From Candidatus Zhuqueibacterota bacterium (lineage in GTDB: Bacteria > Zhuqueibacterota > QNDG01 > JABMRT01), in contig JABMRT010000227.1 of NCBI GenBank assembly GCA_013202295.1, positions 1 through 54,528 on the forward strand: a stretch of 54,528 nucleotides of DNA, written 5' to 3'. Below, one piece after another: positions 1 to 54,528 of this stretch. The notes beneath the pieces are model-generated. The model did not search any database. It was not told the DNA's origin and saw only the letters and a program-made list of their open reading frames with translations. Made by a program: the position numbers and the translations under genes. How positions within the stretch are numbered: position 1 is the stretch's first letter; each line of letters starts with the position of its first letter.

Positions 1-18
1 CTTATTAAGAATTGCAAC

Positions 19-138
19 ATAACACAAAAATGCAGTGGATTGAAAACAGCGGCTTTTTTTGGGGATTTGAAAGTATGTTGGAATCACTTGTATTCTTTAG
101 AGTTTCGGTTTGTTTCCAACCACTGATTTAATCGTTAT
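19..138 (+). other. integron attC-like recombination site 1
   Basis: A 120-bp imperfect inverted repeat. The outer arms are ATAAC (19-23) and GTTAT (134-138). The inner arms are CAGTGGATTGAAAAC (33-47) and GTTTCCAACCACTG (112-125), which pair with one mismatch and one unpaired base. The unpaired base and the simple-to-inner-arm spacing of about 9 bp are what integron attC sites show. Two further sites of the same size and end sequence occur at 1570 and 2652. The site closes a cassette whose gene lies left of the window. No integrase gene is visible. Confidence 0.72.
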
Positions 139-210
139 GTCACAACAAGATGCTCTAAACGTGTAAATATGCTATAGGTATGTAGAAAATCAGTTGGAAC
201 TGTAACAATA

Positions 211-239
211 TTGAAATTGAAAACCGTGATTGATAAAAT
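211..239 (+). promoter_or_regulatory. sigma-70-type promoter of the first cassette gene
   Basis: TTGAAA (211-216), a 17-bp spacer and TAAAAT (234-239) match a housekeeping promoter. Transcription would start near 246, just before the ribosome binding site AAGGAA (258-263). That placement leaves no room for translation from the ATG at 252 and supports the ATG at 270. Confidence 0.55.
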
Positions 240-269
240 GACTCTCAGTAAATGTTCAAGGAAATTATC

Positions 270-1244
270 ATGACAAAACATTTAATATTACTGTTTTCAG
301 TGATAGTCTTATCTCATTGTGATAAAAAAGAGGATTTATCCTTTATCGACCGAATTCAACCTGTTCCCAGCGAAAGTGGCTTTAAAATGGATGGCTATTG
401 GGTGTGGGGTGGCTCTGCTATTAAAGTCGACTCGACATACCACCTGCTTGCTTCACGATGGCCAAAAGGACACGAGTTTCCTCTTAACTACAGAACAGAT
501 TCTGAAATTGTAAGGGCAACTTCTCGGTCTGCGTTGGGCCCTTATGAATTTCAAGAGATAGTAATTGGTGAAAGAGATAGCTCATTTTGGGATTCAAATA
601 TGGCGCACAATCCGACAATCCACAAAATCGGTGATACATTTGTATTGTTCTATATCGGTAGCGACTTTTCAACTATGCATAAAAATGGAAAGCAACTCCA
701 CCGTTGTGTTGGCTATGCTACAGCAAAAAACATTAAAGGCCCGTGGAAGAGATCTAAGAATCCAATAATTGCTGAGGAATCCAATAATCCGGCTGTTTTT
801 GTTGAAAACGATGGTTCTATTAAGCTTGTATACCGTGATGCACCATTACGTATTTATCTCGCAACTGCGCCATCATACGATGGAGAATATACTCTTGTAA
901 ATGATAACGTTTGGTCGCCAGCCAAGCTGGAAGATTTTTATATTTTTAAGCGAAACGGCAGCTACCACATCATCTGCGAGGATAATGTCGGGCACGTGTC
1001 GGGACATGTCCGTTGGGGTGTTCACCTGGTTTCAATGGATGGGATTCATGACTGGCAATCATTCGAATCCCCTGTTGTTTATACCCACGACATTCATTTT
1101 GAGGATGGCCGCGTCCTTGAATGTAACCGTAGAGAACGACCGCAACTGCTCATTGAACAGAGAAAGATTACCCATCTGCTTACGGGTGTTTATGATGGGG
1201 AAAATTCGTGGTGTCAACCGGTCAAACTGAATCCCAATTATTAG
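270..1244 (+). CDS. GH43/GH117-like five-bladed propeller glycosidase, putative lipoprotein
   Basis: A 324-residue exported protein. It starts at the ATG at 270, which has AAGGAA six bases upstream and a promoter at 211-239. A hydrophobic leader ends in LSHC, a non-canonical lipobox with His before Cys, so lipidation is likely but not certain. The body has the short repeating beta-propeller pattern of the GH43/GH62/GH117 clan: phrases such as YATAKNIKGPW, an Asn-Pro element after FWDSNMAHNPTIH, and FVLFYIGSDF typical of 'hydrolase family 43-like' proteins. Expected role is hydrolysis or binding of a plant or algal glycan at the cell surface. Catalytic acids could not be assigned with confidence. 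It sits alone in an integron-type cassette between attC-like sites 1 and 2. Confidence 0.6.
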   Translation: MTKHLILLFSVIVLSHCDKKEDLSFIDRIQPVPSESGFKMDGYWVWGGSAIKVDSTYHLLASRWPKGHEFPLNYRTDSEIVRATSRSALGPYEFQEIVIGERDSSFWDSNMAHNPTIHKIGDTFVLFYIGSDFSTMHKNGKQLHRCVGYATAKNIKGPWKRSKNPIIAEESNNPAVFVENDGSIKLVYRDAPLRIYLATAPSYDGEYTLVNDNVWSPAKLEDFYIFKRNGSYHIICEDNVGHVSGHVRWGVHLVSMDGIHDWQSFESPVVYTHDIHFEDGRVLECNRRERPQLLIEQRKITHLLTGVYDGENSWCQPVKLNPNY

Positions 1245-1288
1245 CTCAGCCAAATTTTTGGAAATTATAAATTGGAGAGGAGAGGTTT

Positions 1289-1514
1289 ATGATATCCAAG
1301 TTCAGCGTTTTTTTCTCATCAGTATAATTGCACTGGCAGATGCCTTTGACACAATCCGGCAACGCCGATTTGAAATGCTCGTTTGGGGACCAGATATCGA
1401 TGAAAACGACCCTACCATTCAGGAGATCATGAAAAGCCGCGCACGGTCGGCATCGACGCGGTGGGAGAGCATGAACAAATCGCCGAACCGGACATCAATT
1501 TGTATAAAGCATGA
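1289..1514 (+). pseudogene. short frameshifted gene remnant of unknown function
   Basis: A strong ribosome binding site (GGAGAGGAGAGG, 1274-1285) precedes the ATG at 1289, but that frame stops after 12 codons, just past a T7 run. Protein-like sequence then continues in a second frame (FEMLVWGPDIDENDPTIQEIM) and switches to a third (TVGIDAVGEHEQIAEP), ending at the TGA at 1512-1514. The simplest reading is one small gene broken by two frameshifts. An uninterrupted 108-codon frame (1258-1584) also crosses this region, but its second half reads as low-quality Arg/Ser-rich sequence. I do not recognise the family. It lies in the same cassette as the glycosidase-like gene, downstream of it. Confidence 0.35.
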
Positions 1515-1569
1515 CAAGCAGTCCCAGGTTGGAAGTAAAGTCTTAACGGTCAAAGGCATAGTTAATGAC

Positions 1570-1690
1570 ATAACAACGAACTGAAGCGGACTCAAAAGCT
1601 TACCTTTTTATGAGTTTTGAGAGTTAGGTGGAATTTCATTTATCTTCGAAATATCGGTTTACTTTTGAGCCCGCTTAGTTAAATCGTTAT
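1570..1690 (+). other. integron attC-like recombination site 2
   Basis: A 121-bp imperfect inverted repeat. ATAAC (1570-1574) pairs with GTTAT (1686-1690). AAGCGGACTCAAAAG (1584-1598) pairs with CTTTTGAGCCCGCTT (1662-1676) with a single mismatch. The site ends in CGTTATAC, the form expected for the cleaved R-prime box. It separates the glycosidase cassette from the protease-like cassette. Confidence 0.75.
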
Positions 1691-1714
1691 ACGGTAAAGA
1701 AATAGGATAATCAA

Positions 1715-2629
1715 TTGAATTTGAAATCTAAATTATCAAATAGTTCATTAGCAATTATATTTATTTTATCTATTTCATGCCAAAACCAAGATGATTTGAA
1801 TGAGCTCGTGTCTATCCCATTTTATTTTAACGAAAAAATGGAAAACGGCCACATTGACGGCAATGCTTATATAAACGTTGTAATAGATAATGATTCCTTA
1901 ATGCTTTTCTTGGATACAGGCAATCCTTCTGCATCAATAGATCTCACACCAAGGACACTTGAACGGATTGATGTAAAATTTACTGGTATATCAACCAAAT
2001 CATATAATTATAAAGGTGAAGAATATATTTCGCGTGAATACATATTGCCTAAGGCAAAAATTGCTGACTTGGAAGTGACAAATATTCATGGAAAAGAACA
2101 TATGATGAGAGGCTCTTCTGCGGGCACATTTAGCTTCAAATTTCTTGAAAATTATAATGTATTGATTGATTTCCCCAATTCGAATATGCGGTTATATAAA
2201 TTAGAATATCTCCCAACTTTTTTAAAAAAACAAGCTTGGGAACAAGTTGATGCTTTTATTCAAGGTGGTTTTAGAATGCGCCTAAAGTTAGACGGATTTA
2301 AAAATGATATAATATTTACAATAGATAATGCCGCTATTGCTTTAGATGACATTCAAAAGCCGTATGGACTAATAAGGGCAAAATCTTTATTTGGCACCTA
2401 TTTGAAAGAAAACAATCTAATCCAACCAAAAGAGGATGACTCGTCAATCGACGGAATATTTAGTTCTGATGATTTCAAACTAAACGGAAATACTATTCCC
2501 AAAATGGATTTTATGGTTGTTGATTATAAATATCCAGAGTCAGATGGTTTACTAGGCTATCACTTTTTTATCAAGAATCCTATGTTTATCGATTTTAAGA
2601 ATAAAATGATATATGTAAAAATTGAGTAA
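1715..2629 (+). CDS. retropepsin-like aspartic protease family lipoprotein
   Basis: 304 residues from a TTG start preceded by AGGATA, opening 24 bases after attC-like site 2. The leader ends in LSISC, a plausible lipobox at about residues 19-23. The fold assignment rests on two features of pepsin/retropepsin-like bacterial proteins: the LFLDTGNPSASID segment at about residues 65-77, holding the catalytic DTG, and the C-terminal pattern DGLLGYHFFIKNPMFIDF followed by KMIYVK, which matches the family's 'DGxLGxxFLxxxxxxIDxxxxxIxx' ending. Such proteins form dimers or have a second half-site. A second DTG-like triplet is not obvious here. The gene is visibly AT-rich compared with the genes from 4 kb on, which fits cassette-borne transfer. 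Role unknown: peptide cleavage or binding on the periplasmic face of a membrane. Confidence 0.6.
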   Translation: MNLKSKLSNSSLAIIFILSISCQNQDDLNELVSIPFYFNEKMENGHIDGNAYINVVIDNDSLMLFLDTGNPSASIDLTPRTLERIDVKFTGISTKSYNYKGEEYISREYILPKAKIADLEVTNIHGKEHMMRGSSAGTFSFKFLENYNVLIDFPNSNMRLYKLEYLPTFLKKQAWEQVDAFIQGGFRMRLKLDGFKNDIIFTIDNAAIALDDIQKPYGLIRAKSLFGTYLKENNLIQPKEDDSSIDGIFSSDDFKLNGNTIPKMDFMVVDYKYPESDGLLGYHFFIKNPMFIDFKNKMIYVKIE

Positions 2630-2651
2630 TTACATTTAAGTTATTTGTCGT

Positions 2652-2770
2652 ATAACCAAGTACTTCAGTGGAACAAAACGCGCACTTTTTATTGTGATTT
2701 GAAGGTTTTGTCTTAAACATTTATTCATTAATAATTGTTATGGCGTTTGTCCACTGAGTACCAACGTTAT
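2652..2770 (+). other. integron attC-like recombination site 3
   Basis: A 119-bp imperfect inverted repeat: ATAAC (2652-2656) with GTTAT (2766-2770), and an inner left arm at 2661-2681 with GCGTTTGTCCACTGAGTA (2743-2760). The left inner arm has three extra unpaired bases (T, T and A) relative to the right arm. Such extrahelical bases set the strand choice of integron integrases. It closes the protease-like cassette. Confidence 0.75.
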
Positions 2771-2834
2771 CGGCAGACCGATATTAAATCTTGTGTTATG
2801 CGTAGTCCACAATTATTTGAAAGGAGATCCAACC

Positions 2835-3293
2835 ATGAAAACGCTCATTCTGCTCCTCTCGGTTTTATTACTCGTCACTTCTTGTGAGATGGCACAGAAC
2901 ACGCTGACTCAGGAAGAAGTCGAACAGGCCATTCTTGCCAAAGAGCGTATGGCGCTTGATCGCTGGTCCGCGGGAGATCCTGCCGGTTTTGCTTCCGTTT
3001 TTGCAGACGATGTGACCTACTTCGACGATATTGGCGCGTCAGCGAGACTTGAGGGCCTTGAAGAGGTTCAAGCTTATCTCGCGTCGCTTGAAGGGCAAAT
3101 CCCGGTTCATGATTATGAGATTGTGGATCACATGGTTCAGGTCTATGATGATATCGCGATCAGTACAATGCAATACCATGGCAGTGTAGATGGTCAGGCC
3201 GGCCCGCCATGGAAAGCCACAGATGTGTACCGGCTGATCAATGGCGAGTGGAAGATGGTGCATGGCCACTGGTCTTTGGTGAAAATACAGTGA
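2835..3293 (+). CDS. NTF2-like (SnoaL/DUF4440-type) lipoprotein
   Basis: 152 residues from the ATG at 2835, with AAGGAG 5-10 bases upstream. The upstream in-frame extension lacks a ribosome binding site and would bury the signal. The leader MKTLILLLSVLLLVTSC has a canonical lipobox. The mature part has the cone-fold NTF2-like pattern: an N-terminal helix with WSAGDPAGFASVFADDVTYFDD, then GLEEVQAYL, and a closing DVYRLINGEWKMVHGHWS strand pair. Bacterial members bind or transform small molecules, and the substrate cannot be told. It follows attC-like site 3, but no attC-like site follows it before the toxin-antitoxin genes, so it may be the last cassette or resident flanking DNA. Confidence 0.72.
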   Translation: MKTLILLLSVLLLVTSCEMAQNTLTQEEVEQAILAKERMALDRWSAGDPAGFASVFADDVTYFDDIGASARLEGLEEVQAYLASLEGQIPVHDYEIVDHMVQVYDDIAISTMQYHGSVDGQAGPPWKATDVYRLINGEWKMVHGHWSLVKIQ

Positions 3294-3487
3294 CGTCCAA
3301 TTCTTGTGTAACCTGATGTTGAGAATACACATCTGAAATCTGAATAATCAATGGCCCAGGAAAGTAACCTGGACTGCCCAGTAAAGTAATGATCTTCGAT
3401 AATATGATTTCGGGATTCTGTACCAGTGTGAAAAAAAGAGAGTAATTATCTCGTTCCAATGCTTTTCTTTGAAACAGAGAATATTTA

Positions 3488-3530
3488 TTGACATTTATCA
3501 TCCATTGACGTACTTTATCCCGTACGTTAA
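3488..3530 (+). promoter_or_regulatory. toxin-antitoxin promoter with overlapping operator
   Basis: TTGACA (3488-3493), 17 bp and TACTTT (3511-3516) form a promoter 31 bp before the antitoxin start. An inverted repeat, TTGACGTAC (3505-3513), 8 bp, GTACGTTAA (3522-3530), lies across the -10 box. Phd/YefM antitoxins typically bind such palindromes and repress their own operon, so this is the probable autoregulatory site. The preceding stretch (3294-3487) shows nothing else I can name. Confidence 0.55.
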
Positions 3531-3546
3531 TTTGCGGAGCAGAAGA

Positions 3547-3789
3547 ATGAAAACAATCACTGTAACAAACGCGCGGTCATCCTTATATAAACTGATTGAT
3601 GAGTCATCCTCAGTGCACGAACCGATTGTAATCACGGGAAAAAGATCAAATGCTGTACTCGTTTCCGAGGATGATTGGAGAGCGATACAGGAAACTTTAT
3701 ATTTGCTATCAGTGCCCGGTATGAGAGAGTCGATCATTAAAGGCATGAAGACACCTGTCAGTGAATGTTCAGAGGAACTGGACTGGTGA
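3547..3789 (+). CDS. Phd/YefM family antitoxin
   Basis: 80 residues from the ATG at 3547; a longer in-frame reading from 3469 runs through the promoter/operator and is rejected. The N-terminal MKTITVTNARSSLYKLIDE and ITGKRSNAVLVSEDDWRAI are hallmarks of the Phd/YefM DNA-binding fold. The C-terminal part (from about residue 55) is the flexible toxin-wrapping tail. It would neutralise the downstream YoeB-like RNase and, with it, repress the operon through the palindrome at 3505-3530. The stop codon overlaps the toxin's GTG start, so the two are translationally coupled. Confidence 0.9.
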   Translation: MKTITVTNARSSLYKLIDESSSVHEPIVITGKRSNAVLVSEDDWRAIQETLYLLSVPGMRESIIKGMKTPVSECSEELDW

Positions 3790-4049
3790 GCTATAAACTT
3801 GTTTTCACAAAGCAAGCGCAAAAAGAAGCAAAAAATCTGAAATCATCCGGCCTGAAAGAAAATGCACAGTCCACCCTCGATCTCATTCAAAATAATCCAT
3901 TTCAAGCCCAACCTCCCTATGAAAAACTTGTTGGCGATTTAAGCGGAACTTATTCAAGGAGAATAAATATCCAACATCGCATGGTCTATCAGGTGCTGGA
4001 AGAAATCAAGACAGTCAAGGTCATCAGAATGTGGTCTCATTACGAATAA
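3786..4049 (+). CDS. Txe/YoeB family mRNA-interferase toxin
   Basis: 87 residues from the GTG at 3786, which overlaps the antitoxin stop (GTGA). The sequence follows the Txe/YoeB family along its whole length: YKLVFTKQAQKEAKNLKSSG at the start, NPFQAQPPYEKLVGDLSGTYSRRIN in the middle and IQHRMVYQVLEE to MWSHYE at the end. The terminal His-Tyr, Arg and Glu residues needed for ribosome-dependent mRNA cleavage are present, so the toxin looks intact. It follows the cassette region, where such modules are often found as stabilisers, but no attC site flanks it. Confidence 0.93.
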   Translation: MSYKLVFTKQAQKEAKNLKSSGLKENAQSTLDLIQNNPFQAQPPYEKLVGDLSGTYSRRINIQHRMVYQVLEEIKTVKVIRMWSHYE

Positions 4050-4061
4050 AAGGAGGATATC

Positions 4062-6890
4062 ATGCTCCGAAAAGTGACACAACTCATTGTTCTTTTATTA
4101 ATCCCCAACATTATATTCGCTCAATTGTCCGGCTATTTAGAAGATTTTGATGATAACACACTAACCGGCTGGGTTAATCATTCTCCACAGACATTCAACC
4201 TGGTTGAAGAAGACAGCGTATTAAAAATTCACTATACGCGTACCGCTGAAAGCGGGGAGTGGGATGTCTTTCGATACACGCCTCCCCAGTCTATCACGGT
4301 AGTGGATATGCCGGTCATTACAGTTGAGGTCAAATCGGATGTGGCCACCCGGCTGACCTTTAAACCCGTGTATGCCAATGGCAATTCAGGCTGGATTTCG
4401 TCCGATATTCCCGATGACAATGTGTGGCGCGAGGTAACGTTTAACCTAACCGCGCATGAAGGTTCGAATCTGGATTTTATTTATATTTACCTGGACGGAG
4501 GTTCCGCGGAGTTAAAATCAGGGACGGTGACGTTTGACAATCTGAAAATCGGGGATACGGAGCTGAACGTGCGCGTGCTCAATTTGCTGGCCGTGGCCAC
4601 GGACTCAAATGTGATTCAGCTGACCTGGGATTGCAATTTCCCGGATGCCGTGGATTATTATAAAATATTCCGCGACGATACGACGGGATTCACATGTGAT
4701 GCATCCACGGTCATTGACAGCACAGCATTGACTGCTTACGCGGATAGCAATCTCCTGGTTGATCACACTTATTATTACAAACTGGCTGTTGTGGATACAG
4801 CGGGTGAGGAACAAGCACCTTCCAGTGAGGTGAGTGCTCATACCTATCGCCCGGGTGAGCAGCAATTGTTCGAAGCGGAACATGCGACCTTTACTGATGC
4901 GGAACTTATGAGTGAACCGAGCGCGTCGAACGGTCAGTATGTCGCCATGGGTGAGAACGGGAGCATACAATGGGCGTTCACCATGGCTGACAGCGGATGG
5001 CATGAAGTACGAATCGGATATAAAAACATCAACAGCGATTGTGTGACCGGATTGATCAAGAATGGTGTGCGCTGGGACATCGGTCTGGGCTGGACCACGG
5101 CATGGAGCGAGCATGTAAAGCTGGCATTTCTAACACAAGGCACAAATACGATTGAGCTGGTGGCTGGGCAATGTCTGACGCATATTGATTATATTTATAT
5201 TGATACAGTTGCGGTCGATCCACAGATTACGCCCAAGTCCAACAATTTTTACACAGAAGAGCCGCGCGACCTGACCGTCAAGCTGAATGCCTATGGCCGG
5301 ACGATTTCGAACATCATGGCCAATGGCTCACCCATGACTTTTTCGCAGACTGAATATCCCTATGAAGAGGATGCATGGAAGGTCACGATTGATGAAGCCT
5401 CGCTCTCCGCGCTGGATGCGGGAGTGCATGATGTGTCCATCAATTATGGTTCCGGTGAGTCCATGACCATGCCTGTCACCGTGATCGGGGATACGATTCC
5501 CGCGTTTTTAACCATTGTCGCGCCTCATGTGTCGCATGGTAATGCGGTTCTCGTCATTTTCCCGACCGGCAGGACTTTGCTCATCGATTGCGGCACAGCC
5601 ACGCAGCGCGATCAGACAGTCATCCCCATGCTGCACAACAATGGGATTACGGAACTGGATTACTTCATTCTCACCCACTACCATGAAGATCATGATGGCG
5701 GAGATGCGGGTGAAACGATCAAGACCCAGTTTAATCCCGGACAGTTTTATGATTATCAGGATTTTACAGCAGGCGACACACTGATGATGGAAAAGTGTAA
5801 GATCAAGATTCTGAATGCGTTTGCCAGTGGCTCGGATGAGAACTCCAGGTCGCTCTCCTTTAAACTGGAATACAACGGATTTATCTATGTGCACGGGGCT
5901 GATATTTACAGCAATAATCAGGATGCCATTTTATCCCAATTCCCCGACGATATTCAGGCGCATGTATACGCGGCCAATCATCATCTTCATGGCTCCGTTT
6001 CGGCTGAATATTATCGTGCAATGGATCCATGCATTGTCTTCAATCAGGCACAGCAGGCCATTTATGCTCGAAGCGCCTATACGCAAACCTATTTAATTGA
6101 TGCGGTTGAATGGCTCAAGGAAAACAGCACGCGGTACATTGAAACCCTGCAATCCATAGAGATAGGTACTGTGGTGATCCGCGCCAACAGTGCTGAGGAC
6201 TGGACCTATGAAACCTACGATCACACGATCACTCCCGTGATTCCCTATATTCCGCAGAACATGCAATCCTATGAAGATCAAACCGAGGCGCCTCAATATC
6301 TTATGCAGCCTGATGATGTCATTCTATCTGATGCATCCGAAATAAACGTCGAATTCTTTACCAACAAGACCGCGACCATGAAATACGACCTCAGTGCTTT
6401 ATCCTTTGACGATATGTCCGGTACATTCAATGTGGATGGCCTGCTGTATCATCAGGCCTTGATTCCAAATCCGGGCACGGAGGTTCCCTATTATTTCCGT
6501 GCCATGGACAACTATGGCAATGAAACTCCGGATGCGGTGATGGTCACGATTGGCCCGCTCGCCTCTTCGGTCGATGGCCCATCCGCACAAGACTTGCCGA
6601 CTCGATTTACCCTGTCCCAGAATTATCCCAATCCATTTAACCTGGGGACAAAAATCGAATACACATTGCCTGAATCAGCCACTGTGGCGTTGTCCATTTA
6701 TGATGTACGTGGACATGAAGTGCAATCCTTCAATTATCCACAGCAACCCGCAGGATACCACGCGCTTCATTGGGACGGGCAGGATAAAGCCGGGGATATC
6801 GTTTCAACCGGGGTTTATGTGTACCGGATGGAAATGAATTCGGCACAGCAATCTTTCACAGATATTCAGAAAATGATATTGATAAAGTAG
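4062..6890 (+). CDS. secreted multidomain protein with ComEC-like metallo-beta-lactamase domain and T9SS tail
   Basis: 942 residues with an excellent ribosome binding site (AAAGGAGG) 12 bp after the toxin gene. Order of parts: signal peptide (1-20); a beta-sandwich resembling a carbohydrate-binding module (about 25-165); a fibronectin III-like domain (170-262); a CBM6/35-like module starting FEAEHATF (270-385); an Ig-like linker (390-475); a metallo-beta-lactamase fold of the ComEC type (480-710); an Ig-like segment; and a T9SS sorting domain from SQNYPNPFN (852) to KMILIK. The metal-binding motif HYHEDHDGG (539-547) is intact, with further candidate ligands in HGAD (611) and ANHHLHG (638-644). 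Secreted MBL proteins of this type may be nucleases or phosphodiesterases; glycan-binding modules suggest action on a surface or polymer. Substrate unknown. Confidence 0.8.
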   Translation: MLRKVTQLIVLLLIPNIIFAQLSGYLEDFDDNTLTGWVNHSPQTFNLVEEDSVLKIHYTRTAESGEWDVFRYTPPQSITVVDMPVITVEVKSDVATRLTFKPVYANGNSGWISSDIPDDNVWREVTFNLTAHEGSNLDFIYIYLDGGSAELKSGTVTFDNLKIGDTELNVRVLNLLAVATDSNVIQLTWDCNFPDAVDYYKIFRDDTTGFTCDASTVIDSTALTAYADSNLLVDHTYYYKLAVVDTAGEEQAPSSEVSAHTYRPGEQQLFEAEHATFTDAELMSEPSASNGQYVAMGENGSIQWAFTMADSGWHEVRIGYKNINSDCVTGLIKNGVRWDIGLGWTTAWSEHVKLAFLTQGTNTIELVAGQCLTHIDYIYIDTVAVDPQITPKSNNFYTEEPRDLTVKLNAYGRTISNIMANGSPMTFSQTEYPYEEDAWKVTIDEASLSALDAGVHDVSINYGSGESMTMPVTVIGDTIPAFLTIVAPHVSHGNAVLVIFPTGRTLLIDCGTATQRDQTVIPMLHNNGITELDYFILTHYHEDHDGGDAGETIKTQFNPGQFYDYQDFTAGDTLMMEKCKIKILNAFASGSDENSRSLSFKLEYNGFIYVHGADIYSNNQDAILSQFPDDIQAHVYAANHHLHGSVSAEYYRAMDPCIVFNQAQQAIYARSAYTQTYLIDAVEWLKENSTRYIETLQSIEIGTVVIRANSAEDWTYETYDHTITPVIPYIPQNMQSYEDQTEAPQYLMQPDDVILSDASEINVEFFTNKTATMKYDLSALSFDDMSGTFNVDGLLYHQALIPNPGTEVPYYFRAMDNYGNETPDAVMVTIGPLASSVDGPSAQDLPTRFTLSQNYPNPFNLGTKIEYTLPESATVALSIYDVRGHEVQSFNYPQQPAGYHALHWDGQDKAGDIVSTGVYVYRMEMNSAQQSFTDIQKMILIK

Positions 6891-6983
6891 GATTTGGAGA
6901 AGCCGATCTTAAAGGTCTTACATCCCAATATGAACTTATGTACTGGAATCAGTAATTCTTAAAAAAAGGATATTGCCCGGTTT

Positions 6984-7214
6984 ATGAGTGAGTCACAAGC
7001 CAAGAATCCTTTACACGGCATTACCCTCGAACAAATTGTGAATAGCCTGGTTGAGCATTATGGCTGGGTCGAGTTGGGCAAACGGATCGACATCCGGTGT
7101 TTCAACAGCGATCCGTCAGTGAAATCCAGCTTAAAATTTCTTCGTAAGACTCCCTGGGCAAGAAAAAAAGTCGAGGACTTGTATATCACCATGCAGAAGA
7201 CAACACGTCAGTGA
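6984..7214 (+). CDS. VF530-type DNA-binding protein (DUF2132)
   Basis: 76 residues, the normal length for the VF530 family. [39 protein letters not shown] and [18 protein letters not shown] match the family almost end to end. The Vibrio fischeri member has a small helical DNA-binding fold; the physiological role is not established. The ribosome binding site is weak and distant (AAGGA around 6967). It sits between the secreted MBL protein and a methyltransferase-like gene on the same strand. Confidence 0.9.
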
Positions 7215-7277
7215 TAATCCGAACAATTGCTCAACAGCATTGCTGTGTGTGATGTAAATGAAAGAAGTATTCACCTA

Positions 7278-7979
7278 ATGTGTCCATCCAATCTTGAAAT
7301 ATTGGCTTATGAGCCCACTCCATTGGGAAACCTTTGTTTGCGGCGTCGTGAATTGCTCGGTGAACCCGGAACCGTAGTGACGGAAGTGACCCTGAACAAT
7401 GAATTTCTGATGAGCAGTTATCATACCGCTTCAGAACGGGCTTTGGCCTCAGTGGCATTGGACATGTTTAACGGGCAAGACATACAGGTGCTGGTGGGCG
7501 GTCTGGGTTTGGGATACACGGCATCGGAAGTTTTGGCCAGTGATCGGGTGGGCCAGGTTGAAGTTGTGGAGTTATTGCCGCAGGTGATTGATTGGCTGGA
7601 TAAGGGTCTGATTCCATTGGCAGATTCCTTGAAGGGTGATTCTCGCTTGCTGGTGTCGCAAGGGGATGTTTATAAGCATCTCTTGGATCCGCCCAAAAGA
7701 CGATTCGATCTGATTCTAATCGATGTAGATCATTCTCCTGAGGATCAACTTGACGGGGATAATCATTTGTTCTATATGGAGGCAGGATTACAGCGAACAC
7801 GACTGCATTTGACCAAGGATGGCGTTTTGGGTGTATGGTCCTATGCTGAGTGTTCGCCTTTTTCTGATGCATTGCGGCAAGTGTTTCGCGAGGTGCGCAT
7901 CAAGTCGGTGATATTCAACAATACGCACATTAATGAAACAGCTACGGATTGGCTGTTCTTTGCACGGGGTCAGAAGTGA
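7278..7979 (+). CDS. spermidine synthase-like SAM-dependent methyltransferase-fold protein
   Basis: 233 residues from the ATG at 7278 (AAAGAAG upstream). A longer reading from a TTG at 7227 lacks a ribosome binding site. The core has the Rossmann SAM pattern: LVGGLGLGYTASEVL (glycine loop), VEVVELLPQVIDW (acidic strand end), GDVYKHL and FDLILIDVDHSPEDQ. This resembles the spermidine synthase-like group but is shorter and lacks an obvious N-terminal beta-hairpin domain. Many such proteins are uncharacterised. A polyamine substrate is not supported strongly enough to assign speE. Confidence 0.7.
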   Translation: MCPSNLEILAYEPTPLGNLCLRRRELLGEPGTVVTEVTLNNEFLMSSYHTASERALASVALDMFNGQDIQVLVGGLGLGYTASEVLASDRVGQVEVVELLPQVIDWLDKGLIPLADSLKGDSRLLVSQGDVYKHLLDPPKRRFDLILIDVDHSPEDQLDGDNHLFYMEAGLQRTRLHLTKDGVLGVWSYAECSPFSDALRQVFREVRIKSVIFNNTHINETATDWLFFARGQK

Positions 7980-8039
7980 AGGATGGATGTTCCCCTCCAG
8001 CATTCCAAGTTGTACTATAATTATTGATGATTTTGAACG

Positions 8040-8061
8040 CTCCCGGCGGGGACACCGGGAG
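8040..8061 (+). repeat. GC-rich hairpin between genes
   Basis: CTCCCGG (8040-8046), an 8-base loop and CCGGGAG (8055-8061) form a 7-bp perfect stem in the gap between the methyltransferase-like and ComB-like genes. No T-run follows on the plus strand, so it is not a standard intrinsic terminator. It may stabilise an mRNA end or attenuate readthrough. Confidence 0.4.
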
Positions 8062-8120
8062 TGAGGATAAAGGGCGCATGGCAATGCAGCCATTACATAG
8101 ATTGTCCTCGTTAATTCCCA

Positions 8121-8819
8121 ATGGATATCCCTATGGAATTTCGTCGAACCACATTAGATACTTGCCATGAAGCAGACGGTACTATAGTCGTTATTGATGT
8201 CCTTCGTGCATTCACAGCAGCAGCCTATGCGTTTGACAGGGGTGCGAAGGAGATTTTTCTTGTCTCCACAGTTGAAGAAGCATTCATGTTTCGAGAGGAC
8301 CATCCCGATTATCTCCTGATGGGTGAGGTTGATGGTTTGCCGATCCCTGGATTTGATCTGCCAAATTCTCCGTCAGCTCTCCTGAACCTTGATTTAACAT
8401 CCAAACGCTTGATTCAGAGAACGACTGCGGGTACGCAAGGTGTGGTTCGTGCAAAGAAGGCAGACCGTCTTTATGCGGCCAGCTTTAACGTTGCATCGGC
8501 CACGGTCAATCAAATCAAGATGCTTAATCCAGATGTTGTTACATTTGTTGAAACCGGTATCAGAGCGGACGGTGGAGGTGGTGAGGAGGATGTCGCATGC
8601 GCAGATTATATTGAGAGTTTACTGCTCGATATTCCGCCAAATCAAGTGGATATTGAGAATCGAGTGCGGCACGCCCAATGGACAGCACGGTTTGCAGATC
8701 CTGGACAGCCGGATTTTCCGGAAGCCGATCTGGAGTGCGCGCTCAGGATTGATCAGTTTGACTTTACTATGGAAGTTGAAAGACAGGATGATTTGTTAGT
8801 GCTTAGGGCAGTTAAATAA
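8121..8819 (+). CDS. comB: ComB-like 2-phosphosulfolactate phosphatase
   Basis: 232 residues, typical of the ComB family. Family signatures include VVIDVLRAFTAAAYAFDRGA near the N-terminus, LLMGEVDGLPIPGFDLPNSP and RTTAGTQGVVRA, followed by a Gly-rich EDVACADYIESLL segment. ComB removes phosphate from 2-phosphosulfolactate on the route to sulfolactate and coenzyme M; bacterial homologues are widespread and may serve sulfonate metabolism or act on other phosphoesters. The start may be ATG 8121 or ATG 8133; neither has a strong ribosome binding site. No other sulfolactate genes are nearby, so the exact role is open. A terminator follows at 8847. Confidence 0.82.
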   Translation: MDIPMEFRRTTLDTCHEADGTIVVIDVLRAFTAAAYAFDRGAKEIFLVSTVEEAFMFREDHPDYLLMGEVDGLPIPGFDLPNSPSALLNLDLTSKRLIQRTTAGTQGVVRAKKADRLYAASFNVASATVNQIKMLNPDVVTFVETGIRADGGGGEEDVACADYIESLLLDIPPNQVDIENRVRHAQWTARFADPGQPDFPEADLECALRIDQFDFTMEVERQDDLLVLRAVK

Positions 8820-8846
8820 TAAATCCAATTTATACAATATAATAAA

Positions 8847-8870
8847 AAAGGCAGCCTCAAAGCTGCCTTT
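8847..8870. terminator. bidirectional intrinsic terminator
   Basis: AAAGGCAGC (8847-8855), loop CTCAAA, GCTGCCTTT (8862-8870): a 9-bp perfect stem with A-rich and T-rich flanks, placed between the convergent ComB-like and discoidin-like genes. It can end transcription from both sides. Confidence 0.88.
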
Positions 8871-8895
8871 AAGAAATAACAAATCAATCTCCCAC

Positions 8896-9564
8896 TCATC
8901 GGGACGGCTTACCGAACACTTCTACTTCAATATAATGGTTCAAATCATTGTTGCTATTGCCTTGGCTGAACAGTCGCACGTATTGGCCTTGAACACCTTT
9001 GGCATCAATCAGACGGCCCTCCGCGGTTTCAACATAGTGGTAATCTTTGCCTTTGCCGAGCCCAGCTGAGTTGTCGATATCATTGTTGTAAATGGTCTTT
9101 ACGTCCTTGATAAAATCGGGATTATCGGAAACCTGGGCGATCACGTCAAAATATACCCTGGGTTGTTTGTGGAAGTGCCACACTACAAGAGCATAGATGT
9201 TGCATGTTTGTTCCAGATCAATGGTTACATGTTGTAGAAAAGGGCCCAACTCTACATAACTGCCATCGGCCGCGTCCTTGTCGCCATCAGTGATCATTTC
9301 AATTTCACCAATAATGGGTTCATCATCTGTTGCTGAAATGGATTTCTCGAAGGCGACATTTTCTGTACCTGCAGGTGCTATAAAAACCGGACGGGCTTTT
9401 CCGAGTGGTTTTTCCAGGTGTGGCACGTTCAGGTTCTGTGGTGTGCCGACGAACATTGGTTTTGGCAATTCGATCTTGATTGGTACCATATCCTGAGCCA
9501 TCAAACCGATTGCTATCACGAGTAATGTCATTAACGCCATAAATATAGTTCGTTTTCTTAGCAT
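8896..9564 (-). CDS. secreted discoidin-like (galactose-binding fold) protein
   Basis: 222 residues with ribosome binding site AGGGAG. A signal peptide (about 1-23, cleavage near GLMAQ) is followed by a Pro-rich linker and a beta-sandwich. Features such as ITDGDKDAADGSYVELGPFLQHVTIDLEQ, IYALVVWHFHKQPRVYFDVIAQVS and QGQYVRLFSQGNSNNDLNHYIEVEVFG match the F5/8 type C (discoidin) pattern, where the loop edges bind sugars. It is the last gene of the six-gene minus-strand operon, 11 bp after the HEAT gene, so it probably helps bind the glycan handled by the oxidoreductases. Confidence 0.68.
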   Translation of the reverse strand: MLRKRTIFMALMTLLVIAIGLMAQDMVPIKIELPKPMFVGTPQNLNVPHLEKPLGKARPVFIAPAGTENVAFEKSISATDDEPIIGEIEMITDGDKDAADGSYVELGPFLQHVTIDLEQTCNIYALVVWHFHKQPRVYFDVIAQVSDNPDFIKDVKTIYNNDIDNSAGLGKGKDYHYVETAEGRLIDAKGVQGQYVRLFSQGNSNNDLNHYIEVEVFGKPSR

Positions 9565-9575
9565 TCTATGCTCCC

Positions 9576-11648
9576 TTAATTCAACTGGTCCAATGTGTCC
9601 TTTGCCCGTGAACGGATGCGCTCGTCCTCGGTGGTTTCAACTATTTTCTTGAGAAGGATTTTAAGCTTCTGCGGATGGCTTTCTGCCAGTCCCCGTCTGA
9701 GACTCATGATACCGACTTCCGCTTCGGCTTTCAAATCAGGATTGTCAAGTTGTTCGCCCATCATTTCGAGGGATGCAATCGTTTCGATTTCAGACAATCC
9801 TGACAGAATCTGACGTTTCTCATTGATTTGCTCAGCCAGATCAAAGGCGGATTTGTAAGCCGCTACTTTGCCCGCATCATCCAGTTCAGATTTTTTCACC
9901 AGTCCGATATATCCCCGCAATGCGAGGATGCGCTCTGTTTCATCCTTAGATTTTTGTGCAACTGGAAGAAGATCGGTCATTGGATCCCCGTTGGGCCAGT
10001 CTGACGATGCCCTGATGGCAGAGAGCCTGATTTCTGCTTTTTTAGATTTGATTGATTTCTGTAAAACAGGCAGAGATTTAGGGGAACCAATACCACCCAG
10101 AACCTCTAATAATGAGCCGTACACTTTAGGATCTTCGAGTCCCGGCAAGACCATGAGGATGGCATCTGACTGTGCTGATTTATCTTCAATTTTTTGGGAG
10201 ACCAAGGATACCGTTTTCTGGGCCTCCTTGATTTCGGCACTCGTTTCTGCGGAAACCAAGAGGTCGATGAGTGAAGGCAGGGATTCAGGCTGAGCAATGA
10301 CACCCAGCGATTTGAGTGATTCGGTGCGGACATTTCTGTCATCATCCTTTGCGGTGCTCAGCATGGTTTTCGTGGCTGTAGGAATTGGGCGATGGCCCAC
10401 ACTGCGAATCAATTCGCGTTTGACTTTCACATCGGTGATCACAATTTCTGCGAGAATGGTATCATCCACCTTCGGACCGCTCAGGCGATAGAGGGCTTCG
10501 CGGGCAGTTTCTTTCTCGGGGCCGGTGGTGTTAGCCGCTTTGTCGGCGATTGTCGTCACATCCTTGGCATCGCCGAGAACAATCAGGGCCTTGAGCGCGG
10601 CGATACGCACAGCCTCGTCATTCGAGTTTAAAGACTTACGCGCGGCATCGGCATGTTTTTTTTCACCCCGGTCCATGATTGCAGCAAGAAGCTGGACCTC
10701 GAGTCCCGGTTCCAGTACGGGCATCGCAGCAATTACATCGGCCACATCCGCACCCTCCGGCAGTTCGCGAATGAGCGCAATCGCTGTGGATTTAATGGCA
10801 AGGTCTTCCTCCTGCACAGCCTGCTTGATCATGAGTGATGCATCATCCCCAAGCGTTACAATAAGGCCTCGCAATGCAGCGGTCCTGACATTCAGGGGCT
10901 TATCCTTCTCATACAATCCCTGATAGAGGGAGTTGGCCAATTGTTCATCTTCAGAGCGCATCTCATTTGCAGTGTTGAGTAATGCGTCCATGATTGAAAT
11001 TTTCTGATCCTCAGACGACGCTTTGGCAAGCTGTTTGGTAAGCAAATCAGCCGCTTCAATGGTGCCCAGTTTGCCAACTGCGGCGATGGCAGCTTCTGAT
11101 ACAATAGGATCATTATCCTTGATGGCTTTTTTAAACACCTTCATGGATGCAAAATCCTTGCGTTGTCCCAGTGTGTTGATGATACCGATCTTGACTCGGC
11201 CTTTTGTCTTTCCGGCCGCTTTACGCAGTACCTTGTCGACTTCCGGATCCGGAATCCTCTCTAGCGCATAGAGTGCGATATCTGCGGTTTTTTCATCCAT
11301 TAGGAGTTTGTTTAAAGTCTTTACGGAGGCTTGTGTACCGATCAGGCTGAGCTCTTTACAGATAAACTGTTTGGTCGCGAAGGTTGCATCCGATTCGAGC
11401 AGATTCAGCATAGCATCTTCAATCTCGGGAAGCAGTTTGTTCTGATTCGATGCCATGCGAACCAGCTCACTGAAATTAACCAGGTCTTCGCGGCTCTGAC
11501 CGTAGTCGTATTTTTCAACGGCAGCGATCGTTTTCTGAATCGCATTCAGAGTAACCTCGATTTCCTCTGCTGTTGCAGATCCTGTAAGAGATAAAAATAT
11601 GCAGGAAATGAAAATGACTTTGAAGATGGATTTTAGATTTCGAAACAT
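9576..11648 (-). CDS. secreted HEAT-repeat protein
   Basis: 690 residues: signal peptide (1-27, ending SATAEE), then helical pairs of about 30-38 residues over almost the whole length, for example VKTLNKLLMDEKTADIALY, EAAIAAVGKLGTIEAADLL and VRTESLKSLGVIAQPESLP. These form an alpha-solenoid, a protein-binding scaffold with no catalytic motif. Similar periplasmic HEAT proteins are found beside ThuA and Gfo/Idh genes in Planctomycetes- and Verrucomicrobia-type sugar loci. It probably scaffolds the exported enzymes encoded upstream in the same operon. Ribosome binding site CGGAGT. Confidence 0.85.
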   Translation of the reverse strand: MFRNLKSIFKVIFISCIFLSLTGSATAEEIEVTLNAIQKTIAAVEKYDYGQSREDLVNFSELVRMASNQNKLLPEIEDAMLNLLESDATFATKQFICKELSLIGTQASVKTLNKLLMDEKTADIALYALERIPDPEVDKVLRKAAGKTKGRVKIGIINTLGQRKDFASMKVFKKAIKDNDPIVSEAAIAAVGKLGTIEAADLLTKQLAKASSEDQKISIMDALLNTANEMRSEDEQLANSLYQGLYEKDKPLNVRTAALRGLIVTLGDDASLMIKQAVQEEDLAIKSTAIALIRELPEGADVADVIAAMPVLEPGLEVQLLAAIMDRGEKKHADAARKSLNSNDEAVRIAALKALIVLGDAKDVTTIADKAANTTGPEKETAREALYRLSGPKVDDTILAEIVITDVKVKRELIRSVGHRPIPTATKTMLSTAKDDDRNVRTESLKSLGVIAQPESLPSLIDLLVSAETSAEIKEAQKTVSLVSQKIEDKSAQSDAILMVLPGLEDPKVYGSLLEVLGGIGSPKSLPVLQKSIKSKKAEIRLSAIRASSDWPNGDPMTDLLPVAQKSKDETERILALRGYIGLVKKSELDDAGKVAAYKSAFDLAEQINEKRQILSGLSEIETIASLEMMGEQLDNPDLKAEAEVGIMSLRRGLAESHPQKLKILLKKIVETTEDERIRSRAKDTLDQLN

Positions 11649-11701
11649 TTTATACTCCGTTTTATATTACATTTATTTTTAAGTTATTCCAGTTGGTTAT
11701 T

Positions 11702-13066
11702 TTATAAGTGCCATGGACTTCGCATGGGTCGTTTCAGCATCTGATTGGCTGTTTCGTCGTTGGTGATCTGTTCTTTGTCCGGATTCCACTCAATCGGTCT
11801 GCCAGTTTCCAACGCGATATTAATCAGATGACAAAGAGTTGCTGTCCGATGGCCGATTTCAACATGAGCCACTGGATCGCGTCTCAGTTTCATGCTGTCC
11901 AGGAAATTGCGATGATGCCCTGGACTGCGCTCGACCATTTTGTCCCCAGATCCGAACTGTTCTCTCAGAAGTGACTGCGGTTCTGCTTCCAACCGACCCC
12001 CATGAATATGAATGAAAATCCATCCATCAGAGCCGATCAGTTTAAGGCCCCTGGGTGAATCGCTTGATCCGACCAATTCCACACCGTTCGCATACTGACA
12101 GGTAAAGTCGTATTCGATGAATGCATCGTATAAAGGATTTTCAAGTTGCTTGCCTTTTGCCCGGATCTTCACCGGTCCGGTGTCATCTGAATTGTTGATG
12201 AATTGTGCCAGATCTATGATATGGGCACCACGATCCGTCATTTCACCGCCGCCATACTCGCTGATGTAACGCCACCAGAAATGGGTGCGATCGTGAATGT
12301 AGGGCACCCAGGGTGTGGGGCCCAGCCACATATCATAATTGAATCCAGCAGGGACTTTAGTTGGAAGTTGAATGGCTGTGTTATTAATCATGCTGAGATG
12401 CTGACTGTCATTATTGGGCATGTTCACACGGATCTGTTTCAGTTGGCCAATCCGACCATTTTGCACCAGATCGTAGGCAAAACGCACACTGTCATTGGAG
12501 CGCTCATGACTTCCAGTTTGAAGGATGCGTCCATTCTGCCTGACTGCGTCGCTCAGGATCCGCCCCTCGGCAACAGTGTTTACAAGCGGTTTTTCACAAT
12601 AAATATCCTTGCCGGCTTGCGCTGCTGCTATTGAGATTAATCCATGCCAATGATCGGGTGTACAAACAGAAACAGCGTCGATGTCCTTTACATCCAGCAG
12701 TTCTTTGAAATCATGGATCAAGCGACAATCATTTTGCTGTTGCCCCTTTCCCTCCCGATACTGTTTCAGCCGCTCGTGAGCCGGAATCAACCCCGCTCGG
12801 CTCGAACCGGGAAATTGGTAGAGCATGGTATAATCATCGCTGTCCGTATTGACGTCGCAAAGGGTTGTGATCTCTACATCCGGTTGACTGGCAAAGGCCA
12901 GCATGTTGTATGATCCCTGTCCACCCAGGCCGATGCAACCAAGGTTGATCCGATCTGAAGGTGGTGTGAATCCGGCTCTTCCAAGAACGGAGGAAGGGAT
13001 GAATGTCGGGACTGCTAGCGCTGCAGTGCCCAGCGCGGATTGTTTAAGAAATTTTCGTCTGTCCAT
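11702..13066 (-). CDS. Tat-exported Gfo/Idh/MocA family oxidoreductase (third in operon)
   Basis: 454 residues. A twin-arginine leader (RRKFLKQSALG, residues 3-13) implies export of a folded, cofactor-loaded enzyme. The Rossmann NAD(P) domain starts at INLGCIGLGGQGSYN (about 41-55) and carries CDVN and the EKP motif (CEKPLVN) with the catalytic-type Lys. A His/Asp pair follows in GAHIIDLAQF. The C-terminal NQMLKRPMRSPWHL is the closing motif of the 'bacterial type' C-terminal domain in this family. It would oxidise or epimerise a sugar with bound NAD(P). It lies 15 bp downstream of a close paralogue and is likely co-translated with it. Confidence 0.9.
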   Translation of the reverse strand: MDRRKFLKQSALGTAALAVPTFIPSSVLGRAGFTPPSDRINLGCIGLGGQGSYNMLAFASQPDVEITTLCDVNTDSDDYTMLYQFPGSSRAGLIPAHERLKQYREGKGQQQNDCRLIHDFKELLDVKDIDAVSVCTPDHWHGLISIAAAQAGKDIYCEKPLVNTVAEGRILSDAVRQNGRILQTGSHERSNDSVRFAYDLVQNGRIGQLKQIRVNMPNNDSQHLSMINNTAIQLPTKVPAGFNYDMWLGPTPWVPYIHDRTHFWWRYISEYGGGEMTDRGAHIIDLAQFINNSDDTGPVKIRAKGKQLENPLYDAFIEYDFTCQYANGVELVGSSDSPRGLKLIGSDGWIFIHIHGGRLEAEPQSLLREQFGSGDKMVERSPGHHRNFLDSMKLRRDPVAHVEIGHRTATLCHLINIALETGRPIEWNPDKEQITNDETANQMLKRPMRSPWHL

Positions 13067-13081
13067 TCTATCCTCTCAGTT

Positions 13082-14392
13082 CTATAAATGCCAGGGTGAA
13101 CGCATGGGTCTGTGCATCATCTTGTTTGCTTCTGTATCATTTATAAATTCTTCTTTAACTGGATTCCATTTCAAGCGTCGGCCGAGTTTCATGGCGATGT
13201 GAGCCTGATGGCAGGTGATGTCTGATCCGAAAGCAACATCTACCGGACACATGGTTGACTTGCCGGATTTTACTGCATCCAAGAAATTGCGCCTGTGATC
13301 GCCGCTGACGGGCAGCCGGATATCGCTCGGGCAGAATTTGGTTTTGAGAAGTGATTTGGGTTCCGACTCAATAAATCCGCGAGCGACATAGATCCAACCG
13401 TCGCTCCCTTCAAAAAGCATGCCCATCCACTGCAGACCGAATTGCCAGGCGCGTTCTTTGGCTGTGTGGGCATCCATATGAACCAATTTTTTACCATCCG
13501 CATAAAGATGTTCAACTTCCCAATGCTGGGCTGTATCATATAATCCCTGAACCGGTGTTTTTCCCCATCCCTCTATTTGCTCAGGTGCGGAGAGGTCTTT
13601 ATTAAATGCCCATTGGGCGATGTCTACATGGTGAATACCCCAGGCTCCGCTGAGACAGCCGAGGGAGTAGTCTGCAATCAGTGTCCATTGCCGGGTACAG
13701 CGCTCAGCAGCATGGGGGGCCCATGGCGCAGGGCCTAGCCAGCGGTCGTAATCAAATCCTTCAGGGACGGGCTGTTTCACCGGCATCGGAATTTGATCGT
13801 AGCTCGCCGAACCGATCATGATATGCTTCATGTCCCCCAGCCGACCGTTGCGAACGAGTTCACATGTGAACCGGAAGCGGTCATCCGAACGCTGCTGGGT
13901 GCCGAATTGGAATACGACGCCGTGCCGATGAACAGCTTTGCGGATTGCTTTGGCTTCTTCAATACTTAGCGCCAGCGGTTTTTCATAGTACATGTGTTTA
14001 CCCTGTCGCGCTGCCTCAAGACCGATTAACACATGCCAGTTATCGGGCACCACAACAGTACAGGCGTCAATATCCTGACGAGCGAGCATCTCTCGAAAAT
14101 CATTATATGTGTCACAATCCGAATTGCCATATTTTTGATCCACGCGCTTTTTGGCTGCATCCCGGTGCGCCTTGCGCACGTCACAAATTGCAGCGATGTG
14201 AACGTCCTCATGTCCCAGAAAGGATTGAAGATGCCCGCTTCCCATCGAGCCAACCCCGATGAGTCCCATTACAATCTGGTCGGATGGGGGTGTGTGTCCA
14301 TCCCGCCCTAATACGGATGAAGGAAGAATGGTTGGAATCGACAGAGCCGCAGATCCGATCATAGATTTTTTAAGAAAGTCGCGACGTTTCAT
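13082..14392 (-). CDS. Tat-exported Gfo/Idh/MocA family oxidoreductase (second in operon)
   Basis: 436 residues with Tat leader RRDFLKKSMIG, NAD(P) loop GLIGVGSMGSGH (about 42-53), YEKPLALS (EKP motif) and WGIHHVDIAQWAFN, which supplies the conserved His and Asp. It ends NKMMHRPMRSPWHL, almost the same tail as its neighbour. The two are clearly duplicates that have diverged in the substrate domain (for example QQRSDDRFRFTCELV here versus SHERSNDSVRFAYDLV), so they may handle different sugars or different steps. 60 bp downstream of the ThuA fusion. Confidence 0.9.
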   Translation of the reverse strand: MKRRDFLKKSMIGSAALSIPTILPSSVLGRDGHTPPSDQIVMGLIGVGSMGSGHLQSFLGHEDVHIAAICDVRKAHRDAAKKRVDQKYGNSDCDTYNDFREMLARQDIDACTVVVPDNWHVLIGLEAARQGKHMYYEKPLALSIEEAKAIRKAVHRHGVVFQFGTQQRSDDRFRFTCELVRNGRLGDMKHIMIGSASYDQIPMPVKQPVPEGFDYDRWLGPAPWAPHAAERCTRQWTLIADYSLGCLSGAWGIHHVDIAQWAFNKDLSAPEQIEGWGKTPVQGLYDTAQHWEVEHLYADGKKLVHMDAHTAKERAWQFGLQWMGMLFEGSDGWIYVARGFIESEPKSLLKTKFCPSDIRLPVSGDHRRNFLDAVKSGKSTMCPVDVAFGSDITCHQAHIAMKLGRRLKWNPVKEEFINDTEANKMMHRPMRSPWHL

Positions 14393-14452
14393 GATTCATC
14401 CAATGTTAAATTATGAATAGTGAATGATAAATTCACTTTTATCCATCTCCGA

Positions 14453-16201
14453 TTATTTTACAAGCTGTATGCATGCTTTATTAAATGCATCAATGCATTG
14501 GGCGATTTCGGGCACATTGTTGTCCCAATTGTACTCATATTCAATGGAAAAAACACCTTTAAAATCTTGCTCTTTCAATGCAGACAGGATGTCCATGAAT
14601 CCACTTTGCCCCGTTCCCCAGGGTACGTCATGGGCATCGAGATTGCCGAATTCACTCAGATCCTTCAAATGCAGGCTGATCATCCGACCTTTAAGATCAG
14701 CAATTGCATCTACAGGTTTGATGGATGAACGCGGCCAGTGGCCTGTGTCGCCGCATGCGCCGATTCGTTTGGATCGTCCTTTGGTCACTTTAAGCACAGT
14801 CTCGGGATTCCAATAATGCGATGGATTGGGATGGTTGTGTACTGCCACGTTTATGTTATATTCATCCGCAAGTTTTTCGATAAGATCAAAAGCCTCTTCA
14901 GGCGGTTCAGAAGCAATGGTTTCAATGCCCATGAATCTGGCGAATTCGAATACTTTTCTGCATTCCGCCTCATCATTTGGCAGTCCACACACACCATAAT
15001 TGATGACGCGAAGGCCTTTTCTGTCCAGAATCTGGCGGATTTCTCTGGCTCTGTTTCGCGACATATTGTGATCGAACACCTCATCTGGATAGTCTGCTCC
15101 TAGCCGTTGTCCCGGATAGGCTTCAAGATACATCAATCCGAGTTCCGCAGCTTTATCCGCAGCCTCCAAGAATGAGAAGCGGTTAAAGCTCCAGCATTGT
15201 ACTGCGATTTTCCACCCCAATTCTTCCTGGGCACGAACCGCTTCCGTGGCCTTGTTTGAAGGAGCAATGGGTCCGTCCAGATCACCGAGCGCGAATTGAA
15301 TGCCATCCAAATAATGTTTGACAATTTTTGCGTTCCAATTGATGTGATCGTTGTGACCGAATGTGGAGTAGAAGACGCGTCCCCGACCGTAATTTTTTAC
15401 CCATGACATGGCAAGGTCGCCGTCTGCTCTTCGCTCGGGCAGTATGCGGCGTTCCTGACTCATGTCCGTTTTGCCGGTATCGATAGTAACGAGCACGCGT
15501 AGCTTGTCCCTTGTATAAGGCGGGGACTGGAATTGGAAAACCTCGTCACGGATTTTAAATCCTTCACCATCGAACACGGCATTAACCGGATGATCCGGTT
15601 CGTCGATTTTCAAGGTGATGAATTCATGGGGTTTCCAGGGATGGCCGCTGTTTTCGTATCCGCCGAGTAGATGACCGAACTCGGGGAACTGTCCATACTC
15701 GGGCCACTGCACAAAGGTCGCACCAGCCGCGTGAATGCCGATGAATCCGCCGCCGCTGTAGACGTAATCCAGAAAACTGTTTCGCAATTCAGGATTGTTG
15801 ATCAGTACACCAGCGGTGTTGTTGAAACAGACCGCGTCGAACTGTTTGAGATTCTCCGGCTTGAACATCATGGTGTCTTTGGACACCACAATCTCGTAGG
15901 CACCGGTTTTTTCACCCATCATTTTCAGCATCGTATTCGCATAGGGAATAGAGGGATGACCTCGCAGTACTTCACCGTCGCGAATATGTAAGGTAAATAC
16001 AAGAATCTTTCTGGGCTCGTCCACCTTTACTGATGATTTCTCCGGCAGAGCGTCCTCAATCTTTTTCAGGATTTCTTTGGATATCTCCGGATAACTATTT
16101 TCCGGAAAAGCATCGTAGGTGGAGATCTGGGAGAATAATAATCCAGCTTGAATCAGTGAAAGAATCAGGATGTGTCTGAGTGAAGTTTTTGGGGAGTACA
16201 T
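14453..16201 (-). CDS. secreted fusion of ThuA domain and xylose-isomerase-like TIM barrel
   Basis: 582 residues from the ATG at 16201 (TGGAG upstream); the ATG at 16213 lies on the other side of that binding site. A signal peptide (about 1-24) precedes a ThuA-like glutamine-amidotransferase-fold domain (about 40-300: PRKILVFTLHIRD, SGGGFIGIHAAGATF, FYSTFGHNDHIN). A sugar phosphate isomerase/epimerase TIM barrel fills 315-580 (CWSFNRFSFLEAADKAAELG, CGDTGHWPRSSIKP, ISLHLKD, FSIEYEYN), with the metal-binding Glu/His/Asp positions of AP-endonuclease-2-type barrels. ThuA/ThuB-type enzymes work on 3-keto-disaccharides, and TIM-barrel relatives cleave 3-keto glycosides. With three Gfo/Idh genes in the operon, an extracytoplasmic oxidative glycoside-cleavage role is likely. 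Confidence 0.85.
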   Translation of the reverse strand: MYSPKTSLRHILILSLIQAGLLFSQISTYDAFPENSYPEISKEILKKIEDALPEKSSVKVDEPRKILVFTLHIRDGEVLRGHPSIPYANTMLKMMGEKTGAYEIVVSKDTMMFKPENLKQFDAVCFNNTAGVLINNPELRNSFLDYVYSGGGFIGIHAAGATFVQWPEYGQFPEFGHLLGGYENSGHPWKPHEFITLKIDEPDHPVNAVFDGEGFKIRDEVFQFQSPPYTRDKLRVLVTIDTGKTDMSQERRILPERRADGDLAMSWVKNYGRGRVFYSTFGHNDHINWNAKIVKHYLDGIQFALGDLDGPIAPSNKATEAVRAQEELGWKIAVQCWSFNRFSFLEAADKAAELGLMYLEAYPGQRLGADYPDEVFDHNMSRNRAREIRQILDRKGLRVINYGVCGLPNDEAECRKVFEFARFMGIETIASEPPEEAFDLIEKLADEYNINVAVHNHPNPSHYWNPETVLKVTKGRSKRIGACGDTGHWPRSSIKPVDAIADLKGRMISLHLKDLSEFGNLDAHDVPWGTGQSGFMDILSALKEQDFKGVFSIEYEYNWDNNVPEIAQCIDAFNKACIQLVK

Positions 16202-16329
16202 GTTAATCTCCAAATAGTTTAAACCTGATTTATGATTTCCGATTAACGATTTATGATTGAAGAAGTTATTATCAATCTATGCTTGCTTCCCTTCGAAAAT
16301 CGACAATCGTTAATATTCGATTTCTGTTC

Positions 16330-17628
16330 CTATAGCCGCCACGGACTACGAATGGCACGGGAGATATGACGATTGGCCTCCATATCACCAATGAATTGCT
16401 GCATGTCCGGATTCCAGTTCAGTTTACGTCCCATTTGTATAGCGATATTGCCAAGGTGACAGACATTGCATGAACTGGCGCCGATTGCTACATCACAGAT
16501 GGGCTTTGTCCGGTTTTTAATAGAATTTATCCAGTCCAGCTTATGATTATTAGATTCGTACAGATGAATCTCATGTGGTTTGATCTGCTCATCTACTATG
16601 TGTTCGGGCCATGACTTGAGTTCGGATCGGTTGATAAAAATCCGACCTTCGGTGCCGATGAAATCGATTCCATTGCCTTCAATGTCCATAGTCATGGTCA
16701 CGCCGTTCTCATAAATGTAGGTCAACTTTTCCATGTCCTTGCCATTGGGAGGTATGATTTCTGAAGGTCCGCTTTCATCCATGCCGAGGCCCCATTGGGC
16801 GATATCAAAGTGATGCGCGCCCCAGTCGGTCATACCTCCGCCTGAGTAATCCCGATAGTTGCGCCATTCGGGCCAGCCACCCCATTCGATCGGTGGCGCA
16901 ATAATCGAATTGTAGGGACGCCAAGGCGCGGGGCCGAGCCAGAGATCCCAATCCAGTTCCTCCGGTTTGGGTTCCACGCCGAGTTCACAAAGAACAGGAT
17001 GTGGAATGAATCCTGTTTGAATATGCACGTGCACCTTTTGGATCTCGCCAATATATCCGTTCCGGATCAATTCACAGGCATGGCGGAATCCATAGCTTGA
17101 GCGTTGCTGGCTGCCGGTCTGGAATACCCGGTTGTATTTACGAACCGCTTCAACCATTCTTTGGCCCTCGGCAATGGTCAGGGTCATGGGCTTTTCACTG
17201 TAAATATCCTTGCCGGTTTTTACCGCCTGAATGGTCATGATCGCATGCCAGTGATCGGGTGTGCCGATGCATACCGCATCAATATCCGGTCGGGCAAGGA
17301 TTTCGCGATAATCATTGTATCCCACACAATTCGATTTGAATCCATTACTTTCTGCATATTCGGCTGCCGCATCCATGGAGCGTTGAAGCTTTTTTGCATC
17401 CACATCACAAATGGCCAGGACCTGCGTTTCGGGCATGCGAAGAAATCCCCACACATGGCCACTGCCCTGTTTACCCACACCGATCACGCCGATGTTGATG
17501 CGGTCACTGGGTGCGATAAATCCGTTTTTACCAAGTGCTGATGCAGGAATGATGTAAGGAGCTGTAAGCGCTGCCGCAGTCAGTTTTAAAAATGAACGCC
17601 TGGATGTTTTATTAGAAATCTTACGCAT
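16330..17628 (-). CDS. Tat-exported Gfo/Idh/MocA family oxidoreductase (first in operon)
   Basis: 432 residues; ribosome binding site AAGGAAG. Classic Tat motif SRRSFLKL (9-16), Rossmann loop INIGVIGVGKQGSGHVWGF (about 45-63), YSEKPMTLT (EKP motif) and WGAHHFDIAQWGLG with the conserved His/Asp. It ends ANRHISRAIRSPWRL. It heads the six-gene operon and is the most diverged of the three paralogues. Its divergent neighbour is the GH28-like gene, with 299 bp between the two starts, so both arms can be controlled from one region. Confidence 0.9.
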   Translation of the reverse strand: MRKISNKTSRRSFLKLTAAALTAPYIIPASALGKNGFIAPSDRINIGVIGVGKQGSGHVWGFLRMPETQVLAICDVDAKKLQRSMDAAAEYAESNGFKSNCVGYNDYREILARPDIDAVCIGTPDHWHAIMTIQAVKTGKDIYSEKPMTLTIAEGQRMVEAVRKYNRVFQTGSQQRSSYGFRHACELIRNGYIGEIQKVHVHIQTGFIPHPVLCELGVEPKPEELDWDLWLGPAPWRPYNSIIAPPIEWGGWPEWRNYRDYSGGGMTDWGAHHFDIAQWGLGMDESGPSEIIPPNGKDMEKLTYIYENGVTMTMDIEGNGIDFIGTEGRIFINRSELKSWPEHIVDEQIKPHEIHLYESNNHKLDWINSIKNRTKPICDVAIGASSCNVCHLGNIAIQMGRKLNWNPDMQQFIGDMEANRHISRAIRSPWRL

Positions 17629-17808
17629 GTTTCTTCCTTGAAATAAATGTTGATTTTATGTCTAGTAAACAAAATATAATAAGAATAAAAGATTAGCAAG
17701 GGCAATTACGATTTCTGACAAGAAATTACAATCATATTTTCTATGCGAGGTGTACGACTTCGTGATCCGATCGATTACAATTCATTATGATTTCAGAAAA
17801 GATATTGC

Positions 17809-17837
17809 TTGAGATTTAATTTGAATCATAGTATGTT
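17809..17837 (+). promoter_or_regulatory. promoter of GH28-like gene, shared sequence type
   Basis: TTGAGA (17809-17814), 17 bp, TATGTT (17832-17837), about 90 bp before the GH28-like start. The spacer shares ATTT and TGAATCAT with a promoter at 26843-26871, more than core-promoter needs require. The rest of the 17629-17927 intergenic region is AT-rich and must also hold the divergent operon's promoter; I cannot pick that one out reliably. Confidence 0.6.
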
Positions 17838-17927
17838 TTTTTATCTTAAGCCATGGCCTGAATCGAACTATGATAAAATGCACTAATTTATCACTCTGTT
17901 TTTTGCTCCAAATATAAAGGAGGATCT

Positions 17928-19334
17928 ATGAAAAAACCAATTATCCTCATATTTGCGATACTGTCCATTTTTACATTAATAACGGGATGCTCGAAAATGG
18001 CAACTAATCAGGTTGTCAAATATCCTTCTGCTCCAAACCTCGTAACCAGTGATCTTTATTCTGTAACAGTTAATGACGAGATAGTCTGGACTGAAAAACT
18101 CAGAACCGATGTTGACATCTCTGCTCTGCCGGATTGGTTTACAAGTGTGCCCTACACACGAGTGCAGCAGGAAGTGCATATTGTGGATTTTTCATGTGAA
18201 GGATTTGTCAAGGTTCGAATTGAAGTAAGTGAGAAGATTGAGCAGGCTTCTGTTCATCCGCTAAGCAGGAAGATAAAAACAGATATTCAAGAAAATGTGC
18301 TGGAATTCACACTGCCCGGTCCGGACAAACTTTATATTGAGGTAGACAGCTTGCCGCCGCTTCTGTTTTTTGCCAATCCGATAGAATATGAAATTCCCAA
18401 TGCAGAGGATCCAAACATACGATATTTTGGGCCAGGAGAACATCATCCTGGCATGATCCATTTGAAGGACAATGAGACAATATATCTCGCGGGTGGGGCT
18501 GTTGTTTATGGAGGTATCCGGGGGGAGGGACTGTCCAATCTTCGTGTGATTGGCAGGGGTATTCTTGATGGCAATCAAATGCAGGGGCGGATGGTGTTGC
18601 TTGAAGATTGTCGAGATGTCAGGTTCGAGGGCATAACGATCCGAAAGCAGGCGGGGGGGTGGACGAATACGCTGGTCAATTGCGAAAACGTAACTTACGA
18701 AGATGTCAAGGTCATCAGTTTCGGCCCGGGGGGAGATGGCATCAATCCGCTTGGTTCAAGGAATTTCACAATAAATAATTGTTTTCTGCGCTGCACGGAT
18801 GACTGCATTGCCATCAAGTCACCTGATTCAACACATATCGTAAAAAACATTCATGTTACGAACAATACCATGGTGGGATATGCATTCAGTGATGGAGTGA
18901 CCATCGGATTTGAGACCAACGGCCCCAGTGTCAGTGATGTGTTTGTCCGGAATTGCGACATCGTTATGGCTCGCGGCGGCAGCCGGGTAGATGGCCATTC
19001 GGCGTTCAGTATTATTTGTGATGGGCCCGCCACGATCCAAAACATTCTTTTTGAGAATATTCGCGCAGAAGAACAGATGCTCAAACTGTTCGAATTGCAT
19101 ATCACAGATGGCACGAAATACGGGATCAATCCACCGGGGCATATTCAGGATATCCATCTGAAGGATATCGCATGGACATCGCCAAAGCCGATCATCCTTC
19201 AGGGATTTGATGCGGATCATTGGGTGGAAAATGTGACCTTTGAAAATTGCACGATTGGAGGAGAACCACTGACTGAAGTAAGGGATGATGTCTTCCAAAT
19301 CAACGAGTTTGTAGAGGGTGTGAATATTAAATAG
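17928..19334 (+). CDS. GH28-like right-handed beta-helix glycoside hydrolase, lipoprotein
   Basis: 468 residues with ribosome binding site AAAGGAGG. Lipobox LITGC (Cys21) anchors it to a membrane. An N-terminal beta-sandwich (about 35-165) leads into a parallel beta-helix with GRGILDGNQ, GGDGIN (268-273) and TDDCIAIK (290-297). The Asp270 and Asp291-292 positions match the acid residues of polygalacturonases (GH28) and of the related GH49 dextranases. The usual GHG and RIK motifs are not present: the corresponding area reads SDGVTIGFET. Substrate may therefore differ from plain polygalacturonan. The next gene but one is GH140-like, which favours a pectin side-chain substrate. Confidence 0.82.
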   Translation: MKKPIILIFAILSIFTLITGCSKMATNQVVKYPSAPNLVTSDLYSVTVNDEIVWTEKLRTDVDISALPDWFTSVPYTRVQQEVHIVDFSCEGFVKVRIEVSEKIEQASVHPLSRKIKTDIQENVLEFTLPGPDKLYIEVDSLPPLLFFANPIEYEIPNAEDPNIRYFGPGEHHPGMIHLKDNETIYLAGGAVVYGGIRGEGLSNLRVIGRGILDGNQMQGRMVLLEDCRDVRFEGITIRKQAGGWTNTLVNCENVTYEDVKVISFGPGGDGINPLGSRNFTINNCFLRCTDDCIAIKSPDSTHIVKNIHVTNNTMVGYAFSDGVTIGFETNGPSVSDVFVRNCDIVMARGGSRVDGHSAFSIICDGPATIQNILFENIRAEEQMLKLFELHITDGTKYGINPPGHIQDIHLKDIAWTSPKPIILQGFDADHWVENVTFENCTIGGEPLTEVRDDVFQINEFVEGVNIK

Positions 19335-19467
19335 GTATTGCTAGAGGATCCAGTATTAGATTGAGTGGACTGTATCACAAAGATCCCAATGAAATATCTT
19401 ATTGCAGCGTGACGACGTTTGTCGGAGTAGAAGACTAAGACCAACAGCTGATAGAGGAGACCTTATA

Positions 19468-21315
19468 ATGGTTAAGAGATCCCTTTTGACTATAATCATT
19501 TACACCTTTTTGTTTGTGTCCATTCTTACTGAATTAGGGATTCATGCCCAGGAGCTGATAATCCCGGAAGCAGCACCTGAAGAACGGATTTGTTTTGCCT
19601 TGTATACGGTGCACGAGGGTGTTCTTAAACTGACAGCCCAACTGTATCCAATCGGCAACCATGATGATATTACTGTCAAATTACAGATAAAAAAAGGTGA
19701 GAATTGGGAACAGATCGCGGAAACGGAGATTATCTATCCCGGATTTACAGCGCCTTTTCGCGTGGAAAACTGGGATCAATCCAAAGACATTCCGTACCGT
19801 GTGGTACATATGGAAAGGGCCTTTTATGAAGGATTGATTCGAAAAGATCCGGCAAACAAAGAGGTGATTACTGTTGCAGCCTTTACTGGCAATTCGATTT
19901 ATCAACCTCACGGTGGAGATATCTCACGTAATGATATTGTGGAAAATTTAAAAAAGATCAATCCCGATCTGCTGTTCTTTTCAGGCGATCAGGTGTATGA
20001 TCATTCCCGCCATCTGGCGTATTGGCTCAAGTTCGGCAGAGATTTTAACGAGGTGATCCGCAATACACCTACGATCTGCATTCCAGATGATCATGATGTA
20101 GGGCAATACAATATCTGGGGTGAAGCCGGAGTAAAAGCCTCCTCAAGGGCTGGAGACGACGGAGGTTATTACATGCCAGCAGAATATGTTAAAGAGGTAG
20201 AGCGCGCGCAGACCAGTCATCTACCAGATCCGTATGATCCGGCACCCATCGGTCAGGGGATTGGTGTCTATTATACAGATTTGACGCTGGGCCGCATCAG
20301 TTTCGCGATTATTGAAGACAGAAAGTTCAAGACCGGCCCAGCAGGTGTGGTGCCGCAGATTGGGCCGCGGTCCGATCACATCAATGATCCGGCCTATAAT
20401 CCCAAGAGCGTGGATGTACCGGAAGCCAAGTTGTTAGGTGATCGTCAGCTCAAGTTTCTCCAGGATTGGGGAACTTGGTGGGAGGGATGTGACATGAAAG
20501 CCGTGCTATCCCAGACCATTTTCTGTGGTGGAGCGCATGTACATGGCAAGATCGGGGGGCGACTGCTGGCCGATCTCGATTCCAATGGCTGGCCGCAAAC
20601 CGGACGCAACAAGGCTTTGGATGCGATGCGCAAATGCTTTGCTGTCCATGTCGCCGGCGATCAGCATCTGGGCACGATTTTCCATCACGGTATTGAGGAT
20701 TGGAATGATTCCAATTATTCATTTTGTGTGCCGTCTATTGCCAATCTTTACTTGCGATGGTGGGATCCTATTGAACCTGGTAAGAATCGCATCCCAGGCA
20801 TGCCCCCATATACAGGTGAGCATCTGGATGGATTTGGCAACAAGATCACTTGCTGGGCAGCTGCCAATCCTTCTCCCGAACCCAATGGAGGCAGCAAGCT
20901 AACCACGCGGGCCGCTGGATTCGGTGTGATTCATTTCAACAAGATCAAACGAACCATTACGTTTGAATGCTGGCCACGGAATAAAGATGTTACCGATCCC
21001 CAAACCCAACAGTACGAAGGCTGGCCCAAGACCATTTCCCAACAAGAGAATTACGGGCGCAAAGCAGTGGCCTATCTGCCCACGTTGAAATTCATAGATG
21101 TGACCGATCCTGGTATCCAGATCATCCGAGAAAAGAATAAGGAGATTGTCTATACCCTGCGCATATATGGCAACTCATTTCGTCCCAAGGTATTTGAAGA
21201 GGGAGTGTATACCATCCGTATTTTTGACGAAGGATTTGAGAAAATTCTGACAGAGATTAAATCTCTTCCAACTGATAAAAAGGAAGAGCTGAAAATCAAG
21301 GTATTGGAGCCATAA
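19468..21315 (+). CDS. PhoD-like metallophosphatase, secreted
   Basis: 615 residues from the ATG at 19468 (GAGGAGA upstream); an earlier in-frame ATG at 19402 would add a charged extension ahead of the signal peptide. Signal peptide 1-27 (ending IHAQ). After a beta-sandwich N-terminal domain (about 40-130), the PhoD-type phosphatase core shows FFSGDQVYDHS (171-181), PDDHDVG (206-212) and HVAGDQHLGT, which supply Asp/His/Asn metal ligands. PhoD enzymes hydrolyse phosphodiesters or phosphomonoesters outside the cytoplasm. The position between GH28-like and GH140-like genes suggests it acts on a phosphorylated or otherwise substituted glycan, or scavenges phosphate during its breakdown. Confidence 0.85.
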   Translation: MVKRSLLTIIIYTFLFVSILTELGIHAQELIIPEAAPEERICFALYTVHEGVLKLTAQLYPIGNHDDITVKLQIKKGENWEQIAETEIIYPGFTAPFRVENWDQSKDIPYRVVHMERAFYEGLIRKDPANKEVITVAAFTGNSIYQPHGGDISRNDIVENLKKINPDLLFFSGDQVYDHSRHLAYWLKFGRDFNEVIRNTPTICIPDDHDVGQYNIWGEAGVKASSRAGDDGGYYMPAEYVKEVERAQTSHLPDPYDPAPIGQGIGVYYTDLTLGRISFAIIEDRKFKTGPAGVVPQIGPRSDHINDPAYNPKSVDVPEAKLLGDRQLKFLQDWGTWWEGCDMKAVLSQTIFCGGAHVHGKIGGRLLADLDSNGWPQTGRNKALDAMRKCFAVHVAGDQHLGTIFHHGIEDWNDSNYSFCVPSIANLYLRWWDPIEPGKNRIPGMPPYTGEHLDGFGNKITCWAAANPSPEPNGGSKLTTRAAGFGVIHFNKIKRTITFECWPRNKDVTDPQTQQYEGWPKTISQQENYGRKAVAYLPTLKFIDVTDPGIQIIREKNKEIVYTLRIYGNSFRPKVFEEGVYTIRIFDEGFEKILTEIKSLPTDKKEELKIKVLEP

Positions 21316-21384
21316 TCCGCGTATGTTGCAAGGTTCATTTATATTGGCAATGATCTTCCATTTAAAAAAATAAGGGCGGTTGAT

Positions 21385-22821
21385 ATGAAGAAAATTCTTA
21401 TAATTCTCATTGCCGGTTTGATTACAACTGGGTGTCTAGCTCAATCTCTGAGGATTAGTAAAAATCAGCGCTACATTCAAAACGAGGATGGCACTCCGTT
21501 TTTATGGCTGGGAGACACGGCCTGGGAGCTCTTTCACAAGCTCGATCGTGAAGAAGCCGAGGAATATCTAACGACCCGTGCGGCTCAAGGATTTTCAGTG
21601 ATTCAGGCTGTTGTGCTGGCTGAGAATGATGGGCTTCGCACACCGAATCCTTATGGAGAAGTCCCTTTTATTGATCTTGATCCCCTAAAACCCAATGAAG
21701 ACTATTTTAAACACGTTGACTTCATCGTCCAAAAAGCAGAAGCGCTGGGATTGATTATAGGCATGCTGCCTACCTGGGGTGACAAGATTTTTTCCGAGCA
21801 CCCGGGGGCAGGACCCATAGTGTTTAATGCCGAGAATGCGGAGACATTCGGGTTCTTTCTGGGAAACCGGTACAAGGACAGCTCCATCATTTGGATTTTA
21901 GGTGGGGATCGGAATCCTGCCAATGATGAGGTGAAGGAAATCTGGCGCGCCATGGCGAAGGGCTTGAAAACGGGCGATCAAGGATCGCATCTGATCAGTT
22001 ATCATCCCAGAGGGGCGAGTACCTCCTCAACATATTTTCATCATGATGAATGGCTTGATTTTAATATGTATCAGAGTGGCCATTCCCATCACTTTACAAA
22101 AGTATATGATTATGCAGAAAAGGAATATGACAGGCAACCAATCAAACCCTTTGTGGACGGGGAACCTTCTTATGAAGATATTCCGGTTGAATTCTGGGTG
22201 TATTGCGACTGGTCCGATCCCAAGCGTGTGCCGGACCATGTGCTGGATAATCAGAACCTGATTAAGGACAGGTCTCATTTCAAGCAGGGCCATTTTACAG
22301 ATTATGATATCCGAGTTCACGCGTATCAGAATTTTCTTTCAGGCGCTTGTGGATACACATACGGTAACAATGCGGTGTGGCAGATGTTCAAAAAGGGAGG
22401 ATCCATTGCGATTCCCTGTTTGACGGACTGGCGCGAGGCTTTGAATCGACCGGGGGCACAGGACATTCAGCATGTGCGTTCTTTGTTTGAAGTCAGACCA
22501 TTTTCAAAAATCGTTCCCTGTCAATCCATAATTGTAGGTGACAATCCAAAAGACAATACGCATGTGCGGGCTGCTTGTTCTTCGGATCAATCCTTTGCGT
22601 TGGTTTATGTTGCGCTCGGACAATCTGTGACTCTGAACCTTGAGAAAGTGATGGAGTCAGAAATCCATGCATGGTGGTATAATCCCAGAAACGGAGATGT
22701 GGTCCAAATCGAAGAGATGAAATCCTCAGGAATCAAGGAATTCACACCTCCAACCAGTGGATGGGACAATGACTGGATGTTGGTGCTTGACAGCAAGAAA
22801 GCGCAGCTTCAAATGCTGTGA
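21385..22821 (+). CDS. GH140/DUF4038-type (apiosidase-like) glycoside hydrolase
   Basis: 478 residues. The leader MKKILIILIAGLITTGC may be a lipobox (Cys17) or a normal signal cut after LAQ. The TIM barrel of the DUF4038/GH140 family is clear: FLWLGDTAWELFHKLDREEA, GFSVIQAVVLAENDG, IIWILGGDRNP, YHPRGAST and KPFVDGEPSYEDIP, with the late Glu a nucleophile candidate. A C-terminal small beta domain (about 385-470: VRAACSSDQSFALVYVALG, AWWYNPRNGDV) is the 'collagen-binding' domain often fused to it. GH140 founders remove apiose from rhamnogalacturonan-II; many relatives are untested. Third gene of the plus-strand arm. Confidence 0.87.
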   Translation: MKKILIILIAGLITTGCLAQSLRISKNQRYIQNEDGTPFLWLGDTAWELFHKLDREEAEEYLTTRAAQGFSVIQAVVLAENDGLRTPNPYGEVPFIDLDPLKPNEDYFKHVDFIVQKAEALGLIIGMLPTWGDKIFSEHPGAGPIVFNAENAETFGFFLGNRYKDSSIIWILGGDRNPANDEVKEIWRAMAKGLKTGDQGSHLISYHPRGASTSSTYFHHDEWLDFNMYQSGHSHHFTKVYDYAEKEYDRQPIKPFVDGEPSYEDIPVEFWVYCDWSDPKRVPDHVLDNQNLIKDRSHFKQGHFTDYDIRVHAYQNFLSGACGYTYGNNAVWQMFKKGGSIAIPCLTDWREALNRPGAQDIQHVRSLFEVRPFSKIVPCQSIIVGDNPKDNTHVRAACSSDQSFALVYVALGQSVTLNLEKVMESEIHAWWYNPRNGDVVQIEEMKSSGIKEFTPPTSGWDNDWMLVLDSKKAQLQML

Positions 22822-22980
22822 TTCGATGCCTCACACCATTGGCAATATTAAATAATTGTCAAATTTACAACAACCATTTTAATTCCTCCAATCCGGTGCA
22901 AATTTTGCTAATTACCACAATGAACCAGAACGAGAGATTGATCTTCAGACAAGATGTGTTATTCCATAAGGAGGAATTCG

Positions 22981-23343
22981 GTGAAAAGCATGAATCCGAG
23001 CATAGAATGGTATCAAAAATCGGGGAAACAGTGTTTGAGATTTATTTTTGGGGAGAAGCTGACTGAGAAAGAAGCTGAAATTGCCATTCAAGAATGGAAA
23101 GCGGCATTTCATTCTAAAATGGGGGAGGCCATTGCGCTTGTTTGGGATTGCAGAGAAATGAAGGGTTATGAGAGTGGCGCAAGGGCTCAATGGATACTCG
23201 CGTTAAAAGAGATGAAATCACAAATTGATTCGATTTGGTTAATTACTGATTCGGCTGTGATCAAGTTGGGTGCGGCGATGATGGGCAGTTTCAGTTCACA
23301 GAATATTAAAGCGGTGAGTTCGGAGAGTGAGGTGGTTCTTTAG
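22981..23343 (+). CDS. small STAS/SpoIIAA-like protein
   Basis: 120 residues from a GTG at 22981 with a perfect AAGGAGG 6-12 bases upstream; this decides the start against an earlier in-frame ATG at 22954. The pattern FIFGEKLTEKEAEIAIQEW, IALVWDCREMKGYESGARAQW, IDSIWLITDSAVIKLGAAMM and then a short strand resembles the alternating beta-alpha STAS/SpoIIAA-like fold. No kinase or phosphatase partner is adjacent. No signal peptide, so cytoplasmic. Function unknown. Confidence 0.55.
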   Translation: MKSMNPSIEWYQKSGKQCLRFIFGEKLTEKEAEIAIQEWKAAFHSKMGEAIALVWDCREMKGYESGARAQWILALKEMKSQIDSIWLITDSAVIKLGAAMMGSFSSQNIKAVSSESEVVL

Positions 23344-23386
23344 TTTTAGTTTGATAATTTAAAAACCTTACACGAGTTTTACTTCA

Positions 23387-24097
23387 TTATATTTTTTTCA
23401 TATATGTTTGTGTCCAAGGGCAAAATACCAAGCATTCAAGACAAGTAGTGCATTTATAAACATCAACCAGTTCATCTCTTGAGGTGTCGGCACTCCAAGT
23501 TTTCCCCTTTATCACTTTGACTGAACAAATATCTTTACATATTTCACAATCTCCACACCGTGATTTAGCAGGGGTGTGAAAAACCGTCTTTAATGGGGCA
23601 TCAGTCAAAACTGTACACATGCTGATAGCGCTTCCGTATTCAGGAGTTACCAACAGATTGTGTTTACCAATCCATCCCAAGCCTGCCAATACTGCAATAG
23701 TTTTATGGGGCAAAGGTGTGGTTTTCGTTTTTTTATCATAAAAACCAGTCGATTCGATATTGTCTTCCGACTGAGAATACGCGGAATATCCTTTCGATGT
23801 GAGATAATCTGCAATGGTGTCAGCCAGCTTGTCTGTATGAGTTTCTTTTTGATGAAACTCATCATTAGTCTGTTTATTGCGAATCATATTTTGTACATAA
23901 TCAGGCGTGTTGGTTGCTTTCTTGATGAAGTCTTGCGATAAAATAATTCCTATTAAAATGGCATTGGGATAACTTTTATTTTGTTTGTTGGATAATTGCG
24001 ATATATCTACGAAGTGTACAAAATCTGCACCTTGAGCCTTCAATTCTGATTGAAGCTCACTCTCTAATGACATTATTTCTATTTTTTTTGAAATCAT
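23387..24097 (-). CDS. QueG-like double 4Fe-4S cluster protein
   Basis: 236 residues. The C-terminal half holds two ferredoxin-like cysteine sets, CGDCEICKDIC (about 182-192) and CTTCLECLVFCPW (about 215-227), and the segment AVLAGLGWIGKHNLLVTPEYG, which is typical of epoxyqueuosine reductase (QueG) and its relatives. True QueG proteins are longer (about 350-380 residues) and have a HEAT-like C-terminus that is absent here, so this is a short QueG-like reductase of unknown substrate rather than queG itself. Either the ATG at 24097 or the one at 24073 may be used; neither has a clear binding site. AT-rich composition, like the cassette genes. Confidence 0.75.
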   Translation of the reverse strand: MISKKIEIMSLESELQSELKAQGADFVHFVDISQLSNKQNKSYPNAILIGIILSQDFIKKATNTPDYVQNMIRNKQTNDEFHQKETHTDKLADTIADYLTSKGYSAYSQSEDNIESTGFYDKKTKTTPLPHKTIAVLAGLGWIGKHNLLVTPEYGSAISMCTVLTDAPLKTVFHTPAKSRCGDCEICKDICSVKVIKGKTWSADTSRDELVDVYKCTTCLECLVFCPWTQTYMKKI

Positions 24098-24382
24098 TTT
24101 ATCTAAATAAAAGCAAGAAAATCATTGTTTATATTCTAAATTTGCAATTAGTAACAATTGATTTTTTATACTCATCTACATATAACGTTGGTTTAACCGG
24201 TTTGGCCAACCGATAATGCAAATGAACGATAACCAAAATTGAAATGGTAGCACATCTTTAACCCAAATGTAGAAGTTAAATAGAACACCACATATTTACC
24301 ATTGGCATAACTGAAATATGAAAACGATACGTAACGGCCAAATCCTATTCATTACTGTATTATACTTAATTAATACCCCATT
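24098..24382 (-). other. AT-rich gap with a degenerate attC-like inverted repeat
   Basis: No gene seen. On the minus strand the segment 24363-24182 opens with ATAAT, has GGATTTGGCC further in, then GGCCAAACCGG and ends CCAACGTTAT (plus-strand ATAAC at 24182-24186). The right end is very like attC-like sites 2 and 3 (CGTTAT preceded by AA), but the left arm pairs poorly and the length (182 bp) is greater. Recorded as a candidate only. Confidence 0.25.
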
Positions 24383-26554
24383 TCATTTGGTTAATAACAT
24401 CTTCATTGTTGCTGTATAATCCCCCATTTGTATCTGGTACAAATATATCCCAGAGGCCATACCATTGGCATGAAATTCAACTTTATAATGTCCAGTGGGC
24501 ATATTTTGATCAACATAAGTAGATACTAACCTGCCCAGAATATCATATACCCTTAAAGTGACGTGACAAGTTTTTTGCACATCAAATTCAATCTGTGTAG
24601 ATGGATTAAAGGGATTCGGATAGTTTTGTGAAAGAACATATCCTTTTGGTGATTCAATATTTTTTTCTTCAAATACTGTTGTAATTCCACCATTTGTTGT
24701 TCGGAGTATAGTACCATTGTTACCAACGGTATTACCAATATTTTCATCAACAAAAGAAACAGACATTAAATCTTCATCTGTTCCTGCCGATTGGATTTCC
24801 CAGGTTATTCCACCGTCTTTGGTATGCAGGATCATTCCATCGCTTCCCACTACAGAACCATTGTCCGCGTCGATGAAAGAAACTCCATAAAAATCTTCAT
24901 CTGTGCCGCTCGATTGAACTGTCCAGTTAGTCCCACCGTCATTTGTGCGAAGAATTGTTCCATCGTCACCAACCACAGTACCGGTATTAACATCGGTAAA
25001 GCAAACCCCATGCAAATCCTTAGTTGTCCCGCTAGACTGAGTAGTCCAGTTTTCTCCGCCATTAGTTGTACTCCTGATATATCCATTATAACCAACAATT
25101 GTACCAATATCATTATCTATAAATGACACATCGGTCAATGGATTTGTGTTACTACTGATGTAGCGTTCATTCCACGTTACTCCTCCGTCCTTTGTGATAG
25201 CGTAGCCCGCATAATCGATCCCGGTAATTTTGTAAACACCTACAGCGATGCATACATTTGCACTGGGTGATGAAACTCCGTTAAATGCGGCTTTATCATA
25301 ATTGTATGGAACATCCCAGGTATTTCCTCCATTGGTTGTGTGTAGAATCAAACCATATTCTGCTCCGTAAGGCATGAGTCCATCGCTATATGGATCCCCG
25401 CTAACAGCAAAACCATTATTTGCATCTGAAAAAGAGACGGCTTTCAAGTGATCATTAATTGAACCATTTGTAGTAGGAGAAGTGTATGATTGAGAAAGCC
25501 AGTTACTTCCACCGTCGGTAGTATGAAGGATGGTACCATTATGTCCTACCGCAGTTCCGACATTCTCATTTGTAAAACAAATCCCTCTTAATTTTCTTAC
25601 CGGCCCGGTTATTTGTGCATCCCAGGTTGTCCCTTCGTTAATAGTGCGGAATATTTGTCCAGCTGTACCAACAAGAGTGTTATGCGAAGCACCATAGAAA
25701 TTACCATCGCTGTCACCGACCTGATGATACCTTGTCCACAATGTCCCTCCTTCAGTAACCAGAACCACAGTAGCTGATTTACCAACTATTAAACAGTTGT
25801 TTATATTGGTAAAAGATACATCGTATAAATTATTTTCAGTTACTTGCATCAATGTCCAGCTTGTCCCGCCATCATTTGTAATGATAAACGTCCCGGCGGT
25901 ACCGACAGCAATCCCATTATTTGCATCCAGAAAAGAGACAGCTGTTAAAGATTTAGTAGTGCCGCTGCTTTGTTCAATCCAGGTATTCCCTCCATCTGTG
26001 GTCCGTATAACTTTCCCGGATGTACCCACAATTGTCCCTGTGTTAACATCAGTAAAGGAAACCGAGGATAAATTACCATACCATCCGTTTGGAACACCCT
26101 GCTGAGTTACCCAATTTTTTCCACCATCAATTGTTCGTAGAATAACTCCCATTACTCCAATTGTTGTTCCGTTATTCGCATCGGAAAAAGATACTCCATA
26201 CAGTGCATTTGTGGTGCCACTTGATTGAGCATCCCAGGTTTGACCACCGTCTTTTGTATTAAGAATTGTTCCATGATTTCCGACCGTGGTTCCGTTATTT
26301 GCATCGGTAAATGAAACATCATTCAGGTTCTCGTAAGTCCCGCTTTCCTGAGCTACCCAATTGTTGCCACCATCTGTGGTTCGTATTATCGTTCCATAAT
26401 TACCAACCGCGGTACCATTGTTAGCATCTGAAAATGATACTCCCTGAAGTGTATTTCCTTGGGGAAGAGGATTTTGCCAGAACCAACCCTCTTGAGCTTT
26501 CAGATTAACACTAAAAAAGAAATAAAATAATAAAAAGAAAGTTATTCGTTTCAT
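24383..26554 (-). CDS. secreted Ycf48-like double seven-bladed beta-propeller with T9SS tail
   Basis: 723 residues; signal peptide 1-20 (LKAQ), ribosome binding site AAAGGG. The body consists of 14 consecutive units of about 40-55 residues of the form VSFxDxNxGTxVGxxGTIxxTxDGGxxW, the Ycf48/BNR-type propeller blade. Fourteen fits two seven-bladed propellers; blades 7, 9 and 10 carry the largest changes. The last 90 residues are a T9SS sorting domain (SQNYPNPFNPSTQ to KMLLTK), so the protein is exported through the outer membrane and probably cell-surface attached. Proteins of this kind often act as adhesins or binding scaffolds; no catalytic residues are evident. Confidence 0.9.
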   Translation of the reverse strand: MKRITFFLLFYFFFSVNLKAQEGWFWQNPLPQGNTLQGVSFSDANNGTAVGNYGTIIRTTDGGNNWVAQESGTYENLNDVSFTDANNGTTVGNHGTILNTKDGGQTWDAQSSGTTNALYGVSFSDANNGTTIGVMGVILRTIDGGKNWVTQQGVPNGWYGNLSSVSFTDVNTGTIVGTSGKVIRTTDGGNTWIEQSSGTTKSLTAVSFLDANNGIAVGTAGTFIITNDGGTSWTLMQVTENNLYDVSFTNINNCLIVGKSATVVLVTEGGTLWTRYHQVGDSDGNFYGASHNTLVGTAGQIFRTINEGTTWDAQITGPVRKLRGICFTNENVGTAVGHNGTILHTTDGGSNWLSQSYTSPTTNGSINDHLKAVSFSDANNGFAVSGDPYSDGLMPYGAEYGLILHTTNGGNTWDVPYNYDKAAFNGVSSPSANVCIAVGVYKITGIDYAGYAITKDGGVTWNERYISSNTNPLTDVSFIDNDIGTIVGYNGYIRSTTNGGENWTTQSSGTTKDLHGVCFTDVNTGTVVGDDGTILRTNDGGTNWTVQSSGTDEDFYGVSFIDADNGSVVGSDGMILHTKDGGITWEIQSAGTDEDLMSVSFVDENIGNTVGNNGTILRTTNGGITTVFEEKNIESPKGYVLSQNYPNPFNPSTQIEFDVQKTCHVTLRVYDILGRLVSTYVDQNMPTGHYKVEFHANGMASGIYLYQIQMGDYTATMKMLLTK

Positions 26555-26629
26555 GATAGTACCCTTTCTTTACTTAAGGTAATACTCGGCTAACCTAAGT
26601 TTATATACCCAATACCTCAATTTTTTATA

Positions 26630-26715
26630 TGGCTTATATTAGCCATATGCTTTTGGCTTAAATAAGCCATTTTTATTCGGAGAATGCTAAATATTTATAT
26701 GGCCAATATAAGTCA
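26630..26715. promoter_or_regulatory. three palindromic operator-like sites
   Basis: TGGCTTATATTAGCCA (26630-26645), TGGCTTAAATAAGCCA (26654-26669) and TGGCCAATATAAGTCA (26700-26715) share the consensus TGGCTTAWATAAGCCA. The second is a perfect palindrome, the first has one mismatched pair, and the third is degenerate. Centres are 24 and 46 bp apart, about two and four helix turns. They lie between the divergent starts of the Ycf48-like gene (26554) and the four-module lipoprotein (26923), upstream of the latter's promoter. They look like binding sites for a dimeric repressor or activator that is not encoded nearby. Confidence 0.6.
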
Positions 26716-26842
26716 TTTTTCATATTTGTCCAATACAATTTGTTTATCTAGACACGGGTCTTTTATTGTATTCCATTGCTTGGTGTTTGAACGAAGGCGC
26801 ACTTGTTGAGGACAATATCCACAGAATCTGACAAAATTTTAC

Positions 26843-26871
26843 TTGAGATTTTGGGTGAATCATGTTATGTT
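26843..26871 (+). promoter_or_regulatory. promoter of four-module lipoprotein gene
   Basis: TTGAGA (26843-26848), 17 bp, TATGTT (26866-26871). The hexamers are identical to those at 17809-17837 and the spacers share ATTT and TGAATCAT, suggesting a common factor or a common origin. Confidence 0.62.
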
Positions 26872-26922
26872 GTACTCACGTGTAAACCTAAAAGAATCAA
26901 AATAAAACAGGTCAGGTATATC

Positions 26923-28437
26923 ATGAAAACAAAAATCATCATCCCAATATTTATACTACTCGTTGCATTCTTGAGCTGTTCGAAGGATAATGGGGTTGAG
27001 CCTGAGTCCATTAAGAGCGCGATCAAGGGTGAAATTACACTTACGGGTGAGTGGCCAGTCACACCAGAAGATGTGCGCATTGTAGCTGCCAAGAAATTCC
27101 CGCTTACCTCCATTGATGATCTGGATTTTGGAGAATCCATCCCCGATGGTGTGGATACCTATTCCTACACCTATTATCTCAAGCATGGCGAATATCAAAT
27201 GGTGGGTGTGGCCTGGCGTGAACAGGGTGGTAGTTGGGCATTAACCAGCGTATGCGGTCTCTATTTTGTGGATGGCGATTCTCTGAATCCCGGAGGGGTC
27301 ATCATACCCACGGAGACTTCGATTGTTGAGGGGATTGACATGGCTGTGGACCGATCCAAGGCGCGGCGGACGAGTACATCCGAGGTCACGGGAACCGCCA
27401 CATTCTACGGCGCATGGCCGGATTCATTTACAAGCGCGATTGTGATGGCATCCATTAAAGATCCCCTGTCTGAATCTTTCTCTATTCTGGATTTAAGCTA
27501 CAGCGCACCAATTACAAGTGGAACCGAAACTTTTGAATATGCGGTAGGGGTGGCGCCCGGTTTGTACAAGTCGCAGGGTGTGATCTTCTTAAAAGAGAAT
27601 GAGCCCATTACATTGGATGATATATACTATACACAAAATATTGGCGGGCTTGTCATTCAGGATTTGGATATTGGAAATGGTGAAATAGTGGAAGGCCCGG
27701 ATTTTGATTTGCAATTGAGTCCGATCACAAGCGCGATTACGGGCACAATCCAATTCAGCGGTGAATGGCCGGAAACGGCTGAGGAAATTCGTATAGTCGC
27801 ATCGACTGCTTTTCCTCCCTCATTAGAAGAGATGATTGTGGGTGAGGAGCTTCCTGCGGATGTGGAGTTGTATAATTACCGATTTGATCTCAGGCCCGAC
27901 ACATACAAGATTGTGGGTGTGGTCTGGCGGGCGGCAGGCACTCAATTTGATCTGTTGAGTGTGTGCGGTGTGTACTTCGCGGGCACGGATACACTGGCTC
28001 CAAGCGAGGTGGTGATTCCGAATGACACCTCTTTGATACAGGATATTAATATTCGCGTGAACAGATCGAAGGCGCGTGTGATCACAGATTCGCGCATCAC
28101 AGGATCCATTACATTTGATGGGGACTGGCCCACGGATATCACAGACATGCGTTTGATTGCCACGACCCGTTTCTCACTCTTCCCGCTTGAGCTGCCGTCT
28201 TTGTTTGACCTCAGCTTTAGCGAAACCATGCCGGTGGGTGTGGAATCGATCGATTATGTGATCAAGGCGTTTCCGGCGACCTATGTGGCCACAGGTGTGA
28301 TTTTCTTCCGTGAGGGACAAACCCTGTCGATTAATGATATTCTTTATTCGGCTGAGGTTAACGGATTGGCAATAGAAGATTATACTGTGGAAAGGGATTC
28401 AACGGTGATTGGTCCGAATTTCGAGATCGAATTCTAG
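26923..28437 (+). CDS. lipoprotein of four alternating beta-modules (A-B-A-B)
   Basis: 504 residues from the ATG at 26923; earlier in-frame ATGs overlap the promoter. Lipobox FLSC (Cys at about 19). Two module types alternate. Type A (about 30-150 and 268-390) has GEITLTGEWPVTPEDVRIVA / GTIQFSGEWPETAEEIRIVA, GVAWRE or GVVWRA, SVCGLYF / SVCGVYF, and ends RSKARxxxxSxxTG. Type B (about 150-268 and 390-504) has GTATFYGAWPD / GSITFDGDWPT, GVIFLKENEPITLDDIYYT / GVIFFREGQTLSINDILYS, and ends EGPDFDLQ / IGPNFEIE. Each module probably forms a transthyretin- or Ig-like sandwich. I do not recognise a named family. No enzyme motif; likely a surface structural or binding lipoprotein. Confidence 0.75.
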   Translation: MKTKIIIPIFILLVAFLSCSKDNGVEPESIKSAIKGEITLTGEWPVTPEDVRIVAAKKFPLTSIDDLDFGESIPDGVDTYSYTYYLKHGEYQMVGVAWREQGGSWALTSVCGLYFVDGDSLNPGGVIIPTETSIVEGIDMAVDRSKARRTSTSEVTGTATFYGAWPDSFTSAIVMASIKDPLSESFSILDLSYSAPITSGTETFEYAVGVAPGLYKSQGVIFLKENEPITLDDIYYTQNIGGLVIQDLDIGNGEIVEGPDFDLQLSPITSAITGTIQFSGEWPETAEEIRIVASTAFPPSLEEMIVGEELPADVELYNYRFDLRPDTYKIVGVVWRAAGTQFDLLSVCGVYFAGTDTLAPSEVVIPNDTSLIQDINIRVNRSKARVITDSRITGSITFDGDWPTDITDMRLIATTRFSLFPLELPSLFDLSFSETMPVGVESIDYVIKAFPATYVATGVIFFREGQTLSINDILYSAEVNGLAIEDYTVERDSTVIGPNFEIEF

Positions 28438-28460
28438 TCCTGATTCCATATAAAATATTG

Positions 28461-28498
28461 AACTCCATGTTGAAGGGATCTCTTTTCGGCATGGAGTT
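28461..28498 (+). terminator. intrinsic terminator
   Basis: AACTCCATG (28461-28469) and CATGGAGTT (28490-28498) form a 9-bp stem, with the T-run TTTTTT directly after it (to 28502). It ends the plus-strand lipoprotein transcript, between convergent genes. Confidence 0.8.
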
Positions 28499-28528
28499 TT
28501 TTATTTGTCCAAAATATTCAGAATAAAA

Positions 28529-30682
28529 CTATTTCAGCAGAATCATTTTTCGAATGTCTGTGAAGGCGGAGGTTTGCAGTTTGTAGAAGTACAATCCGGC
28601 GGATAGAGAGGTGCCATCCACATTCACTAAATGCGAACCTTTGGATTTGAACTCATCTAAAAGAATGGTGACGCGCTGTCCTTTAATATTATAAAGAGAC
28701 AGGTTGACCTGTTCATCCTTGGGTATCGAGAATTTAATCCGGGTGGATGCATTGAATGGATTGGGATAGTTCTGATTTAACGACCACGTTTCAGGTTGGA
28801 CTTCATGATCCGGCACAGCATTCGAGATTTCCATCAGCGATACATTGTCCACAAATACATTCCCATCTGTGGCGCCACAATTAAATACCAGGGTGGTGTT
28901 TAAATCCATGGGATCCATCATTTCGAAATCATATGTGAAATGCTGTATGAATGGCCGCAAGAATGACGGGCTAATTTGACCATAATTTGTATTGGGGGGA
29001 TTCTCATTAATGAGGATTGCCTCCACGGTTCGATCTGCATCAGCATATGCGTCAAATTCAAAACGATATTGTTTCCCCAGAACGAGTCCCACGCTTGTCT
29101 GCCTCAGTTGAACATTGGACATCAAATCGCTACCCTCTGAGATTTGAATGCGATACTGTCCTTGATTGTCGATGGTGCCCCATGCGATCGCAGAGCCGGG
29201 TTGAAGCAGGGTCCAATTCTGGTCGCCCTGCGAAAAATCCCCATTCAGAATAATATTCTCACCCGGCTGGAGAAACCGTGTTTCCACCCGCACTTCATTC
29301 GATCCGCTGCTTTCAATGCCCACAGGGTCCACCGCAGTGACCGTGAAATACCAGGCCTCGCTATTATCCAGTCCGGTTAGATAAAGGTGCGTTTCGTCGG
29401 TTTCGGCAAGCAATGTGGTTGGGCTGGATATCGTGTCACCGTAGACACGGTAAACATCCACATCAGGATCGCCGAACTTGTTGAAGATGAGCACGACACC
29501 CGCACTCTGCGGTTCGGCCATAAGGTAGGGCGCCTCCATCATGCCCTCCCACTCATATCTGCGGATGCGATTGCTTGAAATCTCCAGATCCATCTCAAAC
29601 AGCACATCACCCTCCGGATTTACTTCGCAGGCGAATGAGGGTGGCCAGTCTGCCCAGTTGATAAAGGTGTTGCCGTTCGGCAGGCGCTGGGCATTACCCA
29701 TCATACCGGATTGAATATCCGGATCATATCGAAACTCCCACACCTTTTCAGCAGTCATGGCAACAGTATCCAGCTGATACTCTACAGCCCGAGCAAATGA
29801 GGGACTCCGGTGGTTGCCATTGTCAAAGACCGTGTAATGGTTGGGGTGTCCTTCAACAGGTCGGGCATGATGCTGATAGGAGATTTCATACGGATCGTTT
29901 ATAAAATCGAACTGATTGTGTCTTCCGCCCAGTCGCCAGATGATCTCTCCAGTGTCATGATTGATCTTCGTGACTTCATCCAAATGGCGGCTTGAGATGA
30001 TAATATGGTCATCGAAATCCACGGCAATGGAATTCATATGCACATAATCGATATTGCTGCTATGAAGATTTTCATGCACAGCATCCGAGATGTCGAAGTG
30101 ATCCCAGCTTTGCCACTCGAAAACCACGTTTCCATATGCATCCTGTTCCTGCACGTGATTGCCAAGTACTGTGGCACTCGGGTGGCCTCCTGTGACAATC
30201 TGACTCATGTCCACCGTTTGCGGATCCAGACAAATAAAGAATCTGTGACCATTCGGAGTGATGAGCAATTCGTGTGCGTCTGTGAGATAATTGCTGCTGC
30301 ATTGCAAGGTGTCGATCTGGTTGTAGTGCTGGTCAAACACAATGTAATATCTCTGCTGATAGAAAAAGGCGATGAGAAGATTACCTGGCTGCACCCGGAA
30401 TTCGCCGCTTCCATTGCTATGGCTGGGGAATCGGCGATAAAATGCCGGCGTGCCGTCGTTTTCAAGAATCACAAGATAATTGCCAAGATCCCCAAAAGTT
30501 GATCCGAAAAAGATTTTTCCGGGAGCGGTTTCACCGTACTGGAATGTCTGAATGTCAGGGAAATCGCTTGGTACAGTTACACCATTGATTGTTCGGATTT
30601 GTCCGGATTGTGATCCACTGATGAAAATAAAGAATGAAAGGAGAAGAAATAAAATCGAGTGTCTGGTCACATTATCCAACAC
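28529..30682 (-). CDS. T9SS-exported aryl-sulfotransferase-like propeller, paralogue A
   Basis: 717 residues; last gene of the 26-kb array, starting 3 bp after paralogue B's stop (GTG start; GTG 30670 is an alternative), so translationally coupled. Signal peptide 1-26, ASST propeller 33-390, fibronectin III-like 390-470, a galactose-binding-like domain (NGDFSQGDQNW, 480-620), T9SS tail 634-717. In the Arylsulfotransferase families, His/Asn/Arg residues line the propeller channel and one His takes up sulfate. Here DAHELL (135-140), HMNSI (215-219), QHHAR (270-274) and MGNAQR (328-333) recur at about 55-80 residue steps, one per blade. SSRHLDEV (230-237) and RLGGRHNQFDFINDP are also present. 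No N-terminal Ig-like domain. Confidence 0.85.
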   Translation of the reverse strand: MLDNVTRHSILFLLLSFFIFISGSQSGQIRTINGVTVPSDFPDIQTFQYGETAPGKIFFGSTFGDLGNYLVILENDGTPAFYRRFPSHSNGSGEFRVQPGNLLIAFFYQQRYYIVFDQHYNQIDTLQCSSNYLTDAHELLITPNGHRFFICLDPQTVDMSQIVTGGHPSATVLGNHVQEQDAYGNVVFEWQSWDHFDISDAVHENLHSSNIDYVHMNSIAVDFDDHIIISSRHLDEVTKINHDTGEIIWRLGGRHNQFDFINDPYEISYQHHARPVEGHPNHYTVFDNGNHRSPSFARAVEYQLDTVAMTAEKVWEFRYDPDIQSGMMGNAQRLPNGNTFINWADWPPSFACEVNPEGDVLFEMDLEISSNRIRRYEWEGMMEAPYLMAEPQSAGVVLIFNKFGDPDVDVYRVYGDTISSPTTLLAETDETHLYLTGLDNSEAWYFTVTAVDPVGIESSGSNEVRVETRFLQPGENIILNGDFSQGDQNWTLLQPGSAIAWGTIDNQGQYRIQISEGSDLMSNVQLRQTSVGLVLGKQYRFEFDAYADADRTVEAILINENPPNTNYGQISPSFLRPFIQHFTYDFEMMDPMDLNTTLVFNCGATDGNVFVDNVSLMEISNAVPDHEVQPETWSLNQNYPNPFNASTRIKFSIPKDEQVNLSLYNIKGQRVTILLDEFKSKGSHLVNVDGTSLSAGLYFYKLQTSAFTDIRKMILLK

Positions 30683-30685
30683 AGT

Positions 30686-33124
30686 TTACTTCATTAGAAT
30701 CATTTTTCGAATTTGAGTGAATGAATCTGTTTCGAGCTTATAAAAATAGAGTCCGCTGGGCCAATCTGATCCATCCACCGAAATATCATAGGTTCCAGCT
30801 GCTTTTAATCCGTCCAGAACTGTATGGATGCGCTGTCCCCGAACATTGAAAACAGAAAGAAGGATATCCGCATCCATCGGATTTGTGAACCGGATTGTGG
30901 TTGCTGGATTGATAGGATTTGGGTAATTCTGATTCAGGCTCCAATCCTCCGGCATGAGGATGACGTCATCCACAGCGGTGGTGACTTCGGCCAGGGAGAC
31001 GTTGTCAATATACACATCGACATCCGATCCACCGCATGCGAATCCCAAAATGGTATTGAAATCATTGGGATGTTGCATCTCAAAGTCATAAGAAAAATGC
31101 TGAGAGAATGGACGAAGGAAGGATGGCCCATTTTGACTGTAGTTATCATAGGGAATGGCATTTCGTACCACTGCGGCTTCGATGGTGCGGTCCGCATCGG
31201 CGTAGGCGTCAAATTCGAGACGGTAATGACGACCAGTCAAGAGCTCCATGGATTCCTGATAGAGAAGCACTTCCATCATATCCTCTCCGCCAGACGCAAT
31301 ATCCACATGGTAGTGTCCGTCATCATTTACCCGGCCTCTCGCATCCGCCTGACCTGAATCCTCGAAACGCCAGAAATTCCGACTGTTGGAGAAATTGCCG
31401 TTACGCACGATATTTTCCCCCGGCTCGAAGAAATTGGTTTGTACCATATAGGAATTAGAGTACCCGCTTTCAATGCCCAATGATGAGACGGCAGTCACTC
31501 GAAAATAGTAATTTAAATTGTCGAGCAGGGTTGTGATAAAAGCATGGGTTTCTGTGCTGGTTGTGATCAATGTGGTCGGATTCGGTGTCGGTCCCCCGTA
31601 AATCTTGAAGTGATCCACATCTGGGTCGCTAAACTTATTGTAGATCAGTGCCACGCCGTTGTTGTGAGATTCGGCAATCAGGTAGGGAATCGCGCTTATT
31701 CCTTCCCATTCGTATCGCCGTGTTCGATAACTCGACAGGCCCGATATTTCAAGATCCATCACCACATCTCCCTCAGGTGTCACTTCAACAGCATGTCCCG
31801 GCGCCCAATTCGAATAGTCGATGAAGGTGTTGCCGTTGGGCAGTCGCTGTGTGTTCCCCATCATTGAGGAGTATTCATCCACCACATGTTCCCACACCAT
31901 TTCCGCGGTCATGGCCTCGGTGTCCAACTTATATTCCACACCCCTTGAATACTGCGGACTGTGATAATTGCCGTTATCAAACACTGTGTATCGATCCGGA
32001 TGACCGGGAACAGGTCTCACGTGATGCTGGGCCGTGAATCGATCCGGATCATTGATGAAATCGAATTCATTGTGCACGCCGCCCAACCGCCAGATAAACT
32101 CACCGGTCTGCCGGTTGATTTTACTCACCTCTCCCTGACTTCGTGCAGAGACAATCAAATGCCCATCATAATCCTCAGCGATTGAGTTTATGTGCACCGG
32201 ATCCCCGGAACTGCCATGGATTGCATCCCAGGTATTGTAATGGTCCAGACTGATCCATTCAAAGATCACGTTTTTATTGAGATCCAGCTCTTGTACAATA
32301 TAGTTCTGGCCCTGTGTACCCAGAATTAAAGCGTGGCCATTCTCCAGAATCTGCAACTCATGTGAGTCGGTTCTGTAGCCATGACCGGCCTTGATTGTAT
32401 CGATCTCGGTATAAGTTTCATCCAATACAATATAATGCAGATCTGAGTAGGAGTAAGCAGTAAGTACGCCGGTGGGCTGCACACTAAAGTCGCCCATGCT
32501 TTTATCGCCCTGCCAAGCATACTTTCGGTAAAAATAGGGCGATCCATCTTCATTCAGAATGAAAATATAACCACCAAGATTTCCGAATGTGGACGCGAAA
32601 AAGATCTTGCCTGGGGCGGTTTCGCCATACGTATTGAGTGTAATCACCGGGAAATCGCTTGGCACGGATACGCCATTGAAGGATTGTACCTGTCCCACAG
32701 TGGAATATGGATCTATTACGGATTCCGGCACATTTGATTGATCAAGTATTTGAGAATCCAGAAAGGATTCAGAAGCGCTTGAAATCACATGGAATTCCCA
32801 GGAAAAGTCCGTTCGCCCTGATAAATTTACATTGATGTCGTCACCCGCGCTGAAGGATTCCGAAGGTTTAAAAATGATGACTTCGGGATCATCGGAATAA
32901 ACGATCTCACCCGTCACCGGATTGCCGTATTTCTCTAAAGAAAAATGAACATCGCCCGGTTGAACAGGCGACGCGAAACAAACAATAATCGTCGCGGCCA
33001 GAGGCGCCCATCGGGTGGATGGTTTGGGGTAGAGGTAGCGTATGTCATCTGGTAAAGTCGTGGTGTGGCTGATGGCAGTCCATAACAGTAAAACGAGGAG
33101 AATCAGGTGTCGACAGGTTTTCAT
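30686..33124 (-). CDS. T9SS-exported aryl-sulfotransferase-like propeller, paralogue B
   Basis: 812 residues; ribosome binding site GGAAG. Unlike A it has an N-terminal Ig-like domain (25-115: IRYLYPKPSTRW to DDINVNLSGRTDF). The propeller (150-500) keeps DSHELQ (H255), VHINSI (H311), QHHVR (H367) and MGNTQR. It lacks the VDMSxxVxGG loop found in the others, and reads SARSQGEV where A has SSRHLDEV, so one conserved Arg-His pair is lost. YGETAPGKIFFASTFGNLG is nearly the same as in A, making A and B the closest pair. Fibronectin-like, galactose-binding-like (NGNFSNSRNFW) and T9SS (LNQNYPNPINPA) parts follow; the sorting motif has NPIN in place of NPFN. Confidence 0.85.
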   Translation of the reverse strand: MKTCRHLILLVLLLWTAISHTTTLPDDIRYLYPKPSTRWAPLAATIIVCFASPVQPGDVHFSLEKYGNPVTGEIVYSDDPEVIIFKPSESFSAGDDINVNLSGRTDFSWEFHVISSASESFLDSQILDQSNVPESVIDPYSTVGQVQSFNGVSVPSDFPVITLNTYGETAPGKIFFASTFGNLGGYIFILNEDGSPYFYRKYAWQGDKSMGDFSVQPTGVLTAYSYSDLHYIVLDETYTEIDTIKAGHGYRTDSHELQILENGHALILGTQGQNYIVQELDLNKNVIFEWISLDHYNTWDAIHGSSGDPVHINSIAEDYDGHLIVSARSQGEVSKINRQTGEFIWRLGGVHNEFDFINDPDRFTAQHHVRPVPGHPDRYTVFDNGNYHSPQYSRGVEYKLDTEAMTAEMVWEHVVDEYSSMMGNTQRLPNGNTFIDYSNWAPGHAVEVTPEGDVVMDLEISGLSSYRTRRYEWEGISAIPYLIAESHNNGVALIYNKFSDPDVDHFKIYGGPTPNPTTLITTSTETHAFITTLLDNLNYYFRVTAVSSLGIESGYSNSYMVQTNFFEPGENIVRNGNFSNSRNFWRFEDSGQADARGRVNDDGHYHVDIASGGEDMMEVLLYQESMELLTGRHYRLEFDAYADADRTIEAAVVRNAIPYDNYSQNGPSFLRPFSQHFSYDFEMQHPNDFNTILGFACGGSDVDVYIDNVSLAEVTTAVDDVILMPEDWSLNQNYPNPINPATTIRFTNPMDADILLSVFNVRGQRIHTVLDGLKAAGTYDISVDGSDWPSGLYFYKLETDSFTQIRKMILMK

Positions 33125-33221
33125 AATTGGCTTCCGAAATTTTAATTTTGGACGTTTCGAATGTGGGATATGTTGACAGGAACCGAACTTGTTGTCCAGT
33201 GATGCGAAACGAAACGCTTAT

Positions 33222-34304
33222 CTATTTTAAAAATGTATCATAAATGGGCGCGTAGTCTTTACGAATTTTATCTTCGTCGAGCCCGAATTTGGCCAAATCA
33301 TAAGCGTGCTTGCTTTTAAACTGACGTTGTTTTTCGGCAGTTTCCTCGATCGCTTTAATCAGGTCGGGTGTCGGCTCCACCTCAACAAAAGTCAGGATCT
33401 CGTTCGCCAACTTGTCAAAGTCCTGCATGATGCGGGGGAACGGCACGATCAATACGTTCTCTTTCGGGATGCGCCCCTGGGTATAATCCTCATAAAAGCG
33501 CATGCTCAGTTCGAGAAAAGCATCGTATAGTCGGTTGATGTAATGCTGACGCTTTGCTTCTGACAGGCTCCAGAAACCGAATCGGCCATCCAGCACACCG
33601 GTAACTAGACTGAGACCGGAAGGTACGGTCTGGAGCGGATCACGCACCATGTAGAGGATTTTCGCGTCTGGGAATTTTTGCAGAAAACGGGGTACCCGGA
33701 TTCCCAAAGAAAAGAGTTTGGAGGTGACGCGGCTCCGCTTTTCACCGATCAGGTTTCGCCTCCACATTTTTTCGAGCCAGGCGAAATCCCTGTCCGCGGT
33801 ATCCCGCACATCGGGATCAAACATCGACCGCAAATCATCCTTGGCCCATGCCAGGAAAAATCCATATAAAAAGAAGCCGTCAAAATACCTGAACATGAGG
33901 GAGGGATCATCGGTTTCGATTCCAGTTAGACTGGTTTGATGCGCCGCTGCAGCGTGATGTCGGGCCGGGCTGAATTTTTCCATCAATGGCAAAAGGGGTT
34001 TGATCAGGGCTTGCAGGGTAAGAGAAGGATATATCATTTTCCAGATGCGCATGCCGGCACCGAAATGGTTATCCACAAGGAAACGCTGTAGAAAGGTGGT
34101 GCCGCTGCGAGGATTGCCGACCACAATAATGGGTTTTACGATTTTAACTTTCCTCAATGAAGGGAAAAATAGATGATCCAGGGCCATGCCCAATGAGACA
34201 ATGCAATGTAATGTAAAGAGTCCAATGCCGGTGAAAACCGGACTGATCCATTTGTGAAATGTACTTCCGATAACGTGATGGACAAGGAGCATTCGTTTCA
34301 GCAT
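33222..34304 (-). CDS. PAPS-dependent sulfotransferase family protein
   Basis: 360 residues; ribosome binding site GAGGCGA. The 5'-phosphosulfate loop is VVGNPRSGTTFLQ (61-73), and the 3'-phosphate site is seen in ILYMVRDPLQTVPSG (216-230, Arg221 and Ser229). This places it in the sulfotransferase superfamily (PF13469-like), which moves sulfate from PAPS to a hydroxyl. The first 50 residues contain one hydrophobic stretch (about 20-45), so the enzyme may sit at the inner membrane and modify a lipid-linked or amphipathic acceptor. It lies among ASST-like genes and directly downstream of the KAS III-like gene, on the same strand. Confidence 0.88.
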   Translation of the reverse strand: MLKRMLLVHHVIGSTFHKWISPVFTGIGLFTLHCIVSLGMALDHLFFPSLRKVKIVKPIIVVGNPRSGTTFLQRFLVDNHFGAGMRIWKMIYPSLTLQALIKPLLPLMEKFSPARHHAAAAHQTSLTGIETDDPSLMFRYFDGFFLYGFFLAWAKDDLRSMFDPDVRDTADRDFAWLEKMWRRNLIGEKRSRVTSKLFSLGIRVPRFLQKFPDAKILYMVRDPLQTVPSGLSLVTGVLDGRFGFWSLSEAKRQHYINRLYDAFLELSMRFYEDYTQGRIPKENVLIVPFPRIMQDFDKLANEILTFVEVEPTPDLIKAIEETAEKQRQFKSKHAYDLAKFGLDEDKIRKDYAPIYDTFLK

Positions 34305-34353
34305 GTTCGCCTCGTTTAATATTTATCTAAACTTTAAAAGGTACTAAAGGGGG

Positions 34354-34443
34354 TGTCATGCTGAGTCTCGCTGAATGCAAGATGAAGTATCTTTGGTGGA
34401 GCGGATAAGATTCTTCTCCTGCCTTGGCTGGATCAGAATGACA
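34354..34443. repeat. palindromic REP/MITE-like element
   Basis: TGTCATGCTGA (34354-34364) and TCAGAATGACA (34433-34443) are inverted ends with one mismatch. An inner pair, GAAGTATCTT and AAGATTCTTC, also forms a stem with one mismatch. The 90-bp unit fills most of the gap between the sulfotransferase and KAS III-like genes. Short palindromes with this TGTCAT...ATGACA border are a common dispersed type in several bacterial groups. No other copy was found in this window. Confidence 0.6.
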
Positions 34444-34453
34444 GAATTATATG

Positions 34454-35419
34454 TTACCAGCGAATCAGCGCGAAAGAGACAGAGAGGCCCGCGCCGGTTC
34501 CGCCCATGAGAATCAGGTCGCCGCGTTTTAGTTTGCCTTCCGCATTGGCGGTTGCCAATGCAATGGGCATGGATGCAGCAATACAGTTGCCATACTTGGC
34601 GATGTTGTTGATGACCTTTTCACGCGCAAAACCATGATAGACAAAGGCCTCAATTGCGGGACCGGACGCCTGATGAAGAACGAGCCAGTCAATGTCATCT
34701 TTGGAGATATTGTTTTTCGTGAAAATAATTTTCAGTGCTTCTTTGACCCGATTAACGGCCAGACGAAAAACTCGCGGGCCGCTCATATTAAAGAGGTTGT
34801 CCTCAGGTTTAGTGTCCGGGTCGCCCGGTGGACGCCGTGTGCCCGCACCCCGAAATTCGGTGAAGTCCGCGCCTTCGGGCCAGGTAGACATGTGCCAATC
34901 CAGAATTGCACTTTGTTCTGACTCCGGTGTAGCCTCAAGGATCGCAGCCGCAGCGCCATCCCCGAAAAGGGCCGCACTTTCAGGCTGCTTCATGTTGCGA
35001 AATCCTGATCCGGTCTCGGATGAAACAACCAGAACCCGATTTACCAGTCCGCTTTGAATCATGGATGCGCCGGTAATGGTCGCTTGGATAAAAGAAAGAC
35101 AGGTCGCATGTGTGGACCAGGCTGGTGTGCCGACAAGTCCAAGTTCCTTTTGAATAAAAACCGAACTGTCCGGAATCAACTGAAGCGGCGTGGTAGAGGC
35201 GTTTAAAATGAGGTCCGGCGGAGGCCCCTCACCCATTGCTTCACGTGCCGCTTTGGCAGCCAGTACTTCCATGGGTTCTTCAGCGATACGGCGCTCTATG
35301 ACACCAGTTCGTGAGATAATCCATTTTTCACTTCGCCCAATCAGCGGTGACAATTCCGCTGCGGTTTGCACCTTGGGTGGCATGTACAAACCAGTGGAAA
35401 CAATTTTACAATTAAGCAT
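34454..35419 (-). CDS. beta-ketoacyl-ACP synthase III-like enzyme
   Basis: 321 residues from the ATG at 35419 (AAGGAAGG upstream); an earlier in-frame start at 35458 is disfavoured because the binding site lies inside it. The thiolase-fold catalytic set is complete: Cys107 in HATCLSF, His249 in LVLHQASG and Asn278 in YGNCIAASMP. GDGAAAAIL and the closing GGTGAGLSVSFALIRW are typical of KAS III. The Cys surroundings differ from housekeeping FabH (usually ACAGF), which fits a specialised condensing or acyl-transferring member, as used in starting unusual lipid or polyketide chains. Placed between ASST paralogue C and the sulfotransferase. Confidence 0.86.
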   Translation of the reverse strand: MLNCKIVSTGLYMPPKVQTAAELSPLIGRSEKWIISRTGVIERRIAEEPMEVLAAKAAREAMGEGPPPDLILNASTTPLQLIPDSSVFIQKELGLVGTPAWSTHATCLSFIQATITGASMIQSGLVNRVLVVSSETGSGFRNMKQPESAALFGDGAAAAILEATPESEQSAILDWHMSTWPEGADFTEFRGAGTRRPPGDPDTKPEDNLFNMSGPRVFRLAVNRVKEALKIIFTKNNISKDDIDWLVLHQASGPAIEAFVYHGFAREKVINNIAKYGNCIAASMPIALATANAEGKLKRGDLILMGGTGAGLSVSFALIRW

Positions 35420-35461
35420 GAACCTTCCTTTTACTTCCAAACCATCCAAAGATGACAAGAC

Positions 35462-38353
35462 TTACTTTGTGAGAACGAGCTTCCGGGTCAGAACATTTTC
35501 CCCTGATCTCAGACGGTAAAAATACACACCAGTGGGCAAGTCCCTGGCATCCAGATGCACGGTGTAACGGCTCGGGGATTGTATCCCATCCACCAAAGTT
35601 TTTACTTCATGGCCCATGATATCATACAGTTTCAATGAGACATGGGTCCGGGCCGGAATCGAGTAAGAGATCTGAGTTTTCGCATTGAAAGGATTTGGAT
35701 AATTCTGAACCAGCGCGAAATCCAACTCTTTCAGTGCAGGATCTTCAGGCACGTCGGAGTAATCCACAATAGAGAAGGATTGATCACTCAAATCGGAGAG
35801 TGCTTCATCCGCTGCACTCTTGATCAAGACCTTGTATCCGGATCCAATTTCCGAACTAATCGGGATTTCCCAAGCATATCCACCCGTGCTCCGTGTCGTA
35901 CCAATGGATCTTACAAAAGTATCGTTTCGGTATAATTCAAGGGTGACTTCGTCGGCGATATTGTCATCCCATTCAATGAATTGTTCAACGCCCAACTGCC
36001 AGGTTTCACCGCCATTGGGTACTGTCAGTGTTACAAACGGTGTGACGGTCGAGAATGTTCCGGTGGCAGTCCAATCGCTGGTGCCTACATCATTCGTGGC
36101 ATTGACGCGCCAGTGATAGGTTGTGTTGGGAGCCGGATCATTCATCTCATACACGGAGCTCTTCAAATAATTGGCATCCTCTACAATATTAGAAAAGGCA
36201 GCGTCGGTCGCAACCTGCAGGTAGAACCAGGTAACAATGCCAACAGGTGTCCAGATAAGATCTACTGACTGGGTCTGATCGACCTGCTCGCTGCTGGCTG
36301 GACTGATCAGAAGGGGTGGGGAAGTCATTGAAGCCACGTCTCCATAAGTGAAAATAAATTCACCGAATTTGGTCATGGTGGCTTTCACCTGACGTGTGAC
36401 ATGGTTCCACTCCGTTGGCAGTTGTATAAATAATCCTCTATCCGGGAATTCACGATGATAAACAATCACTGAATCTGGGTGTTCAAATCCATAAAAATCT
36501 GCGTCAAATGAGATCTCCGCCGTCAGAGGAGTTTGAATATTCATCTGGTCGACAATGATTTTAACTGGCAGTACACGGCGTGTTTTTCCGGGGAATTGCG
36601 GCTCATGGGGGCCGTGCTCCCATCGCCAGACATAGGCTTCATTGTATCCAAATCCGCCCATGGAGTTGAATTTCAGGGTGACACCGGTTTCATCATCTAC
36701 ATCATTGAAGTCATAAGTGTTGCCTACGAGCAGTTCGCTGCGCATCACATACGCCGCGTGCTTGCCGCGATCCCAATCAAAACGGAACGCCCGATAGCTC
36801 GCCCGGAATAAACGATCAAACGTCAGTTCACTGATGACAGTGCCTGCCGCATCCACTTCGGTCATCGCTGGTGATCCGAACATAGACGCTGCGCCCCAAC
36901 CGATCACCGTGTTGCCGTTTTCAAGCCGCTGCACACTGCCCATGTTTCCAACCAAAATGTCCGGATCATGACGATACTCCCACACATTGGTTACGGTCAT
37001 GGCCGTTTCATCGACGTCATACTCCAGCGCACGTGTATATGCTCGAATTGGTAGATCACCCGCGCCCTCATCATTGTTGCCATTGTCGAGCATGGTCAGG
37101 TTGCCGTTGTCCAACTGGCGCACGTCGTGTTGATACATGAAAAAAATTGGCGCGGTATCCTGTGTTTCATTGATAAACGTGAACTCATTGTTTTTGCCCG
37201 CCATACGCCAGATGATCTCGCCGGTTTGCCGGTTGATCTTTGTAATCTCTGCAAGAGCCACAGCAGAGACAATCAGATTTCCGTCATTGGCCAACTCAAT
37301 CGAATTGAGATGGATGGCATTGACGGTGGCCTGTGTCAGATTCTGATACGAATCGGTTAAGTCGTAATGATCCCAGCTTCTCCATTGAAAGATCACATCC
37401 TTGTTTTCATCTACTTCCTGCACGATTGAGCCCGCTACCAGCGCACCCGGATGGCCACCGGTTACGACTTCGCTCATATCTACGGGTTGCAAGTCATAGG
37501 TCAGCATCAGGGCATGGCCATTGGGCAGCAGTTGAAATTCATGGAAGTCGGCAGTGTATCCATTTCCCATCTGAAAATTATCCATCACAGTATAAGTGCT
37601 ATCCATTAAGAAATAATCCGTGAGGCCGGCGGCAACGCCAAACGGGGAGGGCTCATCCATGATCCCATATGTTAGCCAGCCATTGGGAGCAACTTTCAGA
37701 TCGACCGGCATGCCTGAATCAAAAAATTCAGAATGGATCACGTTCCCGTCATTGTCCGCGATCAGGTTGTACCCTTCCAGCACGGCCACGGGTGTGGGAG
37801 TGAGAAAGAGATATCCCGGACTGGGATCGCCATAGTGGATTAGCTCGAAACCATAATCGTCCGGAAGCGGATCATCTAAAGCATAGGTTTGAGCTTCTAT
37901 GGAAATTTCTTCCGGTACGTTCATCGGATTGAGTGTTGCGATGTGTTCATACGGATTCAATGGTTTTTCCAATGGTGTCACTGTAAAAGAGAATGTGAAG
38001 GACTGAACTGTTTCACCGGATCGCGTGAGCAATCCATTGCCAAGTGTCACGGTTACTTCTTCTCCAGGGCTGAACTGGTTATCGGATTTAAAGATCAGTG
38101 TTTTTCCATCCGAAGAAAGTATTGCCTGACCCGAGACTTTGCCGCTCTGAGATCCTTGCACTTCGATGAGATTATCACCAAAGGCAGAAACTGGATCAAG
38201 TACTTCTCCAGGCCGAATAATAATCTGGGAGGATCGCGAATTCAAACTGGATTCATGCACCGGTGAAATGTACTGAATTGAAGCTGGTTTCTGCGCCATC
38301 AATGTGACAGATCCGATTGCAATAATGAGTGTTCCGAGAAATAGACGTTTCAT
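35462..38353 (-). CDS. T9SS-exported aryl-sulfotransferase-like propeller, paralogue C (divergent)
   Basis: 963 residues from the ATG at 38353 (GAAGGA upstream); the upstream ATG at 38404 gives a charged pre-leader. Signal 1-21, Ig-like domain 25-135, propeller about 165-560 with DFHEFQ, IHLNSI, QHDVR and MGSVQR retained. SSRHLDEV has become SAVALAEI and RLGG has become RMAG. A 10-residue insertion precedes YQHDVR. Instead of the galactose-binding-like domain it carries a spacer, a fibronectin III domain (PPLLISPASSEQVDQTQSV) and a Kre9-like Ig domain (LTVPNGGETWQLGVEQFIEW). T9SS tail VQNYPNPFNAKTQ. The most divergent paralogue, so possibly a different substrate or non-catalytic. Confidence 0.84.
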   Translation of the reverse strand: MKRLFLGTLIIAIGSVTLMAQKPASIQYISPVHESSLNSRSSQIIIRPGEVLDPVSAFGDNLIEVQGSQSGKVSGQAILSSDGKTLIFKSDNQFSPGEEVTVTLGNGLLTRSGETVQSFTFSFTVTPLEKPLNPYEHIATLNPMNVPEEISIEAQTYALDDPLPDDYGFELIHYGDPSPGYLFLTPTPVAVLEGYNLIADNDGNVIHSEFFDSGMPVDLKVAPNGWLTYGIMDEPSPFGVAAGLTDYFLMDSTYTVMDNFQMGNGYTADFHEFQLLPNGHALMLTYDLQPVDMSEVVTGGHPGALVAGSIVQEVDENKDVIFQWRSWDHYDLTDSYQNLTQATVNAIHLNSIELANDGNLIVSAVALAEITKINRQTGEIIWRMAGKNNEFTFINETQDTAPIFFMYQHDVRQLDNGNLTMLDNGNNDEGAGDLPIRAYTRALEYDVDETAMTVTNVWEYRHDPDILVGNMGSVQRLENGNTVIGWGAASMFGSPAMTEVDAAGTVISELTFDRLFRASYRAFRFDWDRGKHAAYVMRSELLVGNTYDFNDVDDETGVTLKFNSMGGFGYNEAYVWRWEHGPHEPQFPGKTRRVLPVKIIVDQMNIQTPLTAEISFDADFYGFEHPDSVIVYHREFPDRGLFIQLPTEWNHVTRQVKATMTKFGEFIFTYGDVASMTSPPLLISPASSEQVDQTQSVDLIWTPVGIVTWFYLQVATDAAFSNIVEDANYLKSSVYEMNDPAPNTTYHWRVNATNDVGTSDWTATGTFSTVTPFVTLTVPNGGETWQLGVEQFIEWDDNIADEVTLELYRNDTFVRSIGTTRSTGGYAWEIPISSEIGSGYKVLIKSAADEALSDLSDQSFSIVDYSDVPEDPALKELDFALVQNYPNPFNAKTQISYSIPARTHVSLKLYDIMGHEVKTLVDGIQSPSRYTVHLDARDLPTGVYFYRLRSGENVLTRKLVLTK

Positions 38354-38423
38354 AACAGATTCCTTCGTTTTATATCCATTCAAGTGGAAATAATCTAAAA
38401 CCATTTGCTTTTAATTCAAAGCA

Positions 38424-40670
38424 CTATTTAATCAGCAATGTTTTACACCCCTGATCCATGAGCAAGTTCCCCTGCAAATTCCATGCGAGGAACCGATAGA
38501 CATAGAGTCCTGAACATAATTGCGCACTATTCATCTGAATTCGATGCAACCCCGGATCGATCAAGGCATCATGAACAGTGAATTGAAACCGGCCACGCAG
38601 ATCATAGAGGTTAATTTGCACATGGCTTTGTTCCGCTGTTTCAAAACGAATCGTGGTCTGTGCGTTAAAGGGGTTCGGATAATTGCCTAAAAGATTGAAA
38701 TATTTCGGATTTTGAATTTCCGCTTCCCTGACTTCGGAAAATTCTGCCCGTGTAAGAGAAATATTATCCAAATATACATCACTGTTCGAACCACCCATTT
38801 GAAAGACGAGGGTTGCGTCAAAATCAGGGGGATTTTGCATGGTAAAGGCATACGAGAAATGTTGCGTAAAGGGAGTGAGATAGGTCAGTCCTATTTCGCT
38901 ATAATTCGTGAAATCATCATTGGGCTCAATAATCGTGGCTTCAATGGTTCTTGATTCCGGACTCCATGCGTCGAATTCAAAGAAGTAGGCTTCATCCTCA
39001 ATCAGCTCCATGCCCGGCTGATACAGTAGAATTTCAGAGGGTTCGTTTCCTCCATTCGATATTTCAAACACACACGTTCCATCTTCAATCTGCCAGTTGG
39101 ATGAAGCCGAACCATTTGCATCGTAACGCCAATTCGACTTGCGGTTTGAGAAGTCACCGTTTAGCACCATGTTCTGGCCGGGTTCGTTAAAGCTGACGTA
39201 GACCTCTTCTTCGTTTGAGTATTCGCTTTCCTGTCCCGCAAGGCTTACAGAGGTGACAAGAAAATACCAGGTTTCCGGATTTTCCAGATCGGTTAATCCC
39301 TTCAGGGTCTGCTTTGATGTGTCCAGTAGTGTGGTAGGATTGGGAGACGTACCGCCATAAATCCGATAGTAGTCCACATCCTGATCACCAAACTGGTTAA
39401 AGATCAGCGCTACGGCCTCCTCATGCGGTTCCGCAACGAGATAGGGAGTGAGTGCCACGCCATTCCATGGAAATCGATAGACGCGATAGACATTGTATCC
39501 CTGCTCGAACCACATCTCAAAGGCCACCTCGCCTTCGGGTGTGACTTCCGTTAAAATCGGAAACTGGCTGCCCACGGCCCAGTTGATCAACGTGTTTTCA
39601 TTGGGCAGCCGCTGCACATTGCCCATGAAATATGAAAATCCATTTGCACCCGGACTGAGATACTCCCAAATCAAGGTGGCCGTCATATTTAACGTGTCCA
39701 GCACATATTCAACAGCCCGGGTTTGCGGCGGATTGTGCATGTTGCCATTGTCAAACAGAGTATAATGTCCTTCTCCCAAGGATCGGATGTCATGCTGCGC
39801 ACTGAATCCATTCAGCGGATCATTGATAAAGGTGAATTGATTGTGTGCGCCACCGAGGCGCCAGATGATCTCCCCAGTCTCCCGATGGATTTTTGTAACC
39901 TCATGCAGATGGCGGCTGGAGAGCAGCAGATGGCCGTCATCATCCTCATCAATCGCGTTCATGTGCGGGAATCGAATTGAATTGCTTGTGAGACGATCTT
40001 CATAAAAATCGATATCCCGAATATCAAAATGGTCCCACGGCCGCCATTGAAAAATTAGCTCACCCTCCGGGCTGAATCCCTGAATGGCGCTTTCGTGAAT
40101 GAGAACATTCGTTTGTCCTCCCTCCACAATCCCACTCATGTCTACAGTTGTGTCTTTGGTCACGAGCATATAGTAAGAGCCATCCTCGAAGATTTGCATG
40201 TCATGCTCATCCGTACCGAATCCATTTACCGGGCGAAGGGTATCCAAAATGGTGTAATTGTGATCAAATACGAGATACCCCATGTTCTCATGACTTTGAA
40301 CTTCCGGCTTTCCATATCCACCACGGATCATCATGCTCAACATTCCATTGTCATCCACCTTGATATTGCGTCGCCGGTCCCAAGTTTTCCAGTACCAGAC
40401 CGGATCGCCGTTGTTGTCCAGAATCATGGAATAGGGCGGGCCACCCCGATTATTCAGAAAGATGTAACCCGAATCAGGATTGTTATTGATGGTGATGCTG
40501 ATACGCGGAAAATCAGAAGGGACAGAAACGCCATTGGCCCGAATGGATGTTTTTACGGGTTCTGATGCTTCGTGAGTAAACCTAGCTGGTTTCTCCTGGC
40601 AAAACGAGATGTTATGACTCATCATTCGAACCAGCAGGAGTGATGTTATAAGTATATGACTCGCATTCAT
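38424..40670 (-). CDS. T9SS-exported aryl-sulfotransferase-like propeller, paralogue D
   Basis: 748 residues; signal peptide about 1-25, no N-terminal Ig-like domain. The propeller (46-420) has DEHDMQ (H156), HMNAI (H236), SSRHLHEV, QHDIR (H293) and MGNVQR. Then come a fibronectin-like domain, a galactose-binding-like domain (NGDFSNRKSNWRYD) and a T9SS tail (LGNYPNPFNAQTT). It shares whole phrases with paralogue E (PDSGYIFLNN, FPHMNAID, INDPLNGFS), so the two are recent duplicates. The start codon has only a weak upstream AGG. 50 bp downstream of E. Confidence 0.84.
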   Translation of the reverse strand: MNASHILITSLLLVRMMSHNISFCQEKPARFTHEASEPVKTSIRANGVSVPSDFPRISITINNNPDSGYIFLNNRGGPPYSMILDNNGDPVWYWKTWDRRRNIKVDDNGMLSMMIRGGYGKPEVQSHENMGYLVFDHNYTILDTLRPVNGFGTDEHDMQIFEDGSYYMLVTKDTTVDMSGIVEGGQTNVLIHESAIQGFSPEGELIFQWRPWDHFDIRDIDFYEDRLTSNSIRFPHMNAIDEDDDGHLLLSSRHLHEVTKIHRETGEIIWRLGGAHNQFTFINDPLNGFSAQHDIRSLGEGHYTLFDNGNMHNPPQTRAVEYVLDTLNMTATLIWEYLSPGANGFSYFMGNVQRLPNENTLINWAVGSQFPILTEVTPEGEVAFEMWFEQGYNVYRVYRFPWNGVALTPYLVAEPHEEAVALIFNQFGDQDVDYYRIYGGTSPNPTTLLDTSKQTLKGLTDLENPETWYFLVTSVSLAGQESEYSNEEEVYVSFNEPGQNMVLNGDFSNRKSNWRYDANGSASSNWQIEDGTCVFEISNGGNEPSEILLYQPGMELIEDEAYFFEFDAWSPESRTIEATIIEPNDDFTNYSEIGLTYLTPFTQHFSYAFTMQNPPDFDATLVFQMGGSNSDVYLDNISLTRAEFSEVREAEIQNPKYFNLLGNYPNPFNAQTTIRFETAEQSHVQINLYDLRGRFQFTVHDALIDPGLHRIQMNSAQLCSGLYVYRFLAWNLQGNLLMDQGCKTLLIK

Positions 40671-40720
40671 CCTAATGGGGTACGATTGCCATCATGGCAA
40701 TCACGTCAGAAATTCCTTCG

Positions 40721-43330
40721 TTATTTGATGAGCATGATCTTAGATACCTGACTCGTCCTGTGTTGGCCATTTACATCCTTGGCGTCAACCTGGTAAAAAT
40801 AAATACCCGAACTGAGCTGTGATCCATCTATGTTAACAGAATGATTGCCAGGTTCGAATTGCTGGTCACAGATTGTAAACTGCAACCGTCCCAGAATATC
40901 ATAAAGCTGGATGTTCACGTGTGATTGTCCTTCTGTCTCAAACCGAATGGTTGTCTGCGAATTGAATGGATTGGGATAATTTCCGAGCAGTCGAAAATCC
41001 GTCACACTCTGAATTTCTGGTTCTCCTACTGCCGAATTCAGATTGCGTTTGAATGATACATTATCCAGATAGACATCAATATCCGAGTGGCCCATGAGAA
41101 AGACAACAATTGCATTAAAATCAGATTGATCCTCCATTGTAAACGGAAATGAGAAGTGTTCAACTCCCGGTGTGATGTAGGTCGGACCGATCTGACCATA
41201 ATCAGTATAATCATCCCCATATTCAAAAATCCAGGCATCGATAGTTCTGGGCGCATCTGCCCATGCATCAAATTCAAATATATATTTTTCTCCCTGAATA
41301 AGTTCCATACCCAATTGAACGAGCTGCACAGTGGAACTATAAGGTCCGCTGGCTGAAATGTTGAAATGGCTTACGCCATCTTCGATCAACCAATTGGCCG
41401 AGGCACCTCCGAATACATTGTAAAACCAATTATTTTTTCGGTTGGAGAAGTCGCCATTTAAAACCATGTTCTCACCAGGTGCGACTACACTGACAAACGC
41501 TTCCTCCTCATTTGAGTAATCACTCTCCACCCCGGAACCATTAACGGAGGTCACTCTGAAAAACCAATTTTGCGGATTTTCCAGATCTGCCACACTCTTG
41601 AGAGAGGAATTTGAAGTGTCGATCAATGTGGTGGGATTGGGAGAGGTGCCCCCATAGATGCGATAATGGTTCACGTTAGGATCACCAAATTGATTCATAA
41701 AAAACACGACCGCTTCTTTATGAGGCTCCACAATCAAGTAGGGTTTGAGGGCAATCCCATCCCATGGATCTTTTAGTACACGATAGGTATTAAAACCTTG
41801 ACTCGCCCACATCTCAAAGGCAATCTCGCCATCCGGTGTAATTTCAGAGACTTTGGGCAGAAATCCCTCCGCCCAGTTGATCACGGTGTTTCCATTGGAC
41901 TGCCGTTGTGCGTTTCCCATATAATGTGAAAAGCCATCATAGGGATTTTGATATTCCCAGACCAAGGTCGCTGTCATGGCCAAAGTGTCCAATTCATATT
42001 CTACTGCCCTAGATATTCGGGGACTATGCTGATTTCCATTATCAAATACGGTATATCGGTTATCCCCGACTGACCGGATATCATGCTGGTTTGAAAATCC
42101 ATTCAGTGGATCATTGATAAATGTAAACTGATTGTTGGCTCCGCCTAACCTCCATATCTTTTCTCCGGTTTCGCGGTTGATCTTGGTCACTTCGCTGAGA
42201 TGGCGGCTTGAAAGAAGAATATGACCATCCTCATCTTTGTCGATGGCATTCATGTGGGGGAAGCGAATATTGTAGCTTGTCAGTGGTTCATCCGGACTTT
42301 GCATATCACGGATATCAAAATGATCCCACGCTGCCCAAGTAAAGTTGAGGTCACCCTCCGGTGTAAAGCCCTGGATCATGGTTTCACGAACTGTTGCATT
42401 TGTTCTGCCGCCCTCCACATATTGGCTCATGTCCACAGTCTCTTCGATGCGACCAATGATAAAGTAACTTCCATCTTCAAATATCTGACATTCATGCTCG
42501 TCCGTTAGATATCCCATCGTCGCTCTAAATGTATCAATGATAGTATAATTGTTATCGAGATTGATATGGCCCCAATTTACAGGATTATCAACTTGCGGAC
42601 GTCCATAGCCACCTCGGATGAGCATGGTCAATGTGCCGTTATCCTGCTTTTTAAAATCGCGACGTTTGTCCCAGGTTCTCAGATACCAGATTGGTGCACC
42701 AGAAGAGTCGAGAATAATGTTGTAGGGTTGTCCGCCCCAGTTGTTTAAAAAGATGTATCCACTGTCTGGATTGTTATTCACTGTAACCGATACAAGTGGA
42801 AAATCACTCGGTACAGACACACCATTGTTGGCAGCCAATGCTTTCAGAGACCGAGATTCGTTAAAACGGATGCCTTCAAATGGAGGCGGTTCTATTAATT
42901 CCGGAGCTTCCATTTCTTCTGGATAGAAAATATTGTTTTGTGATTCTTTTACTGTGAACTGAAATCCGAACGGATTCATTACCTGAACACTATTATGCGT
43001 TTTTGGGCTGAGTGAGACACGCACTGTCTCACCGGGTGTGAAGGATTGATCCGGTTTAAAGGTGAGGGTTTTCAGGTCAGCTGCGATCTTTATTCGGCCT
43101 GAGTGCAAACCGCTTTGCTCACCTCGCACACGAATGCATGCGAATCGATTTACTATATCATTCGCAGAGATGTTATTCAGACGCAGTATAATTGAAGCTT
43201 GATTGGATACATGTTCTGATCCCGGTTTGGGATAGAGGAATTGAATGACATCGGGTTGTTGTGTGGCGAATAATCCGCTAACGAATAATAGCCCCGCAAT
43301 TAATGCGAGGCAGAAGCATCTTTTTTTCAT
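40721..43330 (-). CDS. T9SS-exported aryl-sulfotransferase-like propeller, paralogue E
   Basis: 869 residues; signal peptide 1-22, Ig-like domain (about 25-135: IQFLYPKPGSEHVS to GETVRVSLSPKTH), a linker, then the propeller (about 170-545) with DEHECQ, HMNAI, SSRHLSEV, QHDIR and MGNAQR all intact. Fibronectin-like, galactose-binding-like (NGDFSNRKNNWFY) and T9SS (LGNYPNPFNSQTT) parts follow. It differs from its twin D mainly by the added N-terminal domain and linker. The mRNA leader starts in a long inverted repeat (43337-43427). Confidence 0.86.
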   Translation of the reverse strand: MKKRCFCLALIAGLLFVSGLFATQQPDVIQFLYPKPGSEHVSNQASIILRLNNISANDIVNRFACIRVRGEQSGLHSGRIKIAADLKTLTFKPDQSFTPGETVRVSLSPKTHNSVQVMNPFGFQFTVKESQNNIFYPEEMEAPELIEPPPFEGIRFNESRSLKALAANNGVSVPSDFPLVSVTVNNNPDSGYIFLNNWGGQPYNIILDSSGAPIWYLRTWDKRRDFKKQDNGTLTMLIRGGYGRPQVDNPVNWGHINLDNNYTIIDTFRATMGYLTDEHECQIFEDGSYFIIGRIEETVDMSQYVEGGRTNATVRETMIQGFTPEGDLNFTWAAWDHFDIRDMQSPDEPLTSYNIRFPHMNAIDKDEDGHILLSSRHLSEVTKINRETGEKIWRLGGANNQFTFINDPLNGFSNQHDIRSVGDNRYTVFDNGNQHSPRISRAVEYELDTLAMTATLVWEYQNPYDGFSHYMGNAQRQSNGNTVINWAEGFLPKVSEITPDGEIAFEMWASQGFNTYRVLKDPWDGIALKPYLIVEPHKEAVVFFMNQFGDPNVNHYRIYGGTSPNPTTLIDTSNSSLKSVADLENPQNWFFRVTSVNGSGVESDYSNEEEAFVSVVAPGENMVLNGDFSNRKNNWFYNVFGGASANWLIEDGVSHFNISASGPYSSTVQLVQLGMELIQGEKYIFEFDAWADAPRTIDAWIFEYGDDYTDYGQIGPTYITPGVEHFSFPFTMEDQSDFNAIVVFLMGHSDIDVYLDNVSFKRNLNSAVGEPEIQSVTDFRLLGNYPNPFNSQTTIRFETEGQSHVNIQLYDILGRLQFTICDQQFEPGNHSVNIDGSQLSSGIYFYQVDAKDVNGQHRTSQVSKIMLIK

Positions 43331-43336
43331 GAGTGG

Positions 43337-43427
43337 GTTTCTCCCGTAATAAATTCGAGGTATTGGATTCAGTAAATAAACCGATTTCAGGCTGTTTTAT
43401 TCATTATAGACGTTATACGGGAGAAAC
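43337..43427. repeat. long-range inverted repeat upstream of paralogue E
   Basis: GTTTCTCCCGTA (43337-43348) and TACGGGAGAAAC (43416-43427) are perfect 12-bp inverted copies 67 bp apart, immediately before the start of paralogue E. In mRNA the left arm would contain the ribosome binding site GGGAG of E, so folding could hide it. This may be a translation control element or a remnant of a mobile palindrome. Confidence 0.6.
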
Positions 43428-43521
43428 TGGATTACAGTTTTAATTTAATTTTTGTTATAAAATTTAATATGGGTATGATAGTCCGTTTAATCTTTGCGAA
43501 CTTGTGATTGAACAGGTTGTG

Positions 43522-44547
43522 TCAATTCCCATCCGGCGCCAGGATATCGAAGAAATCAAATTCCGCCGGTGTGGCGTGGCTGAAATCGACTTCTTGGGAT
43601 TCGCCATCAATAGTAATTTCATACGTGCCGGCGCTGGGAAGCGTCTCAGTGATGTACACATTGGAATAATCGACGGATCCGCTCCAGGATTCGGAACTGC
43701 CCTTGGCCGTGAAATTGAGCTTGCCGTCCATGGGTCCGCTTGCCGACTCGTTCAAATTCACACGGCTGGAGAATTGGCCATTAATGGTCAGGCCCGCCAA
43801 GTCCATGTGTTCCCGAAATACAAAGTCTGACGTGGTAGTCGACAGATCACTGCTAACCGAGACCGAAAAGGTCATGCTCCCGTTCAGCAGTCCGTCGAAC
43901 TCCGTGTTTTTATTGATGTACTGCAGCTGGTCGCTTCCGCTGAAACCGGGGATGCGCGTGATCACACCCAGGTTGTTCAGAAGGATCATTTTGAGAAAGC
44001 GGGTGAATCGGCTGGATTCGGGCGATTCGGACGGATCAAACACCCTGTCAAACACCCCGTCCATACGCAGGAAAGTCTTGTCATTCAGCATGATAAGACT
44101 GTCGGCCTCATCATGTTCCCAGACGTACCGAGAGCTTCGTGGTGGAGACAGCTCTCTTTTGATGGTACCGGGCACTGTAAGGGGATTAGGAATTTTTTTG
44201 GTGAGGAGTTCGTATTCGATATCAAATGTGAGGGTGATCAGATCGTCGTCAAGGCTATATGTACCTGCTGTAAACTGCGTGAATATTTCCTGATCGTCTG
44301 CGACGAGCGTCATGCGCGTGCAGTCACCCATGGGAAATTCCAGGCTGCTGAAGGTCATTAATTCTACACCATTGCCCGTTTCGTTTTGGTAGGTCCGCAG
44401 AAAGGTCCAGGAATCTTCACCGAACTGGCTGAACTGGTTCACCGGTTCTGCCAGATCATTGTATCCGGTCAGGTTGCAGTGCACAGCGCCCAATCCGGTG
44501 ATCAAGATAAAAAGAAAGATTTTACAATAGAATCTGTATGTTCTCAC
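43522..44547 (-). CDS. hypothetical exported protein, possible lipoprotein
   Basis: 341 residues from a GTG start with AAGGA 7 bases upstream. Leader with a hydrophobic stretch ending GAVHC, an imperfect lipobox. The mature part is rich in beta-strand-like, Ser/Thr- and Asp-rich segments: an N-terminal half with YSLDDDLITLTFDIEY and a C-terminal half of alternating polar strands (NGSMTFSVSVSSDLSTTTSD, GKLNFTAKGSSES). I do not recognise a family. It is 9 bp from the outer-membrane barrel gene upstream, so the two probably form a unit, perhaps a barrel with its surface partner. Confidence 0.6.
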   Translation of the reverse strand: MRTYRFYCKIFLFILITGLGAVHCNLTGYNDLAEPVNQFSQFGEDSWTFLRTYQNETGNGVELMTFSSLEFPMGDCTRMTLVADDQEIFTQFTAGTYSLDDDLITLTFDIEYELLTKKIPNPLTVPGTIKRELSPPRSSRYVWEHDEADSLIMLNDKTFLRMDGVFDRVFDPSESPESSRFTRFLKMILLNNLGVITRIPGFSGSDQLQYINKNTEFDGLLNGSMTFSVSVSSDLSTTTSDFVFREHMDLAGLTINGQFSSRVNLNESASGPMDGKLNFTAKGSSESWSGSVDYSNVYITETLPSAGTYEITIDGESQEVDFSHATPAEFDFFDILAPDGN

Positions 44548-44556
44548 GATATATCC

Positions 44557-45165
44557 TTAAAAACGATGTCCCACGCCCAGGCACAGGGAAATCCCTGTTC
44601 TGAGCCTGTTTTCTTCATACAGGAAATCCAAAAAATCAATACCCAGTGAAAGGAATAAATAATTCAGCAGCCGGGAATCCCTGCGGTCAGTGGCCAGCAC
44701 ATGCAAACCGATGCCCGAAGTGAGGCTGTAAAAATCCAGATAACGCGGTTTTCCCCGCATAAGAATTCCGTTTAGGTGATATCCCACTGCGGGGCTCAAT
44801 CGAAAATGATCTTGTACATCATAATCCAGCGCGATACCAAGAAAGAGATCAGTTCCCAAATAGAAGTCATAAAAATTGGGATTGGTGTACCGCTTTCCGT
44901 TCTGGGTTGCCCAGAGCGGAAGCACTATGGTCGTGGAAATTATAAAATGAGGTTTTTTTATTCTGAAATCAGCCGAATAATTCAGGCCAGGGGAGAGCAG
45001 TGCAACCCGGTCGCCATCCGTGCTGTTAATGCGCATGAGACTCAGGGCCGGCGCCAGGCCGTGGCCAGCCTGTACTTGGGTGGAAAGAATAAGACAAACA
45101 AGGAAAATCAGAAGAAGTGTTTGTTTTAAGAGCGGCTGAGGTATTCGGTTGCTTTCCCGGTTCAT
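44557..45165 (-). CDS. small outer-membrane beta-barrel protein
   Basis: 202 residues. Signal peptide about 1-33 (ending QVQAG), then amphipathic strands of 8-11 residues separated by short turns (for example FIISTTIVLPLW, FYLGTDLFLGIALDY, LSPAVGYHL, LNYLFLSLGIDF) and a C-terminal Phe in GVGHRF, the pattern that outer-membrane barrel assembly recognises. Eight strands would fit the length. Substrate unknown. It lies in the ASST array between paralogues E and F and upstream of the hypothetical lipoprotein. Confidence 0.68.
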   Translation of the reverse strand: MNRESNRIPQPLLKQTLLLIFLVCLILSTQVQAGHGLAPALSLMRINSTDGDRVALLSPGLNYSADFRIKKPHFIISTTIVLPLWATQNGKRYTNPNFYDFYLGTDLFLGIALDYDVQDHFRLSPAVGYHLNGILMRGKPRYLDFYSLTSGIGLHVLATDRRDSRLLNYLFLSLGIDFLDFLYEENRLRTGISLCLGVGHRF

Positions 45166-45374
45166 GATCCGGTTTCCCTGTGTTAAATCAATGATAGAAC
45201 CGATTCAGAATATATAAATCAGATTTGTTAAAGTATAAACTTTTCATATTAAAGTCAATACGAATTCAGATCATAACATCCCGGCGGCATATGGATCAGT
45301 TTATAATTGCTCTCAAGATCTGTGGTGGTGCCGAAGATGGTATTTTTCACCATTATGGGCACAAGTGGATTGGC

Positions 45375-48300
45375 TTATTTTAACATTATCATTTTTTTCG
45401 AATAACCGTATATCTTGTTCATCGACTCGGATTCTGCGTCCAAACGATAAAAATAAAGCCCTGATCCAAGTTCTGACGCATCGAAATTGATTTGATAATT
45501 GCCCGGACTGGAACGCCCATTCACCAGCTCAGAGACACATTCACCGCGCACATTGTAAATGCCCAGCCGAATTCGGGCCGGTTCAGGCACCGCGTAGTGG
45601 ATGGTGGTGGATGCGTTGAACGGATTCGGATAGTTCTGCGAGAGCTCAAAGTGATCCGGGATTTGACCGGTTTCTTCCTTAACCTCTGAAGGATTGGACG
45701 TGATGATATAATCAGTTCGTATCTTTGTATCTTCGCCACCCGGACCGGAAACTGTTAAACTTACAGAAAAGGTATCTGCAAATTGATAGGTATTCGTGGG
45801 ATTCTGCTCTGTACTGGACTCTTCATCTCCGAACTCCCAATTCCAAGAACTGATTGTTCCTGTGGATTGATCTGTAAACTGAACCTCAAACGGGATTATG
45901 CCTTCGGTGGTATCCGCGATGAAGTTCGCCACAGGCGGAGGGTCCAGCACAGTGATGTAATCCAAAATGGTTTTTGTGCCCTGCCCTCCGGGCCCGATTG
46001 CTGTCAAGCTCACAGTGAATGTGTCTACAGTTTGATAGACATGAGATGGGTGCTGTTCCGCACTGTTAGAGGAATCCCCAAAATCCCAGAACCAGGATGT
46101 GATCACGCTGGTAGATAAATCCGTAAACTGAACCTCCAGAGGACGCAATCCAGTGGTGGTGTCCGCAGTGAAATCTGCCACAGGCGGAGGGTCCGTAACA
46201 ATGATATGGTCTGGCCGGATCAGGGTGTCCGCTCCGCTCTGGCCTGAGACAATGAGCCGGACTGTGAATGTATCCACAGTCATAAAGCTATGAACCGGGT
46301 GTTGAATGCTGCTGGTCTGGCCATCCCCAAAATCCCATGCCCAGCTGTCCACAAGCCCGATGGATTCATCGGTGAATCGAACATCGAATGGAACTGCTCC
46401 GTGAGTGGTATCCGCAGTAAACCCGGCAGTGGGTACAGGGCCAGAGGTGATAATGTAGTCCGGTCTTGTCAGGGTATCCGCTCCACCCGGGCCGGTTACT
46501 GTCAGGGTGACGGTGAATGAATCAATGGCGCTAAAGGTATGCGACGGATTTTGCTCGATGCTTGTTTCTCTGTCCCCAAAATCCCAGAGCCATGATGTAA
46601 TTGGGCCAGGTGAAAGATCTGAAAACTGAACGTTCAGAGGGAAAAGCCCGCGTGTTGTGTCCGCCTCGAAATTCGCGACTGGCGGTGGATCAAAAACCAT
46701 GATATACTTTTCCCGCGTCAGTGTGTCTGCGCCCCCTGGTCCTGTGGCAATGAGTGTGACATCAAAGGTGTCATCGACCTGATAGATATACAAGGGATGC
46801 TGTTCCATACTGGTTGTGCTGTCCCCGAAATTCCATGCCCATGAGTTGACAGAACCGGTTGACAGATCCGAAAACTGAACAGCAAACGGCCAGTGTCCTG
46901 CAGTCGTATCCGCAGAGAAGTCGGCCACGGGGGGCGGTTCCAGCACTTTAATATAGTCTTCTCGAATTAAGCTATCTGATCCTTCTGGGCCGGTGACAGT
47001 CAGACTCACGGAAAAGGTGTCCGCAATCTCATAAACGTGAGAGGGGTGCTGATCCACACTGGTCTCTCCATCACCAAAATCCCAGGCCCATGAGGTGATG
47101 GTGCCCGTAGATTGATCTGCAAATTGCACATCCAGAGGATGAACGCCTTCTGTGATGTTTGCAGTGAAATCTGCTTCAGGCGGTGATTCTTCGAGTATCT
47201 GAATCAGTGTTATATTGTCTATATAGATATCGTGGTTTGATCCGCCTGCGTTCAAAGAGATGAACGCTTCAGTGACCCCGGGATCATTTAGTACAAATTC
47301 ATAGGTGAAATGCTGTTTTTGAGGTGTGATCCAGGAAGATCCGTTGTGACTGACATTGTTCCAGGGATGGCCATTTTTATGTACGGAGATTTCAAAAATA
47401 CGGCTTATCGGAGCATGCGCATCAAATCCGATTTGATAAATCCGTCCTTCCAGCACCGGGATGTCATATTGACGGAATACAATGTCACTTGAACCGCCAC
47501 CACCTGCATCGATAATTAAATGCAGCTCACCAGTTGGGGTGATTTCCCAAGCGGTTTGCGCGCCGTTGAATAGATCCAGATGCCAGGGGTAAATGCCCGA
47601 TTCAAAATCTCCATTCTGAAGCAAATTCTCTCCCGCAGTAGTCAGGTTGACAAAGATGTCTTCTTCATTTGAGAAGCCGCTCTCATCTCCGGATGAACTC
47701 ACTGCAGCGACACGAAAATAATAATGCTGATTGTTTACAAGTTCCGAGATCAAGTGTTTGAATGGTTGTGTAGTTGTAGTTATAATCTGATCAGGATGAG
47801 ATGAAATCCCGGCGTAGATGTTATAATATGCGACATCGGGATCACCGAATTTATTAAACAGCAAGGTTATGCGATCACCATTGTGCTTAAGAATCATATA
47901 TGGGACAGCAGCTTTGCCTTTCCAGGGAAACCGGAAAGTACGATAACAACGTCCACCGTCTCTAAAAACCATCTCAAAGGCCTTGCTCCCATCCGGCTTG
48001 ACTTCCGTAAGAATAGGATATGGGATATGACCCCAATTGATTGCTGTGTTTCCGTTCGGTAATCTCTGAACATTTCCCATGCCGGCTGATACAATCCCGG
48101 GTTTGTATTCCCACACTTTAGAAACGGTCCGGCTGCTGACATTCACTTCCAATTCGAGAGCTCGAGAGGAATGCCAATTATGATAATTCCCGTTGTCAAA
48201 TATGGTATAATGGCCGTTTGGAAGTACGCGAATATCGTGCTGATGTGAGATTCTATCCGAATCATTAATCCAATTTAAATTATTATGAAGCCCCCCCAAC

Positions 48301-49460
48301 CGCCACATCACCTGTCCTGTTTGCCGATTGACTTTGGTGACTTCGTCAAGATGTCGAATCGACACGAGAAAATTGCCATCATGATCAATTGCGACGGCGT
48401 TCATATGCATGAAATCCAGATTGCCGAGAGTGAGATCCATGTTTATCGCATCTGCAATATTATAGTGATCCCAACCTCTCCAGATAAAAACGGGATTGTC
48501 CTCTGCATCCATTTCCACAACATGATTTCCGCGCACCCATGCTTCCGGATCACCGCCGGGCACCACTTCACTCATATCCATTTGTCGATATTCATATGCA
48601 ATCATGTAGTAGTTGCCGCTGAGCAATACCTGAAGGTCATGTGTGTCGACACCGAGTCCCGGAACCATATAGAACGTATCCACAGCTGTATATGTGGTGT
48701 CCAGGGCGAGATGTGAACCGGGTGCAAGGACATCCGGTCTGGCCATGGTGATGCGGCCATCCGGCTGTACTTTAAAATCGAGTGTGCTCATTCCATCAAT
48801 TCTTTGATACCAGATGGGATTTCCCTCATTATCCACAATCATATTGTATGGACCTTCGTCCAATTTGGAGATGAAGACGTAGCCACTATCCGGGTCCTCA
48901 TTGTGAAGGACATCCACATAGGGAAAATCTGAAGGAAACGAGATTCCATTAATCACCACTGGATCAGGTCCATTCGTAACAGTAGTTTTTCTAATTGCTG
49001 GCGATTCATTCCCCTGAGATGAAAATAGTGGATCTGGTTCTGGAAAGGATGGAGGAAGTTCTTCCAGAATAGTAAAGTGAAATGTTGTATCCAGAAATGC
49101 GATGCCCTCGCCGATCAGGCGGGGTTTAAGGCGTACCGAAACCCGCTCACCGAGATAGAAATTTCCATCCGGTTTAAAATTGAAGGTTTGTCCATCCGCG
49201 CAAGCAATTGTTTTACCCATCACAATCCCACTGGTTTCACCAGTCACTGAAATGAAGGAGTCAAAATTGATGATGTCCCCGGGGTTGACATCCCAAAATC
49301 TCAGGATGATTACTGTCTCCGGTTGATGGTAGTCCGTATCCGGGGTGGGAAACAGATATTGAATTTCAGATCCAAAAACACTCGAAAAGGAGATTATGAT
49401 ACTGATAAAAACAAATAATAGATAAAAGTATTTCTTCAGTGTGCTTTGTTCGGACGTCAA
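45375..49460 (-). CDS. T9SS-exported aryl-sulfotransferase-like propeller with six PKD repeats, paralogue F
   Basis: 1361 residues from a TTG start with AGAGG 7 bases upstream, 11 bp after paralogue G. Signal peptide 1-31, Ig-like domain (about 32-135), propeller (about 170-545) with DTHDLQ, HMNAV, SIRHLDEV, QHDIR and MGNVQR, fibronectin-like and galactose-binding-like (NGDFESGIYPWHLD) domains, then six PKD domains (about 760-1253), each with the WDFGDG/WNFGDS core and Pro-rich joints, and a T9SS tail (SQNYPNPFNASTT). Its propeller wording (NDSDRISHQHDIRVLPNGHY) differs from G, although the PKD tail is nearly the same. PKD chains are extended stalks that would hold the propeller away from the cell. 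Confidence 0.88.
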   Translation of the reverse strand: MTSEQSTLKKYFYLLFVFISIIISFSSVFGSEIQYLFPTPDTDYHQPETVIILRFWDVNPGDIINFDSFISVTGETSGIVMGKTIACADGQTFNFKPDGNFYLGERVSVRLKPRLIGEGIAFLDTTFHFTILEELPPSFPEPDPLFSSQGNESPAIRKTTVTNGPDPVVINGISFPSDFPYVDVLHNEDPDSGYVFISKLDEGPYNMIVDNEGNPIWYQRIDGMSTLDFKVQPDGRITMARPDVLAPGSHLALDTTYTAVDTFYMVPGLGVDTHDLQVLLSGNYYMIAYEYRQMDMSEVVPGGDPEAWVRGNHVVEMDAEDNPVFIWRGWDHYNIADAINMDLTLGNLDFMHMNAVAIDHDGNFLVSIRHLDEVTKVNRQTGQVMWRLGGLHNNLNWINDSDRISHQHDIRVLPNGHYTIFDNGNYHNWHSSRALELEVNVSSRTVSKVWEYKPGIVSAGMGNVQRLPNGNTAINWGHIPYPILTEVKPDGSKAFEMVFRDGGRCYRTFRFPWKGKAAVPYMILKHNGDRITLLFNKFGDPDVAYYNIYAGISSHPDQIITTTTQPFKHLISELVNNQHYYFRVAAVSSSGDESGFSNEEDIFVNLTTAGENLLQNGDFESGIYPWHLDLFNGAQTAWEITPTGELHLIIDAGGGGSSDIVFRQYDIPVLEGRIYQIGFDAHAPISRIFEISVHKNGHPWNNVSHNGSSWITPQKQHFTYEFVLNDPGVTEAFISLNAGGSNHDIYIDNITLIQILEESPPEADFTANITEGVHPLDVQFADQSTGTITSWAWDFGDGETSVDQHPSHVYEIADTFSVSLTVTGPEGSDSLIREDYIKVLEPPPVADFSADTTAGHWPFAVQFSDLSTGSVNSWAWNFGDSTTSMEQHPLYIYQVDDTFDVTLIATGPGGADTLTREKYIMVFDPPPVANFEADTTRGLFPLNVQFSDLSPGPITSWLWDFGDRETSIEQNPSHTFSAIDSFTVTLTVTGPGGADTLTRPDYIITSGPVPTAGFTADTTHGAVPFDVRFTDESIGLVDSWAWDFGDGQTSSIQHPVHSFMTVDTFTVRLIVSGQSGADTLIRPDHIIVTDPPPVADFTADTTTGLRPLEVQFTDLSTSVITSWFWDFGDSSNSAEQHPSHVYQTVDTFTVSLTAIGPGGQGTKTILDYITVLDPPPVANFIADTTEGIIPFEVQFTDQSTGTISSWNWEFGDEESSTEQNPTNTYQFADTFSVSLTVSGPGGEDTKIRTDYIITSNPSEVKEETGQIPDHFELSQNYPNPFNASTTIHYAVPEPARIRLGIYNVRGECVSELVNGRSSPGNYQINFDASELGSGLYFYRLDAESESMNKIYGYSKKMIMLK

Positions 49461-49471
49461 ATTAAAACCTC

Positions 49472-52400
49472 TTATTTTAATACGATCATTTTTCTGATGA
49501 TCAATATATTGTTCTTAGACGGATTGGAGATACTTTCCATCCGATAGAAATAGAGTCCTGATCCGAGAAGAGAGGCATCGAAGTGGGTCTGATAGTTGCC
49601 CGGACTGGATTGTCCATTCACGAGATCGTAAACACATTCACCACGCACATTGTAAACCGCAAGCCGGATATGACTTGTTTCCGGCACCGCATAATGGATG
49701 GTGGTGGATGCATTGAACGGATTTGGATAATTCTGAGACAGTGCGAACTTTTCAGGGATTTGACTGCCATTTCCGTCCACTTCTGAAGGATAGAATGTGA
49801 TGATATACTCATCCCGGATTTTTGTATTCTCTCCCCCCGGACTGGAAACTGTTAAACTTACTGAAAAGGTGTCTACTACCTGATAGGTATAGGATGGATT
49901 CTGCTCTGTACTGGATTGACCATCCCCGAACTCCCAACTCCAAGAACTGATTGTTCCTGTAGATTGATCTGTAAACTGAACCTCAAACGGGATTGTGCCT
50001 TCGGTGGTGTCCGCAGTGAAATCTGCCACGGGCGGCGGTTCCAATACGGTGATGTACGCTTCCTTTGTTAGTCCGCCAGATCCTCCCGGTCCGACTGCAG
50101 TCAGGCTTACTGTGAAAGTGTCCGCTGTTTGATAAACATGCGATGGATTTGGTTCCGTACTGGTGGTGCTGTCCCCGAAATCCCAATGCCAGGAGGTGAT
50201 GACACCGGTCGATAAATCTGAGAATTGTACATCCAGCGGACGCAATCCAGCGGTGGTGTCCGCAGTGAATTCCGCTACAGGCGGAGGATCTGTCACGATT
50301 ATATAATCCGGACGGACGAGTGTGTCCGCTCCGCTCTGGCCCAAGACAATGAGCCGGACTGTGAATGTATCTACAGTCACATAGCTATGAACCGGGTGTT
50401 GAATGCTGCTGGTCTGGCCATCTCCAAAATTCCATGTCCAGGAATCCACCAATCCAATGGATTCATCGGTAAACCGAACATCAAATGGAACTGCTCCCTG
50501 TGTGGTATCCGCAGTAAACCCGGCAGTGGGCACAAGACCAGAGGTGACGATGTAGTCCAGACGCGTGAGCACATCCACCCCCCCCGGTCCGATTGCTGTC
50601 AAAGCGACTGTAAATGAATCGATCGTGCTGTACGTGTTTGAAGGATTCTGTTCAATGCTGGTATTTCCATCTCCAAAATCCCATAACCAAACGAAGATTG
50701 GCCCGGTTGACAGATCAGAGAACTGCACGTTCAGAGGATAAAGTCCCCGTGTGGTGTCCGCGGTGAAATTCGCTGTTGGCGGAGGTTCTGAAACCTTGAT
50801 ATAATTTTCCCGCATCAGTGTATCCGCTCCACCCGGCCCTGTGGCAATGAGAGTGACATTAAGCGTGTCCGCGTCTTGATAGGTATGGGAAGGATTCTGT
50901 TCCGTGCTGGTTGATCCATCCCCGAAATCCCAGAGCCATGTGGAAACAGGCCCGTTGGAAAGATCAGAAAAGCTCACGTCAAAGGGCCATTGCCCCTGCG
51001 TGGTGTCCGCCGTGAAATCCGCAACAGGCGGGGGATCCGAGATCCGGATGTAGTTTTCACGGGTCATCGTGTCCTCCCCTCCGGGACCGGTGACCGTGAG
51101 CGAGACGTTAAAAGTGTCCGCTGTCTGGTAGGTATGGGAGGGATGCTGCTCCGCTGAGGTCTCTCCATCCCCGAAGTCCCAAGACCAGGAGGTGATTAAA
51201 CCGGTCGAAAGATCCTGGTAATGCACTTCGTGAGGACGGACTCCGACCGTATCCGCGGTTTCAAAGTCCGCTTGAGGGATCGAATCCTCAACCACCTGTT
51301 TCAGCGACACGTTGTCGATAAAAACATCAAAGGGAGAGGCACCCGCATTCAGGGAGATCCGGGCGTAGGATTCATCCGGCTTTGTCATGAGGAACTGAAA
51401 GGTATAATGCGTCGGCTGGGGCGTGAGCCAGACCGGACCGATCTGGCTGAAGTTGGTGTAGGGGTCCAAAGCTTTTCGCACCTCGGATTCAAACAGACGT
51501 CCCTGTGAGGCCCATGCATCATATTCCAGCTGATATGTTTCACCCTGAAGAAGACGGATGTATGGCTGTCTTAAGGCCACATGCCAGTTTAAACTGCCTC
51601 CATTGTCGATCATATAGTGGAACACCCCCTCAGGCGTGATTTCCCTGTCCGCTCTGGCCGCGTCATCCACGTACCATTCCCAGAAATAGAATTCTTCCGA
51701 GAAATCCCCGTTGATGACCATGTTCTCTCCTGGTTGAATGATCCTGTGAAAGACAGTGACCTCGTTGGAGTAACCGCTGACGGCTCCGCTGTTTGAAACG
51801 GCTCTGACCCGGAAATGATATTCACCACTCTCAGTCAGCTCATTTTTTAAATGGGCAAATGGTTCTGTTGTGGTAGCCATTAAATGAGTTGGATAGGGAT
51901 TTAAACTGCCAAAAACCTGATAGTGAGATATATCTGTATCACCAAATTTATTAAAAATGAGAGTGATATAGTTTAATCTGGGTTCAGCTACAAGGTATGG
52001 TGTTAAAGCCACACCCTGCCAATCATACTTAAATACGCGATAACAAGAGTACCAACGGCGAAAATTTAGCTCAAAAGCCTTGGTCCCAGATGGAGTGACT
52101 TCAGTAATCTTCGGGTGTTCGGCGCTGGCCCAGTTAATGAGTGTGTTCCCATTCGGAAGACGCTGCACATTGCCCATGGCCCACGAAAATCTATCAGGCA
52201 AATCCCGGAATTGCCAAACCAATGTGGCTGTCATGGCAGACGCATCGATCGCGTATTCCACAGCCCGTGAGATTTGTGGAGAACGGTTGTTGCCATTGTC
52301 AAAGAGCGTATACCGACCCGCTCCCAGTGACCGTATATCATGCTGGGCTTTAAATCCATTCAAAGGATCATTTAAAAAAGTGAATTGATTGTTTTTGCCA

Positions 52401-53548
52401 CCCAGACGCCAGATTATATCACCGGTATACCGGTTTATTTTTGTTATTTCATTCAGACGTCGACTTGACAGTAATATGTGCCCGTCCGTATCGATGTCAA
52501 TCGCATTCATATGCGGAAAACTAATAAAATGATCGGTTAGGGGATGTTCGCTATCCGAATCCAGGATATCAAAGTGATCCCATCCACGCCATTCCAGGAG
52601 CAATTCATGCGAAGCACTCAATTCTTGAAATATCGTTTCCTCTACCCGGGCATCTGTTTGTCCTCCGGTCACATATTTGCTCATATCGACTGTTGTTACC
52701 CTGTGGCCAATTATGAAAAAATGTCCATCTGGTTGAACATCCAATTCATGATGATCGGTAACATAGCCATCTGCTCCATTCACGCTATATTGACCCACCA
52801 CACGATAATTGCCATCCAACGCAAGATAGGATCCAAAATTCCTGCAAAAGGTCAACAATCCATTCGGTTGATGATTCAAGTGGAAACAAGCAGTACTTGG
52901 TTTTAAATACCATAACGGCGCACCGGAGTTGTCTAATATCATGACATAATATTCCCACTCGCGCACGCAGATGAAAATATTCCCGTCATAGGGATTATTG
53001 TTGGTGGTAATGTTCACAAACGGCCAGTCGGATGGCACGGAGATCCCGTTCAGCACGACCGGATTCTGGAACGCGCCGCTTCGAGACGGTTCAAGGGGAG
53101 CCGGACTTCCTCTTTCCTCTTGTGTTTCATCCGGTGCTGCCTGAGTGGAGATGACTATGGATTCTTGTGAAATCGTGGAGAAGGAATAGGATGTATCATA
53201 AAGCACACCAGGACTTTCTTCCAGGATTGGTCGAATTCGAGCGTGAATGGATTGATCGGCTTTATAGGGAGAGTCAGGATAGAAGAGAATGGTTTTTCCA
53301 TCCGAAGCAATATGTGTTCTGCCTGAAAGCGGTCTCCCGGAATCGGTTTGTACTGTAATCATTGAAGTAATATTCTTGATTTGAGCCGGATTGATATCCC
53401 AGAAACGCACAATGATGGGTGTGTCAAGACGATGTCTTTCTGATCCCGGGATTGGATGAAGGTATTGAATTTCTGATCCCAAACCATCGATCCAGACTAG
53501 ACAGGTCATCCAAAAGATCAGAATTTTTATTCTGTTAAATCTGCGCAT
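49472..53548 (-). CDS. T9SS-exported aryl-sulfotransferase-like propeller with six PKD repeats, paralogue G
   Basis: 1358 residues, 9 bp after the partial gene H. Same parts as F: signal 1-25, Ig-like domain, propeller (about 180-560) with DHHELD, HMNAI, SSRRLNEI, QHDIR and MGNVQR, fibronectin-like and galactose-binding-like domains (NGDFSEEFYFWEW), six PKD domains (about 759-1249), T9SS tail (SQNYPNPFNASTT). The propeller reads like paralogues D/E (FPHMNAID, NDPLNGFKAQHDIRSLG, GVALTPYLVAEP) whereas the tail reads like F/H, so it looks like a mosaic gene. The conserved His in SSRHL is Arg here. Confidence 0.88.
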   Translation of the reverse strand: MRRFNRIKILIFWMTCLVWIDGLGSEIQYLHPIPGSERHRLDTPIIVRFWDINPAQIKNITSMITVQTDSGRPLSGRTHIASDGKTILFYPDSPYKADQSIHARIRPILEESPGVLYDTSYSFSTISQESIVISTQAAPDETQEERGSPAPLEPSRSGAFQNPVVLNGISVPSDWPFVNITTNNNPYDGNIFICVREWEYYVMILDNSGAPLWYLKPSTACFHLNHQPNGLLTFCRNFGSYLALDGNYRVVGQYSVNGADGYVTDHHELDVQPDGHFFIIGHRVTTVDMSKYVTGGQTDARVEETIFQELSASHELLLEWRGWDHFDILDSDSEHPLTDHFISFPHMNAIDIDTDGHILLSSRRLNEITKINRYTGDIIWRLGGKNNQFTFLNDPLNGFKAQHDIRSLGAGRYTLFDNGNNRSPQISRAVEYAIDASAMTATLVWQFRDLPDRFSWAMGNVQRLPNGNTLINWASAEHPKITEVTPSGTKAFELNFRRWYSCYRVFKYDWQGVALTPYLVAEPRLNYITLIFNKFGDTDISHYQVFGSLNPYPTHLMATTTEPFAHLKNELTESGEYHFRVRAVSNSGAVSGYSNEVTVFHRIIQPGENMVINGDFSEEFYFWEWYVDDAARADREITPEGVFHYMIDNGGSLNWHVALRQPYIRLLQGETYQLEYDAWASQGRLFESEVRKALDPYTNFSQIGPVWLTPQPTHYTFQFLMTKPDESYARISLNAGASPFDVFIDNVSLKQVVEDSIPQADFETADTVGVRPHEVHYQDLSTGLITSWSWDFGDGETSAEQHPSHTYQTADTFNVSLTVTGPGGEDTMTRENYIRISDPPPVADFTADTTQGQWPFDVSFSDLSNGPVSTWLWDFGDGSTSTEQNPSHTYQDADTLNVTLIATGPGGADTLMRENYIKVSEPPPTANFTADTTRGLYPLNVQFSDLSTGPIFVWLWDFGDGNTSIEQNPSNTYSTIDSFTVALTAIGPGGVDVLTRLDYIVTSGLVPTAGFTADTTQGAVPFDVRFTDESIGLVDSWTWNFGDGQTSSIQHPVHSYVTVDTFTVRLIVLGQSGADTLVRPDYIIVTDPPPVAEFTADTTAGLRPLDVQFSDLSTGVITSWHWDFGDSTTSTEPNPSHVYQTADTFTVSLTAVGPGGSGGLTKEAYITVLEPPPVADFTADTTEGTIPFEVQFTDQSTGTISSWSWEFGDGQSSTEQNPSYTYQVVDTFSVSLTVSSPGGENTKIRDEYIITFYPSEVDGNGSQIPEKFALSQNYPNPFNASTTIHYAVPETSHIRLAVYNVRGECVYDLVNGQSSPGNYQTHFDASLLGSGLYFYRMESISNPSKNNILIIRKMIVLK

Positions 53549-53557
53549 TTTATCCGT

Positions 53558-54528
53558 CTATTTCAGGAGAATCATTTTTCTGATTAATACAGCGTTATCC
53601 TTCATGGCATTGCTTTCCATCCGATAAAAATACAGGCCCGATCCCAGCTCGGAAGCATCGAGGTGTGCCTGATACACGCCCGGACCGTGCGGTCCGTTCA
53701 CCAGCTCACACACACACTCGCCCCGGACATTATACACGGCCAGCCGGATCTCACTGGGCTCCGGCACGGCATAGTTGATGGTCGTGGATGCGTTGAAGGG
53801 ATTCGGATAATTCTGCAGGAGAGCGAATTCGGCCGGGATCCGGTTGTTCTGATTGTCCACGCCCGAAGGATCGGATGTGATGATGTACGCTGTTCTGGTT
53901 TTTGTGTCCTCACCGCCCGGACCAGCGACTGTGAGCGTGACATCAAAGGTGTCCGCATCCTGAAACAGATGGGAGGGATTCTGATTCGTGCTGGTGTTGC
54001 CGTCCCCGAAATCCCAGAGCCAGGATAATACCATTCCGGAGGATTGGTCCGTAAACTGCACCTCGAACGGTGTTGCGCCTTCCGTGGTGTCTGCCGTGAA
54101 ATCCGCGACCGGAGGCGGTTCCAAAACCGTGATGTAATCCGGCCTGACGAGCGTGTCCGCGCCGCTTTGTCCAGATGCAATAAGATTGACTGTGAAGGTG
54201 TCCACGGTTGTATATTGATGCACTGGATGCTGCTCCGCAGAAGTTTTCCCGTCACCAAAATCCCAGGACCATGCATCAACCAAACCAATAGACTCATCTG
54301 TAAATTTAACCTGCAATGGAACCGCACCGTGTGTGGTATCCGCAGTAAAGCCTGCAGTGGGCGCAAGGCCGGATGTTACAATATAATCCGGGCGGGTGAG
54401 CACATCCACACCCCCCGGCCCGATGACTGTCAGAGTGACTGCAAAGGAATCGATGGTGCTGTAGGTGTTTGACGGATTCTGTAAGATACTGGTATTGCCA
54501 TCTCCAAAATCCCACAGCCAGACGAAAA
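53558..54528 (-). CDS. partial gene H: PKD repeats and T9SS tail of a probable seventh ASST paralogue
   Basis: The frame is open to the right window edge, so the 5' part lies outside. Visible are three PKD units: the end of one equivalent to unit 3 of F/G, unit 4 (GFTADTTHGAVPLQVKFTDE) and unit 6 (ADTTEGATPFEVQFTDQS), followed by a T9SS tail (LQNYPNPFNASTT). The unit equivalent to number 5 is missing. The near identity to F/G tails makes an ASST-like propeller upstream very likely, but that is inferred. A GTG at 54407-54409 could be taken as a start but is an internal codon of unit 3. Confidence 0.85.
   Translation of the reverse strand, partial: FVWLWDFGDGNTSILQNPSNTYSTIDSFAVTLTVIGPGGVDVLTRPDYIVTSGLAPTAGFTADTTHGAVPLQVKFTDESIGLVDAWSWDFGDGKTSAEQHPVHQYTTVDTFTVNLIASGQSGADTLVRPDYITVLEPPPVADFTADTTEGATPFEVQFTDQSSGMVLSWLWDFGDGNTSTNQNPSHLFQDADTFDVTLTVAGPGGEDTKTRTAYIITSDPSGVDNQNNRIPAEFALLQNYPNPFNASTTINYAVPEPSEIRLAVYNVRGECVCELVNGPHGPGVYQAHLDASELGSGLYFYRMESNAMKDNAVLIRKMILLK

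Follow-up and report, generated by a model that had tools for sequence, protein, structure and literature searches.

Among described systems, those closest to the locus studied here are the sedentary chromosomal integrons, in particular the V. cholerae superintegron and its repeats (VCR), with which our system shares many co-oriented cassettes and a taxon-typical family of attC sites, each about 120 bp long with a large terminal loop. The likeness extends to the integrase, since the IntI encoded in the genome has IntI4 of V. cholerae as its nearest relative in the PDB, and to a mixed cargo that includes defence-like genes. Unlike those of the superintegron, however, the sites described here are distributed over about 35 contigs and several chromosomal locations; the host belongs to a different, FCB-like lineage, and sulfatases and proteins with C-terminal domains for type IX secretion are among the cargo. 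A second kind of relative is the integrase-less cluster (CALIN), for which the operational definition asks for two or more attC sites, spaced by less than 4 kb, and no intI. Taken on its own, the window (the whole stretch of DNA analysed, 54,528 nucleotides from a bacterium of the phylum Zhuqueibacterota) falls under this definition; unlike in a CALIN, its contig ends inside the array and the absence of intI in cis is not established. In Treponema-type integrons, intI is transcribed toward attI (PMC3607928). Our system appears to be set apart from these by a 117-aa gene, and in relatives also a cluster of short palindromes, between intI and attI.

A preliminary description of the window held that integrons in the FCB group are little described, which is only partly fair, as published surveys already cover Bacteroidota, Gemmatimonadota, Chlorobi and Ignavibacteriae (PMC8618304, PMC9024848). 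The chromosomal integron system reported here is large and apparently functional, and it comes from a lineage for which there are hardly any descriptions of integrons. Specifically, we conclude, with a probability of roughly 0.93, that positions 1–2772 of the window are the end of a chromosomal integron cassette array, comprising three attC sites, two complete cassettes and the attC of a third cassette extending beyond the contig end, and that the genome holds many such arrays.

Three attC sites at one end of the window

attC sites carry an R'' box (RYYYAAC) and an R' box (GTTRRRY). The three segments singled out in the preliminary description, at 19–138, 1570–1690 and 2652–2770, are indeed present, measure 120, 121 and 119 bp, and have ATAAC...CGTTAT ends. 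The R'' boxes of the corresponding sites (Table 1) read ACATAAC, ACATAAC and GTATAAC, each agreeing with the consensus at six of seven positions; among the R' boxes, GTTATGT and GTTATAC agree at six of seven positions, and GTTATCG of site 3 at four of seven. From R'' to R' the sites span 124, 125 and 123 bp, inside the range of about 57–142 nt given for attC sites (PMC2727003).

A loose regular-expression scan for R-box pairs was swamped by chance pairs, so covariance models were used in its place. R1 was built from the three window sites alone, with the loops left unspecified, whereas R2 and R3 are iterated, improved models that were trained on this genome only and run over the contigs examined. 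In the 54.5-kb window the models pick out the three sites (together with antisense copies) and no others; in particular, they find no attC site between site 3 and position 54528. Two ATAAC...CGTTAT pairs, at 26007 and 26142, were rejected as chance pairs, backed by no covariance model. A search of the whole window against Rfam at the gathering threshold gave no match.

The imperfect pairing with extra unpaired bases that had been proposed for the segments takes the form of a common bottom-strand plan in all three sites. In its outer part, ATAAC/GTTAT outer pairs are followed by an unpaired spacer, a stem of 4–5 bp and one unpaired base on the 3' arm; its inner part consists of a 6-bp stem (CAGTGG/CCACTG or AAGCGG/CCGCTT), an unpaired T, a stem of 8–9 bp and a 60-nt loop. 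When the bottom strands were folded, long interrupted hairpins were obtained for all three sites, and sites 2 and 3 did much better than dinucleotide shuffles (Table 1), whereas the fold energy of site 1 was shuffle-like (z -0.1) despite its having the same stem plan.

We scored 24 pairs in an alignment of 15 sites, made up of the three window sites and 12 from outside the window. Paired cells account for 88% of the total (89% in helix 1); with the arms shifted by 1 to 3 columns, the proportion is 30–49%. Changes on both sides are seen in 11 of the 24 pairs. The earlier proposal that structure is conserved while sequence varies was borne out: the alignment has 43 double-compensatory cells where shuffles give 14.4, and its covariation score of 0.339 (shuffles 0.112) was reached by 0 of 500 shuffles. 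The loop sequences are partly conserved among the aligned sites; conservation of the loop inside a taxon is known for attC sites, the V. cholerae repeats being an example. The extrahelical T is invariant in all 15 sites, and the second unpaired base, which is mostly C here as opposed to the conserved G of attC, follows 6 nt further on, in agreement with the published geometry of a T and then another extrahelical base 6–8 nt on (PMC2727003).

Table 1. Features of the array in the window and of the integrase platform and its relatives. Coordinates without a prefix are positions in the window; C and L prefixes denote contigs and loci.
Feature	Position	Strand	Remarks
attC site 1	17..140	+	R'' ACATAAC 17-23, R' GTTATGT 134-140; covariance model 112 bits, E 1.8e-23
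Gene cassette A	135..1686	+	Boundaries by the G^TTRRRY rule
GH43-like lipoprotein gene, cassette A	252..1244	+	PF04616 32.6 bits, cut-off 32.2; start may be ATG 270
Small ORF, 108 aa, end of cassette A	1258..1584	+	No family match; possible remnant
attC site 2	1568..1692	+	Fold z -4.2; covariance model 100.6 bits, E 1e-20
Gene cassette B	1687..2766	+	Boundaries by the cassette rule
Aspartyl-protease-like (retropepsin-type) lipoprotein gene, cassette B	1715..2629	+	PF13650 20.9 bits, below cut-off 24.3
attC site 3, last of the array on contig C218	2650..2772	+	Fold z -3.4; covariance model 93.6 bits, E 4.7e-19
intI	C8:40935-41930		Full-length, intact
orf117	L017:19016-19369		On C8; 117 aa
orf117 homologue	L097:15041-15388		On C68
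YCTANNNNTAGR palindrome cluster	L097:14889-15041		On C68
YCTANNNNTAGR palindrome cluster	L247:10938-11100		
YCTANNNNTAGR palindrome cluster	L251:10754-10960		
YCTANNNNTAGR palindrome cluster	L254:10822-11030		

The window array stops at a contig end

The window is the entire contig C218 of a 5.15-Mb genome in 303 contigs (95.7% complete). Because this contig breaks in the first attC, the array stops at an assembly end and not at a biological one, and it likely extends leftward beyond the window; the cassette to which site 1 belongs has its body beyond the contig on that side. By the established rule that cassettes are bounded at G^TTRRRY in R', two complete cassettes, A and B, can be delimited (Table 1). 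As regards the plus-strand cargo genes that had been assigned to them, the GH43-like lipoprotein passes its family cut-off, but the match of the retropepsin-like lipoprotein is weak and falls below it, and the ORF that had been taken for a remnant is without any match. One cargo gene had also been credited with a promoter of its own. A promoter-like match does occur at 211–239, but the window has 19 matches of this kind where 11.8 ± 3.0 are expected, which is not a clear excess over chance. Right after the last attC, at 2793–4049, lie a SnoaL/DUF4440-like lipoprotein gene and a Phd/YefM-YoeB toxin-antitoxin pair, which are not attC-bounded.

The genome holds many co-oriented arrays

R1 picks up sites on further contigs of the same genome, including C5, C142, C15, C6 and C209, and R2 and R3 bring the total for the examined contigs to 93 sites, counting weak ones, on 35 contigs. 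All 26 contigs that bear two or more sites have them in one orientation. Among 58 intersite intervals, 52 are at most 4 kb, and the median spacing is 1.16 kb. The longest ORF lies on the cassette strand in 50 of the 52 cassettes of up to 4 kb, with a mean of 1066 nt versus 211 nt on the opposite strand. The palindromes are thus not scattered singly without cassette genes; rather, 26 of the 35 contigs have several sites, co-oriented and with a cassette-strand gene between them. Several sites, among them one at C182:2507 (63 bp) and one at C119:26047 (68 bp), are of clearly different attC types, as would be expected if cassettes were captured. On most contigs with sites, at least one lies no more than about 2.5 kb from an end, a placement that has been noted for integrons as an effect of assembly (PMC9024848). 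Many sites lie on large chromosomal contigs. Sites also occur in several parts of the chromosome away from intI (e.g. C287, C68 and C119), so part of the set consists of integrase-less clusters.

Sixty-seven cassette proteins include five with a Por secretion tail and four sulfatases, as well as beta-propellers, thioredoxin-like proteins, a beta-lactamase-fold protein and an S15 peptidase; PADLOC matches among the cargo include a NucC-like nuclease and a TIR-like effector. The type IX tails are consistent with an FCB-type host. Secreted sulfatases and glycosidase-like enzymes, type IX substrates and a DRT8-like reverse transcriptase beside attI together suggest that what is shuffled is genes for polysaccharide use and defence, not antibiotic resistance.

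An intact integrase and a putative attI lie on another contig

The array had been described as lacking a visible integrase. This is true of the window, which contains neither intI nor attI, and matches to PF00589 occur only on contigs other than C218. The organism does, however, encode an intact IntI on contig C8, so that "without integrase" describes a contig break. The C8 protein (331 aa) scores 451 bits against TIGR02249, for which the cut-off is 265, and aligns end to end, including the IntI-specific region, with V. cholerae IntI4 (2a3v, E 1.2e-91). A second intI, on C241 (L019:1-1286), has its 3' part cut short, and a GIY-YIG-domain ORF is found where its end should be.

On C8, intI is followed 2 bp on by orf117, then by a short AT-rich stretch, GTCGTTAATACTATGTTAT and the first ORF. 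The 18-mer GTCGTTAATACTATGTTA stands directly before the first cassette on both C8 and C68 and, in the roughly 2 Mb of genome sequence examined, is found free of mismatches on these two contigs only; judged by its sequence and position, it is a putative attI. The first ORF past it on C8 (L017:19521-20000), cut by the contig end, encodes the N-terminal portion of a reverse transcriptase resembling the defence protein DRT8 (PADLOC E 4e-53). On C68 the 18-mer is preceded by a homologue of orf117, and then come a zinc dehydrogenase, an attC, an amidohydrolase, an S15-type peptidase, another attC and so on. This array has no intI. An inverted repeat on C8, L017:19369-19494, was considered as an attC and dropped because its right end is the putative attI and no model supports it, and Rfam at E<=1 gave no match around the C8 platform. 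A sequence with three mismatches to the 18-mer, TATATAATACTATGTTATTC, occurs at L123:1087 (C248, minus strand), near the other end of a contig bearing a five-site array.

In this genome, then, we observe the sites and their covariation, the strand coherence of the arrays, cassette genes at about one per interval, an intact integrase and a putative attI, and together with the attC-like structure of the sites these findings confirm the attC reading. Against the integron array count the absence of intI and attI from the window, the shuffle-like fold of site 1, the imperfect R boxes, the usual C at the second extrahelical position and the sites in parts of the chromosome away from intI; in addition, the assembly is fragmented and the linkage of contigs, including that of the C8 intI and putative attI to the window, is not proven. 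We infer that these sites are substrates of IntI, and that the array in the window is connected to an intI–attI platform or descends from one. In single-stranded DNA, the bottom strand of attC would fold into a hairpin with extrahelical bases, and the tyrosine recombinase encoded on C8 would bind the folded site and cut inside the R' box (G^TTRRRY). Cassettes could then leave as circles, or enter at attI or at other attC sites, and genes would be shuffled in one orientation.

Related sites and integrases in the phylum and beyond

IntI scores above the curated cut-off in 35 of 82 genomes of the phylum, and attC matches at E<=0.001 occur in 39 of the 82. Matches near 100 bits in other genera indicate that the attC family is common to the lineage. 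Both layouts are represented, the array lying downstream of intI in G020, G064, G090 and G028 and the arrangement being divergent in G017, G070 and G018. One of these genomes, G064, is near-complete (five contigs) and has, besides its intI locus, a six-site cluster and several pairs far from intI; integrase-less clusters can therefore coexist with a complete intI locus. Of 80 named IntI loci from other phyla, 22 gave matches to R3, with 32 sites in total. Thirty of these sites lie upstream of intI on the strand of the classic divergent layout; L158 is co-directional and L159:9604 is an exception. A relative within the phylum, G017, has on its contig C18 (L291:7000-17876) a regular array that reaches the contig end, with attC sites about 680 bp apart on one strand.

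Alternative readings of the array

True attC sites could also form a dead or integrase-less cluster, detached from its platform and no longer mobilised in cis. This is a sub-case of the attC reading, with which its probability overlaps, and we regard it as a serious possibility at somewhat below even odds. The lack of intI in the window, the many sites of this genome on large chromosomal contigs and the clusters far from intI in G064 all speak for it. The intact IntI, however, could act in trans, and the stems of the sites are kept intact. Moreover, C5:1-119 is identical over 119 bp to positions 22–140 of the window, and divergence starts at the base after GTTATGT, 6 nt past the predicted G^TT position of R'; thus, one and the same attC precedes the GH43-like cassette on C218 and a different cassette on C5, which suggests movement. 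As a pattern in sequence, this junction could have arisen by recombination at the R' box or from the presence of one cassette in two copies, and does not by itself demonstrate current activity.

A MITE- or REP-like family of dispersed palindromes with no more than a resemblance to attC would account for sites that are numerous, placed in many positions and partly conserved in their loops. We consider this most improbable given the strict strand coherence inside contigs, the single gene per interval, the invariant extrahelical T in stems that vary and covary, and the related sites that adjoin IntI in other phyla, together with the intact IntI of this genome; loop conservation is in any case known for attC within a taxon. 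That three unrelated inverted repeats came to lie by a contig end through chance or faulty assembly, for which only the fold of site 1 could be cited, is already refuted by E-values of 1e-18 to 1e-23 (for the searched set), by 90 related sites in the genome and by matches of 100 bits in other genera.

A small protein encoded beside intI

The gene beside intI on C8, orf117, has a 117-aa product, whose family members are 115–117 aa long. Intact orf117 (E<=1e-37) is present in 17 genomes of the phylum; of these, 15 have intI as well, in every case within about 600 bp of orf117 and in the same direction. Another genome of the phylum, G094, has four strong matches to orf117 and no IntI match at E<=1e-70. 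The protein belongs to no Pfam, NCBIfam or PHROGs family, showing just a weak similarity to DUF5710 (best E 0.017, in 3 of 16 members); it has no sequence match in the PDB, and Foldseek returned no match below E 0.6, though the predicted model is confident (pLDDT 91). With family and fold searches giving no match, a HARP/DUF5710-like single-strand-binding domain was rejected as unsupported. We found no description of an intI-linked accessory protein in the open-access literature.

Between orf117 and attI we noted short palindromes of the form YCTANNNNTAGR. They number 15 in 1.5 kb, whereas the other 116 kb of these loci contain just 2 and shuffles 0.12, an enrichment that is inflated because the motif was chosen after looking. 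The clusters, which occur in several relatives and on C68, are listed in Table 1; C8 has none. We hypothesize that the orf117 protein has a DNA-binding role at attI. More broadly, though we think it rather unlikely, these loci might constitute a distinct type of integron platform in which intI is encoded with a small orf117-type protein and, in several members, a YCTANNNNTAGR cluster precedes attI, the protein being a dedicated accessory or regulatory DNA-binding factor at attI and possibly the first integron-encoded partner of IntI. Were orf117 such a partner, one could test whether there are integrons that bring along a recombination or expression factor of their own. On this reading IntI may serve several arrays in trans, since the array on C68 lacks intI and yet retains an orf117 gene and the 18-mer taken as attI. 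Outside the phylum, orf117 adjoins intI in 4 of 80 loci, one from Spirochaetes, two from Chloroflexi and one from Acidobacteria.

Follow-up and report, generated by a model that had tools for sequence, protein, structure and literature searches.

Little is understood of what bacterial ASTs do for the cell, and the substrates that they use in nature are unidentified, according to the sections of a 2026 review considered here (PMC13426309), which present Cpz4 as the one with an established role. In the caprazamycin pathway, as described in parts of two publications (PMC4257720, PMC6731281), the PAPS-dependent Cpz8 sulfates triketide pyrones, and the sulfate esters so made are then the donors for the ASST Cpz4, which prefers a sugar hydroxyl as judged from the same sections of the review (PMC13426309). 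The ketosynthase MxnB is stated to form an alpha-pyrone in vitro in the portion of PMC5724707 used here.

We have analysed a window of 54,528 nt, which is the whole of one contig in a 5.15-Mb assembly. A run of co-directed genes on the minus strand spans from the contig end (54526) to position 28529; inside it, a KAS III gene and a PAPS-type sulfotransferase (ST) gene form a pair among seven ASST-like genes, all of which have the catalytic histidines (Table 1). The initial annotation had pointed to a PAPS sulfotransferase next to a KAS III: both genes are real and their Pfam families were confirmed. MxnB-type ketosynthases are not known outside antibiotic pathways. We lean modestly towards the interpretation that the KAS III and the ST make up the inner part of a two-step sulfation relay which feeds the exported ASSTs.

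Table 1. Features of the window around the KAS III and sulfotransferase genes.
Feature	Positions	Strand	Description and evidence
Lipoprotein-like gene	26803..28437	+	No Pfam match; related genes next to the pair in G047 and next to KAS in G090; tblastn in L080, L117
ASST-like, 717 aa	28529..30682	-	CBM_4_9, T9SS tail; Pfam/NCBIfam, alignment
ASST-like, 812 aa	30686..33124	-	CBM_4_9, T9SS tail; Pfam/NCBIfam, alignment
PAPS-type sulfotransferase (ST), PF13469	33222..34304	-	360 aa; N-terminal helix 21-46; Pfam, motifs, model
Interspersed repeat between KAS and ST	34340..34440	.	The genome has 3 further, diverged copies (73-79 percent)
KAS III	34454..35419	-	Probably MxnB/CorB-type, 321 aa; C107/H249/N278; Pfam, solved relatives, tree, residues, model
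ASST-like, 980 aa	35462..38404	-	Directly upstream of KAS; Big_5 + ASST + T9SS tail; without Arg374 equivalent; Pfam/NCBIfam, alignment
ASST-like, 748 aa	38424..40670	-	T9SS tail; Pfam/NCBIfam, alignment
ASST-like, 869 aa	40721..43330	-	CBM_4_9, T9SS tail; Pfam/NCBIfam, alignment
ASST-like, 1361 aa	45375..49460	-	Repeated domains; catalytic histidines in alignment A2
ASST-like, 1358 aa	49472..53548	-	Repeated domains; PF05935 match at 52061-52984

The KAS III reading frame opens with the ATG at 35419 and ends with the stop at 34454; the alternative start at the TTG of 35458 is less probable. The protein is a KAS III rather than a type III PKS: it matches ACP_syn_III (1.6e-18) and ACP_syn_III_C (5.9e-26), and its Chal_sti_synt_N match (21 bits) stays below the cut-off of 27. 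The closest solved relatives are MxnB (4v2p, 1.4e-54) and CorB (4yuc, 3.3e-47), followed by the best FabH (4e-46). The score of 243 bits against the FabH model NF006829, barely below the cut-off of 249, could suggest that the gene is simply the housekeeping FabH (the second NCBIfam FabH model gives 227 bits against a cut-off of 292). The same genome, however, has a separate FabH (C79:33762-34730) that clears both cut-offs widely (437 bits versus 249 for NF006829), and the tree sets the window KAS outside the FabH clade; these two results refute the housekeeping identity, to which we attach practically no probability.

In this tree of 77 rows, where other KAS III families are sparsely sampled and long branches were flagged by the program, 28 KAS of the window type form one clade (support 99/99), which groups with MxnB, CorB and one further row (99/100), apart from the 36 FabH rows (99/100). 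The initial annotation had described the KAS III as non-standard, with a full Cys-His-Asn set and an atypical neighbourhood of the Cys, and all of this is borne out: the gene is neither placed in the FabH clade nor the sole fabH candidate of its genome, and none of the 28 clade members departs from C107, H249 and N278. The Cys is embedded in T-C-L-S-F, which is the same in MxnB and CorB apart from S for T, unlike the [AQ]-C-x-G-F of nearly all of 39 FabH rows. More than 10 residues conserved in the clade are common to MxnB and CorB and almost never found in the 39 FabH rows; the diagnostic positions that side with MxnB/CorB include Q80, D84, L108, S109, S133, A157, S252 and C279. We conclude that the window KAS III is probably of the MxnB/CorB type, i.e., a predicted pyrone-forming or head-to-head condensing ketosynthase.

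The structural model (pLDDT 94.3) has its nearest fold in MxnB (Z 44.8, rmsd 1.6, 320 residues aligned), and FabH comes next with a Z of 43.0, too close for the fold alone to discriminate between the two. An insertion before the M-x-G motif, which seemed typical of MxnB-like KAS, was dropped as a marker, since the source genome's own FabH has it too.

The residue that replaces the catalytic Glu found in PpyS and OleA bears on what the KAS III would make. It is Ile in 25 and Leu in three of the 28 clade members (Ile82 in the window) and Val in MxnB, which rules out a PpyS/OleA-type enzyme, where the Glu is provided by the other subunit. Together with the many residues common to MxnB and CorB only, this argues against the relay starting from a product other than an alpha-pyrone (a resorcinol, a ketone, a beta-keto acid or a transferred acyl ester). 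Such a product, which we consider rather unlikely, would nevertheless be compatible with a kinship to MxnB of only about 33 percent identity, with the different, more OleA-like KAS that stands beside the ST at locus L046 instead of an MxnB-type one, and with genome G111, where a second KAS-ST-ASST set lies beside a P450 and an AMP-binding/carrier protein. The substrates of MxnB are two long polyketide chains, which we have counted against a pyrone relay, and no PKS modules were seen adjoining the window KAS.

The ST reading frame runs from the ATG at 34304 to the stop at 33222 on the minus strand, and its product matches Sulfotransfer_3 (7e-16) and Sulfotransfer_1 (2.6e-8). Among 39 full-length members of the family, 58 columns are invariant, including P65-R66-x-G68-T69-T70 and R221-D222-P223...P228-S229; the PRxGTT and RDPxxxxPS stretches are presumably the expected PAPS-binding motifs for the 5'-phosphosulfate and the 3'-phosphate. 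The hydrophobic N-terminal stretch remarked upon in the initial annotation was recovered, with a Kyte-Doolittle mean of 1.79 across the 19 residues that start at residue 23; in the structural model (pLDDT 91.3), it folds as a single helix (residues 21-46). Hydrophobicity of at least 1.6 at the N-terminus is found in 37 of the 39 full-length members. The nearest solved folds retrieved with Foldseek are mycobacterial Stf9 and Stf1.

The pairing of the two genes is conserved well beyond the source genome. The ST occurs in four of 82 genomes of the home phylum, with the KAS adjoining it in all four; G061 and G047 (candidate division KSB1) belong to that same phylum. Identities to the window proteins range within the phylum from 66 to 69 percent for the ST and from 58 to 63 percent for the KAS. 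A scan of an 84,980-species genome collection with the ST alignment yielded 40 loci, the other three home genomes included, which span KSB1, Ignavibacteria, Bacteroidetes, Marinimicrobia, Deltaproteobacteria/Myxococcota, Gammaproteobacteria and others; they are not independent, since Marinimicrobia that have the same gene order account for about a dozen of them. Several loci lie at contig ends, and the genome records are mostly MAGs. A KAS of the same clade lies near the ST in 22 of these 40 loci, directly adjoining in 14 and two genes off in eight (one of which is cut by a contig end). Recurring thus at loci found by the ST alone, the KAS-ST pairing is far beyond chance.

Counted by genome, a KAS with at least 45 percent identity is present in 21 of the 36 other ST genomes, or 25 of 40 when the four home genomes are added. 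The remaining 15 genomes have no KAS of the window clade, save for a copy cut by a contig end in G102. Over the 22 loci, KAS and ST distances are correlated (Mantel r 0.84, p 0.0001), which fits the two genes travelling as a unit. At nine ST loci, neither KAS nor ASST was found in the fetched stretch (L049, L051, L055, L067, L070, L073, L074, L076 and L078), and no replacement ring-former appeared among the subset of their neighbours that was scanned.

The two genes are separated by 149 bp in the window versus 13 bp in L048 and 34 bp in L043. The interspersed repeat listed in Table 1 would explain this wide gap, in which we looked for an inverted repeat and found none.

Some loci have other recurrent neighbours. 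A repeated lipoprotein-like family lacking a Pfam match is found beside the KAS or the ST (26803-28437 in the window; L041:6541-8337; L117:5618-6448), and a metalloenzyme/iPGM-like protein is encoded beside the ST in three loci (L044:11120-12691; L051:11094-12746; L055:5903-7576), with Pfam matches for two. Two conserved genes of about 200 and 475 aa follow the ST in 12 mostly Marinimicrobia loci (L056, L058-L063, L066, L071, L072, L079 and L082); the L058 pair has no Pfam match. About 25 kb off the pair, the window has a 2-phosphosulfolactate phosphatase-like gene (8121-8819; PF04029, 7e-40), a possible organosulfur link.

The exported ASST-like neighbours that the initial annotation had noted are real. 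Five of five window ASSTs scanned match PF05935/PF14269 and carry a Por_Secre_tail, and PF05935 was found in a sixth by a separate search. With this C-terminal sorting domain, and with the SprA translocon of type IX secretion present in the source genome, they qualify as predicted type IX cargo. All 20 aligned ASSTs keep His288, His365 and His426 (numbering of the 35462-38404 protein), which align with EcAST His252, His356 and His436, and the equivalent of Asn358 is nearly invariant; the roles of the EcAST residues are taken from the sections of the review considered here (PMC13426309). The ASSTs, as seen in these alignments, thus look catalytic. In genome G000, they are greatly expanded and arranged in tandem arrays, with at least 20 PF05935 matches (e.g., C53, C58 and C218).

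One position sets the ASSTs next to the pair apart. Of the 20 aligned sequences, 12 have the Arg374 equivalent, as do six of the seven window copies; it is absent from every aligned ASST adjacent to the KAS or the ST, i.e., the one in the window (35462-38404) and those of L043 (1096-3972), L045 (11117-14017), L080 (6016-8901), L048 (6415-8955) and L054 (6417-8957). Paralogues of the same type as the 35462-38404 protein adjoin the pair in G007, G047 and G061. A special role for these Arg374-less ASSTs is possible.

The nearest solved ASST structures to those of the window are 9kf4/9kf6 (3.6e-67), far ahead of EcAST (3ELQ, 1.2e-25). Their accession numbers adjoin 9kf2, which is titled Cpz8; from this numbering, 9kf4/9kf6 are probably Cpz4. 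EcAST is named as the sole solved AST in the sections of the review at hand (PMC13426309).

An ASST is present within the fetched stretch at 25 of the 40 ST loci, while 0.90 would be expected from the number of ASSTs per genome. PF05935 is matched in 33 of the 36 other ST genomes. Within the home phylum, the four genomes with the pair have at least 20, at least 20, 15 and 3 matches, and the other 78 have between one and four (20 genomes) or none (58 genomes); the association is significant (Fisher 0.006, Mann-Whitney 2e-5), and the three genomes richest in ASSTs all have KAS-ST. This co-localisation speaks against a pathway that ends at the sulfated lipid, as a sulfolipid for the membrane or for signalling, with the ASSTs using other donors. 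Some mycobacterial Stf enzymes make sulfolipid end products, and the ST model is closest to Stf9 and Stf1; moreover, three genomes with a KAS beside the ST (G093, G105 and G113) have no PF05935 match. ASSTs are also common without the pair: in one class of 294 genomes, they occur in 138, including 136 of the 292 that lack the ST. Mostly found without the pair, ASSTs can have other donors; with the ST in only two of these 294 genomes, a co-occurrence test in that class has almost no power. On balance, we judge the end-product explanation unlikely.

Sulfate activation genes are part of the same neighbourhoods. An APS kinase gene lies near the ST in nine of the 40 loci, against an expected 0.18 with one copy per genome and 0.36 with two, and directly follows the ST in L048, L050 and L054. 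Pfam scans of loci brought up APS kinase, ATP sulfurylase, CysD-like and CysN-C-like neighbours. A Polyangiaceae genome with the ST on a different contig has one KAS beside an APS kinase gene (L119). Somewhere in the genome, an APS kinase is present in all four home genomes with the pair and in 49 of the 82 home-phylum genomes overall. Exporter genes are near the pair in some relatives, either MMPL with DUF1302 and (where scanned) a LolA-like protein, or an ABC exporter.

That the KAS and the ST make an acceptor or an unrelated metabolite, with the ASSTs as mere neighbours in a surface-modification island, appears very improbable to us. Separate tandem arrays of ASSTs do occur in the genome and other exported proteins are encoded within the window, yet the ASST-KAS-ST kernel recurs in distant phyla with different flanks, in some cases together with sulfate activation genes. 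At the genomic level, the link to exported ASSTs suggested in the initial annotation is thus sustained by neighbourhoods conserved in several phyla, some of which include genes for APS kinase and ATP sulfurylase, and by the caprazamycin precedent from the literature.

The best reading of the window set, from our comparative analysis, is that it would work like the caprazamycin two-step relay, with a KAS III and type IX-exported ASSTs. We hypothesise that the ASSTs use its intermediate, which would be a sulfated lipid or pyrone. First, the KAS III, judging from its kinship, would condense a pair of acyl thioesters (probably beta-ketoacyl ones); the lipophilic product would be an enol or resemble a phenol and would most likely be a 4-hydroxy-alpha-pyrone. 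The membrane-associated ST would then sulfate the acidic hydroxyl with PAPS to yield an activated aryl-type sulfate ester; consistent with this PAPS-dependent step, other genomes have genes for APS kinase and ATP sulfurylase next to the pair. Outward transfer of the sulfated lipid would follow, possibly by exporters of the MMPL or ABC type such as those encoded near the pair in some relatives. Finally, the exported ASSTs, for which the conserved residues described above give partial evidence, would take the sulfuryl group from the sulfated lipid by a ping-pong mechanism and pass it on to an acceptor, perhaps a surface glycan; the CBM_4_9 domains of three window ASSTs and the preference of Cpz4 for a sugar hydroxyl make a glycan plausible.

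PAPS is made in the cytoplasm, so that a lipid carrier would allow sulfation outside the cell. A more general proposal, to which we give somewhat less than even chances, is that of a lipid-linked sulfate carrier in several phyla: a hydroxy-pyrone-like lipid handle made by an MxnB-type KAS III would be charged from PAPS at the inner membrane, exported and used as the donor for batteries of exported ASSTs, whose targets would be surface glycans or other molecules out of reach of PAPS. The KAS-ST-ASST set is a concrete candidate for an endogenous donor pathway of ASSTs. If the relay exists, it would explain the origin of the sulfate used by exported ASSTs, provide bacteria with a route for using PAPS-derived sulfate outside the cytoplasm and give MxnB-type ketosynthases a new job. 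A literature search, conducted mostly outside subscription journals, returned no title on a KAS III or on T9SS ASSTs in a sulfation relay.

Each component has a described counterpart from which it differs. Mycobacterial Stf1 and Stf9, the nearest folds to the ST, share only 17-18 percent identity with it, and the window ST family adds a conserved, membrane-like N-terminal helix. E. coli CFT073 AssT (EcAST, 3ELQ) has the equivalents of His252, His356, Asn358 and His436 in common with the window ASSTs, whereas the latter have T9SS tails and CBMs, and the KAS-adjacent paralogue is without Arg374. MxnB and CorB, from the myxopyronin and corallopyronin pathways, resemble the window KAS in the Cys-His-Asn set, in C-L-S-F and N-C-I and in having no Glu base, but the window KAS stands with a sulfotransferase. 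In the caprazamycin system, whose ASST is PAPS-independent, the ring-former is a type III PKS, whereas the candidate of the window is an MxnB-type KAS III; for this reason, the KAS-ST-ASST set is not a member of the caprazamycin relay. Furthermore, the window ST is not close to Cpz8 (Foldseek rank 48), and the window ASSTs are found in arrays with T9SS tails and no antibiotic cluster. What the window has in common with the caprazamycin/liposidomycin systems, at the level of the genes, is the clustering of a PAPS-ST and an ASST with a candidate ring-forming synthase.
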